Assembly: GCA_028583605.1 (NCBI GenBank)
Contig: CM053327.1
Location: 32,056,626-32,120,625 of the forward strand
DNA: 64,000 bases
DNA from: Dastarcus helophoroides
Lineage: Eukaryota > Arthropoda > Insecta > Coleoptera > Bothrideridae
Direction: 5' to 3'
The notes under the pieces are model-generated. The model did not search any database. It worked only from the letters and a program-made list of their open reading frames with translations, and was not told where the DNA came from. How positions within the stretch are numbered: position 1 is the first letter of the stretch; every line of letters begins with the position of its first letter. Position numbers and translations under genes: made by a program. Shown here one piece after another: positions 1-64,000 of the stretch.

Positions 1-1185
1 AGGGAAATGTTTTGATGAAAGAAATGAGAACTTCTTGCCAGTTTCTAACTTTAATCTCAATGTTTTGTGCTAAGTCAAGCTTAGCCACTTTCTAAGCCAA
101 AAGCGCCTTTTCTTTAGAACAGTAGCCATAGAAGTAGATGTAGTGTTGGAAGGGAAATTCGGCTCAGAAAGTTTCTATGAAATTTGAACAATATTTCTAG
201 TCTATTTTATGACACTGGTTTGAGTTCGAGTGATTGAGTTTGGTATGAGAAAAACAGAAAAACAAACAAAGGAACAAGTTAACAAAGGAAAGAAAGAAAG
301 AGTGAGAGAACGAGATCTGTAAGATTGAATCAACATTTATAAATTTTATTTATTTCGATAAATCACAACTTCATTTCCAAGCTTGAGCTCCATTTTCTCG
401 TAGCATTATCCTTTGGATATTGTTAGCTCAAAGCTTCGACAAAAAAAAACTGTATGCTATGTGAAGTATGCTTGAATTAAGAAGCAACCAAAAACACAAA
501 GAATTGGGGAATAAACAGACACCTGAAAATAGTTTGAGAACCTCTGTGTACAAACTAACCAGCGAACACCCACCGATAATCAGGTACAAAGTTAGCTGCA
601 TTTGGTTTGAAAACCTTCGAGTACAAACTAAATGGCTCAGCTGGGGAAAATATTGCAATTATTAGGGTTAAAATAAACTTTGGGAAATTAATAACCGACG
701 CACCATATACGAGCGAAAGAGTTAGACAAAGAATGTCAAATTACTTGTGCTTAATGAATTCTCTTCATTTTCTAAAGAAATATTTCTCTCGGATCTGTGT
801 CCAGCAAATTTAAACAAGTTGAAACAAACAGGTTCACTTTTATTTTGTTGTATTATGTTTAAGAACACTTGAAAATCACAAACTTGAAATTTTGTCGATT
901 TATTTGTTGACCTATTGTAATAAAACGTTGAGGTCAATTGTTGTTTGAATTTGATAACACTTCCCTGTCGACTCTACGAGCTGGGGTTACAACTTAATGA
1001 AATAAAATAATTTTAAAACACAACGTAGACAAATTGGGTCCGAAAATCGAAAGTAAACTATTCTTCGAAAATTTTTTAAAGATGAGCAAAATTCGACAAT
1101 TTTGAAAAACTATATACAATCACTGGTCACAAACAAACGGCTGGTCACAACCGGCTGGGTCGCTCATCACAGTACCTTTTATTAT
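1..1185. other. Probable intron, nothing recognised
   Basis: AT-rich sequence with a purine-rich run near 250-320 and no repeat or exon that I can identify. The short open frames here have no coding signature. Confidence 0.4.
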
Positions 1186-2900
1186 TATTATTATTATTTT
1201 TTCTTTAAAATTTCGACTTTAAATAAAATTTAGTCTTTCTCTAGCAAGTATAACCGTTTTTATCGAGATGTCGACTTTTATTCTTTAATTCTAGACACTT
1301 TTCTCGAAATTTTCAGTAAGGACTCTCAGACCAGTTTGAGTTTGGAAGTTTCGACTTTTACTTTGAAAACTCAAAATGTTAAGGACTTGAAACTGAGATT
1401 AATTTTGAAAAATTTTTAATCATAAATTTAGATAGCTTTTCCTCAAAATTTAGACTTTTTCCAAGAATGTTAATTGTTTTCTTTAAATTTGGATATTCTT
1501 TCGAGATTGTGAATTAAGATTCAAAATAAAAAATATTATAAAATATTCAAATTCAAATTAGCACTTTTGCATTTGAAATGTAACTTCTGTTAATATTTTT
1601 AGCAAAAATTCGAAATGTTTAATCGAAATGTATATTTTAAGCGTAAAAATAAAAAATCCACAAAAAATGCAATTTCAGTTATTTCTAAATTTCAATTTTT
1701 TATAGAAAAATTGAAATTTCAAAATCAACGACAAATTTTCTGAAAAAAAAACGCGAATTTCAAATTTAAAGACGTAGGAAAAATTTTAGCTGCAGCTAAA
1801 AAGTTCCTGAAGAGATTTAACATTTTGAGAATCGATTTTGGACACAAAGTTCAAGGAGCAAAGGGCCGAACTTTCGAGTTTATACCAGAAGTTTCGCGAA
1901 AACTATTAATATTTAAAAAACACACAATTTCGACTTCTGAAAAAAATATCGCAATTTCAAGGTTAAAGTGGAAATCTTCAGGAAAAAATTAAAGTCTTCA
2001 GATTAAAAATTACTATTTTAGCGTAAACAAAACCGTTGGAAGTTTAAATTAGACATTTTCTAGGATGTCACCATTTATTCTAAAAATTTCGACCCCAATT
2101 TCAAAATTCCAGCTTTAACTTGGAATAAAATGTTATATTTTCCCTGAAATTTGTACATGAAATTTACACAAGGTTAAATTTGAAATACCGAGATTTCAGT
2201 TAAAATTTCAAGAACAAAATCATATCTTGGAATTATAGGAAGTTTTAGGAAGTCGGCAGTGTATAAAATCATAAGAATTTAAAGTTGGGATTTCGAAAAA
2301 AAATTGATATACTAAAAAAAGATGGAATTTGAAAGAAAAAATTGGCGAAAAATCGATAATTTGATTAATAACTTAAAAAAATAGAGATATCAAATTAGGA
2401 AAAGAAAATCAAAATTTAAGGAAACAAATGAATTTGGAGTTTTCTAAAAAAGGTCAAATTTCCAGAAAAGCTTGAATTTGCAAATAAAAGTGTAAAGAAA
2501 GCCCAGCTTTCTTAGCTTGAATGAAAAACACGCTACTGCTTTATTCTAAAATTACAACAGAGGATATATTTTTTTTAACTCGAAATTTTAAGAGGAGAAA
2601 AGAAATATTTTGAGTAATTTCTAGATAAAAGTCGAAATTTCAAAAACAATATCGAAAATTTTGAAAAACGATTCAAGTTGAAATTTTAATTTGGTTTGAA
2701 ATTTTGATAATAAAGTCAATATTCTCTAGAAAATGTGGAAATTGTTAGTTTCTAATATAATTCTTAAACAGAAATGAGAGACTAAAAGTAAACTCTTAAT
2801 TTTGAGATCAAAGTTGCACGGATTTGTGTAAAATTTTGAAAAAGAAATTGAAATTTCTAAGAAATAATTCTAAACTTAAAGGTAAAATAAAAACTTAGAA
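1186..2900. repeat. Degenerate AT-rich repeat (aaatttcga type)
   Basis: Low-complexity sequence built from imperfect copies of words such as gaaatttcga, aaaattt and tcgacttt. The same composition fills most introns and intergenic parts of the window. It has no clean period here. It starts after a short (tta)n run at about 1180. Confidence 0.6.
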
Positions 2901-2901
2901 C

Positions 2902-3052
2902 TTGTTACCGATAGGAATTTTCCCCAAAAATTACAACCTATCCTTGTTTAAGAAGGCGGTTCATCGCTATCTATCTTTGTTTCCGCATCCTACTCGCAGT
3001 GCTTTGAAAGCATAATGGGGTTACTCTTTGCGAGTGGATTAAACTTAAAAAA
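2902..3052 (+). mobile_element. Jockey-like non-LTR element, 3' end only
   Basis: About 150 bp matching the 3' end of the larger copies at 4.4-4.9 kb and 6.2-8.6 kb, including the end of the reverse-transcriptase frame and the tail gcgagtggattaaactt followed by an A run. This is a heavily 5'-truncated insertion, as usual for target-primed reverse transcription. Confidence 0.85.
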
Positions 3053-3405
3053 AAAACTGTTATAAGTACATTAATTCAACGAATCGAAATAAACCGATAT
3101 TTTTCTGGTTTCCGACAAAAATAACGGTTTTTTTTGGTTCAGTTCCGGTTCGAAGCCGTGGTCAGAACGAATCAAAACCTTTAACGGCCACTAACTGTGA
3201 TATTTAGTCTGGGCAATATAGTCTGCCGATCAGCGATCTCTGCGAATGCAGACTGTGGCTCGGTCCTGTCTATTAGAGTTAATTCGCTGATTTGATATGT
3301 GCCATATCCAACTCGTCGAGTAATCCGCTGGTGTATGGCCGGTTATTAGTAAAATTATGGTTATCTCACGGTCGTGAAAGTTCAATGACATGCGATAGAT
3401 CTTAC
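3053..3405. other. Intron or 3' flank, nothing recognised
   Basis: Mixed-composition sequence between a retroelement tail and exon 8 of the PDZ gene. No splice acceptor with coding follow-up was found. Confidence 0.35.
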
Positions 3406-3695
3406 TTCATTTTCTTCTCGTATCATAGGAGGGGCGGCATGAGCGTTGGAGGCTTCTTCTTCTTTTCCATCAAACACCACCCCCTTCCATTTTTTCATAT
3501 TGGTGTCGTCCTGATTGGAAGACTTGGATGATTTGTCTTCGGCTTTGTCGGTACCGCAAGGCGGATGAGCAGATTGATAAGCTGGATTTTTATGACTAAA
3601 ACCCGGGTTATCTAAAGGAATGTGTGGCATGCTGGCTGGTTCTTTAGGATAATTGTCATCGCTTTCCAATTCCGTGCTTTTCACATTGTCATTCC
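3406..3695 (-). CDS. PDZ scaffold gene, exon 8 (last found)
   Basis: Codes for residues 519-615, entering in phase 1 (acceptor ttccag|GGAATG) and leaving in phase 0 at a good donor (GAA|gtaaga). The translation is rich in Pro, Ser, Lys and Asp and has no recognised domain. If the donor is used, more exons lie to the left of this window. If it is not used, the frame stops after only six more codons (stop near 3382), giving a possible alternative end. I did not find a further exon between 1 and 3400. Confidence 0.85.
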
Positions 3696-4404
3696 CTGGA
3701 AGGTAAGCACAATAAGGAAATGCAGAATTGCGGCAGTTTGTAAAAAATTAGTGATTACACAGGTCAGCAACAAAAATGCTGTCTAGATATTTGCAACTGA
3801 TTTCTAATATTTAGGTGTTTTAAAAGTTTTCAGTTCAGTTTTTTTAACTAAAAAAATACTCAAAAAATTCCATAACGTCAGGTTATTTTTCAAAACGCAA
3901 AATTTTATTATAAAAAAAGTTTTTTTGGGCTAACTTGAATTCATAAATAATAGCTACAATTTTATTTTGATTACTGCTTTTAAATGTGTACACGCCATAA
4001 CTATTATTAATTTCTAAATAAGGAACACCCTGTGTGAGTTAAATTAAGAAACATAAAGACGTTGTAACCTGAACGTGCGTGCCCCGAAAGTGTAGAAATT
4101 GGCAATTACGTGTTAACTCGTCATTGTTTTATAGATCTTAGTTCAATATAGTGCAATGTCGTCTGTGTGAAAGTGTGTGAACTCTTCTGACCGTTTCTGT
4201 TATATTTCTGGCGAATATATGGTATTAAAGCATCTGCGACTTTTAGAGAAGGTTTATTGGGAAAATAACTGCAATACTGATGAACCACCAAATACCTATC
4301 TTTTTATCATAATATCATTTTGGCTGTGGACCTCCAATAGCACATTTGTGAATTTTAGAGAATTTTTCGTGACCAAATAATTAAAATACTGATGAACTAT
4401 TAAA

Positions 4405-4885
4405 ACGGTTGTTTGGAGTTCAGCCCCAAAGCACACTTTAGCTCTTTTGGATTCAACTCAAAGAAGAGAGATTCGCCTAATTGATAACGAGAGTTTGACC
4501 GATTCTCTGGAAATACTAGAGCACAGGCGTATGGTTGGTGACTTGTCTCTTGTGTACAAGTACTGTCATGGAAGATGCTCGCAGGAACTAATAGGATTTA
4601 TCCCCCCAAGGGCAAGATTTTTGAGGCGTACTAGACATTCGGAAACAGCAAATTCCTGTGCGGCCCAGCTTGTGTGAGGACTTCTGTCTAGGGAGACTCT
4701 TTTTTCTATAGAACTTCCAAGTTATGGAACTTGTTACCGAAAGGAATTTTCCCCAAAAATTACAACCTATCCTTGTTTAAGAAGGCGGTTTATCGCCATC
4801 TATCCCTGTTTCCGAATCCTACTCGCAATGCTTTGAAAGCATAATGCGGTTACCCTTTGCGAGTGGATTAAACTTAAAAAAAAAG
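4405..4885 (+). mobile_element. Jockey-like element, 3' part of ORF2 and tail
   Basis: Frame 4447-4677 reads QRREIRLIDNESLTDSLEIL, LEHRRMVGDLSLVYKYCHGR and CSQELIGFIPPRARFLRRT, which is the C-terminal region after the reverse-transcriptase domain in jockey/CR1-like elements. It is followed by the shared 3' tail ending in an A run at about 4875-4883. The 5' truncation is near 4405, within the motif that reads VWSSAP in the longer copy. It splits the pseudogene described at 4156-8790. Confidence 0.85.
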
Positions 4886-6180
4886 TTAATATTACGGATT
4901 TTGTAAAAAAAGTATACTTCGTGTATTTTGGCTTAAAACTTGGAGATCAGGATAAAGTCTGGGCACCTCATAAAGTCTGCAAACGATGCGTTGAAGACTT
5001 TCGAAATTGGTTTAAGGGCAAGAAAAAAGCTTTCCGATATGCGATTCCTATGTTATGGCGCGAGCAAAAGAACCATAGTGATGATTGTTACTTTTGTTCG
5101 TGTAATGTGAAAGGGTACAATTCAAAACGGAAGCCGCCCGTTTCATAATACAATCTGCAATCAGCTATTCGTCCCATTCCTCATGGGACCGAAATACCAG
5201 TGCCCAAGGTCCCTGCTAACTTGGAAGAGATTCCAAGTTCTGATAAAGATGGTGCTGTATCTGAACCCGATGACAAGTCAAGTTTTGAATTTGAAGATGA
5301 CATCAGTCCCAGGGCGAGCCAAATAATTTGGTAAGAGACTTGAATCTTCCCAAAAACGCTGCTGAGTTGCTTGGATCAAGGCTCAAAAGCAGAAACTTAC
5401 TTTTGCAGGGAGTGTCTTCCTCCTGGTTTAGATATCGTGAGAAGCAATTCACTTCCTACTTTGCCCAAGAGGACGAATTGGTTTATTGTACCAAGATTGA
5501 AGGTTGGATGGATACATTTAAAATCTCATACTACCCAGCACAGTGACGTATTATCACAGATTCTTCAAAGAGAAGCCTTAAAGTAGTTCTGTGTCACAAT
5601 AGCGGTTTCTATGCTTCCATTCCTGTCGGTCATTCCGTAGATCTCATGGAAACCTACATGAACTTGGATCTGGTTCTTGGTAAATTAAAATATAAATACC
5701 ACGGTTGGCAAGTGTGCGGTAATTTCAAAATCTTGGGCATGTCGCTCGGACAAGAACTAAGTTTACCAAATTCCCTTGCTTTTTGTGTCTATGGGATAGT
5801 AGAGACCGAACAAATCACTGGACTAAAAAGTGTTGGCCTCCGAGGGAGCTTAAATTTGGCGAAAAGAATGTCCTGCATGAAACCTTGGTGCCTCCTCATA
5901 AAGTTCTTCTACCACCGCTTCACATAAAGCTGGGGTTGATAAAGCAATTGGTAAAGTCATTTCTATGAGATGGGAATTGCTTCAAATATTTAATATTAAA
6001 GTGTCCAGGCCCCTCGAAGGCAAAGTTTTCGTTGGACCAGATATTAGATGACTTATGCCTGATCCACAATTCATCACAACCATGACGGATTAAAGAGAAG
6101 AGTGGAATGCCTTTAAAGATGCCATAGAGAAATGTTTAGGCAATAACTACAAACAAATCGTCAAAAGAATGTTAAAAGCA

Positions 6181-8620
6181 TTTTTTTTTTAAAGTTTAAT
6201 CCACTCGCAAAGGGCAACCCCTATTATGCTTTCAAATCACTGCGAGTAGAATGCGGAAACAACGATAGATGGCGATGAACAGCCTTCTGAAGCAAGGATA
6301 GGTTGTAATTGTTGGGGAAAATTCCTTTCATTAACAAGTTCCATAACTAGAAAGTTCTGTAGAAAAAAGAGTCTCCGTAGATAGAAGTCCTCACTGTGTC
6401 AAGCTGGACCGCACAGGAATTTGCTGTCTCCGACTGTTCAGTACACCTCAAGAATCTTGCCCTTGGGGGGATCAATCCTATTAGTTCCTGCGAGCATCTT
6501 TCATGATAGATAGAAAAGAGACAAGTCACCAACCATACACCTGTGCTCTAGTGTTTTGAGAGAATCGGTCAGACTCTCGTCATCAATGAGGCGAATCGCT
6601 CTTCTTTGAATTGAATCCAAGAGAGCTTAAGTGTGGTTTGGGGCTGAACTCCAAACATGAGAACAGTATTCGAGTGTTGGCCTAACTTGAGCTTTGTATA
6701 GTGTTACCAGCTGATGAGATGTGAAGTACTTTTTAGCTCTAAAAAGAAAGCCTAGCTTCTGAGAGGCGGATTTGGCAATGGCGCGCACATGATCGTCCCA
6801 AGAGAAGTTAGTGCTCGCATTCACTTATAGGATAGATAGATTAGATTCCATCGGAAGGATTTTACCGTCCATAAGTATGTTTGTTGCATTATCCCTTGAT
6901 GTTTTCTTAGAGAAAACCGCGGCCTGAGTTTTTGCAGCGTTGAAGTCGACCAAATGGTTCTTACCCCATTCCAGAATAATCTCGAGATCCCGATTAATCG
7001 TCTGCATCTGCTGTTCCCTTAGTTGATCTGAAGCAGCGATAGATAATGGTTTGTCGGAGAAAAAAGATGACACAAGGTTACTATCATCTGCATAGCTGTA
7101 TATAGGATTGGAAGTCGAAGCTAAGAGATCGTTTATGTGTAACAGAAATAAAGTAGGAGACAGAACAGAGCCCTGAGGCACCCATGCGTTAATCGCAAAT
7201 GTATCGGACGACGTCCCGAAGAGATCTGTCAGCGATAAAATTGGTTATCAAATAACAGAGTCCAGGAGGAAGACCATAAAATGTTAATTTGGTGAGAAGA
7301 GATCGGTGCCAGACTTTGTCGAAAGTCTTTGAGATATCCAATGCCACAATCCTAGCCTTACCATGTTTTTCCATAGCTGAATTACAGATATGAGTAACAT
7401 ATGCCAGTAGATGGCCAGTGGAACGTTGTTGTCTAAAACCGTATTGCTTGTCGAAGATGATTTTATTTTCCTCCAGATATTTGAGAATCTCGATGTTGAT
7501 AACCTTTTCCATCACTTTAGATATAACGGGTAACAAAGATATAGGGCGATAGTTGTTAGCCAGATTCCTTTTTCCCTTTTTAGGGACATGCTGCACTCTA
7601 GCAGATTTCCAGATGTTAGGGAATACACCTTTGTTGTAAGAGAGTGTGAACAATTTGCTTAGGACAGGAGTCAACTCTGGGGCGCACTTCTTAAGACCAA
7701 TAGCGGGAATACCATCAAGGCCAGAAGCTTTCGAGCTCAAGGATAATCTCCCTGATTGTGCGTTGTCTGAAAACAACTTCAGGCATCGAAGTGTCAACCT
7801 TAGGAAGAATAGGAGATTCTGTGTTTCGAGAATCAAGATTGGAATTTTTAGCAAACATTAAGGCTAAGATGTCAGCTTTTTCCTTGGAGGTAGTAGCAAT
7901 ATTGCTATTTTCGTCGAGTATAGGTGAAAAATTTAAAGGTGTAAAATTCTTTCCAATCGACTTTGCAAATCCCCAAAAGAACCTGGAACCGTTGGGACAG
8001 TTGACAAGCCTCTGGCGCATTTTACGGTCGAAATCACCTTTTGCCTAGTCAATAACCTGTTTACAAGAATTTCGTGCATCTACGAGTCTCGACTGAGGGA
8101 TTATTTCGCCAACGACGATATGCGTGATTTTTGCAGGAGACAGCCCGAGCACATTTTTTACTGAACCAAGATTTACTGGAGGCAGACTTCTTTTGGGAGT
8201 GGGGAATTGAGCATTCCATACCAATTAGGATAGTTTCCATGATGGATTCGGCGACTAAGGAAGGGTTGTCTGAGTTAAAGCAGACTTCCTGCCATGGGAA
8301 AGATGCAAAGAAGTCTCTTAATTCTTCCCAGTTCGCAGAGTTAAAGTGCCAAATCCCCACGGGACTGGTCTGGGAAGGAGGTGGTACATGAAGCGCGCGA
8401 GAGGCTGCTACAAGTTTGTGATCCGAATTTCCAAGCGGTGATGTCACAGAGATTTTATACGAATTTGGTGAATTTGTGAGTAAGTAGATTAGGTTGATGA
8501 GTATCTACATCAGGAATTCTTGTGGATTCCTCAACTAATTGCGATAGTCCACAAGTGATGGCGAAAGCCTCTGCCACCAGGAAGACACCATAAGCTTTAG
8601 GTTGCCCTAAAGAGTTTAAA
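6181..8620 (-). mobile_element. Jockey-like non-LTR retrotransposon, 5'-truncated and broken
   Basis: Minus-strand element with its A tail at 6181-6191 (plus-strand T run). From 5' to 3' it shows the end of an AP-type endonuclease (8447-8061; GNSDH carries the catalytic SDH motif), a linker (8020-7715), and reverse transcriptase (7854-6825). The latter includes ASGLDGIP, YRPISLLPVISKVMEKV, YGFRQQRSTGHLL, DISKTFDKVWH, MPQGSVLSP and the catalytic YADD at about 7100. A C-terminal region follows (6824-6347). At least four frame breaks make it inactive. Flanking words gttaaaagca (about 6170-6180) and gtttaaaagtaca (about 8619-8631) look like an imperfect target-site duplication inside the interrupted pseudogene. 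Confidence 0.9.
7189..7854 (-). pseudogene. Reverse transcriptase, N-terminal and palm part (relic)
   Basis: Longest intact piece of the reverse-transcriptase frame in the 6.2-8.6 kb element. It holds the fingers and first catalytic aspartate (DISKTFDKV). The frame breaks before the YADD box, which is read in the next piece (7181-6825, beginning MPQGSVLSPTLF). A working copy would copy its own RNA at a nicked target. Confidence 0.85.
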
Positions 8621-8879
8621 AGTACATTTTTTTCATTCCCACCTCGACTATTTCCCAGAAAATTTAGGAGACGTGAGTGAAGAGCAAGGTGAACGATTTC
8701 TCCAAGATATTAAGGAGATGGAAAAAAGATATCAGAGAAGATGATGGCAGACTACTGTTGGACCCTTCAGAGAGACCTTCCAGATGCTTCTCACAAGCGA
8801 AAATGTACCAAAAGGAGTCTCATTGGGAAAAACAAATGTATTTAGTGCTAACAAATGTGTTTAGTGTTTACTAATTAAT

Positions 8880-9166
8880 GTATTTTAGATACAAAAATAA
8901 GTTTTGTTACGCAATTACAAATTAAAAAAAATGGTTAATCTTTTATCTTTTATTTTAAGATGATAACTTGTTTAACGTGGATACCTATATTGTCAGAAAA
9001 CTATGAAAGTCATTTTCGGATTCAGCACACCCAAAAACATGAGAATTATACAAAAAATCGAAAGAGTTCTCAATTTTATTTTATTTTTTTGCAGACCTGT
9101 GTTATTAATTAATAGTATTTAATCAAAGGCGTTGAAAAATTAATAAAATATATAAATAGGACTTAC
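8880..9166. other. PDZ-gene intron, AT-rich
   Basis: No repeat or exon recognised. It contains the donor side of exon 7. Confidence 0.4.
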
Positions 9167-9594
9167 CTAAATTATATGTTAAATTGGGAGCATCTAACAC
9201 TTCAGCATCTAAGTTATTGAGTTCGTACGCATTGTGAGCTAATGAAAAATTAAATCTAGGTTTCCTAGCCGCTACTGGGGTTTGGTTTGGATTATATAAC
9301 TCTAATGAACTCGGCCTCGACGGTCGATCCCCATCTTCTGTGTCCACAATGAACAATGAATTGTAAGGATCATCATCGTATGGGCGCGAACACTGTTGCA
9401 ACAGGCCTTCATGAAACTCTTCCTCGCTCATTGTGTATTTATTTGCATTATTTTGGGAAGCATCGGATGGGCAGGGCTGACGTCGCAGTTTCCTTGGCGA
9501 TGTTACCGGCGATTGGGATCTTCTACTTGCCTCTTGATTACCAGGTATCAGTTTTCTAACAGCAATATCATTTAGCATATCAACCGCTTCTTGC
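9167..9594 (-). CDS. PDZ scaffold gene, exon 7 (linker)
   Basis: Codes for residues 376-518 plus one base, entering in phase 2 (acceptor ttcacag|GC) and leaving in phase 1 (donor TTAG|gtaagt). The protein is polar and Ser/Arg/Asp-rich, with stretches such as RRSQSPVTSPRKLRR that look like phosphorylation sites and an acidic patch YDDDPYNSLFIVDTEDGD. No known domain was seen. It is the longest exon of the gene. Base composition is clearly less AT-rich than the surrounding intron sequence, which supports coding. Confidence 0.88.
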
Positions 9595-9984
9595 CTGTGA
9601 AAAAAAGATGAACAAAAATTCATTAAACATTACAATAAACAATCATCTTCAAAGTAAAGTATTCTTTACTCTTTGCACCCCCTGTCCCATGTGATCAAGC
9701 TAATATTAAGCTGGGAGACTTCTTGCAATTTATGTTGTTTTTTCAGGGACTTATGTCACAAGTATCGAAATATTTCAAATAATGAAAGGGACCAAAGTGC
9801 ACTTTTCGATGAATTTTGTTGACAAAACATATATAGCAAAGGTTTTCAGAAAAAAATCTGAGCGCAATATAAAAACAATAATGAAGTGTGTTCCAAGCAT
9901 TTATTAACTCTTTAACTACGGAAATATTTTCACACAATTGTACATAGAAACGCAAAAATGAATGCTGAAAAAGTAACTGTAAAT

Positions 9985-10882
9985 GTAGGTAGGGGCGGCT
10001 GGGGTATTGTGGGTCGCCTTTTTGTGTTGGTTAAAAACTGACAAAAAAATATTTTTTTCTGAAAATTTCAAAGCTTGAATTTGTAGTACACTAATAATCT
10101 CTCTTTGGGTCGCAGCAGTTTGGTCAAATTGTATTAAATTATACAACTTATAACAGTGGGCGCAAAAATTGCATTTTTGCGATTTTGAAAAATGTCGGGG
10201 AATTACGGACCACTTTGTAAATCGATTAATAATGAAAAAATGTAGTAGAGAAATCTTCTTGTTTTTGATTCAGAATGGCAGAAGATCTATTATGAAAGAG
10301 AAACAAAGTAAAGTGGAGTGACAAATGGCAATGAAAATCAGTTCGAAACAAAATTATTATTTTACCAAAAAACTACTAGAAGTTGCCGAAAAATAATGCT
10401 GTGCTGAAAATTTCCATGAATTATATGCATCAAATACACGAAATTAGCTTGTGAAATGTAAAGAATTGAGTGATCCATAATTCCACGACAAAAGTGGTCC
10501 GTAATTCCCCGAAACTCATTTTTTACAATAAGGCAGCATATGAGTAACACAACGCAAACTTAATGCAAAACTTTGTTTCTGTCGAAGACTTAAGGTTCCA
10601 TGAATATTATGAAAATATATCTGAGTCGGTTCTCGAAAGGTATGGTCAAATTAGAGGAAAATCTAATGTGAAAAAAAATAATTTTGAAGTATCCCATTTC
10701 TATTTGGTATTGAAGCGAGGTAACGGTTCGTGTACACAAGTCGAGTACTGAAGGGAAAATGAGCTTAACATGAGGCTAGCCGACGACAGTTATTTGTAGC
10801 TGTCAACCACTATTAGAGAAAAAAAATATGAAGCTGGTCCTCAATTCCCCGAGGTCCAGAATACCCCAGTCTCCCCTACTTT
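9985..10882. mobile_element. TIR element (DNA transposon relic or MITE), about 0.9 kb
   Basis: The left end reads gtaggggcggctggggtatt (about 9988) and the right end is its near inverse, aataccccagtctcccctac (10859-10878). Inner parts are also inverted: ggggaattacggaccac near 10184 and gtggtccgtaattcccc near 10495. No transposase frame was recognised; the small plus-strand frame 10563-10751 matches nothing I know. No clear target duplication was seen, so the superfamily is left open. Confidence 0.7.
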
Positions 10883-11695
10883 TAATAGGAACGAAGTGTG
10901 ACATGATTTTATGACAGAATAGTCAATTAGTAACACCTCATCCTAGCCTAATTTTTTAAATTGCTTATTGACGACACTCGTACCACGCAGAAGAGTCGTT
11001 GTGCCACGTCTTGTATTGACGACAGCCGCAGTTAAAGATTTAAAGGTGTTTTTCCTTAGAATTTAATTAACAAAAAAAACAACATTTAAATTATTCCCAA
11101 AGTTCCACTGCCTTGGATGGCACGTAAGAAGTTTTCCGAAAGGTTTGGTTTTTATTTCAGATTCGACTTTCTGACTGTTTACCAAAATTCGTCTTTCTTT
11201 CCAAAGTTCAAATTTAATCTGAAAATTCAATTCTTTGGTTCATGCAGTTAACTGAAGGTTAACGGAAGGTTTTTTCCTTCAATTTTTAAAAACTGAGTGT
11301 TGTCCCCCCCTCTCTTTCATGAACGAAATCCTGCCCTATGCCCACGTATGGAATATTTAGAGGATTATCATTCTTGGATACAAAAGTGATGTTGCCGAGT
11401 CTCTAACCAATTTTTGGTTATTGTTTTTCAAATTTCCAGTTTATATGCCGCCATAAATTAGTAAAATATATGACAAATATGGTAAGGAATATTAAATGCC
11501 GACATTTTTACAGGTTTGTTTTCAGTGGCAACTGGATACTAACTTAGTTTCCGTTACTTTGCAGCTAGTTATTTTACTCCGAAAACTTTTGTTACATACG
11601 TTATTCCACCTTATAGGAGTTTTCTTAGATTTCTTTTTCAGTTAATAATAAATAGCGGAATTACAAAATTATATTCAATAACTTTACACTTAATT
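10883..11695. other. PDZ-gene intron, nothing recognised
   Basis: AT-rich unique-looking sequence with no exon or repeat that I can support. Confidence 0.4.
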
Positions 11696-12076
11696 AGGGT
11701 CACCTTCAGATATAACGAACTCTGCCATGTAATCAACGTATAAGGAATAAAATTATAAGAAAGTATGTATTTCTTAAAAAATTCCCTTGGTTCAAAATTG
11801 AAATACTAATCTTGTCCCTTGAAACCAAGAAAAATTAAAAAACACAACAGAGGTTGCTCTAACGCGTTTTGATAGCAAAGCTACCATCTTCAGGGAGATA
11901 CTGGTTTTTTTAGTTTCAGGGGACAAGATTTCTATTTTAATTTTTGAAGATAACCAAGGACTAGTCCGTTCCACCAAAAAAAAAAAAATGTATTTCTTGT
12001 TCGTTTATAATGAACGTTCGGTTGTAGCGAACTATTTAAAGATTCCTTTGGTGGTTTCTTATATCCAAAGTTGACT
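11696..12076. mobile_element. Pogo/Tigger-like MITE, split by a nested foldback element
   Basis: The left end contains cagatataacgaac (about 11706) and the right end contains the inverse-type word cttatatccaaagttgac (12059-12075). The right part, read on the minus strand, matches the start of the intact copy at 43528-43672 (gtca..t.ggatata, then accacc). Terminal words of the kind ggatataacgaac are typical of pogo/Tigger non-autonomous elements. The middle is occupied by a foldback element (11776-11987). Confidence 0.6.
11776..11987. mobile_element. Foldback family FBH, copy 1
   Basis: Inverted arms containing cttgtccc..gaaaccaag on the left and its inverse, tttcaggggacaag, on the right. The right side continues into ccaaggactagtccgttcc and an A run of about 12. 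It is flanked by an 11-bp target duplication, atgtatttctt (11765-11775 and 11988-11998), which interrupts the pogo-like MITE. The A-tailed end plus long duplication points to retroposition. The hammerhead-like core on the minus strand is damaged here (GAAA reads AAAA). Confidence 0.75.
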
Positions 12077-12179
12077 ATAACTTAAAACTATAAAATCGCC
12101 TTTTAAAGTCTCCGAATGAATAATTTTTTTTTAGATTATGACTATGACTTTTTTTTAGATTAACTTTAAATTTTTTTAC

Positions 12180-12361
12180 CGTAGGTGAGGTTTTTTGGCA
12201 GAGGAAAATGATGCTCGTGGAGTTGTTTCCGTGGGAGATAACGCAGCCACAGGAGTTTGTGCAGCATCCCGATACAACCTTAACTTGACTACATCACCAC
12301 ATTGTCTCAGAAATTGTACCGCTTGCTCGTGGCTCATGGAAGATATTTCCACATCGTTGAC
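12180..12361 (-). CDS. PDZ scaffold gene, exon 6 (second half of PDZ2)
   Basis: Codes for residues 316-375 plus two bases. It completes PDZ2: VNDVEISSMS, helix alpha-B HEQAVQFLRQ, and the last strand DVVKLRLYR. His326 sits at the alpha-B1 position, which is the signature of class I PDZ domains (ligand tail S/T-X-hydrophobic). A Ser/Thr-rich stretch follows. The acceptor is attttacag|GTC (phase 0) and the donor is CTACG|gtaaaa (phase 2). Phase 2 matches exon 7. Confidence 0.92.
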
Positions 12362-12461
12362 CTGTAAAATCGTAGAGTTAAGCAGAATGTACATAGGATG
12401 AGTTTACTCTTCTTTGGGGTTAAAGACTCAAGCCTCTGCATTCCATTTTTTATGAAAGCTG

Positions 12462-12690
12462 ACTTATCTTGAAACACAAATCTTGTCCCCTTATACCAAG
12501 AAAGATTAAAAAACACAATGGAGGTTGCTCTAACGCCATTCGATAGCTAAGCTATTATCTACAGTAGCTTTGGCTATTGAAACGCGTTAGAGCAACCTCT
12601 GTTGTGTTTTCTAATCTTTCTTGGTTTCAGGGGACAAGATTTGTATTTCAATTTTTGAAGATAACCAAGGACCAGTCCCTTCCAGAAAAA
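12462..12690. mobile_element. Foldback family FBH, copy 2
   Basis: Same inverted arms as the copy at 11776 (caagaaagattaaaaaacac and its inverse), with central stems around tagctaagcta. It lies in the PDZ-gene intron about 100 bp upstream (gene sense) of exon 6. The right end reads ccaaggaccagtcccttcc. Confidence 0.7.
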
Positions 12691-13043
12691 TTCTGACAAA
12701 ACTTGACAATGAAACATACAAATTAAAAGAAACTTGTTACCGCTGTATTACGGGTGGAATACTCTATCAAAACCGATAATACAAAATTAAGAAAAAAATT
12801 CCCAATTTTCAAGCACCCTGTACAGTTAAAGATATTTTTAGGCAAATCGTTCCTATCATTTTTTTTCTATCCCTTTTAGTCTACGTGCTACAAACCTACC
12901 CTTACATTTATAATCATAATGCAGCTAATTCCAAATATTTATTTATTAATCCCTCAATATAGGCATTATCTTACACAAATGTCTCAAGTCCAATCAATAT
13001 AAAGCGCATTAAGCCAAAATCTATCTAAAATTTATGGCCTTAC

Positions 13044-13196
13044 CGCGATTATTTTATCTCCTGCTTTTATCCGACCATCCGTCAATGCGGGCTCCCGGAC
13101 TAGAGCTCTTACATAATGTCCTAACGCGCTATCATCTTCCTTGCGGAGCGTGAATCCTAAAGATCCTTGAATTTTATTTAGCGTAACTTCGAATTC
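13044..13196 (-). CDS. PDZ scaffold gene, exon 5 (first half of PDZ2)
   Basis: Codes for residues 265-315 and opens PDZ2: strand FEVTLNK, binding loop GSLGFTL, then the turn GRIKAGDKIIA. The acceptor is attgtag|GAATTC and the donor is GCG|gtaagg, both phase 0. The split of a PDZ domain just after KIIA and before VND matches the next exon exactly. This exon is too short to stand out as an open frame and was found by translating between the splice sites. Confidence 0.93.
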
Positions 13197-14100
13197 CTAC
13201 AATAAAAATAAGAAATTCAGGATGAGGAAATTTATGGCGTACCAATTGCTTCCAGCAGACCGCAATCTTAAATATTGTATTTCTGGGATGGCCTGGCAAT
13301 AAAAATGCAATGAAATTGGAAAAATATCGCCCACTTTTCCCCTCAGTAAATATTAAAATCAGACTTTATGCATTTCTCAGCAGTGCATCGTTCATGATCA
13401 ATATTCCATAGTAATTTGATCAGCGGAAAAAACGCAGACACTTTAAAAACACAGACACAGAAATTAAGGGATATGGAAAATCCCAGATTTATAGGTAATT
13501 TTCAAAAGGCTGTTGCAACTCGAAGAAAAATTGTCATACAGAAAAATCAAAAAAAACAAATTAAAGCTCCAAGTTGCTAGCTGAAAAATCGTGAGTTCAG
13601 AATTTTTGAGCATCAGCAGTTTTTGAATACTTATAAGAGAATCATCCCATGCCCTCCAGGCACCAAAATTCGAGTTAACTTACTGGAATCTGTTAATCAC
13701 TTTAAAAATTGTATAATTTCCACACAAGTACGCCAACAATTTGAGAACGCATAAGGAGATTGCTTTTGCGTTTGCTGGTATGTCACTATTAACTTCAAAG
13801 TGTATGAAATATCGTGTACTTTGGATTCTGGACATAAACATTAATTAGATGTACTCAAAATTATGCGTCATTTAATGGTCTTGGAACATAATGTACAAAT
13901 GATTATTGGAGTTTAATAATAAGTTACACGATTTATGTAACATATAATTTACAGCTGAAGGAGCAATAAATTTTACAATTGTTTAAATGATTACGCTACC
14001 TTGTAATAAATATTACACGATTAAAATGGTAATGCTGAATGTATGGACAAAATTATTCATTTGTTATGTATAATGTTGAATCTTGAACCATTTCAGGTTC
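13197..14100. other. PDZ-gene intron, nothing recognised
   Basis: AT-rich, mostly unique-looking sequence. No exon or known repeat was identified. Confidence 0.4.
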
Positions 14101-17100
14101 CTTTTTTTAAACCTCGTGAAAAAAATTAGAACAATCAAGCTTGAAGTCAAAACATTGTTAATAAGACGAAAAAAACACCTTTCTCAAAACTTTGGGAGAA
14201 AACCTCACCAGTTCAAGTTAAAATTTCGAAGGAAATACAGGAAAAAAATTATACTTTAATCCCGACGAAGACAACTGAATAAAATGTTGAATTTTGGATA
14301 TTTAATCAAAACTTATTTTTTCAATTTCAACATTCTCAACATTTTAATTTTTTTCTGAATGTTTCGTGATAAAACTAGGATTAATTGTTTTTCACAAACG
14401 TCGACTCTTTTGCGAACTTTAAACTTATATGTTTAAAGTTCGAAATTTAACACTAAAATTGATGAATTCAAAAATTCGAGAGGTTTTTTTTATTATACTT
14501 TTAAAACTAAGGTCTTTTCGAGTGAAAAACTGACAATTAAAGAATTAAATTCTGGTTATTCAAAAATGTCAGAAGGTTGAAGTTTAAAAACTCGAAATTC
14601 TTAATTAGTAGGTTTGTCTTTAAGTAAAAAAAAGTAGTAATTATTATTTTACATTAAATGGTTCAATAATATTTATGAATTTTGAGTTACGAATTGGAAT
14701 TGAAATACAAATCTTGTCCCCTGAAAGCAAGAAAAATTAAAAATTACAACAAAGGTTGCTCTAACGCGCTTCGATAGCCAAGCTATCATCTTCAGAGATA
14801 TACTTCTCTCTGAATAGCAAAGCTAACATCTTTAGGGTATCTCTCTTGTTTTTCAGAGTATCTCTTGAAAATAATAGCTTGGCTATCGAAATGCGTTAGA
14901 ACAACCTTTGTTGTGTTTTTGAATCGTTCTTGGTTACAGGGGATACAACTTGTATTTCAATTTTTAAAGATAACCGTGGATCAGTCCGTTTCACCAAAAA
15001 AATGAATTGAAATGTTAAGAAAGAAAAAAAAAGAAAAAAAAAAAGATTAGAGTAATTGTAAACTTAGAATTTCGAAAAAAGTAAGAACCTTGAAACAATT
15101 CGAGATTTTAAAAAACATGTCAAATTTCAGCTAGAAATTATGTGAAAAATATTTTAGAAAAATAGCAAAAGAACATAACATTTATTGAAGTTCCAAGTAT
15201 AAGATGAAATCTATTTAATAAACCTTGAAATTTTGAAACTTTTTCAAGAGTAGTCACACAACTTTGCAAAAATATCGAGATTTAAAAAAAATAAAAATTG
15301 TCACTCAGATTCTGGAAAAAACTGAAATTTTCTGAAAGTTGAATATTGAAGAAAAGCTAAAGTTATCAGAAACGTCGACCATCTTCAAGAAAAGTTGAAA
15401 TTTTAAAAAATGTCGAAACTTTGAAGGTCAAATTCCCAAAAGAAAATAAGGATTTTAAGAAAAAGGCGAGGATTTTGAAAAAAATATAGTCGATATTTTC
15501 AATGATTTCGGGCATTTTAAAAAAGGCGAAATTTTGGAAAAATATCGACATTTAAAATAAATTGCAGAATTTTCAATCAGACTTTCAAAGAATCTGAACC
15601 TTTTGAATATTGAACAAATGTCAAAATTATCAAAATAGTTAAAATTTTGAAAAGGCAAAGTTTTGGAAAAAGGAGATTTGATTGAAAATTGTCACGAAAA
15701 AAAAATAAATAAATAAAAAATTAAAAATATAAATAAAATTTTGAAAGAATGTCAAACTTCTCAAAAAAAGATAATTTTTCAAAAAAGAAAAAACTTGGAA
15801 AAAAGTCGACGATTTAAAAGGTGTCGTAATTTTTAGAAAAATTCGAAATGTTGCGAAAGAGTCGAAAATTTCAAAAAAAATTTTAAGAAATGTCTGATTT
15901 AAAAAAAATCAAAACTTTTACAAGTAAAGAATCGAAAGTTTGCAAAATATGTCGAAATGGTGAAAATTGTTGAAATAAAAAAGATGATTGAACATTTTTA
16001 TAATTTTTGAGATAAAGTGGCTAAAATTCTAAAAAATCCCAACATTTAAAAAAGCCGAAATTTTCAATAAAGTGGGAATTTAAAAATAGGTCGCAAATTT
16101 GAAAAAAGTCCAGATTTAAGAAAAGATCAAAATTTTTTAAAAAATAGCCGGAAATATTAAAAATTTGTTGAAATTTTGATGCTTTTTTAATTTTGAAAAA
16201 TAGACGAAATATTTAAAAAATCTGAAAATTTGGGAATATGGCGAACATTTTTAAAAGATGTCTAAAATTTAAAAAAAAGATTTAAAAAAAAATCGAAATT
16301 TTCAGCCAAATTTTAAATTTTTTTAAATTTCGGAAGCCAAAATATTAAAAAAAAAACCAAAATTATCAGATAGATTAAAATTTTCAAAAGTCAAATTATT
16401 GGAAAGTTAAAATTTTGGAAAAAGTTGAAATTTTATGTCACAATTTTCAAAAATTTATAATTTTGACAAAATTTCGACATTTTCATAAAAGATCATGATT
16501 TTCTAAAAAAAATCGAAATTTTCAAAGATATTCAAAAATAAAAAAATAACGAAATTTTCCGAAAAAAATCGAAAAATAGTCGAAAATTTCAAAAAAGTCG
16601 AGATATTATAAAAATATCACGATTTAAGAAAATCGAAACTGCAAAAAAAACGTCGAAATTTTTAAAAATGGTTGACATTTCAAAAATAGTCAAACTTATT
16701 AAACATCGAAATTTTCAATAATAAAATTTTAAAAAAAGTAAAAAATTTAAAAAGTTCTAATTTCCAAAAAAGTTCAGCTCTAAAAAAATCTACGTTTTCA
16801 AAAAAACTAGGAAAGTTCAAGGGGTGGAGACTTTTAAAAAATAACGAAATATTTAAAAAGATTTACAAAAAAAGAACAGAACACCAAAAAGTCGAAATTT
16901 TTACGAAAAATAGCGAAATATTCTGTAAAAAATCGAAAAATAGTCGAAAATTTCAAAAAAGTCGACATTTTATAAAAATGTCTCGATTTAAAAAAATTAA
17001 AACTGCCAAAAGTTGGAATTTTCTTGACAGTTAAAAAATAGTCGAAGTTACTAATAATTGAAATTTTCAATAAAAAAAGAAGAGTCAAAAATTTAAAAAA

Positions 17101-17168
17101 TCATATTTTCTAAAAAAGGAAAAAATCTACATTTTTGGAAAAATTAAGAATTTTCAAGGGGTGAAAAT
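14101..17168. repeat. A-rich degenerate repeat block
   Basis: Plus strand is strongly A-rich and made of imperfect words such as gtcgaaatttt and tttcaaaaaa. One FBH foldback copy (14698-15001) is nested in it. All long open frames inside are low-complexity Lys/Asn/Phe strings and are not genes. Confidence 0.7.
14698..15001. mobile_element. Foldback family FBH, copy 3
   Basis: Inverted arms aaatacaaatcttgtcccct (left) and the matching inverse tgtatttcaa (right), an enlarged centre, and the right end agtccgtttcacc followed by an A run. Confidence 0.75.
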
Positions 17169-19435
17169 TTGAAAAAAAACGAAATTTTTAAAAAGATTGA
17201 CAAAAAAAACAGAATACCGAAGTCGAAATTTTTAGGAAAATATGAAAATTTTCAAAACAGTGTACACAAGGCTTCGGAAAAATCAACACTTAAAAATAAC
17301 GAAAAAAGTCGATATTTGGAGAAAAGTCTAAATTTTGCAATAAAACTGAAATTTGGAAAAAATCGAACTTTTCAAAAAACTCGACATCATCAAACATTTT
17401 TCATTGTCAAGATTTCAAAGAAATCTAATGGAATGGTGGACATTTTGAAAATATATGAACATTTTCAAAAAGATTTACAAAAAAATAGAAAAACACCGAA
17501 AAGTCGAATTTTTTATGAAAATATGAAAATTTTCAAAACACCATACACAGAGTTTCGGAAGAGTCAGAACTTAAAAATAACGAAAAAGTCGAGATTTTCA
17601 ATTTTCAGAAAAAAAGTCTAAATTTTGCAATAAAATTGAAATTTGGAACAAATCCAACCTTTCAAAAAACGCCACCTTATCAAAAATTTTCATTGTCAAA
17701 GTTTTTAAAGAAATGTAAAATTTTTGGATAATAACATTTATGAAAATTTGGAAATTATCAGAAAAGTCGAAATTTTGAAAGTTAAAATTTTGGAAAAATC
17801 GAAATTTTGGATAGAGTTGGAGTTTTCGAAAAAATCGAAATTTTGAAATGATCGAAATTTTGAGAGAAATTTAGTCATCACTCGACATTGCTGCGAAATT
17901 TAATTTTTTTGAAAAAATAGAGATTTCTGAAAAACTGAAATTTTCAAAAGGTGGGATCGAAAAAAAGAACGAATTTTTCAGTAAAGGAAACAGTATTGAA
18001 GTAAAGTCGAACTTTTGCAAAGAGTCTGAGCCAAACTTGAAGCGGGGAAAATTTCAAAAAAAAAAGTACAAATTTTGCAATAAAATTGAAATTTGGAAAA
18101 AATCTAACCTTTCAAAAAACGCGACATTATGAAAAATTTTCATTGTCAAGTTTTTAAACAAATTTAAAATTTTTGGATAATAACATTTATGAAAATCTCT
18201 AAATTATCAGAAAAGTCGAAATTTTGAAAGTTAAAATTTTGGCAAAATCGAAATTTTGGATAGAGTTGGAATTTTGAAAAGATCGAAATTTTGAGAAAAA
18301 TTCAGTCATCTCTGGACATTGCTACAAAATTTAAAATTTTCTGAAAAAATGGATTTCTGAAAAACTGAAATTTTCAAGAGATGGTATCGAAAAAAGAACG
18401 AATTTTTCAGTAAAGGAAACATTTTTAAAATAAAGTCGAACTTTTGCAGAGCCTGAACCAAACTTAAAGGGGCGAAAATTTCAAAAATAAAAAGTCTAAA
18501 TTTTGCAATAAAATTGAAATTTGGAAAAAATTTAACCTTTCAAAACACGCGACATTATGAAAAATTTTCATTGTCAAGTTTTTAAAGAAATGTAAAATTT
18601 TTGGATAGTAACATTTATGAAAATTTCGAAATTATCAGAAAATGTCGAAATTTTGAAAGTTAAAATTTTGGAAAAATCCAAATTTTGGACAGAGCTGGAA
18701 TTTTCGCAAAAATCGAAATTTTGGATACAGTTGAAATTTTGAAAAGATCCAAATTTTGAGAGAAATTTAGTCATCACATTGTTACAAAATTTAAAACTTT
18801 TTGAAAAAATAGAGATTTCTGAAAAACTGAAATTTTCAAAAGGCGGGATCGAAAAAAGAACGAATTTTTCAGTAAAGGAAATATTTTTAAAATAAAGTCG
18901 AACTTTTGCAAAGAGTCTAAGCCAAATTTAAAGGGGCGAACATTTCAAAAAGAAGTCTAAATTTTGCAATAAAATTGAAATTTGCAAAAAATCTAACCTT
19001 AGAAAAAACGCGACTTTAAGAAAAATTTTCATGGTCAAGTTATTAAAGAAATCTAAAATTTTTGGATATTAACACATTTATGAAAGTCTCTAAACTATCA
19101 GAAAAGTCGAAATTTTGAAAGTTAAAATTTTGGTAAAATCGAAATTTTGGATAGTTGGAATTTTCGCAAAAATCGAAATATTGGATAGAGTTGAAATTTT
19201 GAAAAGATCGAAATTTTGAGAGAAATTCAGTTATAACTCGACATTGTTACAAAATTTAAAACTTTTCGAAAAAATAGAGATTTCTGAAAAACTGAAATTT
19301 TCAAAAGGTGGGATCGAAAAAAGAACGAAATTTTCAGTAAAGGAAACATTTTTAAAATAAAGTCGAACTTTTGAAGAATCTAAACCAATTTAAAGTGGCG
19401 AAAATTTAAAAAAAATCGAAATTTTGGATAAATGT
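17169..19435. repeat. Higher-order tandem array, unit about 430-460 bp
   Basis: The word ttttgcaataaaa recurs at 17333, 17623, 18073, 18501 and 18962, giving steps of 290, 450, 428 and 461. Other words move with it: gaaaaattttcattgtcaag, gggatcgaaaaaagaacgaa and ttttcagtaaaggaaac. So about four long units plus one short one are built from the same low-complexity material as the flanks, then amplified in tandem. Confidence 0.85.
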
Positions 19436-19980
19436 CGTGTGATCAGTTACATATCGGCTGGTGTTTAAATGAACTTACAAATTAATTATGCGCTTTTACC
19501 CCATCCTGGACAAACAAAAGAGAATTCTGTATATTATAAAAACCACAACATTATATCGCAGTAATCGTTTTTAAATAAACCGAATTTAGCATAAAATTGC
19601 GTAAAATTTTTCTAGTGATATCGGTATCAGTTATTTAATTAGAAACATTACATACAAACCGAAGTAACTTTAACGGAAGCATTCACTTTAGGTATGGAGA
19701 CTCTTGTTCAATCACGTATAAAACTGTTTAAAACTGCAGTACAATTCACTACTATCTGCTTAAAAAAAATCAAAAAGCAGATGCTAAACTTAATCAGTTC
19801 GAAGAAACAATATACAAATACATGGGCTCTCTGAAAAGTTTTACGATGTGGACGGCAACAAATTGGTTGGATTTTAATAAGTTGATTTTTAGTAAGTTAT
19901 TACTAAAATTTGAATATGTGCAGGACTTCGCACGGATTAGATATTTTCTAATACTTTAACGGAATATGGGATTTTAAGTT
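19436..19980. other. PDZ-gene intron, nothing recognised
   Basis: Less repetitive sequence between the tandem array and the hammerhead repeat. No exon seen. Confidence 0.4.
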
Positions 19981-19985
19981 TGAAA

Positions 19986-20028
19986 ACCAAAGACCGGTTT
20001 CGATCTTGTTAGATCTCGTCAGTTTGGT
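19986..20028 (-). ncRNA. Hammerhead ribozyme motif, sense to the PDZ gene
   Basis: On the minus strand the order is stem I strand ACCAAA, CUGACGA, stem II GAUCU/AGAUC with an AACA loop, GAAA, stem III CC/GG, GUC, and the second stem I strand UUUGGU. All catalytic-core positions (CUGANGA, GAAA, UH) are present and stem I pairs over 6 bp. Stem III has no loop, as in hammerheads thought to act as dimers. Predicted cleavage follows the C of GUC (19992/19991). It lies about 340 nt after the 5' splice site of exon 4, in the transcribed strand. Confidence 0.8.
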
Positions 20029-20070
20029 ATAACATATACCAAGTTTCATCATCAGTTTGGTATATGATAT

Positions 20071-20113
20071 ACCAAACTGACGAGATCTAACAAGATCGAA
20101 ACCAGTCTTTGGT
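20071..20113 (+). ncRNA. Hammerhead ribozyme motif, head-to-head partner
   Basis: Plus-strand ACCAAA, CUGACGA, GAUCU-AACA-AGAUC, GAAA, CCAGUC, UUUGGU. The core and stems I and II are intact. Stem III has only one good pair because GG became AG. It forms an inverted pair with the minus-strand copy at 19986-20028, separated by about 40 bp. Confidence 0.65.
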
Positions 20114-20368
20114 TTCCAGATTTCGAATGTAATAAATGTTGGTCTATTGGTCTGTGCATTAGAATCCTTGTCTTCCGGGAACTTTCCTATAGAGCAACCG
20201 CTTCGCTAGGTGGCAGTGTTTCAACTGTTGGTAGTTCAGCTGCCTATGATTCACTATACACGCCTAGAGAGCTGCATGAATTTGCAGTCTAGATTGCATT
20301 AAACTTGCATACAAAATATGGCATTATTGATCTATTTATGTTTCTTTAAGTTTTTTAAGACAACTTAC

Positions 20369-20560
20369 CCCATGGTAATAGTCGTCTTCAGGATTGATAT
20401 ATGATCCATGTGGCAAATTTAGACTAGAGGGTGGTTCTCGTCGAGGTGGTGGAGGAGGAACTTCAGAGATAGGGCTTACGCAACTTAACACGTCGGGTGG
20501 GGGTCTGCAAACTTTCAGTTCCACTTGGTTAGACGTCGTCCTTAATACTTCTAAAGCTTC
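20369..20560 (-). CDS. PDZ scaffold gene, exon 4 (end of PDZ1 and Pro-rich linker)
   Basis: Codes for residues 201-264. It completes PDZ1 with helix alpha-B (EALEVLRTT) and the last strand (QVELKVCRP). A proline-rich linker follows (SEVPPPPPRREPP), a possible SH3 or EVH1 ligand. The acceptor is tttgcag|GAA and the donor is CATGGG|gtaagt, both phase 0. The intron between exons 3 and 4 is only 420 bp, the second shortest found in this gene; the others range from about 0.7 to 11 kb. A hammerhead-bearing repeat begins about 55 nt into the following intron. Confidence 0.93.
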
Positions 20561-20980
20561 CTGCAAATTTACATATTTAATTGAATTATGACACTTTCTT
20601 AATGTATATTCAGCGCTTCTCCATTAAAGATAGCGTTATGTAAATAGTTGTTATGTAGTTTCCCAGCTCATGTAAATTAATGTGTTTGAGAAAATACCCC
20701 CCTTCAATGTCTTAACAAGCTTCCTTGAATTAACGTCATTAAGTTATTTTTATGTAACAGTTAAGGATTTAAAGCAAGAGCTATACGAATTTAAAATTTT
20801 GTTTGCACTTTTAACATAAAACGTACAACTTGAACGGTTTTCGATCGTTTGTTTATAATGGAAGATTTTATAGTTACTTTTCCTTGCCAAGTGACTGAGA
20901 GATGCGATATTAATGTTTAATTCATTTCCACGTTAATAAATTTTGTCAAATATCTATGGATATTGGTAAAAAATACTCAC
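20561..20980. other. PDZ1 internal intron
   Basis: 420-bp intron between exons 3 and 4, AT-rich, with no repeat recognised. Confidence 0.7.
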
Positions 20981-21189
20981 GTAATTTGTAAGACCGGTAA
21001 GCGTAATTCCATTGGCTTCTAGTAATAGATCTCCTACATTTAAATATCCACACTGCATGGCTGGCTGAAGTGGAAACAGTCTTTTGATTCTAATAAGGCC
21101 GGGCCAAGATCCGCCGCTATCTATGCCTCCGGTAACACTTAATCCAAGCCCTCTCGAGCCCTTTGTTAGTCTTACCGCAAAGGTACTTT
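20981..21189 (-). CDS. PDZ scaffold gene, exon 3 (first half of PDZ1)
   Basis: Codes for residues 131-200. It opens PDZ1: the first strand STFAVRL, the carboxylate-binding loop RGLGLSV (GLGL at about residues 144-147), a strand GLIRIKRLFP, and the typical turn LNVGDLLLEANG. The acceptor is ttgttgcag|AAAG (phase 1 in) and the donor is TAC|gtgagt (phase 0 out). PDZ domains bind C-terminal tails of membrane and signalling proteins. The position that sets class I specificity (alpha-B1, usually His) appears to be Asn199 here, so ligand preference may be atypical. A dead mariner copy lies directly upstream of the acceptor. Confidence 0.93.
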
Positions 21190-21191
21190 CT

Positions 21192-21720
21192 GCAACAATA
21201 CATCAAAACATCAATTTGCATTATATTCATGTTTTAGTTGAGTAGTGATTCACTTGACAAAATACGTGTACAAATTTCTAAGAATCTGTTCAATTGTACG
21301 TTGTCTCCCTCAAAATGATTCCCTTGGGAGGCCACGCAGCGTTGGAGACGATTCTTCCACTCTTTATAGCAGTGCTGGAATCGGGTTACTGGAATAGTCT
21401 TCAGCTGGTCAGTTACAACCGTTTGAATATTTTCAATTGTTCCAAGTCCTTCGAGATAAATGTTTAATCTTGGGAAGAGAAAAAAGTCACAAGGACTCAA
21501 GTCAGGTGAGTGAGAAGGCTGAGGAGCTAAATGAATGCTCCTATTGGCCAAAAACTCATTTATAGAAATTGCTGCGTGACAAGGCATATTGCCATGATGT
21601 CAATTGTTCTTCATATTTAGTCTTACACACATGACCCTTTTTCGGAGTCTTTCGAGAACCTCTCGGTAGACATGTCGTACATTGTCACTCATTTTTAGAA
21701 TACACTACGAAAACCGTTTT
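21192..21720 (-). pseudogene. Mariner transposase relic, internally deleted and inactive
   Basis: Minus-strand frame 21587-21234 reads PCHAAISINEFLANRSIHLA, then SPDLSPCDFFLFPRLN, the C-terminal half of a mariner transposase including the third catalytic Asp (motif SPDLSPCDF). Upstream, after a stop, HHGNMPCHA replaces the usual HDNAPCHT-type box, so the second catalytic Asp is Gly. A short further piece (VYREVLERLRKRV) continues to about 21700. The N-terminal DNA-binding half is missing. The stop codon lies only about 45 bp before the acceptor of PDZ exon 3. Confidence 0.85.
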
Positions 21721-21779
21721 CACGGGAAAAACGATAACGGATAACCAAATGAATCCATCGAGTTCAAACTCGTACCGAA

Positions 21780-22020
21780 AGTGTATCATACAGTGTTGCC
21801 ATTATTTGAAGGTAAAATTCCATACATAGGCAGTTAAAATTACCGTATTTTCACAAAAATTACCGTACGCTATTTATTACCTGTTAGCCTTCTTAAACAC
21901 GTTTATTTATTGATTGAACACGTTACACAGGTATTAACAAATACACTAGAAAACTTGAAAAAATTTATTGACTTTTTCTGAAATAAAAATTGCAAGAGCG
22001 TAGAAAGTACATCAATTTGA
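21780..22020. other. PDZ-gene intron, nothing recognised
   Basis: AT-rich spacer between the mariner relic and the low-complexity block. Confidence 0.35.
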
Positions 22021-23100
22021 AAAAAAAATAATCACGGAATGTTGACTTTTTCTCCTCTAAATTCCTGGATTAAGGTCAAAATTTCGAAAAAAATTCAAAA
22101 TTTGGAGTTTAAAGTCGAAATTTCTAGAAAAAAGTTGAAATTTCAATTCTTAAATCAAAATTTAACGATCAAAGTCGAAATGTTACAAAGGCGTAGAAAG
22201 ATCAGCGATTTAAAAAACGACTTTTTTCTCAAATTTCGAGTTTTCTTTCTCAAATTTTAACTTTTTTCTCAAAATTTCGACTTTTTCTGGAAATTACGAT
22301 CTTAATATCGAAATTTCGACATTTTTCTCGAAATTTTGACCTTGATATCGGAATTTCGACATTTTTCTCGAAAGTTCGACTTTAGCTCAAAATTTCGACT
22401 TTTTTTCTAGAAATTTCGACTCTTATTCTCGAATTTCGACCTACGCGTTTCTCAAATTTCGACTTTTTTGCTCGAAATTATGACTTTTTTCTCACATTTT
22501 GACTTTGTTCTCGAAATATTTCGAAATTTCGACGTATTTTCTCGAAATTTCGAGAAAAATGTAAGTCGACTATAAACTCAAAATTTTGACTTTTGTTGGG
22601 AAAGGGGAGTGATGGGCAACTGTTATCTGCCTAATTAAACCGTAGAGTATAGAAATTTCAACTTATTCTCGAAATTTCGAGAAAAAATTCGATATCAAAG
22701 TCGAAGTTTCGAGAAAAAAGTGTAATTTTCGAGAAAAAAGTCGAAATTTCAAGTGTAAAGTCGAAATTTCGAGTTTAAAGCCGAAATTTTGAGATTAAAG
22801 TCGAAATTTCAAGAAAAAGAGTAGAAATTTGGAAAAAAAAATGGAAATTTTGAGAAAAAAGTCGACATTTCTAAAAATAATTTTTTTAAATCAATGTCTT
22901 TTCTACGCTTTTGTAAAATGTGAACATTTCTAAATATATTTTTTTTTAATCAATGCCCTTTCTGCGCTTTTGTAAAATGTCTACTTTGAACGCAACATTT
23001 CGACGTTTTTCTCGAAAATTCTACTAAAATGTCAAGAAAAAAGTCGAAAATTTGGGTAATAAATTATTGAAATTACTGAACGCAACCTACTGCTAAGTGT
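22021..23100. repeat. Inverted low-complexity block (T-rich then A-rich)
   Basis: From 22240 to about 22610 the plus strand is T-rich (tcgaaatttcgactttttt). From about 22660 to 23060 it is the opposite (gagaaaaaagtcgaaatttc). The switch sits at a short non-repetitive piece, about 22590-22655. The two halves can pair imperfectly over several hundred bases. Confidence 0.75.
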
Positions 23101-23229
23101 CAATATTAAATTGTAAAGGGGTTGGTGCTTAGAATATATTCTTATATTCTAAGGGTTGGGGGGAGGGGGGGGGATCTGCCTGACCTAACCATAGAATAAG
23201 AAATTTCCTTACAACCTTAGCGCAACTTT

Positions 23230-23410
23230 CCACGTTGATTTGTTTTAATATAGGTCCATCTAATGTCACCTAATAAATAATTAGAAGCTCGATAGGCAGC
23301 TAAATATACACATGATCGTATCAGCGAATTTGAACAAATTATTTTGCAATCTGCACTAACTCTTTAATGTATTGCATAGCTGATTAAACTCGTTTTATTA
23401 CGTTTAACTT
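23230..23410. repeat. Dispersed repeat shared with 57.2 kb
   Basis: The words aggcagctaaatat, atcgtatca and gaatttgaacaaa occur in the same order at 23290-23350 and 57250-57290, with similar flanks. This is probably a fragment of one transposable-element family. No coding content was seen. Confidence 0.6.
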
Positions 23411-23449
23411 ATATAGTTTTATTACATTTACCTTAATATAACCTGAAAA

Positions 23450-24600
23450 TGTTATGGAATAAGCCAAAATTTCCAGAAAAATTACCTCAATTTCGATACA
23501 AAACTAAATTTTGTAAAAAATGTAAAAACTTAATTTCCAGTTGAAAAACCTCAGAAAAAAATGTCTCAAATGTTACAGGTCGAAGACCTCCTATTTAAAC
23601 TTAAAAATTTTCGATGATGTCTTCTCGAGAAGAACCAGAGATTTATTAAAAAATAAGTTTTAATACCAAATTTCCGTAAAATGGAAATTTTTCATTTAAA
23701 GTCAAAATCTTTAGAAAAGCGCAAAAGAGTAATAATTTTTGGAAAAAACAAATTTTGCAAAAATAAAATATTATGGAAAGGATAAATTTTACTTTGACAA
23801 TACAATTTTTCATGTCGAATGGCGAAATCTCCAGAAAAAAAAGTCGAAATAAGAAAATTTCGGGGAATTCGAAATATTTAGAAAAAATATCAAAAGTAAG
23901 ATCTTTAAAATTCGAGTTTTCATGTGTAATTGTCGAAATTTTGAGAAAAAAACTCGAGGCGCAAAAACAGCTTTTGAAAAAAATTGGTTTTCATGAGAAA
24001 TTTCCACAAAAAGTTGGACAATCAATAAAAACTCAAATTTTTTAGAAAAGTATCAAATGGAAAATAATTAGTTTTTAGAATTCAAGTAAAGCGTAAGAAT
24101 TAATTTTTCGAAATTTTTGAATGCGTCGCATTTTAAATTTTAAAATTTTCAATTCCGGAGGATTAAACAAAAAACTTTTGACGATTTTACGAAATTTTGA
24201 TCCGTTCAACATTTTTTTCAAAAGTTAAAATTTCTAGTTTTTAGGTTACGCATTATTTGGAAATTTCGATTTTTTCTTGAAGTATCGTTGTTTCCAAACT
24301 TCAATTTTCATCTCAAAGTTTCTACTTTTATTCATCGAAATCTCGAATCTAATTGTAAACTTTTGGCTTAGGCTTGATTTTTTAAGTCGACGATTCTTTA
24401 ATTGTTTATTGAAAAATCCAAAATTTAAACTTAAAAGTTAAGAATGATAAAAAGTTTAAGTTAGGAAACCACAAAATTAAGAGAAAATCCTTAAATATTA
24501 ATATGTATATATACTATATATGGAAAAATCGAATAGAAGTAAAATAGAATTTTGAAACAAGTTCAAATTTTCAAAATAAAATGTAGAAGGGGTCGTGGAG
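23450..24600. repeat. Degenerate AT-rich repeat
   Basis: Same low-complexity material as elsewhere, orientation mixed. Open frames here are Lys/Phe/Ile-rich artefacts. Confidence 0.6.
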
Positions 24601-25735
24601 CTGCCATATTGTCCGGGTTTTTAAATTTTGCAACCGTATAGCTAGCAGTGTTGGTAACATTTGACAAAAATTATTTTAAAAAAATCCAAGGAAAAGCAAA
24701 TGGCCAGTGAACTCACCTAATAAAATACAAAATGAGCAAATTTTTTCACTGGCTTGTTGATGGGCTTAAAATTTACCCATTTAACAGATTTTTTCATTAA
24801 TGACAAAGATACTCCTGTCATCCGATGGGCTGTGAGACACACTGTACATTAACGTGGATAAAATATGTGAACGAATAGACCACGATAGTAAACAACCCAA
24901 AGAAGTAAGCATGCATAGTTAAAATTTTATAGGAAAACCAACAAAAGCAAAAATCATCTCCTAGGGTGAATTTCAAAAACAACACATTTACTTTTGCGGA
25001 ATTCGCATGTAAAAAATTGTTTCTCATTTCCAACAAACACAAATTTCATCATAAAACAAACTTTCAATGGGAGCTGGAGTTTGGTTACGCTGAATAACTT
25101 TAAATCATATTCCCTCCAGGTTCGTTGTGAGAACGCTTTCGGATCTACCCATACATCTGCAATAACCCTGCAACAAAAGGAGCCCCGTGCTATATTTTTT
25201 CTTTAAAATCACCCGAACTGTGAAACCAGGGTTTTACTGCTAACGTGGATTTGTTCCCCAGAGTGCAGTTGAAATTGTTACAGAGAGCCATTAGCATCAC
25301 TCAGCTCAACTTGGCCCTTGATGAATGATATTATGTCGGTTTAAATTACGAAACATATCACTTGTGTCCAGGCCTACTTATCTCGGACGCATTTAAATGA
25401 AAATGCTTGGCTTTTCACTAAAGCTGCAAGAGCAATTAATGCTTCAAAACAAATTAAAACAGCAATGGTGTAACAACTCAAACTCAAACATAAATGCTGG
25501 ATCCATTCGTAAACTGTTTGTAAACGTAGCTTCGCGCTAAGATTGCCATTACATCACAAGTATGAACTAAGATTAAAAATCGGAGTCAATTCAGTTGACC
25601 AAATTCTTCCTCTTAGTGTGTCAACACTAGGAGGAAGAAATATGAAACCGAAGTGCAGCGAACATTTAAAATTTAATTCGAAATAATGTTTTAAAATTAC
25701 GTGGGGGTAAATACAATTTTGAAATATGCAAGAAG
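24601..25735. other. PDZ-gene intron, nothing recognised
   Basis: Unique-looking intron sequence. A plus-strand frame at 24994-25206 has no support beyond being open. Confidence 0.4.
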
Positions 25736-25911
25736 AATGCAACCTAGACTACAAATTCATGCAGCCCTCCAGGCGTGTATGGTGAATCATAGGTAGCTGA
25801 ACTACCAACAGTTGAAACACTGCCACCTAGCGAAGCGGTTGCTCTCTAGGAGAGTTCCCAGAAGACAAGAATTCTATAATGCACAGACCAATAGGTTTGA
25901 ACATTTATTAG

Positions 25912-25957
25912 ATTAGAAGTTTGGAAACCAAATACTGGTTTCGATCTTGTTAGATCT
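25912..25957 (-). ncRNA. Half hammerhead (truncated)
   Basis: On the minus strand the 3' half of the motif (stem II to stem I) is present, but CUGACGA and the first stem I strand are replaced by spacer sequence, so it cannot fold alone. Confidence 0.7.
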
Positions 25958-26083
25958 TCTTGCATACGACATTGTTGGCGATGGCCATAGTTTCTCTATG
26001 GATCAATAGGTGGTAGTACTAAAGAGTCACTCGCTTGACGCCTGTGATTGTTTTAGCACTTACTTGTCGGAACATTTACTAGC

Positions 26084-26157
26084 ATTCGAGTTGGATATAC
26101 CAAACTGACGAGATCTAACAAGATCGAAACCGGTATTTGGTTTCCAAACTTCGAATC
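26084..26157 (+). ncRNA. Complete type-I hammerhead ribozyme
   Basis: Stem I has an inner helix ACCAAA/UUUGGU and outer helices GUUGGA/UCCAAAC and AUUCGA/UCGAAU separated by small internal loops. The core is CUGACGA (26105-26111), stem II GAUCU-AACA-AGAUC, then GAAA (26126-26129). Stem III is CC/GG with no loop. The cleavage triplet is GUA with predicted cut 26135/26136. Every conserved core base is present. The palindromic ACCGGU in stem III would let two molecules pair, as proposed for short-stem-III hammerheads. Confidence 0.87.
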
Positions 26158-26462
26158 TAATAAATGTTCAAACCTATGGGTCTGTGCATTATAGAATCCT
26201 TGACTTCTGGGAACTCTCCTAGAGAGCAACCGCTTCGCTAGGTGGCAGTGTTTCAACTATCGGAAGTTCAGCTGCCTATGATTCACTATACACACCTGGA
26301 GGGCTGCATGAATTTGTAGTCTAGGTTGCATTCTTCTTGCATACGACATTGTTGGCGATGGCCATAATAGTTTCTCTATGGACCAATAGGTGGTAGTACT
26401 AAAGACTCACTCGCTTGACGCCTGTGATTGTTTTAGTACTTACTTGTCGGAACATTTATTTA

Positions 26463-26537
26463 GCATTCGAGTTGGATATACCAAACTGACGAGATCTAAC
26501 AAGATCCAAACCGGTATTTGGTTTCCAAACTTCGAAT
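26463..26537 (+). ncRNA. Second direct hammerhead copy, core-mutated
   Basis: Same layout 381 bp downstream, but the GAAA box reads CAAA (26507). This changes the core base G12 that acts in catalysis, so the copy is predicted to be dead or very weak. Stems I and II are unchanged. Confidence 0.75.
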
Positions 26538-26575
26538 CTAATAAATGTTCAAACCTATTGGTCTGTGCATTATAG

Positions 26576-27039
26576 GACAATTTTGAAAGTTAAAAATTTC
26601 CGCTGGAGGATTTATGTCAATCGCTCTTTTCCCGGATCCCATCGAATTTCTAACAGGCTGTACATTTATAACGAAATAAATTTTCAAGTGCCTTGAAAGT
26701 CTAAGCCAAAGGGCGATTTCATTAAGAAGCACACTCCATCCTCTTGGATTTATGTATATCCTTTGATAACCGCAGGATGCCCCAGCTTAAAGATATATAT
26801 TTTAGACAAGAGCTTCAGTAAGCTGTTTTGATATATTTAGCCTATCCAATAATATTAGATTCAGATGAGGATAAGGCACAAGTTTAATCTACAAAGACAG
26901 AAACGAGCAAGGCTCTCTGAATTTCCAGAGAAACGATCCTTTGTTTAATTTAGTGGACTTGAAAAGTGCTAGTCAACCAATGAATTATTGCTTTTCTTAT
27001 ACAGGCTTTGCCAATAATTATGTAGTTAGTTAGTTAATT
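26576..27039. other. PDZ-gene intron, nothing recognised
   Basis: No exon or repeat identified. Confidence 0.35.
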
Positions 27040-27947
27040 TTAATCACGTATTGGGAATCACTATTGTTGAAAAACAGAATTGAAAACATTTTTTGAATCT
27101 TTTTTTCGAAGTTTCCTAAAAATTTTATTCTCAGAATATTTAGATTTATATTAAAATGTGGATGCAATTTTGGAAAAAAGTAAAATTTTTGAGAACAAGT
27201 GAGTGGACATTTCCAGAAACATAGCATTTTGAATTGCAACAAACATGAAACTTTAGGGAATTTTAATTTAAAAAAAAATCAGAAAAAGTCAAAATAAATG
27301 GATTTAAAAAATGCATATTTTTTAAAAAATACCGTCAAAATGTCAAAAAAAGTTGGAAATATGTTAAGGAAAATTAAAAATTTCCAAGAAGTTTAATTTT
27401 AAGAGAAAAAAGTTGAATTTTTAAGAATAAAGTCTCAATTTCGAAAGCGGCGAATTTCGAGAAAAAACCCAATTTTGGATTTTTTCGAAAGCGACGAATT
27501 TCGAGAAAAAAACCCAATTTTGGATTTTGTCGGATATTTTAGAAAACAGAATTTAAAATAAAAACCCAGCCAAAATATTTCCAAAAATCGAATGTTGTAA
27601 GAAAATTGGTAATTTTTGAAAAGTCGTCCAATTTTGACATTTTGCTCAAATTATTATTCCAATTTTGACAAAAATTGAATGTACAAGGAATCTTTTTCTC
27701 GAAATTTCCCAAAAACATTTTTCTCAACTTTTATATTTTTGCTAACGTGCCGGGAAAACAGACGGATTTTGAGAAAACAGAACTTCAAGAAAAAATTGAC
27801 ATTTCCAAGAATTAAAACATCGCATTTTAAAATAAATGTCAAAATTTCGAAAATAAGACAAATTTTGAGATAAAAATTGAAATTTCCGGAGTAAAATGTA
27901 AAAAAGTCGAAATTAAAAAAAAAGCTAATGTGGCAGAATTTTCCAAG

Positions 27948-28085
27948 AAAAAATGATAGCTTGGCTATCGAAACGCTATCATCATCTCTGAAGATGATAG
28001 CTTGGCTATCGAAATGCGTTAGAGCAATATTTGTTGTGTTTTTTAATCTTTCTTGGTTTCAGGGGACAAGATTTGTACTTCAATT
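27948..28085. mobile_element. Foldback family FBH, copy 4 (partial)
   Basis: Contains the central hammerhead-like motif ctgaagatgatagc and the right arm (ctttcttggtttcaggggac). The left arm is mostly missing. Confidence 0.7.
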
Positions 28086-29150
28086 AAAATGTCGACCAAA
28101 TTTTGGAAAATAAAGAATTTTGAAAAAAAGTCAAAATCTTGAGAAATTATCTCATTGTGAGTAGAAATTTCCAGAAGCACCGCCTTTTGAACCGGAAGAA
28201 ACATGAACATTTCGAAAATTTTAATTAAAACAAAAATCAGAAAAAGTCAAAATAACTGGATTAAAACAAGATAATATTTCTTGAAAAATACAATCAAAAT
28301 GTCAAAAAAAGATCGAAATGTCTAAATTTCCAAGAGCAAATTCAAATTTTAGAGAAAAAAGTTGAATTTTTAAAACTGAAGTAGTAATTTCGAAAGCGAC
28401 GAATTTCGAGAAAAAAACCAATTTTGGGAAACGGATTTTTTAGAAAACCAAATTTAAAATAAAAATCCAACCTTTCGGAAAGAATCGAATAATGCAGAAA
28501 ATTCGAAAAATGCTAAAATATTTCCAGTGATCAAATGTTGTGAAAAAAGTCGCAGTTTTTAAAAAGTCGTTGAACTTTCCTCGAAATGTTTACCTCTTTA
28601 TTCCAATTTTGACAAAATATTTATATTTCAGTAAAGAAATTGAATGTGCAAGGAACCTTTTTCTCGAAATTTCCCAGAAATATTTTTCTCAACTTGTTTA
28701 CTTTTGATAAAATGCCGTGAAAACATTTCGAAAAAAAAAACGACGAATTTTGAATAATTCGAAATTTTGAGAAAACCAAATTTAAAAAAATGCCAATTTC
28801 GAGGAAAAAATTGACATTTTCAAGAACTAAATCATAGCATTGTAAAATAAATGTCGAAATTTCGAAAATAAGGTTAATTTTGAAATACAAGTTGAAATTT
28901 CCGGAGTAAAATTTAAAAAAGTCGAAATTAAAAAAAAGCCAATATGGCAGAATTTTCCAAAAAAAAAAAGAATTTTTGAAAGAAAACCCAAATAGTAGAA
29001 TGAAAATAAAGCCGAAATTTCGAAAAAGACAATTAAACTAATTTAAAAAAAGTCGAAATTTCCAGAAATTTTAAAATCTTGAATTTTGAAATAAAAATAA
29101 AAGTGTCGAGAAAAAGGCAAACTTAAAAAAAAACAATCAGAACTTCTGAA

Positions 29151-29236
29151 AAATTGAAATACAAATCTTGTTCCCTGAAACCAAGAAAGATTAAAAAACA
29201 CAACAAAGGTTGCCAAGGACCAGTCCGTTCCACCAG
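29151..29236. mobile_element. Foldback family FBH, copy 5 (internally deleted)
   Basis: The left arm joins directly to the right-end words ccaaggaccagtccgttcc, losing the centre. Flanks cagaacttctgaa and cagaatttatgaa resemble an imperfect 13-bp target duplication. Confidence 0.65.
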
Positions 29237-30224
29237 AATTTATGAAGTCAAATTCCAAAAAATCAAAATCTTCAGAAAAATCCCATGTCAATAAAAATAA
29301 CGGAATTTCGAAAATAATGGCACCTCGGGAAAACAGTCAAAATTTCTAGAAAAACTACCAAATAAAGAAACACATCGAAATTTTCCGAAGAAAGGAGAAA
29401 AAGGTAAAATTTTGAGAGTTATTTATGAAAAAAAACCGAATCTTGCAAAAACTAAAAATTAAAAAAAAAAAGACGAATTTCGAGGAACCTACAGCATCGG
29501 AATTTAAGATAAATTTTAAATTTTCGAAAAAAGATGAATTTTGAGAAGTATTGAAATTTGGGTTTTTTTAAATTCGTTTTTATTTCTCAAAATTTCGATT
29601 TTTTCCTCAAAATTTTGAAAAACCAAAACAAAGTTAAAAAACAAAAATTCGCAATTTTAAGAAAAAGATTGAAATTTTCCCAAGAAAGTCAAATTTTAAG
29701 AGGAAGGTACAATTTTGAGAATAGTCGTTTATGAACAACAAATATTGAAAAAGAGATCAAAATTGTAAGCAAAAGACAAATTTCGAGAAACAACATACAG
29801 ATTTCCATGAAAATATAGGATCAAATTTTTGTTTTTATTTATGAAAATTTCGATTTTTTTCTTGAAATCTTGAAAAACAAAAACCAATTTAAAAAACGGA
29901 AATTCGAATATCCGGAATTCACTCTTGACTGACTTAAATCAGAGACACACATGCGCCCTGATCTGCCCCACCTTTAATTTTCCAAAAAATTTCCAGATAA
30001 TTTAGTTTTTCATCGAAAGATCGACCAAAGGTAAATCTTGATAAAATCTGCAGAAAGTCAAATTTTAAAGAAAAGTTCAAATTTTCGGAAAAAAACAAAT
30101 TTTTGAAATGGTAAAATTTCGAAGAAAAAAAACGACGAATTTTGAATAATTCGAAATTTTAACGAAAGACGAATTCTGATAAAAGAAATCGAAAAGAAAA
30201 ACTTGGAATTTCAAAAGAATTATA

Positions 30225-30447
30225 TTTTTTTGGTCGAACGGACTTCAAAAATTGATATACAAATCTTTTTGCCTGAAACCAAGAAAGATTAAAAAACACA
30301 ACAACAACTGCTGCGTCTCTTTGAAGATGAAGTTGCTGTAACGCGTTTCGGTAGCCAAGCTATCATCTTCAGAGATATGCTGTCATCTCTGAAGATGATA
30401 GCTTGGCTATCGAAACGCGTTAAAGCAACTGTTGTTGTTTTTTAATC
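30225..30447. mobile_element. Foldback family FBH, copy 6
   Basis: Begins with a T run and ggtcgaacggac, the inverse of the A-tailed end of other copies, so it is in the opposite orientation. Both arms and both hammerhead-like cores are well kept. Confidence 0.75.
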
Positions 30448-31439
30448 GGAAATTCTACGCTTTTTTTTCGGAAGTTTTATGATACAAATTTAGAAATTCC
30501 TCTAAACTTGTTTCCATATTTTTCTCGAAATTTCTGCTTTCCTTCAAAAGAATTTTTTTTGTAATTTCAGAATTTTGACGTCTTTCGCAAAATTTTTCAA
30601 CTTAAAAGTCGAAATTTTAAGCAACACATAAAAATATAGTTTTTCATTTAAAAATTTAGAATCAAAGTCGTAATTACGAATTTCATCGCAAAATGTTGAA
30701 TTTCTTTTATGGAATTTCGTCTTTGTCTGAATATTTCGACTCTCTTTAACCTTCAGACTGCGTTTTAAAGTCGAAATTGATAAAACAAGTAAAAATTCTT
30801 ACTTTAAATATGGAAAAAGAAAAAGGATCATTTGTGGATAAAAAATATAAAAAGTTTTCAAAACATCTCAATTTTTTTTCGAAATTTTAGGAACGTTTCA
30901 TTTTAATCATTAAATTTAATACTCGATATTTCCAAAATTGAAATTTCGGGAGCAATGAAAACATTTTAAAGGAGCAACCAAAACATTTAGAGTCAGAGAC
31001 TAATTTAGAGTCAATTTTTAAAGTCGAAATTTCGGAAAAAGTAAATAGCTTGATCGAAATCGAAACCTTCAGCTTTATAAAAAAAAATCTGGTTAAAAAT
31101 AAGTGCCCAAAAGAGGATACTGGAAGTCGATAGAAAAAAGTGAATCGTTTTGGAAAAAAAAAACGAATTTGAGATTCTTAACCGCAAAAAATCTGGCAGA
31201 AAAGAAGTCGAGTATCATAAAAAATGAATTTTAACACAAAAAATCGGAATTTCGAGAAAAATGACAATATTTTGAGGTTGAAGTTGAAAGACTAATAAAA
31301 TTCAGTACTTATATGGCCGACTGATGACTAATTCCTTAGTGACCGTACAATGTATAAGGAGGGCCGAGACCGGTCTAGAGTTGTTGATTGTACATATTTT
31401 CGACTGTATTTCGTTTCATTGTTTCATTATAGAACATTT

Positions 31440-31886
31440 AATTGATATTATTTGTTAAATTTAACAAATACTACAATACTAATGATCTTTGTGACTTTAG
31501 TTACATCGTGCACACTTGGCTGTAAGCAAATATAAGCTTATCCAAATATAATTATTTTTCAATAACAGACACCATATAGTTACTAAAGTATTAACGGTGT
31601 TATAAGGATAATAACGCACCGAGGTCGACATTTAAGGGATATTATTTGTTAAATTTAGCATACTTAAACGCATGTCACGCCAAGGGCGCTTATATTTAAT
31701 GTTTATTGATATTCCACCCACAATACAGGAAAGTTACAACACTCGTGATCTTCGTTACATCATGCACACTTGAGTGTAAAGCGAATATAAGCTTATCCAA
31801 ATACAGTTATTTTTCAATAAAAGACACTGTATAGTTACTAAGGTACCAATGGTGTTATAAGGATAATAACGCACCGATGTCGACAG
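31440..31886. repeat. Tandem duplication, units about 190-250 bp
   Basis: The order attatttgttaaattta, atatAAGCTTATCCAAATA-type block, and ggtgttataaggataataac occurs twice (about 31447-31625 and 31640-31880). The second unit carries an extra stretch of about 60 bp. No coding content. Confidence 0.8.
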
Positions 31887-32248
31887 TGTATTTCCCGAAG
31901 TCGACTGAGGACATTATTATCCTGTAACACCCTGTAACACGTGGTGCCTTCAACGTTTAATGCTCTAGGAAGCTGTTATTTAATTCGAATTTTTTTGATT
32001 ACGATTAATTAATTTGACGTCTATTATATCAAAATGATTTGATTTCAAATAGCAAAAATACAAAAATCTGTTATTTAATTTAATTCCTAGGACTTTAATT
32101 AAGGGACTTAATAATCTAAACACCTTCATAATACGAAATCTTTCGATCCCTCTTCGTATTCATAAAGTTACAGTGTAAGTATCCGCAACGCAGTAAAAAG
32201 GACACGAGAAATTAAATTGGACAAGTAACGGCATGTAAAGGTGCTTAC

Positions 32249-32444
32249 CAGGAGTGATAAAAGGATAACAAGCGTGCGGCTCGAGATGGTGATGGCATTG
32301 GCTGTCGTGTTCAGGTAATGGGGGAGGATACTCTTCTTCGGGGGAACGCTCCGAGCCATATCCTTGATCACATAATGCTGTTTGTGTGTCGGAAAATTTC
32401 CAGTGCAAAGGGGCGCCATCTCCCAGCGGTGGTATTCTTGAAAC
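32249..32444 (-). CDS. PDZ scaffold gene, exon 2
   Basis: Codes for residues 66-130 plus one base of residue 131. The acceptor is ttatag|GTT and the donor is CCTG|gtaagc. It enters in phase 0 from the previous exon and leaves in phase 1, matching the next exon. The translation is Pro-, His- and acid-rich (for instance SPEEEYPPPLPEHDS) and contains no recognisable domain. It is separated from exon 1 by a 10-kb intron filled with satellite repeats. The matched phases and the strong donor and acceptor are the main support. Confidence 0.8.
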
Positions 32445-32689
32445 CTATAACAAATAGATTACTTAGTTTTACTGTTTCACTTCGGAATTGCTTGGCTTAT
32501 ATAAAAGAAAAGCCTCTTTTTCCCACACAACGATCTTGTTCTGTGTGTAACATTTCTTAAAGAGATAAAACATCCCCAAGAGCTCTATACGAAAGACAAT
32601 AACTATTAAAATTAAAGACAACAATTATTATATTATCAACATAAGCAACATAAACTTAACAGTTTTTGTATTTTACATAAATTTTTGAT

Positions 32690-33900
32690 TAACGTTTCAA
32701 ATTTTCATCTTAAAATTTACTGTTTTTTTTTAATGTCGTAATTTCCCAAAATTCGACTTTTTCTAACTATTTTTACTTTTTTAAGTTCAAATTTCTGCAA
32801 ATTTCGACTTGTTTGTCAAACTTCGCCTTTTCTCGAAATTTGGTAGATCTGATAAAAACAATTGTTAGAATAATTTATCTGAAAAAAAATACTTTCTGAA
32901 AATTATGAATTTTTGTTAAAAGGCGAAAATTTCAGAAAATTCAAATTACAACTTGTTTCTCAAAGTTTCTAGATTTATCTCAATAGTGCGTCAATAGTAC
33001 ATCACCGTGGGGCGGGGGAAGGGGGACGAGCTTATCCTTCACTCAGGCGTCAGGCAGTCGTTAAAAAATAAATATTCAGTTGAGAAATTTTGACTTGTTT
33101 CTTGAAATTTTGACTTTTTTGTTTTGAAATTTTCCTCAAAATGCATCATTTTTTTCGAAATTTTGACAAAATTTGACCCTTTCAGGTGATTTTGAATTTA
33201 TACTAAATTTGGACTTTTTTTCGCTAAATTTCGGTTTTTTTCTCAAAATATCGATCTTTTCCTCGAAATTTTAATTTTGTTTGCAAAATTTGTTTAGGTT
33301 TTCAAAACTTTCGATTTTCACCTCGAAAATCGTCTTTTTCTCGAAATTTCGATATTTTTGAAGTTTTCCAAAATGTCAGGTTTTTTCAAAATGTCAGGTT
33401 TTTATTTTACATTTGATTTCCTGAAAATTCAAACTTTACTCCAAAATTGGGCCTTATACGACTTTATATTCAAATTTCTACTTTTTTTCCTCTCAAAATT
33501 GGATTAATTGAAAATTTTGAATATTTTATAGAAATGTTTGGCCTTTTTTCGAAATTATTGACTGTCCGGAAATTTCAATCTGTTTCCTGCAATTCATCTA
33601 TCTTGTTCTCGATTAAAAATCTTACGTTTATGTATATTTCTGCATAAATTAAGCTTTTAACCAAAATTCGACTTTTTCCCAACATTTTTTTTTTTTTACT
33701 AAAATTGGACTAAGACTTTAATAAAAATATAAAAATTTTGAAAATGATATTTTTATGTAATTTGGAGAAAGGTTTCTTGTAAATTTCGACATTATGTCAA
33801 AATTTAAATATAAAATTGAGAGAAATATTTTTTAGAAACTAGGGTTTTTTTCCAAATTTAATTTATTCTGAAAATTGCGACTCTACTCACAAAAATTTTA
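32690..33900. repeat. T-rich degenerate repeat block
   Basis: Plus strand T-rich, words such as aaatttcgactttt. It includes a G-rich piece near 33008-33025. Confidence 0.65.
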
Positions 33901-34442
33901 AAGGGTCAGTGAAAAGGCCAACATTCGCATTCGCCAATGTTCGCCAACATTCGTTACATCCCTAGTTGTGATCAAATAAATTAAGTCTCCATACAAATTG
34001 AAATGAAGTTCAGAAAAAGATGAAGGTATCAGTTGTTTAAGTCATAAATGTAATAAGCAACAAACTATTATACAAATAAATGTAAACATGAAGAGATGAC
34101 AGACGATTATTTTGCAGAATCGGTTAAGTTAGATAAACTGTCCAAAGTTATAAATCATTAGTGTAAAAAAGTGTTGGTGATGGCAGTAATAATTAATTAG
34201 CAAAGCCATAAAGACGAAAAGTCGACCCACAAAAGTTTAGTCGACACATATGTTGATAAATTACATTCAGACCATAAAACAAATTTATATCTGAACATAA
34301 AAAAATGGCTTTTGCGAACGTAATGGCTTATAAAATTATGATATAAAGATCACAATAATTAATGTAGCAGCAAAAACTATTGGTTTATATAAAAAAGATA
34401 CGGATCGAATCTAATTGTAGGTCAAAATTAAATTACAAATTA
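33901..34442. other. PDZ-gene intron, nothing recognised
   Basis: Starts with a short local duplication (attcgccaatgttcgccaacattcg at about 33922-33950); otherwise unique-looking. Confidence 0.35.
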
Positions 34443-34857
34443 CTAGCTGTTACCCACGACTTCGTCAGCGAACTTGCAAAAAAACCCCAGTGCAACTAAA
34501 TGAAAGTTTCAAAACAATTTTACATTTAAATGAAATTTAAAAATTAATATCGAGTTCAAATTGTAAGGCGGTAACGTAATGTAACTGAAATCGATAGTAC
34601 AGATGCCCAATTTTAATGGTAATGGTTCGAGGACCTAAAGAGAGAGGACGCTGTTAAAATAAAGATCTTTCTCTGCGATTGCTTATATCGTATAGAGGTT
34701 ATAAAGGGTATTTAATTTTTCTGGGCATAAGTTTGACATAAAAAAAACTATTCTGCATCATAGGGAATGTCTATATATATGTCTATATCAGTTTTTGTCA
34801 AAATTACTTCAGTAAGTGAGTAGCAGACAAACACACATTCGCATTTATATATTACTA
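34443..34857. mobile_element. SINE-like or RTE-related dispersed repeat
   Basis: Starts ctagctgttacccacgactt and ends with cacacattcgcattt..atattactaggga. These terminal words are common to a group of retroposed repeats found across insects. The flanking attactag on both sides (34437-34445 and 34850-34858) may be its target duplication. Confidence 0.55.
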
Positions 34858-34859
34858 GG

Positions 34860-35740
34860 GATAAATTTAATTTACTTCTACTTCAACCTAAAATCGTTTA
34901 CTTAAAATTGCTAGAATCAAATTCAATTTTGGTTTTCACTTCCAAAATTTACTTCAGCACTTATACGAGTTTGTTTTTTCTTAATTTGCTTACATTAGAA
35001 ATAGTTATCGAGATAGGAAATAGCAAATTAGAGCGTGTCTAGTGTAAAAAAAAACATGAAATGTAAACGCGTCAGGAAACATTACTTGTTAACCATTAAC
35101 TTCTTTGTAGCCTCACGATTTAATTAATGTACTCGTATGTTATTACAATATGTTTAATAGGTACGTTTTTAATTTATTTTTACTCGCTTTTGCAACAAGT
35201 TGAATGCATACATCGCAAATAGTAAACAAAAATTTTAAATTCTCTCGAAAACATGCATAAACATATTAATATGCATGGTATATTGCTATATATAACAGTA
35301 CCGTTCTGTTTACTAAAATTTCCATAATTTAGATGAGATACGTAGTTAAATTTGAATGGTTTAATTCATTTATTTCATTTGGTGCAATATTGTTCTGTAT
35401 AGTTCAATCCAGTTGTTTCGTTTCTCTAAATTTATTCGACGTGTTTTGATATGTAAATGTCAATCCATTTGCTTTGTTCACTCAATTTTAATAAAAACTT
35501 CAAATGTTACTAATTGAAGTCCATAATAAATGTTTTTAAATCCACATGTGCAATTAAATTGTTTAGCTTCCGACTTTTATGTAATATTATGAAGTTGGAT
35601 GTTGAACCCTTCAACTGGCTGATATTGACTTGAGGTAACTACCTTCAATATCAGAATTATTGAACTATTAATTAATGAAACATCTCCAAGACAATTGCAG
35701 TAAAGAAAAACTCTACTTGCGAAATGTGTGCACCGCATAA
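34860..35740. other. PDZ-gene intron, nothing recognised
   Basis: AT-rich, no identifiable feature. Confidence 0.35.
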
Positions 35741-36879
35741 AGACAAAATTATAGTGGAAAAAGGAAACATTACTGATGAACTTTCGTTTTCGATTGAAAT
35801 TTTGACCACCAAAGGATTATTAAGATGGATTGATTGTGTCCGAATGCGTTAGATCCTAATGAAGGCAAAACTATCGTGGAAAAAGAAAATTTTACTGATG
35901 AACTTTCGTTCACCATTGAAACTTTGACCACCAAATGATAATTAAGATGGATCGATTTTGTGTAAATACGTAGGATTCTGATGATGATGATGATGATGGC
36001 GAAATGCTCTTTCTTTCCACATGAAGCACATGAAGCCAAGATTATGGTGGAAAAATAAAATATTACTGATGAACTTTCATTTTTCATTGAAATTTTGACC
36101 ACCAGATTATTATTAAGATGAATCGATTGTGTCCGAATACGTTAGATCCTAATGAAGACAAAATTATGGTGAAAAAAGAAAGTATTACTGATAAACTTTC
36201 GATTTTTATTAAAATTTTCCCCACCAAATAATTAAAACGGATCGATTGGGTCCAAATACGTAAGGTCCTGATAATGGTGATGCTGGCGATATGCTCTTTA
36301 TTTTCAAATGAAGCTTCTGGTTAGTTGCTAAGGTCTCTAGCATAACGATTCGATAAGTTACAGCTTACAAAAATGTACCACATGAAGACAAAATTATGGT
36401 GGAAAAATAAAATATTACTGATGACCTTTCATTTTTCATTGAAATTTTGACCACCAAATTATTATCAAGATGATCGATTGCGTCCAAATACGTTAGATCC
36501 TAATGAAGACAAAATCATCGTGGAAAAAGAAAAAATTACTACTGAACTTTCATTCCTCATTGAAATCTGGGCCACCAAATGATTATTAAGATGGATGATT
36601 TTGTCTGAATACGTAATATCCTGATGATGATGGTGGGGATATGCCATTTTGTTTCAAAGAAAGCTTCTGGTCGGCTTCTAAGGTCTCTAGCATAAGGTAC
36701 AGCTTAAAAAAATGTACCACACCACTTGAAGGCAAAACTATAGTGGAAAAAGAAAGTATTACTGATGAACCTTCGATTTTATTAAAATTTTTTCCACCAA
36801 ATAATTAAGACGGATCGATTGGCCCCGAATACGTAAGCTCCTGATAACGATGATGCTGGCGATCAGCTCTTTCTGGATT

Positions 36880-37735
36880 CTGGATTCGTTGTGGGTTGCC
36901 TAAAGTTTAGGCCAGAACTTAAGCCACCCTTTCCGGGCCCATTGTGCTATCCCCGTGATAGAGGTGTCCTTGGTCATTCATTCAGCCACCCAACCTTGTT
37001 GAGAAACTGAAGAACGTCCCTTGGATGCGCCTCTCTCAAACTGGCCACACTAGGCCAGAAGTCCCCTAGCGTGCATCCACTGATTGATGCTAGTGCCGGG
37101 CAGTGACACATCACCTGCTCGACACTCTCATCTTCTTCTAAACACCCTCTGCAGCTCGGGTCGTTTATAATTCCCATTCGGCATGTTTGTTATTCATGCC
37201 CATATGGCTTTGTGTTTACGATAAATTTCTTCGTTAAGTAGGGATCTTATGGTTGATCTCGTCAGAGGAAGGGTTGATTCTGGTCCAACGAATCGTCCCT
37301 CCGAACCCTTCCTCGCCTGTTTGTCAGCGCGTTCGTTTCCCTCTTTTCCAGAATGTCCTTTGATCCATATTAGATCAATTGCATTCTCTCATGATAGACG
37401 TTCTAAAGCTAGATGGCAGTTCCATACCAGCACTGAGTTTGTTTTCACATTCCTCAGGGCCTTAAGGGCTGTCTGGTTGTCCGTCTTTATTTGGATATAT
37501 TTTCCTGTAATATTCAGTTGCGTTATTTGTTCGGCGCTATATAAAATTCCCAACATTTCCGCTTGAAAGATTGTTGAGTATTTATCTAACTTAATACTTA
37601 CATTTAGGTTCAGGTCTTCCGAGAAGATTCCTGTTCCAGTGCCCGTATTTGTTTTCGATCCATCCGTGTATATATATACCTACGTCTGGTATCCTTGCTT
37701 GTAGTTCATCCATTTTTATACGGTAGGTCTATGCA
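36880..37735 (-). pseudogene. Non-LTR retrotransposon fragment: RNase H domain and C-terminus
   Basis: Minus-strand reading gives an RNase H domain with its catalytic residues: TDGSK (first Asp), FQAEML (Glu), TDNQTAL (second Asp) and WIKGHSGKEGNERAD (last Asp). A C-terminal Cys/His region follows (37177-36974; CRGC..EDESVEQVMCHCPAL), which is usual for I, R1 and LOA-type elements. One in-frame stop lies within the RNase H part. The fragment sits inside the satellite array and has replaced part of one unit. Confidence 0.88.
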
Positions 37736-40371
37736 ATTCGATAAGGTACGGCTTAGAAAAATGTGCTACACCACAAGGCAAAATTATAGTCGAAAGAGAA
37801 AGTATTACTGATGAACTTTCGATTTTTATTAAAATTTTTCCCACCAAATAATTAAGATGGATCGATTGGGTCCGAATACGTAAGATGTTGATAATGATGA
37901 TGCTGGTGATATGCTCTTTATTTCCAAATGAAGCTTCTGGTCAGTTGCTAGGGTCTCTAGCATAATGATTCGATAAGGTACAGCTTAAAAAAATGTACCA
38001 CAAGAAAACATTCATATTGAAAAAATAAAATATTACTGATGAACTTTCGTTTCTCATTGAAATATTTACCATCAAATATCAATAAGGTGCAGCTTAGACA
38101 AATGCACCATATGAAGACAAAATTAGAGCGGAAAAAGAAAATGTTACTGATGAAATTTCGTTTTTCATTAAAACTTCGACCACCAAATGATTATTAAGCT
38201 AAGCAAAACCATTCGATAAGGTACAGTTTAGAAAAATGTACCTCGTGAAGGCGAAATTATGGTGGAAAAAGCAAATATTACTGATGAACATTCGTTTTTC
38301 AATTAAATTTTGACCACCAAATGATTACTAACAGCTTAGAAAAATGCACCACATGAAGACAAAATTCTAGTGGAAAAAGAAAATATTACTGATGAACTTT
38401 CGTTTTTCATTAAAACTCCAGCCACCAAATGCTAGATTCTGTAGCAAAACCATTCGATACGGTACAGCTTAGAAAAATGTACTTCGTTAAGACAAAATTA
38501 TGGTGGAAAAAGTAAATATGATGAACATTCGTTTTTCATTGATATTTTGACCACCAAATGATTATTAGGATGAACTTATTGCATCGTAATACGTAAGATC
38601 ATGAAGGCGATATGCTATTGAGTTTGAAATGAAGCTTCTGCTTGGTTTATAAAGTCTCTAGTACAATCATTCGATAAGGTACAGCTTAGAAAAATGTGAT
38701 CATCGATGTGTGTGAACACGTAAGATTCTGATGATGATGATGATGATGACGATATGCTCCTTGTTTTCAAATGAAGCACATGAAGACAAGGTTATTGTGA
38801 AAAAATAAAATATTACTGTTGAACTTTCATTTTTCATTGAAATTTTGACCACCAAATGATTATTTAAATAGATCAATTGTATCCGAATACGTTAGATTCT
38901 AATGAAGATAAAATTATCGTGGAAAAAGAAAATGTGACTGATGAGCTTCCATTTTTCATTGACATTTTGGCCACCAAATGAAGTGTCCGAAACGTAAGAT
39001 CCTGATGGTTGGGATATGCCATTTTGTTTCACAGAAAGCTTCTGGTCCGCTTCTAAAGTCTCTAGCATAACAATTCGATAAGGTACAGCTTAGAAAAATG
39101 TACCACACCACATGAAGGCAAAATTATAGTGGAAAAAGAAAGTATTACTGATGAACTTTCGATTTTTATTAAAATTTTCCCCACCAAATAATTAAGACGG
39201 ATCGATTGGGTCCGTATCTGTAAGATCCTGATAATGATGATACTGGCGATATCCTCTTTATTTCCAAATGAAGCTTTTAGTTAGTTACTAGGTTCTCTAG
39301 TGTAACGATTCGATAAGGTACAGCTTAGAAAAATGTACCATATGAAGACGAAATTATGGTGAAAAAATAAAATATTAGTGATGAACTTTCATTTTTCATT
39401 GAATATTTAACCACCAAATGATTACTAAGATGGATCAATTGTGTCCAAATACGTTAGATCCTAATAAAGACAAAATCATCGTGGAAAAAGAAAATATTAC
39501 TAGTGAATTGTCATTCTTCATTGAAATCTGGACGACCAAATGATTATTAAGATGGATGATTGTGTCTGAATACGTAAGATTCTGATGAAAGCTTCTGGTC
39601 CATTTCTAAAGTCTCTAGCATAACAATTCGATGAGGTACAGCTTAGAAAAATGTAGTACATAACTTGAAGGCAGAATTATAGTCGAAAAAAAAGTATTAC
39701 TGATGAACTTTCGATTTTGATTAGAATTTTCCCCACCAACTAATTAAGACGGACCGATTGGGTCCAAATACGTAACATGCTGATAATGGTGATGCTGGCC
39801 ATATGCTCTTTATTTCCAACTGAAGCTTCTGGTCAGTTGATAGAGTCTCTAGCATAATGATTCAATAAGGTACAGTTTAGAAAAATGCACCACATGAAGA
39901 CAAAATTAGAGCGGAAAAAGAACATATTACTGATGAACTGTCGTTTTTCACTAAAACTTCGACCACCAAATGATTATTAAGCTAAGGTGTCTAGCAAAAC
40001 CATTCGATGAGAAGTGAAGACAAAATTATGGTGGAAAAAGCAAATATTACTCATGAACATTCGTTTTCCATTGAAATTTTGACCACCAAATGATTACTAA
40101 CAGCTTAGAAAAATGCACCATATGAAGACAAAATTATTGTGGGAAAAGAAAATAGTAGTGATGAACTTTCGTTTCTCATTGAAATGTTTAACACCAAATA
40201 TCGATAACGCATAGCTTAGAAAAATGCACCACATGAAGACAAAACTCTAGTGGAAAAAGAAAATATTACTGATGAACTTTCGTTTTTCATTAAAACTTCG
40301 ATCACCAAAAAGCTAGGTTCTATAGCAAAACCACTCGATACGATCAGCATAGAAAAATGTATCTCGTGAAG

Positions 40372-40550
40372 TCCAAAGAAGGTTTCAGCCCTTTACCACA
40401 TCTGAACTGGCATTTTCAAGCGCTTGAAAATGCCAGTTCTGCTGGAGAAATACGTATAGCGTAATTATTTATTTAATTGTCGACGTGGTAAAGGGGTGAA
40501 ACCTTCTTTGGACTTAATCACAAGCCACAGTGTTTAGTTCAGTGCTTTAG
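40372..40550. mobile_element. Small hairpin element inserted in the satellite
   Basis: The inverted ends tccaaagaaggtttcagccc (40372) and its match gggtgaaaccttctttgga (near 40495-40513) enclose a second, inner palindrome (ctggcattttcaagcgcttg..). A 37-bp non-palindromic tail follows. The 12-bp word tatctcgtgaag flanks it on both sides (40360-40371 and 40551-40562), consistent with a target duplication or with the satellite unit itself. Confidence 0.6.
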
Positions 40551-42151
40551 TATCTCGTGAAGACAAAATTATGGTGGAAAAAGCAAATATTATTGATGAA
40601 CATTCGTTTTCCATTGAAATTTTGACCACCAAATGATTATTAAGATGAGTTGATTGTATCCTAATACGTAAGATCATGAAGGCGATCCGCTATTGAGTTT
40701 GAAATAAAGCTTTTAGTGGAATTCTAGTGTCTCTAGTGTAATCATTCAGCTTAGAAAAATGTGATGATCGATTGTGTGTGAATACATATCATTCTGATGT
40801 TGATGCTCGCGATATGCTCTTTATTTCCAAATGAAGCACATGAAGACAAGATTATGGTGAAAAAATAAAATTTTCATTTTTCATTGAAATTTTGGCCACC
40901 AAATGATTGTTAAGATGGATCGATTGTGTCCGAATACGTAGGATGATTATGGTGGCGATGTACTATTTAATTTTAAAAAAAGCTTCTGGTTAGTTTCTAA
41001 GGTTTCAAGCAGTAGCAATCGATAGGGTACAGCTTAGCAAAATGTGCCACATGAAGGCAAAATTATAGTGAAAAAGAAAGTATTACTGATGAACTTTCGA
41101 TATTTATTAAAATTTTCTTCATCAAATCAATAAGACGGATCGATTGGCCCGAATACTTAAGATCCTGATAATGATGATGCTGGCGATACGCTATTTAGTT
41201 TCAAATGAAGCTCCTGGTTGGTTGCTAAGGTCTCTAACATAATGATTCGATAATGTTCAGCCCAGAAAAATGTACCACATGAAGACAAAATTATGCTGGA
41301 AAAATAAAATATTACTGATGAATTTTCATTTTTCATTGAAATTTTGACCACCAAATGATTATTAAAATGGATCGATTGTGTCCGAATACGTTAGATCCTA
41401 ATGCAGACAACATTATCGTGGAAAAAGAAAATATGACTGATTAACTTTCATTTTTCATTGAAATTCTTGCCACCAAATGATTATTAAGATGGATAGACTG
41501 TATCCGAATACCTAAGATCCTAATGATTATAGTGGCGATATGCTATTTAGTTTCAAAGACATGGTTACTTTCTAAGATTTCTAGCATAACCATTCGATAA
41601 GGTATAGCCTAGAAAAATGTACCACATGAAGGCAGAATTATAGTGGAAAAAGGAAGCATTACTGATGAACTTTCGTTTCTTTATTAAAATTTTGGCCACC
41701 AAATGATTAAGATGGATCAATTGGGTTCAAATACGTAAGATCCTGATGATGATGATGCTGGCGATATGCCATTTAGTTTCCAATGAAGCTTCTGGTGAGT
41801 TCTAGGGTCTCTAGTATAATGATTCGATAAGGCACAGCTTAGAAAAATGTATCATATAAAGACACAATTATAGCCCAAAATGAAAATATTACTGATGAAT
41901 TTTCCTTCTTCATTGAAATTTTGACCACCAAAAGGTAAGTATTAACAACGATCTGTTTTGACTGAATGCGAAAGATTACGAAGCAGATATTCTGATTAAT
42001 TTCAGACGAAGCGTCTGGTCAGTTCTTAGAATCTGTACCATATTCAACTGATTGATTATGCACAACCTTCCAAGTATGAAGATAAAATTTTGGGGCAAAA
42101 ATACACTATTACTGATGAATGTTGGTTTCTCATCAAAATTTTAAACTCCAA

Positions 42152-42470
42152 AGAGCACCTACAGGTATTTAAGGTGGACAGACAGACGCAAGCAAAATCT
42201 TGACACCATGGTTTATACGGTGACAGATTATATGTTGAGGGCTCTCTAGACCCTTTAAACAAATACTGATTGACGCTTCTTGAAATTATTGTTGATAACT
42301 AGAAGTTATGTGCAGGCGAGAGCACCTACGGGTATTTAAGGTGGACAGACTCAACTAAATACGCAAAATCTTGACACCATGATTTATACGTTGACAGATA
42401 AATGTTGAGGGCTCTCTAGACCGTTTAGACAAATACTCACTGGCGCTCCTACAAATTATTTTTGATAACA
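42152..42470. repeat. Tandem duplication, period 167 bp
   Basis: agagcacctac.ggtatttaaggtggacaga occurs at about 42152 and 42319, followed by the same 130 bp (aaaatcttgacaccatg, gttgagggctctctagacc). It lies between the satellite array and exon 1 of the PDZ gene. Confidence 0.85.
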
Positions 42471-42563
42471 GATTATATGATGGGACTGAAAACAAGTCAA
42501 CTGCAGCAAAAACACCACCAATGTAGTAGTGGTTGCAATTTAGTTTTTAACTTTAACGCATAC

Positions 42564-42877
42564 CTCGTCGATGGGCGGTTTTTCGCAATCATGATGGTTG
42601 TTGTTGCAGCTGGAGTTGCGGTCATCTAAATAGCTGGGAAGGCTGCCGCATATTTTGCCGTCGCTGTGTCGCCCTTTTCCGTTGCATATGCTCCCGCTGG
42701 ACTGGGACCTCCTCCCCGATAGACCTTTGGAGGAGTGACGGCTGACGTTTGCACCCATTTTTACATGGTGGTCGGGCGCGAAACGTCGCGCCGGATGAAT
42801 AATGTCGCCCCTCTTGCTGTCCGTGTCTCTGTATTGCTTAATGGAGGTCGCCGGAATATCATCTATTGCATCATTCT
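42564..42877 (-). CDS. PDZ scaffold gene, first coding exon (N-myristoylation signal)
   Basis: First coding exon found of a minus-strand gene for a two-PDZ scaffold protein. The chosen start is the ATG at 42758-42756, giving residues 1-65. The protein begins MGANVSRHS, with Gly2, Ser6 and Arg7, which fits the N-myristoylation consensus and suggests membrane tethering. The rest is Ser/Gly/Asn-rich and lacks a domain. The exon ends in phase 0 at a good donor (GAG|gtatgc at 42564/42563). A good acceptor (ttgttgcag) lies at 42878-42886, so the exon probably runs 42877-42564 with a 5' part of 119 nt. That part has no stop in the main frame, so it is either 5' UTR or coding sequence joined to an unseen upstream exon. 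The family could be related to the PDZ domains of Slip1, PTPN13 or FRMPD2 proteins, but this is from memory of the fold and is not settled. Confidence 0.75.
42761..42766 (-). promoter_or_regulatory. Start-stop upstream element before the PDZ-gene ATG
   Basis: Reading the minus strand, ccacc ATG TAA lies with two bases between its stop and the main ATG. The context ccaccATG is close to an ideal initiation context, yet the codon is followed at once by a stop. A second tiny upstream frame (ATG ATG CAA TAG, 42874-42863) lies earlier in the same exon. If this stretch is 5' UTR, both would lower or tune initiation at the main ATG. Seen in sequence; the effect is inferred from known start-stop elements. 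Confidence 0.45.
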
Positions 42878-43527
42878 CTGCAACAAAGTGAAAGATCTTA
42901 TTCTTGGATTATCAGCGAGAGATCTTGTAGAGCATGCTTTGCAGTTTCCAAAACTCTAATCGCATTTACTATGCCATCAAGTTACCAAAGTTAAAAATGT
43001 CTTTTTTGTTTTAAACGATGCGACAATAACTCAGCGAAAAGTCATTGTATAGGGCTCGAAGATGAATCAAATTAAAAAGGAATGTGTTATCTAGAATCTA
43101 TAAGAGCTTTATGGTGGAATCATTAGAAACGAACTACTGACGTTCATGGACTTCTTCAAAAGAAAACAAAAATCTGGAAACATTTTTGGCCGACGGTTTC
43201 CTAATTAATTTTTCAAAAATTGCTGACGCTAAAAATTTTGAACTCAAGATCTAAAAACTAGAAGCTTGTAGCTTCAATTTCCTTTTATATTTATCTCTAT
43301 TGCCAATTTTTTTGGCTTACAGTCCTTTTTAGCTTCTGTGCCTAGAGTATTATGTATTTGTAACCAATGAATCCTTAAATCACTTACCCAGTCATCTATT
43401 TTTTTCAAAATTAAATTTAATACATAAAAATTACAAATTTTACTAAATACACTGTACACTGTAATTCAAACTCAGAGACATTCTAGATTTAGATTTGGAC
43501 CATCAAATTTCTTTGATTTTGAATTAT

Positions 43528-43672
43528 AGTCAGCTCCGGATATAACGAACCACCAAGAGGGGATCTTTTAGTAGTTCGTTATAGCCGGGGTTCGTTATAG
43601 ACGAACAAGAAATATACACTTTCTGATGTTACTTTGGACCACAATTTTGTTCGTTATATCCGAATTGACTAG
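43528..43672. mobile_element. Pogo/Tigger-like MITE
   Basis: The terminal inverted repeats agtcagctccggatataacg (left) and its near inverse cgttatatccgaattgact (right) enclose about 145 bp with inner copies of the same word (gttcgttata). No coding capacity. The same family was hit by an FBH element at 11.7 kb. Confidence 0.75.
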
Positions 43673-44570
43673 ATAATTTACGATAGGATACATTAAAAAA
43701 TTCATAATTATTAAACTTTATTAACGATAAAGAATTCCAGGAAGTAAGGGTTGGAAATGTCAATTATTAAAAAATTCATCATAATTGAAACTATTTTTGT
43801 TGGTTTAGAAAATTCGGCGATTTTTAATTAGACTTCCCTAACCCCATCAGGTTATTAAAGTTATCAGATGATTTATCTGATTAATTACAACTAAGGACCA
43901 ATGTGATAAAGGAATGTTTTTAGATTATTTTGTATCTCAAACACGTACCTCATCCCACAATTCTTTCGCAGATAAACACTTCGCTAGTGGATTCTCACAT
44001 GTAGATTAGTGACTATTAAAAATAAATAAATCAAGCCACTGACCGATAACGTTAGCTATAAGTTAGAATTACAATATTGGCAAATTTGAATGAATATAAC
44101 TTCTAACGTTTTAATTTACTTAGCCGCATAAGAATTAGATGCCTAATTCACCCAACCTGCACAAGCAAATAAAATTAAGTGCTCTCATTCACACGCACAC
44201 GTTTCACATTGTCTATAATAAGTTTATGATGAATGACACCTTCCTTGAAGTTAACAAAAGATAAGACTGATGCGATAAGAGAATTTGTTGAAATTTGATG
44301 TCTGGGAATGTAGAACGACTGCATCGTGTGCAGAAAGATTTAAATAACTTTAAAAGCTTATAGCTGTAGAAATCTAAAATATTTTCTGTTTTATCTATTT
44401 GTTTTCAGGTAGTAATATGATTTGACCTTTCGATAATAAATATGCGGCTGATTTATAACATTTTGGTGTCATTGCGGTTGGGAATTGGCAATGAATTTGA
44501 ACATAAATATCGCACAAACGCAGTCTCATTTGAAATAATTCAGGAAAACCTCAATAGTGCCGAGTTGAAA
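43673..44570. other. Intergenic or upstream intron, nothing recognised
   Basis: AT-rich; no exon or repeat recognised. Any upstream exon of the PDZ gene was not found. Confidence 0.35.
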
Positions 44571-45641
44571 TGAAGTTATTTTTCAATTTAAAAGAAGAAA
44601 TTTTCTGGAAACATGGACTTTTTTGAATATTTCCGTCTTATTTTTGAAAGAAGTTAACTTTTTTTTGAAACTCTGACTTTGAAAATATCTCTTCTTTTTA
44701 ATTCCAGTACTTCTAGATTATCTTTGGTAAATTTTGATTTTTTGAAAATATTGAGCTTTATACGATTAAATCCAAAAAATTCAGAAACAGACTTTTTGAA
44801 ATTGTATCTTTTCGAAAATTTCTGCCCATTTTAAATATTTTGATCTCTCTTAAAAGTTTCACTTTCCTTGAATGATTTGTCTTGCTTAATCATTCCGGTA
44901 TTATTTTGAAAATCTTGACTTTTTATACATGAAATTCGACTTTTTCTCGAAATTAGGTCTCTTTAGAAAATTCCGGATTTTTTGAAAGAATGACTCTTGT
45001 TGAAACAAATTTATTAAACAATTCGATTTTTTTTAGATATTTGACATTTCATTTAGGTTTTTAAATTTTGGCCTTTTGAAAATTTTGATCCTGATTACCA
45101 ATTTTGATATTTTTTGGAAATTTTCGAGTTTTCTCGACTTTGAAAATTTGGATTTTCTTAAAAATTTCGGCCCGCTTTGAATATTTGACTTTCTCTTGGA
45201 AATATTGACCCTTTTTGAATGTTTTTTTTTTGGATGCTTCGCCATTTTTATTAAATTTCGTCTTTTTGTTGACAATTTTTTTTTTAACTTGAAAGTTTTT
45301 GAAATTTCCGGGTTTCTCCTAGAAGACGTTTACTTTTTTTGGAAACTTTTACTTTTAAAAAAATCAATTTTCTTTAACTTTTGATACATTTGTTAAATTT
45401 TGTCTTTTTTCAAATTTTAATCTTCAAATTTTGATTTTTTTTGAAATTTTCCACTTATTTCGACTTTCTTGATAATTTAGCGAGTTTCAAATATGCCGAA
45501 GTTTTCTCAAACTCTGTCTTCCTTTTTCAACATTTATTGAAAATTTTGTCCTTTTTAACATTTTTTTTAACCTTTTGTGGAAAATTTTGACCATTTTTGA
45601 ATATTTCTTTTTTTTGGGTGGTCGCCATTTTTTAAATTTCG
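44571..45641. repeat. T-rich degenerate repeat block
   Basis: Imperfect words such as ttttgaaattttgac and tttcgactttt. It continues after the LTR element (49355 on), so the element inserted into one long block. Confidence 0.7.
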
Positions 45642-45987
45642 TGTAATGGATTTTCCGCCGTAGATACCTCGGACGTGATTTAGTAAATATAATTAAAAAG
45701 ATTGATTTTGTGTACTATAATATATTAATACTTTTAAATGATCCTTAAAATAAACTTACTTCTAACAAAGGTTTGACCAGACTGACTAATTCTAATTCTA
45801 AATACAATACATACATTTTACACCCTGATCCTTTTTCGCAACGGGGTTTCCGCTTGTTCTTTAGTTAGATCTTACAAGTGGCAGAAACGTCTAACACAAT
45901 AAGAATATGTAATTTAGATAAAACAGATGTAACAACTTTGGTACTTAGAAGGATCTGGACCCAAGTGGGTAGGGTAGGCACATTACA
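45642..45987 (-). repeat. 3' LTR of the gag-protease element
   Basis: 346 bp, identical to the other LTR except one A/G change. Preceded (element sense) by the polypurine tract. Confidence 0.93.
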
Positions 45988-46330
45988 CCTCCCCCCGTGA
46001 GAAAAAGAAAATATGAAACAATATTTTCGTTAAAATAAATCATAGATGTAATTAAAGATGAAAAGGAAATTAGTAGATGTACACAAAACTGTCTGAAATT
46101 TAAGATTACATAATATGAGGTTAGCAAATCAATTATATTAATTAAAATAAAATAAAATTAAAACATATTAACTATCGATTAATATTTTTATAATAACTAT
46201 TACTACTTTTTTATCAACTAAAACTACATAATACAATACATAAATAAAAATTACACTTTAATGAGTAAGCTCGTTTTGCTGCGTTTAAAGGAAATTGATT
46301 CTGCGTCTAGATCATTATTCGGTTCTGAAC

Positions 46331-48805
46331 TCATTTGCATTTCGATCGACAGGGTTTTTCTTTTGAACATAAATTAAATGTAAAGCAAATTTTTTTTTTT
46401 TTTTTTGATTTATAACAATTGGTGAACAGAAAGAAAATTATAATCCTGTATAAAATATAATATTTCAAGCTCAAGAAAGTAAAGAAAAATATGTAATTGA
46501 TTTTATGAAAAGATCTAGTTCTCTTACAACTGCTTAGTTTATTTGATAAACATTCTTTCATGGTATGTTTTAATTCTAAATTCAAGAAATTATCTTGGAT
46601 TTGATCAATATAATTTTTGAGGTCTCTCATAAAATACAAAGTTATAGGTTTTTCTTTTTCGTTTAAATGTTCACTTCGTAAATTTGATTTGAAAAGTTCT
46701 AATCGATTGGAATTGCAGTTTTGATTCTTGGTGCAAACGTTAACATTGGCAATATTTTCTCTGCCTGTCTCAATGGATTCTAATTTAATAGAAATTTTAT
46801 TAATTTTTATTGGTTTATCCGTTGTGTTCAAAATAGTCGTAATGGCTGTATTATCATTTAAAACTCTCACAATGCTATTAGATAAGTATATACCATCTTT
46901 TAATAATAATTTTGGAACGATACCTTCTTTTATTGTGGGATTGTCCACATGTATTTTAATAACTTGTTCGCATCTAGGTTTTACAATATTTGACAAATTC
47001 ATCAAATTGAAATTAGAAGCAATAGAATTATTTGAATTGGTAGGCACAGTAGAAATAATAGGATTCGAATTATATGAATTAGAACAAATAGTAGATTTAG
47101 AACAATTTGAGTTGGCAGAAATAGCAGAATTTGGAAAATTTGATTTACGCAAATTGGTAGAAATAGTACACTTTGAATTGCTAGAATTAGTAAAGTTTGA
47201 ATTAGTAAAGATAGTCGAATTACAATTATTTGAATTAGGAGATATATAAGAATTCGATTTGTTTGATTTAGTAAATATAGTAGAATTCGAATTATTTGAA
47301 TTAGTAGGAATAGTAGAAATAGAATTATTTGAATTAGTAAATGTAGTAGAACTTGAATTATTACAATTAGTAGCAGTAATATTCTTCAATTGATATAGAT
47401 CAAGAGAATTTACATTGTCAATACTTAACAATTTATCTTTACATCTAATGTCACAATTGTGCGAAGTAAGAAAATCATTTCCTAAGATTCCGTCATAAGG
47501 AATAGGAAAATCATTAGCAACAATATGTAACGTGTGAAGCAATAATTTATTACCAACATTTAGTTCAATGTGGCAATAACCTAAGGTTTTTGTTTTATTA
47601 TTAACGTCTAAATCTATACCATTTAAAGTAAACATCGTATCATTGAAAAATGGAACATCGCTTTTTAGGTTTTCTAATTTTATTAAAGAAATGTCCGCAC
47701 CGGAGTCAATCATGAAAGTGATAGGTTGATAATTAAATTGGTGGGACTCTAAATTAACATAAAAAGGAGAACCTGTTTTAATTAAGGAAATCTGAGCTGA
47801 TCTGAATTTTGTTGCCCGAGGTTCGTACTGAAAATTTTGAATTTGTTCACTTTGAATTCCAACTACATTACCTCTAGAAGTTGAAGGATTATTTTGATTT
47901 TGTGCTTTCCTCATTTCATTATATTGACGTTTCCTGCATTCTTGAATTAAGTGTCCCTTATTTTTACAGTAATTGCAAATTTTAATATCATTAGGGCTTT
48001 GAATATTTGAATTTGGATAATTGTTATAGGTATTAGAATTTTCTCGATAAGATTTATTTGGGATTTGCTGAGAATTTGAATTGAATCGAATATTATCTTC
48101 ATTTTTTGAAATTCTAATTCTACAGTTAAAATTATTCTGACCTGATTTATTGCAGTAAGTGCAAAATTTATGATTATATGAGCTTAAATTGTGATATTTT
48201 GCCATTTCGATTTTGGATTTAATTTGTTGCTCTTCGCTTAATGCAATAGATACAGCTTCTTCTAATGATTCCGGTTTTTGCGATTTTACTAAAATTTTTA
48301 ATTCTTTTTCCAAACCATTAATAAAAACATCAAGTGATTGTTGCTTATACATATCGATTAAGGTATCTCTAGTGATTCTAGGTAATTTATGATCAATAGT
48401 GCTTACTAAGTTAATAAAACAATTTTCTAATTTTGTAGAGAAGGAAAGTACATTTTCACCTGAATTTTGTTTACAGGCGCTAAGTTCAAATTGTCTTTGA
48501 CTTTGAGTGCGTCTCTCCGAATAGGCATTTAATAAATGTTGTTTCAAAGATTCCCAGTCGTCAAATGTTCTATTACGAATAATGGCTCTAGCGTGATCGG
48601 TTAATCGAGTCTTAATTATAGCAAACAATGCTCTTTTAAATCTAGGTTTAACTAAATTTAAAGCATCTTCACAGTTGTCCAAAAATTCATTCAGTTTTAG
48701 TTTATTACCGTCAAATCTTTCAATCATTTTTTCAGCAATTTCTATTGAAATGAAATCGTTTAAATCACTTGCACTAGCACTATTTTCGGTTGAAGCTGTT
48801 GCCAT
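46331..48805 (-). CDS. Gag polyprotein with aspartic protease, pol-deleted
   Basis: Open frame of 824 residues from the ATG at 48805, chosen because its context (caccATGG) is much better than that of an in-frame ATG at 48856. The N-terminal third is Gag-like and helical. Two zinc-knuckle sites follow: the first has Gln where His is expected (CTYC..Q..C), and the second is a good CX2CX4HX4C (CNYCKNKGHLIQEC). A retroviral-type protease is next, with active site IDSGAD and flap-side ILGNDFL. A long Ser/Asn/Thr-rich stretch made of repeated motifs (STIFTNSNNS type) comes after, then a segment resembling the lead-in to reverse transcriptase (NRLELFKSNLRSEHLNEKEK). The frame then runs into unrelated sequence, marking the pol deletion. 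Confidence 0.85.
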   Translation of the reverse strand: MATASTENSASASDLNDFISIEIAEKMIERFDGNKLKLNEFLDNCEDALNLVKPRFKRALFAIIKTRLTDHARAIIRNRTFDDWESLKQHLLNAYSERRTQSQRQFELSACKQNSGENVLSFSTKLENCFINLVSTIDHKLPRITRDTLIDMYKQQSLDVFINGLEKELKILVKSQKPESLEEAVSIALSEEQQIKSKIEMAKYHNLSSYNHKFCTYCNKSGQNNFNCRIRISKNEDNIRFNSNSQQIPNKSYRENSNTYNNYPNSNIQSPNDIKICNYCKNKGHLIQECRKRQYNEMRKAQNQNNPSTSRGNVVGIQSEQIQNFQYEPRATKFRSAQISLIKTGSPFYVNLESHQFNYQPITFMIDSGADISLIKLENLKSDVPFFNDTMFTLNGIDLDVNNKTKTLGYCHIELNVGNKLLLHTLHIVANDFPIPYDGILGNDFLTSHNCDIRCKDKLLSIDNVNSLDLYQLKNITATNCNNSSSTTFTNSNNSISTIPTNSNNSNSTIFTKSNKSNSYISPNSNNCNSTIFTNSNFTNSSNSKCTISTNLRKSNFPNSAISANSNCSKSTICSNSYNSNPIISTVPTNSNNSIASNFNLMNLSNIVKPRCEQVIKIHVDNPTIKEGIVPKLLLKDGIYLSNSIVRVLNDNTAITTILNTTDKPIKINKISIKLESIETGRENIANVNVCTKNQNCNSNRLELFKSNLRSEHLNEKEKPITLYFMRDLKNYIDQIQDNFLNLELKHTMKECLSNKLSSCKRTRSFHKINYIFFFTFLSLKYYILYRIIIFFLFTNCYKSKKKKKICFTFNLCSKEKPCRSKCK

Positions 48806-49008
48806 GGTGAAGTCGATGACAATGAGGACAGAGAGTTCGTGTAAAGAAAAATTCAACTTACAGTTTGTTGAACAGGTGTATTCTTCTTAAATGTTGTTCG
48901 ATCCTTGTAGTAGAATTGGTAGAGTAGTAAATTTGGAATCGATGTGGGTACACGATTGGAGATTTGTAGAAATTTAGAAAATTCAGCACTTCTGACACCA
49001 CTTTTTTT

Positions 49009-49354
49009 TGTAATGGATTTTCCGCCGTAGATACCTCGGACGTGATTTAGTAAATATAATTAAAAAGATTGATTTTGTGTACTATAATATATTAATACTT
49101 TTAAATGATCCTTAAAATAAACTTACTTCTAACAAAGGTTTGACCAGACTGACTAATTCTAATTCTAAATACAATACATACATTTTACACCCTGATCCTT
49201 TTTCGCAACGGGGTTTCCGCTTGTTCTTTAGTTAGATCTTACAAGTGGCAGAAACGTCTAACACAATAAGAATATGTAATTTAGATAAAACAGATGTAAC
49301 GACTTTGGTACTTAGAAGGATCTGGACCCAAGTGGGTAGGGTAGGCACATTACA
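49009..49354 (-). repeat. 5' LTR of the gag-protease element
   Basis: 346 bp, carrying the element's own promoter by analogy with other LTR elements. Followed on the minus strand by seven A residues and the tRNA primer site. Confidence 0.93.
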
Positions 49355-49358
49355 TTCG

Positions 49359-52008
49359 CCTTTTTGTTGAAAATTGTATTTTTTCAATGAATTTACACTT
49401 AAACATTTTTGAAATTTTCAGGTTTCTTTTGAAAGAAGTTTTTGAAAACTTTTGCTTTCAAAAAAATCCATTTTTTTAAATTTCGGCACATTTTCAAAAG
49501 TTTGCCTTTTCTCAGATTTTAATCTTGAAATTTTGGTTTTTTTGAAATTTTCCGCTTTTTCGACTTTTTAAAACTTTGACTTTCTTGATAATCCGGTGCG
49601 TTTCGAATATTCCGAACTTTTCTTGAACTCTTCGTCTTTTTTTTTCAACATTTACTGAATATTTTGTTTTTTTTAACCTTTTCTGGGAAATTTTGACCTT
49701 TTTTGAATATTTCTTCCTATTTTGGATGTTTCACCATTTTTTAAATTTCGCCTTTTCGTTGAAAATTGTGTTTTTTTTTCAATGAATTTACACTTCAATT
49801 TTTTGAAATTTCCAGGTATCTTTTGGAAACAGCTTTTAAAAAGGTTTGCTTTTAAAATAATCCATTTTTTAAAATTGGCCTTTTTTCAAGTTTTAATCTT
49901 GAAATTTTGAAATTTTCCGCTTTTTTCGACTTTTTCAAATCTTGACTTTCTTGATAATTCGACGCGTTTCGAATATTACGAACTTTTCTTGAATTCTTCG
50001 CCTTTTTTTTTCAACATTTATTGAAAATTTTGTCCTTTTTAACCTTTTTTGAATGTTTCTTCTTTTTTTTTTTGGGTGTTTCGCCATTTTTTAAATTTCG
50101 CCTTTTTTTTGGAAATTGTGTTTTTTTTAATGAATTTGCACTTGAACATTTTTGAAATTTCCAGGTTTCTTTTGGAAGAAGTTTTTGGAAACTTTTGCTT
50201 TTAAATAACTGATTTTTTTAATTTGGGCACATTTTTAAAATTTTGCCTTTTCTCAGGTTTTAATCTTTAAATTTTGGTTTTCCTGAAATTTTCCACTTTT
50301 TTCGACTTTTTAAAACTTTGAATTTCTTGATAATTCGGCGCATTTCGAATATTCCGAAATTTTCTTGAACTCTTCGTCTATTTTTTCAACATTTACTACA
50401 TTTTGTCCTTTTTAACCTTATCTGGATAATTTTTTCTATTTCGAATATTTCTTCCTTTTTGAATATTTCTTCTTCTTTTTTGGATGTTTCGCCATTTTTT
50501 GAATTTCGTCTTTTTGTTGAAAATTGTGTTTTTTTTAATGAATTTACACTTGAACATTTTTGAAATTTCCATGTTTCTTTTGGAAGAAGTTTTTGGAAAC
50601 TTTTGCTTTTAAAAAATTTTAATTTCGGCACATTTTTAAAATTTTGCTTTTTCTCAGGTTTCAATCTTCAAATTTTGATTTTTTCGAAATTTTCCGTTTT
50701 TTTCGACTTTTTGAAATGTTGGCTCTCTTGAAAATTTCGGCGCATTTGGAATATTCCGAACTTTTCTGAAACTCATTAACTTTATTTTTACAGTATCTAT
50801 GGAAAATGTTGTTTTCTTTTTAGAACTACGACTGTTTTTGAACACTATAAGTTTTCCTTCAAATTTACCATTTTAAAAAATTTCACTCTTTAAAATTTTG
50901 ACTTTTTCAAATTTTGAGTCTTTGAAAATTATGGCTTGAAACTGCCGGATTTTTTAAAAGAATAACTTTTTTGAAATTTAAAATTATTTGATATTCGACA
51001 TTATTTCAGTTAGGTTTTTAAATTTTGGCTTTTTTGAAAATTTTGATCCTAATTCCAAATTTTGATATTTTTTCAAGTTTTCAGCCTTTCTCTACTTTTG
51101 GAAATGCTGATTTTTTAAAAAAAATGTGACATTTTCAATATTTGACATTTTCTTGAATATTTTGACCTTTTTTAAATCTTTCTTCTTTTTTTAAAGTTTG
51201 CCATTTTTCAAACTTCGCATTTGTGTTAAAAATTGTGTTTTCTAATGAATTTACATTTGAACATTTTTGAAATTTACAGGTTTTTCAAGTTGGCTTTTTT
51301 GGAAAAAATCAGTTTTTAAAAATTCGATTTTTTTTTAAATTTCGTCACATTTTTAAAATTTTGCCCTTTCTCAGGTTTTATAATCTTCAAATTTTGGTTT
51401 ATTGAAAATTTTTCGCTTCTTTTAAACTTTTTGAAATTTTGACTTTCTTGAAATTTCGGCGCGTTTTGAATATTCCGAAGTCTTCTTGAACTCTTTGCCT
51501 TTTTTTTTCAACATTCACTGAAAATTTTGTCTTTTTTCCAAACCACGACTGTTTTTGAAAATTAGAAGTTTTCCTTCAAATTCACGTTTTAAAAAAACTC
51601 ACGTTTTTAATAATAGTGGCTTTTTCGAAATTTTGAATTTTTTAAAAATTATGACTTGAAAATTACGACGTTTTCTCAAAGTGTTACTTGTAATTTTGAC
51701 TTTATTTGAAAATTTAGTCTTTTTCCCATAAATTTTTAAAAATTTTGGATATTTTTGAAAACTTGGACCATTTTCAAAATTTCGACCTTTTTTAAATTTT
51801 ATTTAATTTCAACTTTTTATTACTAATATCGACTTTTTCATAATTTCGATTTTTGAAAATGACTATTTTTTTTTAATATTTCACCTTTTCAAATCTATAC
51901 CTTTTTCAAAATGTCCATTTTATTTTTTTAATTCTATGTCAATTTGAATTTCAATTCTCAAAATGGTTTTTTTGTAAATTATTATAGTTTTTTAACAAAT
52001 TTGACTTA
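49359..52008. repeat. T-rich degenerate repeat block with semi-regular period
   Basis: A segment of about 350-460 bp recurs: words such as cttgaactcttcg.cttt, ttcaacattta, ggatgtttcgccattttt and gaatttacacttgaacat appear near 49370, 49740, 50090, 50480 and 51200. This is a tandem higher-order structure like that at 17.2-19.4 kb but in the opposite strand orientation. Confidence 0.7.
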
Positions 52009-52352
52009 AATATCTTGTCCCCTGAAACCGAGAAAGATTAAAAAACACAACAGAGGTTGCTCTTACGCGTTTCGATAGCCAAGCTGACATCTGCAGATGA
52101 TGATAGCTTGGGTATCGAAACGCGTTAGAGCAACCTCTGTTGTTGACATTTTCGTCAATGATGCTGTAATGGAAAACCTGGTCCGGTGTTTATCGAAAAA
52201 CTTGTGGAATTGTTAAATTTTGTTGCGTTTTTATCGTTAATAAAATTTAATAGTTTTGAACCTCTGTTGCGTTTTTTAATCTTTCTTGATTTCAGGGGAC
52301 AAGATTTGTATTTCAGTTTTTAAAGATAACCAAGGACCAGTCCATTCCACCA
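52009..52352. mobile_element. Foldback family FBH, copy 7, with nested insertion
   Basis: Flanked by a 12-bp target duplication aaatttgactta (51997-52008 and 52353-52364). The right arm is split by a 116-bp insert (52143-52258) that is itself flanked by the 11-bp word aacctctgttg. The end reads ccaaggaccagtccattcc, then cacca. Confidence 0.8.
52143..52258. mobile_element. 116-bp unknown insertion
   Basis: Lies between two copies of aacctctgttg (52132-52142 and 52259-52269). It ends in taataaaatttaatagtttt. No match to other repeats in the window beyond a short word near 43710. Probably a short retroposed sequence. Confidence 0.5.
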
Positions 52353-52547
52353 AAATTTGACTTATTTTTGAAATGTTGACCCATTTTTAAAACGTTGACT
52401 TCGAAAATTTCAATAATTTTTGAGCATTTTGACTTTTTAAACATTTTAATATTTTCAAATGGCCACTATTTTTCAAAATATACAAAAAATTATTTTGAAG
52501 AATGTCACAATTTCCAACAAAATTGAAAATTTTAAGGAAAGTTATTC

Positions 52548-53007
52548 GAAGTGCCCTAAAGGCATAATAGGGTTGACCTTTGTGAGTTGATTATATTAAA
52601 AAAAAAATTCGATATAAAGTTTAATTTTGATTTGCTTGAAAATTTCGTCTTTTTTCTCGAAAAGTTGTCTTTTTTGAAAAATTCACAGTTTTTAAATTCT
52701 GCTTTCTTAAAAAGTCTCGTTTGATATAAAATTCCCAACCTTGGACTCTTAAAAATTTGATGCTTTTTAAAATTTCCTCTTTTTTCGCAATTTCAAGTTT
52801 TTTATTAAATTTCGACTTTTTGAAAACTTTGAATTTGAACATCAAACATTTTTAATAATTTCTTATTTTTGAAAAATCTGAATTGCTGAATTTTGGCTCT
52901 TTAAAATTTGTACTCTATTTTAAAACGTTGACTTTTTTCCAAATTCGCGGTGCTTTGAAGGGATAATAGAGTTATTCTTTGCGAGTGGATTAAACATAAA
53001 AAAAAAT
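52548..53007 (+). mobile_element. Two tiny jockey-like 3' ends
   Basis: 52548-52612 (ggcataatagggttgacctt..gattatattaaaa) and 52943-53007 (gggataatagagttattctt..gcgagtggattaaac, then A run) match the last 65 bp of the jockey-like element at 2.9-8.6 kb. Between them lies T-rich low-complexity sequence. Confidence 0.75.
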
Positions 53008-53009
53008 TT

Positions 53010-53275
53010 GGAAGTTTTACTCCAAAAGTTAAATATTCTGTGTATCTTCTTTGGAAAGTGGTGTTATTTTTATTCGTTTTTTATTGGGGATTTCTTTGCC
53101 AATTACTCCTTCCACAAAGTCTACTGTAAATCTAGAATTATGGAAGGAAATTTTACTCGAAAAGTCAAATATTCTGTGCATCTTCTTTGGGAAGTGCTGT
53201 TATTTTTATTAGTGTTTTATTGGGTTTTTCTTCACCTGCTTTCACAAAATCTACTGTAAATCTAGAATTGTAGGA
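53010..53275. repeat. Tandem duplication, period about 133 bp
   Basis: aaatattctgtg.atcttctttgg and ctactgtaaatctagaatt each occur twice in the same order. Two copies, about 85% alike. Confidence 0.85.
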
Positions 53276-53289
53276 GTAACTGGCGAAGA

Positions 53290-54260
53290 AAAAACTTGAT
53301 CGAAAACTTGTTTTTTTTAATTTCTAGATTAAACTTGATATTTTTCCATAAATTTAATTTGAATTTCAAACCAGCGAATTAAATCTCGAATTCAATTTAC
53401 AAATTTGAAGCTTATTTTAAAATTTGAACTCTTTTTTTCTCAAAATTGCGAGTATAAATTTGAAAAATAGGATCTTACAAAAATACTTGGCATTTAACCA
53501 TATTTTAGAATTTAGTTTGAAATCTGAAGAAAAAAGTCAACATTTTTGTAACAACGTAACAAAATTAAAAATTAAACTGGAAATGTATAGAAAAAGATGG
53601 AAATTTCGAGCAAAGATTAGAAATTTTAAATAATAATATTTCTAGAAATTCTTTTAATTGAAAAGTGCAATTCTAAGTAGTATGTATTTCGAGATGTTTT
53701 TGGAAATTGAAGAAACAGGTCGAGTTAAAGACAAAAACGATACGACATTTATCAAAACTTTTTCTCCGATTACGACCTTAAAAATCGCAATTTTAAGAGA
53801 ATTTAAATGTAAGTATGAAATCGATCAATATTTTCGGTTTATCAAAACAAACTTTTTAGAAATTTCGAGTGCAAAATCAAAATTTAGTTAAGGCAATAAA
53901 AATTTAAAACATAATTCGAGGAAAAAAATTTTAACCTTGAATTTTAAAATATAACTTGAGGAAAAGAAAAATTTAAAACATAATTCGAGCAAAAAGGTTT
54001 AAACTTTAAAAAAAGATCGAAAATTCGACAAACAAAACTGATTTTAAAGTCCAGATTTTATGGAAAAACGAAGAGATTTCAAAATTTTCAGTAAATAAAA
54101 ATCAAAAAATTCAATAAGGATTCGAAGTTTTTAAACTAAAAATTTTAAGTTTAGTAATGTCAACATGTTAAGATTAAATTGATTTCTTAAGAAAAAGCTT
54201 GGATTACAAAAATTTTAAGAAAAAAAAAACGTAAAAGTCGCAGTTTTAAATAAGGAATTT
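53290..54260. repeat. Degenerate AT-rich repeat block
   Basis: A-rich low-complexity sequence, no gene. Confidence 0.6.
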
Positions 54261-55556
54261 CTTCAAAGATCCACACTGGGAAAAAGTTAGTATACAGAAG
54301 GTTGGCGTTGCATGTTATATATACATACGACAGCATAACAAACAAATTCAAATGATAGCAATCATTCGTTATACAAATAATGTTCAACAGAGTTATTAAT
54401 GGAATAACCTTCCTTCTCTTTCCATTTACGTTGGTAATGTAAATGCTGTAGAAAGCACTAAAAATGCTTCTTTACATAGCTGAATTTTAATGAAATATTT
54501 AACGTTACTAGTAAACTATGACGCCCTATTTCCCGCAAATGTCGTGTAAAACTTATTTAATATTAATATATCAAGCTTTTTGGAGAATTTGATCGAACTT
54601 TACTAACTGCTGAACGAAATTTTATGAAATCACTAGTAAACCAGGACGAAAATTTGGTATGAATCTTTTTAAAGTGTTAAATGAACAACTTTTCTACGAA
54701 ATAAAAGTTACACTAATATTTTCTTTACTTTTGGCAATATTCGATGACACGCTTCTATAGAATAATATCCGAAAGTCTGAAAATCTCCCCAATAAAATCA
54801 ATCAAAAACAAATCAAATATTCACGACGAAAAGGATTACCATCTGACGTTTTACTTAAAATACAATACAATAAATTGAATTGAAACTCAAATACAATATT
54901 TCCTCAGAACTAAAACGACAGAAGTCTGATGACACAATTAAATAAATGACAAGATAATGCTCCGCATTGGAAGCTCCACATGGGATTGCATTTGATTTAA
55001 ATACAAAAGGTTTCGCTTTGGTTGAATAAATCTGTAATATTGCCAACGTTCTGACACAAATTAAATTGTGTGTATGTGTGTGTCAGTGCATTAGAATTAG
55101 AGAATTCAAACAGTTTTATTCCACATGCAAATATCGATTACCTCTACCTCATACTTTGAAAAGAAAACTGGAATATTTTTCTCATTAAAAGTGTCCTTTT
55201 AGGTTTTTGGACCCAAAAGAACCAAAACAGAAGCGAAAATTCGGTTTCGACACAACCAAACAAAGTGCTTTTACTTTCAAATTCTGTAAAATATGTTTTC
55301 GCTGAAATGGACGTATAAATAATCATCAAGAAAACTAAATGTTATAAAAAAATAAATATTATGATGAAAGCTGAACATTATCATTCTAAGAATGTAATAT
55401 TTAATTGTGAATAGTGATTAACCCACTGCTCTAAATTGATAACTTCCTATTTATTTACGAGCCTAAATATTTCGACGTTTATGCGATATTAAGAAGGAGG
55501 TCAAATTTGAACATATTACAGGTCAACAAAAATTAAGTAACTCGAAAACCAGAACC
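54261..55556. other. Upstream region of the LRR gene, nothing recognised
   Basis: AT-rich with a (tgtg)n run near 55069. No repeat family or exon identified. Confidence 0.4.
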
Positions 55557-55560
55557 ATAA

Positions 55561-55566
55561 TCAGTT
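55561..55566 (+). promoter_or_regulatory. Possible initiator of the LRR gene
   Basis: tcagtt, the arthropod initiator consensus, lies 41-46 bp before the ATG. No TATA box at the expected distance and no clear DPE, so support is weak. Confidence 0.3.
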
Positions 55567-55606
55567 GTAATTTTGCAAGTCAAGTGAACGACATTTCGGA
55601 TTAAAC

Positions 55607-56584
55607 ATGTTTAAAGTTGTGCTCTTAATACCGATAGTGTATGTTAGTTTTGTTAATTGCCTTTGTGACAGGACAGCATTAGCACACGTGGATGCAATTG
55701 TTTTACAAACTCGCGCTTATTCCTACAAAGAGAAGCAAACCAACGTACATTTTAATCTCCTGGACGACTACGAAGTCGTGGACGTAATCCATGGTAATGC
55801 CACTGTTTTATGCGAAGGCATAGTGAAGAATTTTCCAAAATTACGAGCCCTGAGCCTAATCGATGCTAACATAAGCGCCGTCGAGCCGATGGCTTTCCAG
55901 AATGTCCCAGTCTTAGAATCTTTATCTTTGGCAGTGAATAAATTAACCGAAGTGAAAGATGGCGATTTCAATTACATTAAGTCTTTACGAGTTTTATATC
56001 TTTCAAAAAACAAGATATCAAAGATAGAGATAGCAGCCTTTGATTCCATGCCAAATTTGGAGCGAATTTATCTCGACAGAAACGAATTGACCATGGTGGA
56101 TATGTGGTTTGATAAAAGCAAAAAATTGAAATTTATCGATTTGTCATTTAATCAAATCAGTACAATATCGGATAACGCCATGAGAAAACTACCAGCAGAC
56201 CACAAACTCGTCTATCGTTTAGCTCACAACCAAATAAGTTACATACCACCTCAGTTGTTCGTCGATCCACGACCCTCAGTTACTCTGGAGCTGGACTACA
56301 ACGAATTGAGAACACTGGATTTGAATGTGTTGGAGAATTTGCGCAACCACATTAACGCTCTTAATCTCAATTATAATAAAATCAGTTGTTTGTCTGAGGA
56401 CGTTTTACGTGAAATGCAGGTGATGGGATATTTTTCGTTGTATCTTTACAATAATCCATTGGATTGCAACTGCGAAAAGAAGCTACAGTCGATGGTGGAT
56501 CGAGAACTTTTAGAACGATTTTATTTTAATTCTTCTCTGCAGTGCGATCACAGGCATTTGTTCCCAATTGAGTATAACGTATAA
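55607..56584 (+). CDS. Secreted leucine-rich-repeat protein, single exon
   Basis: 325 residues with no introns. Residues 1-18 form a signal peptide (MFKVVLLIPIVYVSFVNC). About eight to nine LRRs of 23-25 residues follow from about residue 75, with typical LxxLxLxxNxI spacing (LRVLYLSKNKISKI, LKFIDLSFNQISTI, INALNLNYNKISCL). The C-terminal cap is PLDCNCEKKL..LQCDH, an LRRCT-type Cys pattern. There is no membrane segment or GPI-type tail, so it is likely secreted. Such proteins bind other proteins outside the cell; the partner cannot be told. Codon use and composition stand out from the AT-rich flanks. It lies outside the PDZ gene on the opposite strand. Confidence 0.9.
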   Translation: MFKVVLLIPIVYVSFVNCLCDRTALAHVDAIVLQTRAYSYKEKQTNVHFNLLDDYEVVDVIHGNATVLCEGIVKNFPKLRALSLIDANISAVEPMAFQNVPVLESLSLAVNKLTEVKDGDFNYIKSLRVLYLSKNKISKIEIAAFDSMPNLERIYLDRNELTMVDMWFDKSKKLKFIDLSFNQISTISDNAMRKLPADHKLVYRLAHNQISYIPPQLFVDPRPSVTLELDYNELRTLDLNVLENLRNHINALNLNYNKISCLSEDVLREMQVMGYFSLYLYNNPLDCNCEKKLQSMVDRELLERFYFNSSLQCDHRHLFPIEYNV

Positions 56585-56620
56585 CATTTGCTATTTGTAA
56601 AACTACTGTATAATTTATTT

Positions 56621-56626
56621 AATAAA
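56621..56626 (+). terminator. Polyadenylation signal of the LRR gene
   Basis: AATAAA 36 bp after the stop codon, the usual position for a short 3' UTR. Confidence 0.55.
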
Positions 56627-56919
56627 AATGATAAAATCTTTGCCTAAAACCAAAAGTGTATTACCACGCGAGGATTTTTTGTATTTGGGATAAGAAATTA
56701 TAGTTTCTTTAATTTTTCAATAACATTTTCCCAGCTTCGTTTTGAAAAAATATAACAAATTGTTCAAAAATTGAAAGCTACCCCCAAAATTGAAAAAAAA
56801 TTAAATTTTGTCGTAGGATTAATGTGATTTTAAAAAAAATCATCAAGTGATACCATAACTTTGAGGAATACATTAAATATGTTAGGTATTATATTACATT
56901 CCAGTCCCAACTACATAAT

Positions 56920-57365
56920 ACATAAATGAGAAAGTGTGTTTGTTTATCCAATTTTCACGACTCAATTACTGGAGCCATTTTGACGAAAATTGGTATATAT
57001 GTAGCTTGTAAAGTTGATGGGATGCATTGCAAGCCTGAAAAGTGTTCCAGACACTCCCAAACTTACAAACCCCTTTCTCCACTTTCTATGTAAATAAGTG
57101 CAAAATTTGACAGCGACCACAGCTTCATCTAACGATAAGGATCTTACGGTAACTTTGCAAGATTCTGTTAATGTGATAGTTTGACAGCGTCATCTAACGC
57201 GATAGCGTGCAACATTGCTACTCAAAATAATATAGCTGGAGACTCGCTAGGCAGCTAAATATTATCGTATCAATGAATTTGAACAAAACATCATTCTGCA
57301 TCTGCACGGAACTCTAAAGCTGTACATAATTATTGATTAAGTTAGCTTCACTACGTCAATTTAAA
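56920..57365. repeat. Transposable-element relic shared with 23.2 kb
   Basis: The first part (tgtttgtttatccaattttc, ttactggagccattttgacg) has the look of dispersed insect repeats. The last part shares ordered words with 23230-23410 (aggcagctaaatat, atcgtatca). No coding content. Confidence 0.55.
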
Positions 57366-57429
57366 CTAACTAAAGGAGCAAGATCGAGTGCATCATCTAT
57401 CTATCTGTATCTTGCAGTAATCTACTACA

Positions 57430-58190
57430 GCGTTTCCTTTTTTTTTTTTTTGTCATGCCCCAGTTATTTTTGTGATTCCTCTTCGTGACCCACCAGAGTT
57501 TTTAACTATCTTAAACACTTCGTATTCTTCTCAAAATTTTGACCACATTTTAAAGTTAGGATTCAAAATTTCCCCTTTTCTTTCAAGAATTTTTTGATTT
57601 TTTTTTTCAAAATTTGACCCAAAAAATTTACCTCGGAATCCCCATTTCCCTTTAATCGTAAAACTGGATTTCTTCACCATGCTGAGTTTTTTTAAAAATC
57701 TCGATACTTTTCTCAAACTTCTTCGAATTATCGGAATTTTTTAAAAAGTCGACGTTAAAATAGGGAATTTTTTCTCAACATTTCGGTTAAAGTCTTTTAA
57801 ATTTCAAGCCTAAAGTCGGAATTTTAAAAATAAAACCAACTTTTGAAAAGCATCATAAAATATTGAAGCTTTTCACAAAATTCCCAATATAAACTCCCAA
57901 TTTTTTATACTTAACCTAAAATTTTGATTTTTTGTATTTCGACTATTTTGTAAAGATTTTGATTTTAGACATTTTAAGGTTTTTTTCAGATTTTTTTGTT
58001 AATTAAACTGTTAAACTGACCTTTCATTTTTATTTTTGCCAACACAGACGTTTACTTATTCATTTTTTTCTCTTATTTGGAACTTTTGGTCTAAATTTAA
58101 AATCGTCTCTTTCCTAAAGTTTCTTTTGGTTACAACCTACAAACTTACAACCTACAAACCTACAAACCTACAACCTACCTACAAATTTTA
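57430..58190. repeat. T-rich low complexity and (acctacaa)n microsatellite
   Basis: Degenerate T-rich sequence to about 58130, then a short run of ctacaaac/ctacaacc words (58134-58185) directly before the Penelope-like element. Confidence 0.6.
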
Positions 58191-58648
58191 AAACCTAATT
58201 TTTAAAATGTAAATTTTATCATCAATAGATACTATAAATCCATTTTTAAACTTCATAAACGAACAAGAACAAACGATAAAATTTACATTGGAAATTGAAT
58301 TATATAATAAACTACCCTTCCTCGATGTGTTAATTGAGAGGGGCCAAAATGGAGATACACATCTGCTTATAGGAAACCAACAAACACAAATAGATACCTA
58401 AATTACACATCAAATCACAGTAAAAATATAAAAATAGGAGTAATAACTTCTTTAATTGACAGAGCTAAAAATATCAGCACAAGTTCTGAAATATATAATA
58501 AAGAAAAAATTAATATTACATCAGTATTACAAAAAAATGGGTATCAAAAAGATTTTGTGAAAAAAGTTATAAAAAGAAGAGAAACAGGATCACACAATCT
58601 AATCATGGCATCATAAACACATCACCCATTCAAAATTAAAAAAAAACC

Positions 58649-59140
58649 TTGATTATTCCATACATACCAGGTCTGTCGGATAAAATCAAACGAATAGGCC
58701 AAAAGTTCAATATACGTACAGCATTCAAAACCCAAAATACTCTAAGATCATTACTAGTAAATACAAAACCAAAAAATGAAACACAACATACTAAAAATTG
58801 TATTTATAAAATAACCTGCGAATGCAACAAAATTTACATAGGTGAAACATCCAGACCTATGTGGATTCGTATTAACGAACATAAGAATTACCTAAGTAAG
58901 GGAGATTTTTCAAATTCGAAAATTTGCGAACACTCTTTTCAATACGATCACATAATTCAGTGGACAAAATCCTGCATTATTGGCAAAGAAACACATTATA
59001 AAAAAAGAAAAATTAAAGAAGCAGTTTTAATTTTACTAAATGGAGATAACTGTGTCGCAAATTGTTCGATTGATATTAACGGTATGTGGCTGCCATTGTT
59101 AAAACGAGAAAAACAACTGGGTCGCCTTAGAATCATCTAG
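58649..59140 (+). pseudogene. GIY-YIG endonuclease of the Penelope-like element
   Basis: 163-residue open frame: IYKITCECNKIYIGETSRPM holds the Cys-rich lead and the YIG motif, R..EH follows (RINEHKNYL), then the conserved Glu in KIKEAVLIL. In Penelope-like elements this domain nicks target DNA for reverse transcription. This piece is intact but separated by a frameshift from the reverse transcriptase. Confidence 0.88.
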
Positions 59141-59215
59141 GGAATAACCTAATAAACTGTCAGAATTACTTTCTGACAGCTTACACAAATTTGTAAAGGA
59201 ATAAATTTGAATTGG

Positions 59216-59260
59216 TTTTCTGACGACGGGCAGAGAATAACACTACCCGAAACGTTAAAA
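59216..59260 (+). ncRNA. Hammerhead motif of the Penelope-like element
   Basis: UUUU, CUGACGA (59220-59226), a stem GGG/CCC with a 15-nt loop (one extra C before the stem), GAAA (59249-59252), stem III C/G with no loop, UU, then AAAA pairing with the first UUUU. Hammerheads with a minimal stem III are known from the terminal repeats of Penelope-like elements. It lies 80 bp after the endonuclease stop, the expected place. Confidence 0.7.
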
Positions 59261-59340
59261 TTTTAAATAATCTTGTTGTTATTTATTTTTTACGTCGTAG
59301 TTTTAAGTGTTTTTCAGTGTTGAGTCCCAAACAGCGATTG

Positions 59341-60099
59341 ACAAACCAAGATCCAACGCAGATTGCCACTCCTTAATAGAAGGTACTGAAATTTAGGATT
59401 GTGAAAGGAGTGACCGGCGAAGAAAGAGACAATAAAACTGCATACAAATATAAATACTTTGCAAATAAATTACAGAGAATATTTCAATTCTTATCAAAAC
59501 TCCAAATTTAAAACTTGAATTATCAGTTTCTATGAGTTGAACCAGCAATTTTAAGAAAAATAATAAAATTTGAAATTTTCAAAAATCAATATCTACCTTT
59601 TAAAAGAAGTCAAAATTTCGAAATAAAGTGGAATCATGCTTTTAAAAAAGTCGGAATATTAATGAATTTTTTAAAGGTTTTAAAAACTCCAACTCTCAAT
59701 CTATGTTGGAAATAATAGTAATAGGGCAAAACCACCGAAAATGGGATGCACTATGCATTATTAGCTTAATGTTATTTTATTTTTGAAGTAATGGACTAAC
59801 TAAATCGATTTGTTTCATAATCATCAATAAACCACTGAGGGCTGGCCACGAAAGCCTCTTCAAATTTCTGCCTTGTTAAAATCGATGCGTAACCACAACC
59901 ATCCAATTTGGATTATTTTACAATTTGGTTGATGGTCGCGCTTTCGAAACGCAAGCGAATTCTCCACAGAAGAATGTGCTTTATCCATCGATCATCGATC
60001 GTTCTCACTAATTATGTAATAACCTAGTTCAAATGAACCCCACTTCAAATAAACTATTCTCTCTCATCATCCAAAACTGGTTGTGTTTCGTAACGTGAG
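59341..60099. other. Intergenic, nothing recognised
   Basis: AT-rich, no gene or repeat identified. Confidence 0.35.
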
Positions 60100-60118
60100 T
60101 TTGGAACTTCTATTTTTG

Positions 60119-60320
60119 GTTATCTTCAAAAATTGAAATACAAATCTTGTTCTCTGATACCAAGAAAGATTTTAAAACACAACAAAAATTGCTCTAACGC
60201 GTTTCGATAGCCAATCTATCGTTTTCAGAGAGATAATGGGTATCCATTGCAACCTTTGAGCAACCTTTGTTGTTTTTTAAATTTTACTTAGTTTCAGGGA
60301 ACAAGATTTGTATTTCAATT
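60119..60320. mobile_element. Foldback family FBH, copy 8
   Basis: Arms of the family with a 19-bp target duplication tttggaacttctatttttg (60100-60118 and 60321-60339). It lacks the A-tailed right end seen in other copies. Confidence 0.8.
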
Positions 60321-60339
60321 TTTGGAACTTCTATTTTTG

Positions 60340-60763
60340 AGAATCGCCTCCTACATCGATATCCTCCATACACCTCTGCCAACAGAGCGTTTGGTAAAAC
60401 CCAAACCCGACCAAAAATTGCGTTAAATAATTTATGGATGGCCTTCGGTTACAATGGTGCCCTCTAGGTTATTTTGGGACTATCGATCACCATCTCTTAA
60501 GAATTCCTTCTGAAATTTTATCAATGGCATGACGTGTGTCGTATATTACAAATGGGAATAAAATAAATGATATGGGCAATTAAAATCTAGTAAAGCACTA
60601 AGAGGTAAAAAAGAGAAGCGTTCTAGACTGGAGGGAATTAAAGAGGGATCAAAATTTCGATTCTGGAATTTTCATCATAGCTTCTTAAACTTTCTTTCTT
60701 GCGACTAGTTATTCATGTTTCTTTGAATGCAGATTTTGCAACAATTTGACTAAATTTAATTGT
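60340..60763. other. Intergenic, nothing recognised
   Basis: No gene or repeat identified. Confidence 0.35.
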
Positions 60764-60771
60764 GTTGCCAG

Positions 60772-61649
60772 CAGTGGCGGCTGGTGACTTTTTGTCAGGG
60801 GGTGCGCAGATGCAAAAATATTAGTAGTTAAGAGTTTAGCTGAATCCAGTGTCATAGCAAGATATTAAATTTAAGAGAAACAAAAGTGACACAAAAGGTG
60901 TGATATTTAATAGTATTTTTACGAATTAAATTTAATTACCATCATATAATCTCCATTTCATGAAAACTGCATTTGAAAATAAAATATATTTTATTGCAAG
61001 GTTCTAATTAAACTCTACAAAAACACAAAAAAAATAGTTTTTAAAACAAAATCCGCTCTACGATCTTTTAAAAAAATAAAGTCTTCATTACTTTCTCATC
61101 AAAATTGTTTAAATCCAAATCTATAAATGAATAATTACTGCTATCTCTTTGTGAATAGCGGTACTATTGGCAGTTAGGCCTGGAAGCGACACAATTGACA
61201 ATCGCAATCAGATCAGCCGGGACCTACGCATTTAGCATCATAAACGTAAATACACACTCCAAACTCTGACTCGTACTCACCATTTGGCAATATCGCATAT
61301 GCGCGGAGCGGCGTACCCCGGCCTAGCTTTAACGTGGTGTTCTGTAGTTTATTTCTCCGCATCCCGTGAAGACCGTAGATAGGCATCGCACGGCACCCTC
61401 GCTAGGTGCATATTTCTGCGCGCACCAACTTATTTAAATTCCCTTATAATATTTAATATGTATAACGGAATCAAACGTTGGTTTATTCTATTCCAAGTCA
61501 TTCACAAGTATTATTAGTTATTTAGTATGTCATTATTTTGTGTTTAAAAATGTGATAAATCCAAGTCTTTTACATTAAACAAAAAAGAATAGATCGCTCA
61601 GTTCACGAGGAACGCGCGCTCTTGCTCTCTTTAAGACCAGCCGCCACTG
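60772..61649. mobile_element. hAT-type non-autonomous element, 878 bp
   Basis: Ends cagtggcggctggtgac and gaccagccgccactg are inverted. An 8-bp target duplication gttgccag flanks it (60764-60771 and 61650-61657). Both agree with the hAT superfamily. No transposase frame inside. Confidence 0.88.
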
Positions 61650-61657
61650 GTTGCCAG

Positions 61658-62195
61658 GCGTAATTGACAAGCAATATAATTGCATCATGATAATGTATAT
61701 CATGAATTGCATATAATTCTTCTACTCGAACAACGCACAATTGTCGATTGGCATTTCTCTATGATGAAGGAGCAATAAACATATTTCTCTTTATGCGATC
61801 TCTGTATAGCGTAATTGACTAATAGTGTACTTGCACTTCGGTGATTCCCCTTTTGTATAATGCTTTAATAAAGTAGCAGGAGTTTGAAAGCTGCGCCATT
61901 TACATTATCTCTTGATGAAAATGAACCGATTTATGAAGTTTCCCAAAGGCCATTGTGTTATAAGCTTGATAGAAGGCAATAATGAACCCAACGAACGGCT
62001 TCAACGTTATCATTATTCATCCCATGAAACAATATGAATGCCAAATATTGATGCAATAAATAAAGAACGCCAATTAATCATTCATCAAAGCGAGAGCTCT
62101 ATGCAGTTGTATAATGCAGACTCTCTGTTAAATAGGGAATGAGTTATATCCTAACCTTTAATTAGCAGTGTATTTGAAGTAGAACGATGCGATTT
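61658..62195. other. Intergenic, nothing recognised
   Basis: Unique-looking AT-rich sequence, no gene. Confidence 0.35.
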
Positions 62196-64000
62196 ATCAT
62201 GTTCTTCAAAATTTCGACTTTGTGTCAAAATTCAAACTTATTCTCAAGACTTTCCAAACATTTCTATATTTTTTTCAGAATAATTCCGAATATTTTTTAC
62301 TTATTTCGAAAATTTCCACATTTTTGAAAATTTCGATCTTTTTCTCAAAATTTTGTTCAATTTGTAGACTTTTTCAAAAGCTCGACTTTTAAACTTTTTC
62401 CTAATCAAGTTTTTTTTGACTTGTTCTCAAATTTTTAATTTTTTTTTCCTAAAAATGTTTGCCTTTTTGAAGTATTTCGAGGGTTTCTTAAAACGTCGAT
62501 TTTTTGAAAATTGTAGAGTGAAAATACCTAATGGGCTAAGCAACCAAATAAGTTTCCTATTATGAGAGAAAAACGTTATATTATGATGTATTACTTATTA
62601 AATTAATTAATTAATTAATTTACCGTAGAAGTCAAATGAGAAGGATTGGCTATTAGCGCTTTTGTTGAGATATGGGCGTATTTAGTACCCACATTTAGTA
62701 GTTCTTTGACACGCTCCAATCCCGGAAGAAGTTTATCCTGTACTGACTCTGGCCGTGGAAGCCTTCGTTATCGTATTTAGTACCCATTTAAGGTAAAAGT
62801 TGAAAAACACGTTTTTTAGTACCTATCCCCTTTGGTATTTCCACTTTACAATTATTTCAAACCTTTCCTTGTGAATTATTTTTTTTTAAATTTCAATTTC
62901 ATGAAAACTATGACTTTAAAATGTTGGACATTCTGAAGAAATTGACATTTCTCCGATACTTTTAAATTTTGGTATTTTATTCGAGTTTTTTAAAATATTT
63001 CGACTTTTTAATAACTCTCACTTAAAAAAAATGTCGCAGTTTCAAAGTTCTAACTTTTTTCACATTCCCAGTTTTATCAACATTTCCATTTTTTCTGAAA
63101 AATGTTGACCTCAAAACTTTTTTTCCAAATTTTCACTTTCATAAATTTTAACTTTTTTAATAAATTTAAAATTTAAAATTTTGTAAATTCCGATTTAAGA
63201 ATCACAAATATCTATTTTTTTCAAGTTCCATTTTTATTAAAATTTCGACTTTCTAAAAAAGTTTTAAAAACTTTTTTCAATATTTTGTATGGAAATTTTG
63301 ACTCTTTTAAACATTTCAACTTAAATTTCAGTTTGTTATGTTTAAATGTTCAAATTTGTTTCTTTGTTTTAATTTAGAACTATTAGATCAGCGTTTCCCA
63401 AATAGTGGGTCGCGACCCTGCATTGGGCCAAGAAAATAAATTACCGGGTCGCAGAGTTATCCTCTCTTTTTCTGTCAGATTCATTAAATTTATGAGAACA
63501 AGAAATAAAATTTGTATTGCCTTTTGTAACCTTATAAACGTGATGCAAAAAATTTTTTTTAAAATAGGATCGGCTTTTTTTTTCAAATTTTTTTAATGAT
63601 TTTAGTTTTATTTGTTTCGCAGAAGGCTTTTGTACTCGTAAAAATTATGGCTTGTTCTCCTCGAAATTTAAATTTAATACTTTGACGACGTGCCCCACTA
63701 TTTTCTGCTTTGATTTAATTATTTTTGCAAAAATATGTTTCTTCTGTTTTTAACTGTTCGACTTTTTTTTGACTATTTTAGCGCTTTCAAGCTAAATCTG
63801 AGAAGAAATCAACTTTTTTTTCAAATTTTTGGTATTTTTTTTAAATTGTGTTTTAAAAACTAATTTTAAAAATGATTTTTTCTAAATTCATTCTTTTTAT
63901 TGTTGAAAATTTTTATTTTTGAAAATTTCTTGAAATTGGTGCAAAAATTTATTTTTCTTCTTTTTTCGAATCTTTCGACGTTTTCTGAATATTTAGATTT
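62196..64000. repeat. T-rich degenerate repeat block
   Basis: Low-complexity sequence to the right edge, with a short (aatt)n run at about 62598-62620 and a direct repeat cgtatttagtaccca at 62677-62691 and 62772-62786. Near 63388-63480 the words cagcgtttcccaa and gtgggtcgcgaccc resemble the end of another hAT-like element, but only one end is seen. Confidence 0.6.

What the first reader, a model, noticed from the sequence alone, without database searches (positions are those of the whole stretch)
25738..26575. 381-bp tandem hammerhead repeat: a candidate insect retrozyme
A complete type-I hammerhead (26084-26157) repeats 381 bp later, so transcription and self-cleavage would release a 381-nt linear RNA that could circularise. 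Stem III is the palindrome ACCGGU with no loop, which favours action as a dimer. Inverted arms of 220 bp add a foldback arrangement. Small tandem hammerhead repeats (retrozymes) are known in some animals. I do not know of this sequence family being described.
Basis: partly seen in the sequence, partly recalled or inferred. Interest (0 to 1): 0.9.

Follow-up and report, generated by a model that had tools for sequence, protein, structure and literature searches.

The report
Ribozyme retroelement with Penelope insertion scars
This stretch of an insect genome belongs to a large family of tiny non-coding jumping elements that carry a self-cutting RNA, and the scars they leave on insertion match those of a Penelope-type jumping gene in the same genome, which points to the enzyme that copies them.

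Summary
In detail: two type I hammerheads (HHR) 381 bp apart, with a 233-bp inverted arm. The element spans 25725-26576 between exact 12-bp target-site duplications (TSD). It is an animal (non-LTR) retrozyme, highly repeated in this 539-Mb insect genome. This copy's second HHR carries G12 to C, so it should not release a 381-nt monomer.

The new part is how it inserts. Of 40 loci read, 33 have two arms (in 28 of these, 103-1255 nt each), all head to head with 3' ends outward. In the 28 whose outer ends are both at a recurrent site, one end is at site A and the other at site B. TSDs are mostly 12 bp. Inner ends are scattered and ignore the HHR cut. Both arms carry the same sequence variants.

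A Penelope-like element (PLE) family in the same genome shows the same geometry, two 3' sites used one per side, similar TSDs and the same target motif. Best reading: a PLE protein copies one multi-unit or circular retrozyme RNA from both nicked target strands at two internal start sites. Papers read here name PLEs only as candidate mobiliser.

The parts
25713..25724 (.). Left target-site duplication ACAATTTTGAAA
25725..25957 (-). Inverted arm, outer 3' end at unit site A (..CTTGCATA on the - strand)
   Evidence: 233 nt, 95% complementary to 26111-26343; end class A
25926..25957 (-). Partial hammerhead in the inverted arm (no CUGACG)
   Evidence: Rfam HH9 model positions 25-54, 15.4 bits, E 1.5, not significant alone; alignment
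25958..26576 (+). Direct arm, about 1.6 units of 381 bp, outer 3' end at unit site B (..GTGCATTATAG)
26087..26158 (+). Hammerhead 1, core intact; predicted cut 26135/26136; stem III ACCGGU
   Evidence: Rfam RF02275 34.4 bits
26468..26539 (+). Hammerhead 2, G12 to C at 26507, expected inactive
   Evidence: Rfam RF02275 30.3 bits; base read
26577..26588 (.). Right target-site duplication ACAATTTTGAAA
19963..19969 (.). Putative 7-bp target-site duplication AATATGG of the second insertion, left copy (weak)
   Evidence: score 5.5, below the cut-off of 6 used in counts
19970..20037 (-). Second insertion, inverted arm with hammerhead (19972-20037); outer end is not at site A or B
20059..20314 (+). 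Second insertion, direct arm with hammerhead (20059-20130); outer end at site A
20315..20321 (.). Putative target-site duplication AATATGG, right copy (weak)
58338..59484 (+). Remnant of a Penelope-like element: C-terminal protein pieces, then the 3' region with an HHR-like motif (59220-59253) and the two recurrent 3' sites (about 59448 and 59482)
   Evidence: no Pfam match for the two short window frames themselves

Best explanation
The element is a non-coding, non-autonomous animal retrozyme with a unit of about 379-381 nt. Shown by sequence: in the two-armed copies read, both ends of the insert are 3' ends of the RNA sequence; in the 28 with assignable ends these are two different fixed unit positions, A and B; TSDs are about 12 bp; both arms of an insertion carry the same source variant; arms run up to 3.3 units and stop at unrelated places. 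Inferred: multimeric transcripts are cut by hammerheads working in pairs through the ACCGGU palindrome and the monomers are circularised; a PLE protein (reverse transcriptase joined to a GIY-YIG endonuclease, probably a dimer) binds one such RNA, nicks an AT-rich target on both strands about 12 bp apart, just inside GTTAAA-like half-sites, starts reverse transcription internally at A on one strand and at B on the other, and runs round the RNA until it stops; the two cDNAs are then joined head to head by end joining.
For: Minus-then-plus order in 33 of 33 two-armed loci of 40 and in 13 of 13 two-armed loci of 16 in a second sample. Heterotypic A/B ends in 28 of 28 and 8 of 8 assignable loci (two-sided p for 28 of 28 at one half is 7e-9). 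TSD score >=6 in 31 of 40 against 2% with swapped flanks; 17 of the 31 are 12 bp. Inner ends spread over the unit, 3 of 66 within 10 nt of the HHR cut against 3.6 expected. Arms of one insertion agree at 128 of 136 source-polymorphic cells against 0.70 permuted, 0 of 2000. PLE of the same genome: opposite-strand neighbours minus-then-plus 12 of 12; one end at each of two 3' sites in 11 of 11 readable pairs; TSDs 11-15 bp in 9 of 11 pairs, four of them 12 bp. Retrozyme half-site matrix scores PLE half-sites 0.76 against -2.10 in shuffles (0 of 5000) and -2.12 at random window sites (0 of 3000). A lizard PLE protein cuts and extends both strands and starts internally at two adjacent sites in vitro (PMC11167929, parts 1-2 of 4).
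Against: No biochemistry and no RNA data. PLE and retrozyme share no clear sequence: one of six alignments is notable (p=0.003) and it includes host bases. In vitro the lizard PLE protein showed no difference in start site between strands (PMC11167929), unlike the strict A/B rule here. 7 of 40 loci have one arm, five of them without a TSD by the score used, and 5 two-armed loci have an end at neither site. Over all bases the similarity of the two arms is modest (p=0.027). The full PLE frame tested matches RVT_1 but not the GIY-YIG model of Pfam directly; GIY-YIG is inferred from a homologue. No other retrotransposon family was run as a negative control for ends or motif.
Confidence: 0.72

Rival explanations
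1. As the main reading, but the template is a linear multimeric transcript of tandem genomic copies, so circularisation plays no part in insertion.
For: In vitro, PLE insertion did not need HHR cleavage and unprocessed RNA was the main substrate (PMC11167929). Inner ends do not mark the HHR cut.
Against: HHR core intact in 107 of 113 instances. Units within an arm agree at 217 of 223 polymorphic cells. No plus-then-minus order, as read-through of an old head-to-head copy would give. None of these is decisive.
Confidence: 0.3
2. Another reverse transcriptase of the genome, such as a LINE, mobilises the retrozyme, and the likeness to PLE scars is coincidence.
For: Other RT genes exist in the window (RVT_1 at 7192-7857). 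No clear sequence shared with the PLE.
Against: Several separate features agree with the PLE: arm order, one end at each of two 3' sites, TSD length and half-site motif.
Confidence: 0.12
3. L1-style twin priming on one linear RNA: the inverted and direct parts are neighbouring pieces of one transcript. This was my first reading of the window copy.
For: In the window copy the inverted part ends in unit order where the direct part begins, with a 12-nt overlap.
Against: In the other copies the inner ends are unrelated and the arms repeat the same units.
Confidence: 0.03
4. DNA-level origin: a satellite or foldback DNA transposon rearranged by recombination or replication.
For: Inverted arms and tandem units exist; such structures can arise from DNA.
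Against: Fixed outer ends with variable inner ends, TSDs, and dispersed young copies.
Confidence: 0.03

Closest known systems
Animal non-LTR retrozymes (Cervera and de la Pena 2020, PMC7229834; parts 1-4 of 6 read)
   Same: Type I HHR in short tandem repeats of 150-450 bp, GC below 50%, TSDs longer than 4 bp, many dispersed copies, predicted highly paired circle
   Different: The parts read do not describe head-to-head arms, two fixed different ends or a shared target motif; the mobiliser is left open with PLEs as strong candidate. Here no RNA was examined.
Penelope-like elements (PMC3846280, passages; PMC11167929, parts 1-2 of 4)
   Same: Head-to-head inverted structure, short TSD, tail on one of the inverted pLTRs, HHR motif, two internal RT start sites, both strands extended in vitro
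   Different: PLEs encode RT and endonuclease; the retrozyme unit has no such gene. The rotifer paper explains the inversion by self-priming.
pDo500 satellite of Dolichopoda cave crickets (PMC2837043; listing and start of abstract only)
   Same: Hammerhead inside tandem repeats of an insect genome
   Different: Treated there as a satellite DNA; its ends were not compared here
Plant LTR retrozymes (PMC4918200; search listing and start of abstract, and what PMC7229834 says of them)
   Same: Non-autonomous retroelements with HHRs and circular RNA
   Different: Type III HHRs in LTRs with 4-bp TSDs, units of 600-800 nt

Membership tests
Animal non-LTR retrozyme | Type I hammerhead | tested here: met
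   Rfam RF02275 matches, significant but below the curated score; core intact in 107 of 113 instances
Animal non-LTR retrozyme | Short tandem repeats (about 150-450 bp) of GC below 50% | tested here: met
   381-bp unit, GC 42.5%; several loci with 2-3 full units
Animal non-LTR retrozyme | Dispersed copies with TSDs longer than 4 bp | tested here: met
   31 of 40 loci with TSD score >=6, 17 of them 12 bp
Animal non-LTR retrozyme | No LTR, primer binding site or polypurine tract | not tested
   No dedicated search was run
Animal non-LTR retrozyme | Self-cleavage and linear plus circular RNA of unit length in tissue | not testable with these tools
   No RNA data. Predicted circle is highly paired (z -7.2)
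Penelope-like element | Encodes RT with GIY-YIG endonuclease | tested here: not met
   The 381-bp unit is too short for such a gene, and no frame of 90 aa or more overlaps 25738-26575
Penelope-like element | Insertion form: inverted arms, short TSD, two alternative 3' ends | tested here: met
   Same form as the PLE of this genome; it works like one but is not one
L1-type twin-primed insertion | Inverted and direct parts contiguous in one linear RNA | tested here: not met
   Fits the window copy, but inner ends of the other copies are unrelated

The most novel reading that the evidence does not exclude
One retrozyme RNA circle with two RT start sites is loaded on a PLE protein dimer; each protomer takes one target strand and one start site and runs round the circle, which gives head-to-head multi-unit arms with obligatorily different ends. 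The same two-site rule would explain the puzzling inverted pseudo-LTR and one-sided tail of PLEs themselves.
Probability: 0.5. Interest if true: 0.85.

Novelty: new variant of a known kind. Interest (0 to 1): 0.74.

Why it matters
Animal retrozymes are known ribozyme circles whose means of insertion is open; the paper read here offers LINEs or PLEs as candidates (PMC7229834). This genome gives a matched pair, a young non-coding retrozyme family and a PLE with the same insertion scars, and a sharp rule to test: one A end and one B end, a TSD of about 12 bp and GTTAAA-like half-sites. If right, the retrozyme is to the PLE what a SINE is to a LINE. It would also give genomic evidence for two-strand, two-site reverse transcription, which the lizard PLE protein shows in vitro (PMC11167929).

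Tried and rejected
Rfam at gathering threshold: nothing in the window. Rfam on 4 of the 12 PLE loci: nothing at E<=1; the PLE HHR-like motif rests on a pattern that I wrote after reading the motif (11 instances in 10 of 12 loci). HHR patterns in viral contigs and prokaryote genome contigs: 0 matches. A first script count of HHRs failed through a bad pattern and was redone. Twin priming, my first reading, was dropped. A hybrid retrozyme-PLE insertion at L048 was tested and rejected: only a 6-base match near the two ends. Sequence homology between PLE and retrozyme was not shown. Host: insect by odorant receptors; a beetle is only suggested by named PLE relatives such as Diabrotica at 55%; the LRR protein search did not settle it. 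No library used here names the RT element Penelope; the name is mine, from RT plus GIY-YIG homology and the end structure.

Rows dropped: 12 of 40 loci are not among the 28 (5 two-armed with one end at A and the other at neither site, of which L011 runs into N; 7 one-armed). 16 loci picked from the matches, partly because they showed two arms; 8 are not among the 8 assigned (L078, L079, L085, L086, L087, L088, L091 cut or unclear; L082 reads as A/B only by eye); 26 of the 28 passed TSD score >=8 and made the matrix. PLE pairs: 11 readable of 13, since L067/L068 and L069/L070 lack one end; 2 of the 11 gave no TSD, and no null was computed for PLE TSDs. One search used the 150 rows printed of 151 matches. 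Two of the 7 sites belong to one indel, and gene conversion between arms could also make them agree. One PLE target (L061/L062) and one retrozyme target (L037) are the same site, so the matrix test is not fully independent.

Full report
WHAT IS THERE. The finding is real. Two type I hammerheads lie 381 bp apart at 26087-26158 and 26468-26539 (Rfam RF02275, 34.4 and 30.3 bits; below the curated 52, but E 6.9e-5 and 0.0014 for the whole window). The element is larger than stated: an inverted arm 25725-25957 and a direct arm to 26576, bounded by exact 12-bp copies of ACAATTTTGAAA. Stem III is the loop-less palindrome ACCGGU. The second ribozyme has G12 changed to C (26507), so this copy should not free a monomer (inference from the known core). 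A second, older insertion of the family lies at 19970-20314.

THE FAMILY. The window lies in a 539-Mb genome with 110 matches to the insect odorant-receptor family PF02949, which rang in 0 of 14 control genomes. A unit query gave 1768 first-look candidates, of which 40 were scored, with 119 matches. A query with the older copy gave 2915 candidates, 40 scored and 49 matches. I read 38 fetched loci plus the two in the window. In 61 full units from 39 loci the median distance to the consensus is 0.26%, so most copies are young; the window copy is older (2.9%). The 41-nt hammerhead varies by 0.0004 per site against 0.0075 elsewhere, though other stretches are as conserved (42 of 343 windows at or below its value). 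The core is intact in 107 of 113 instances, and 26 of 40 loci hold two or more intact ribozymes on one strand. The window unit and the consensus circle fold better than shuffled sequence (z -4.2; z -7.2).

HOW IT INSERTS. Of 40 loci, 33 have two arms, each time minus then plus, so that the 3' ends of the RNA sequence point outward on both sides; 7 have one arm. Outer ends recur at two unit positions, A (..CTTGCATA) and B (..GTGCATTATAG). In the 28 loci with both ends at such a position, every one has one A and one B. In the other 5 two-armed loci one end is A and the other neither. TSD scores of 6 or more occur in 31 of 40 loci against 2% for swapped flanks; 17 of the 31 are 12 bp. A second sample of 16 loci, from the older query, had 13 two-armed loci, all minus then plus, and 8 of 8 assignable ones were A/B. 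In the 28 loci arms are 103-1255 nt long. Inner ends are spread over the unit and do not mark the ribozyme cut: 3 of 66 within 10 nt, 3.6 expected. At 7 positions that are polymorphic among insertions, the two arms of one insertion agree at 128 of 136 cells against 0.70 after permutation (0 of 2000 reach it); units within an arm agree at 217 of 223 cells. Over all bases the likeness of the arms is weaker (median 0.0058 against 0.0113, p=0.027). So one RNA species most likely supplies both arms.

THE PARTNER. A remnant of a PLE lies at 58338-59484. Its family has at least 151 matches in the genome (150 of 3153 candidates scored). A long frame (L055) has an RT domain and aligns over 494 columns, 40% identical, with a protein that carries a GIY-YIG domain; Pfam does not reach GIY-YIG in the frame itself. 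Opposite-strand neighbours within 5 kb are minus then plus in 12 of 12. Its 3' ends recur at two sites about 35 nt apart, and in 11 of 11 readable pairs one end is at each (read by eye). TSDs of 11-15 bp were found in 9 of 11, four of them 12 bp and three 13 bp. Outside the TSD both families favour GTTAAA-like half-sites. A matrix from 52 retrozyme half-sites scores 18 PLE half-sites 0.76, against -2.10 in shuffles (0 of 5000) and -2.12 at random window sites (0 of 3000). A retrozyme (L037) and a PLE (L061/L062) sit at the same place in copies of one repeat. What they do not clearly share is sequence: one of six alignments is notable, and it takes in host bases.

WHAT IS KNOWN. Animal retrozymes are described; their mobiliser is left open, with PLEs as strong candidate (PMC7229834, parts 1-4 of 6). 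A lizard PLE protein cuts and extends both strands and starts internally at two adjacent sites, with no difference in start site between strands (PMC11167929, parts 1-2 of 4). Rotifer PLEs show inverted pLTRs, a tail on one of them and TSDs of 8-10 bp, explained there by self-priming (PMC3846280, passages). Passages of a review (PMC7761336) and of a Schistosoma paper (PMC8490949) were also read. In the listings of the searches, and in what I read, I found no report of head-to-head retrozymes or of matched retrozyme and PLE ends. That is not proof of absence: most subscription papers are not held, two PLE-hammerhead papers among them.

VERDICT. Membership in the animal retrozymes: met on the sequence features tested, untested on RNA. 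Working as a PLE-mobilised element: well supported by insertion scars, not shown biochemically, and without a LINE control. A circle as template is likely but not proved.

Noticed in passing
window 20035-20065: Extra bases between the two arms of the second insertion form an imperfect palindrome and contain CTGATGATGAAAC on the minus strand, like an HHR without stems II and III; origin unexplained.
   Followed up: no
L037 and L061/L062: A retrozyme and a PLE inserted at the same place (AACCTTTGTTGT) in two copies of one repeat.
   Followed up: partly
window 12512-12608: A 97-nt near-perfect inverted repeat with GCGTTAGAGCAACC (sub-threshold miRNA-model matches), probably a MITE and similar to the repeat hit at L037 and L061/L062.
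   Followed up: no
L048:176-395: A one-armed retrozyme ending at site B lies about 1.1 kb from a PLE match; no TSD joins the two.
   Followed up: yes
window 7192-7857 (-): Reverse transcriptase fragment, RVT_1.
   Followed up: no
window 46334-48886 (-): Long open frame with aspartyl protease match and weak gag and zinc-knuckle matches.
   Followed up: no
window 36030-41932: Several arrays of repeats of about 110-135 and 230-240 bp that look related.
   Followed up: no
window 55598-56581 (+): Leucine-rich-repeat protein frame; named relatives are weak.
   Followed up: partly
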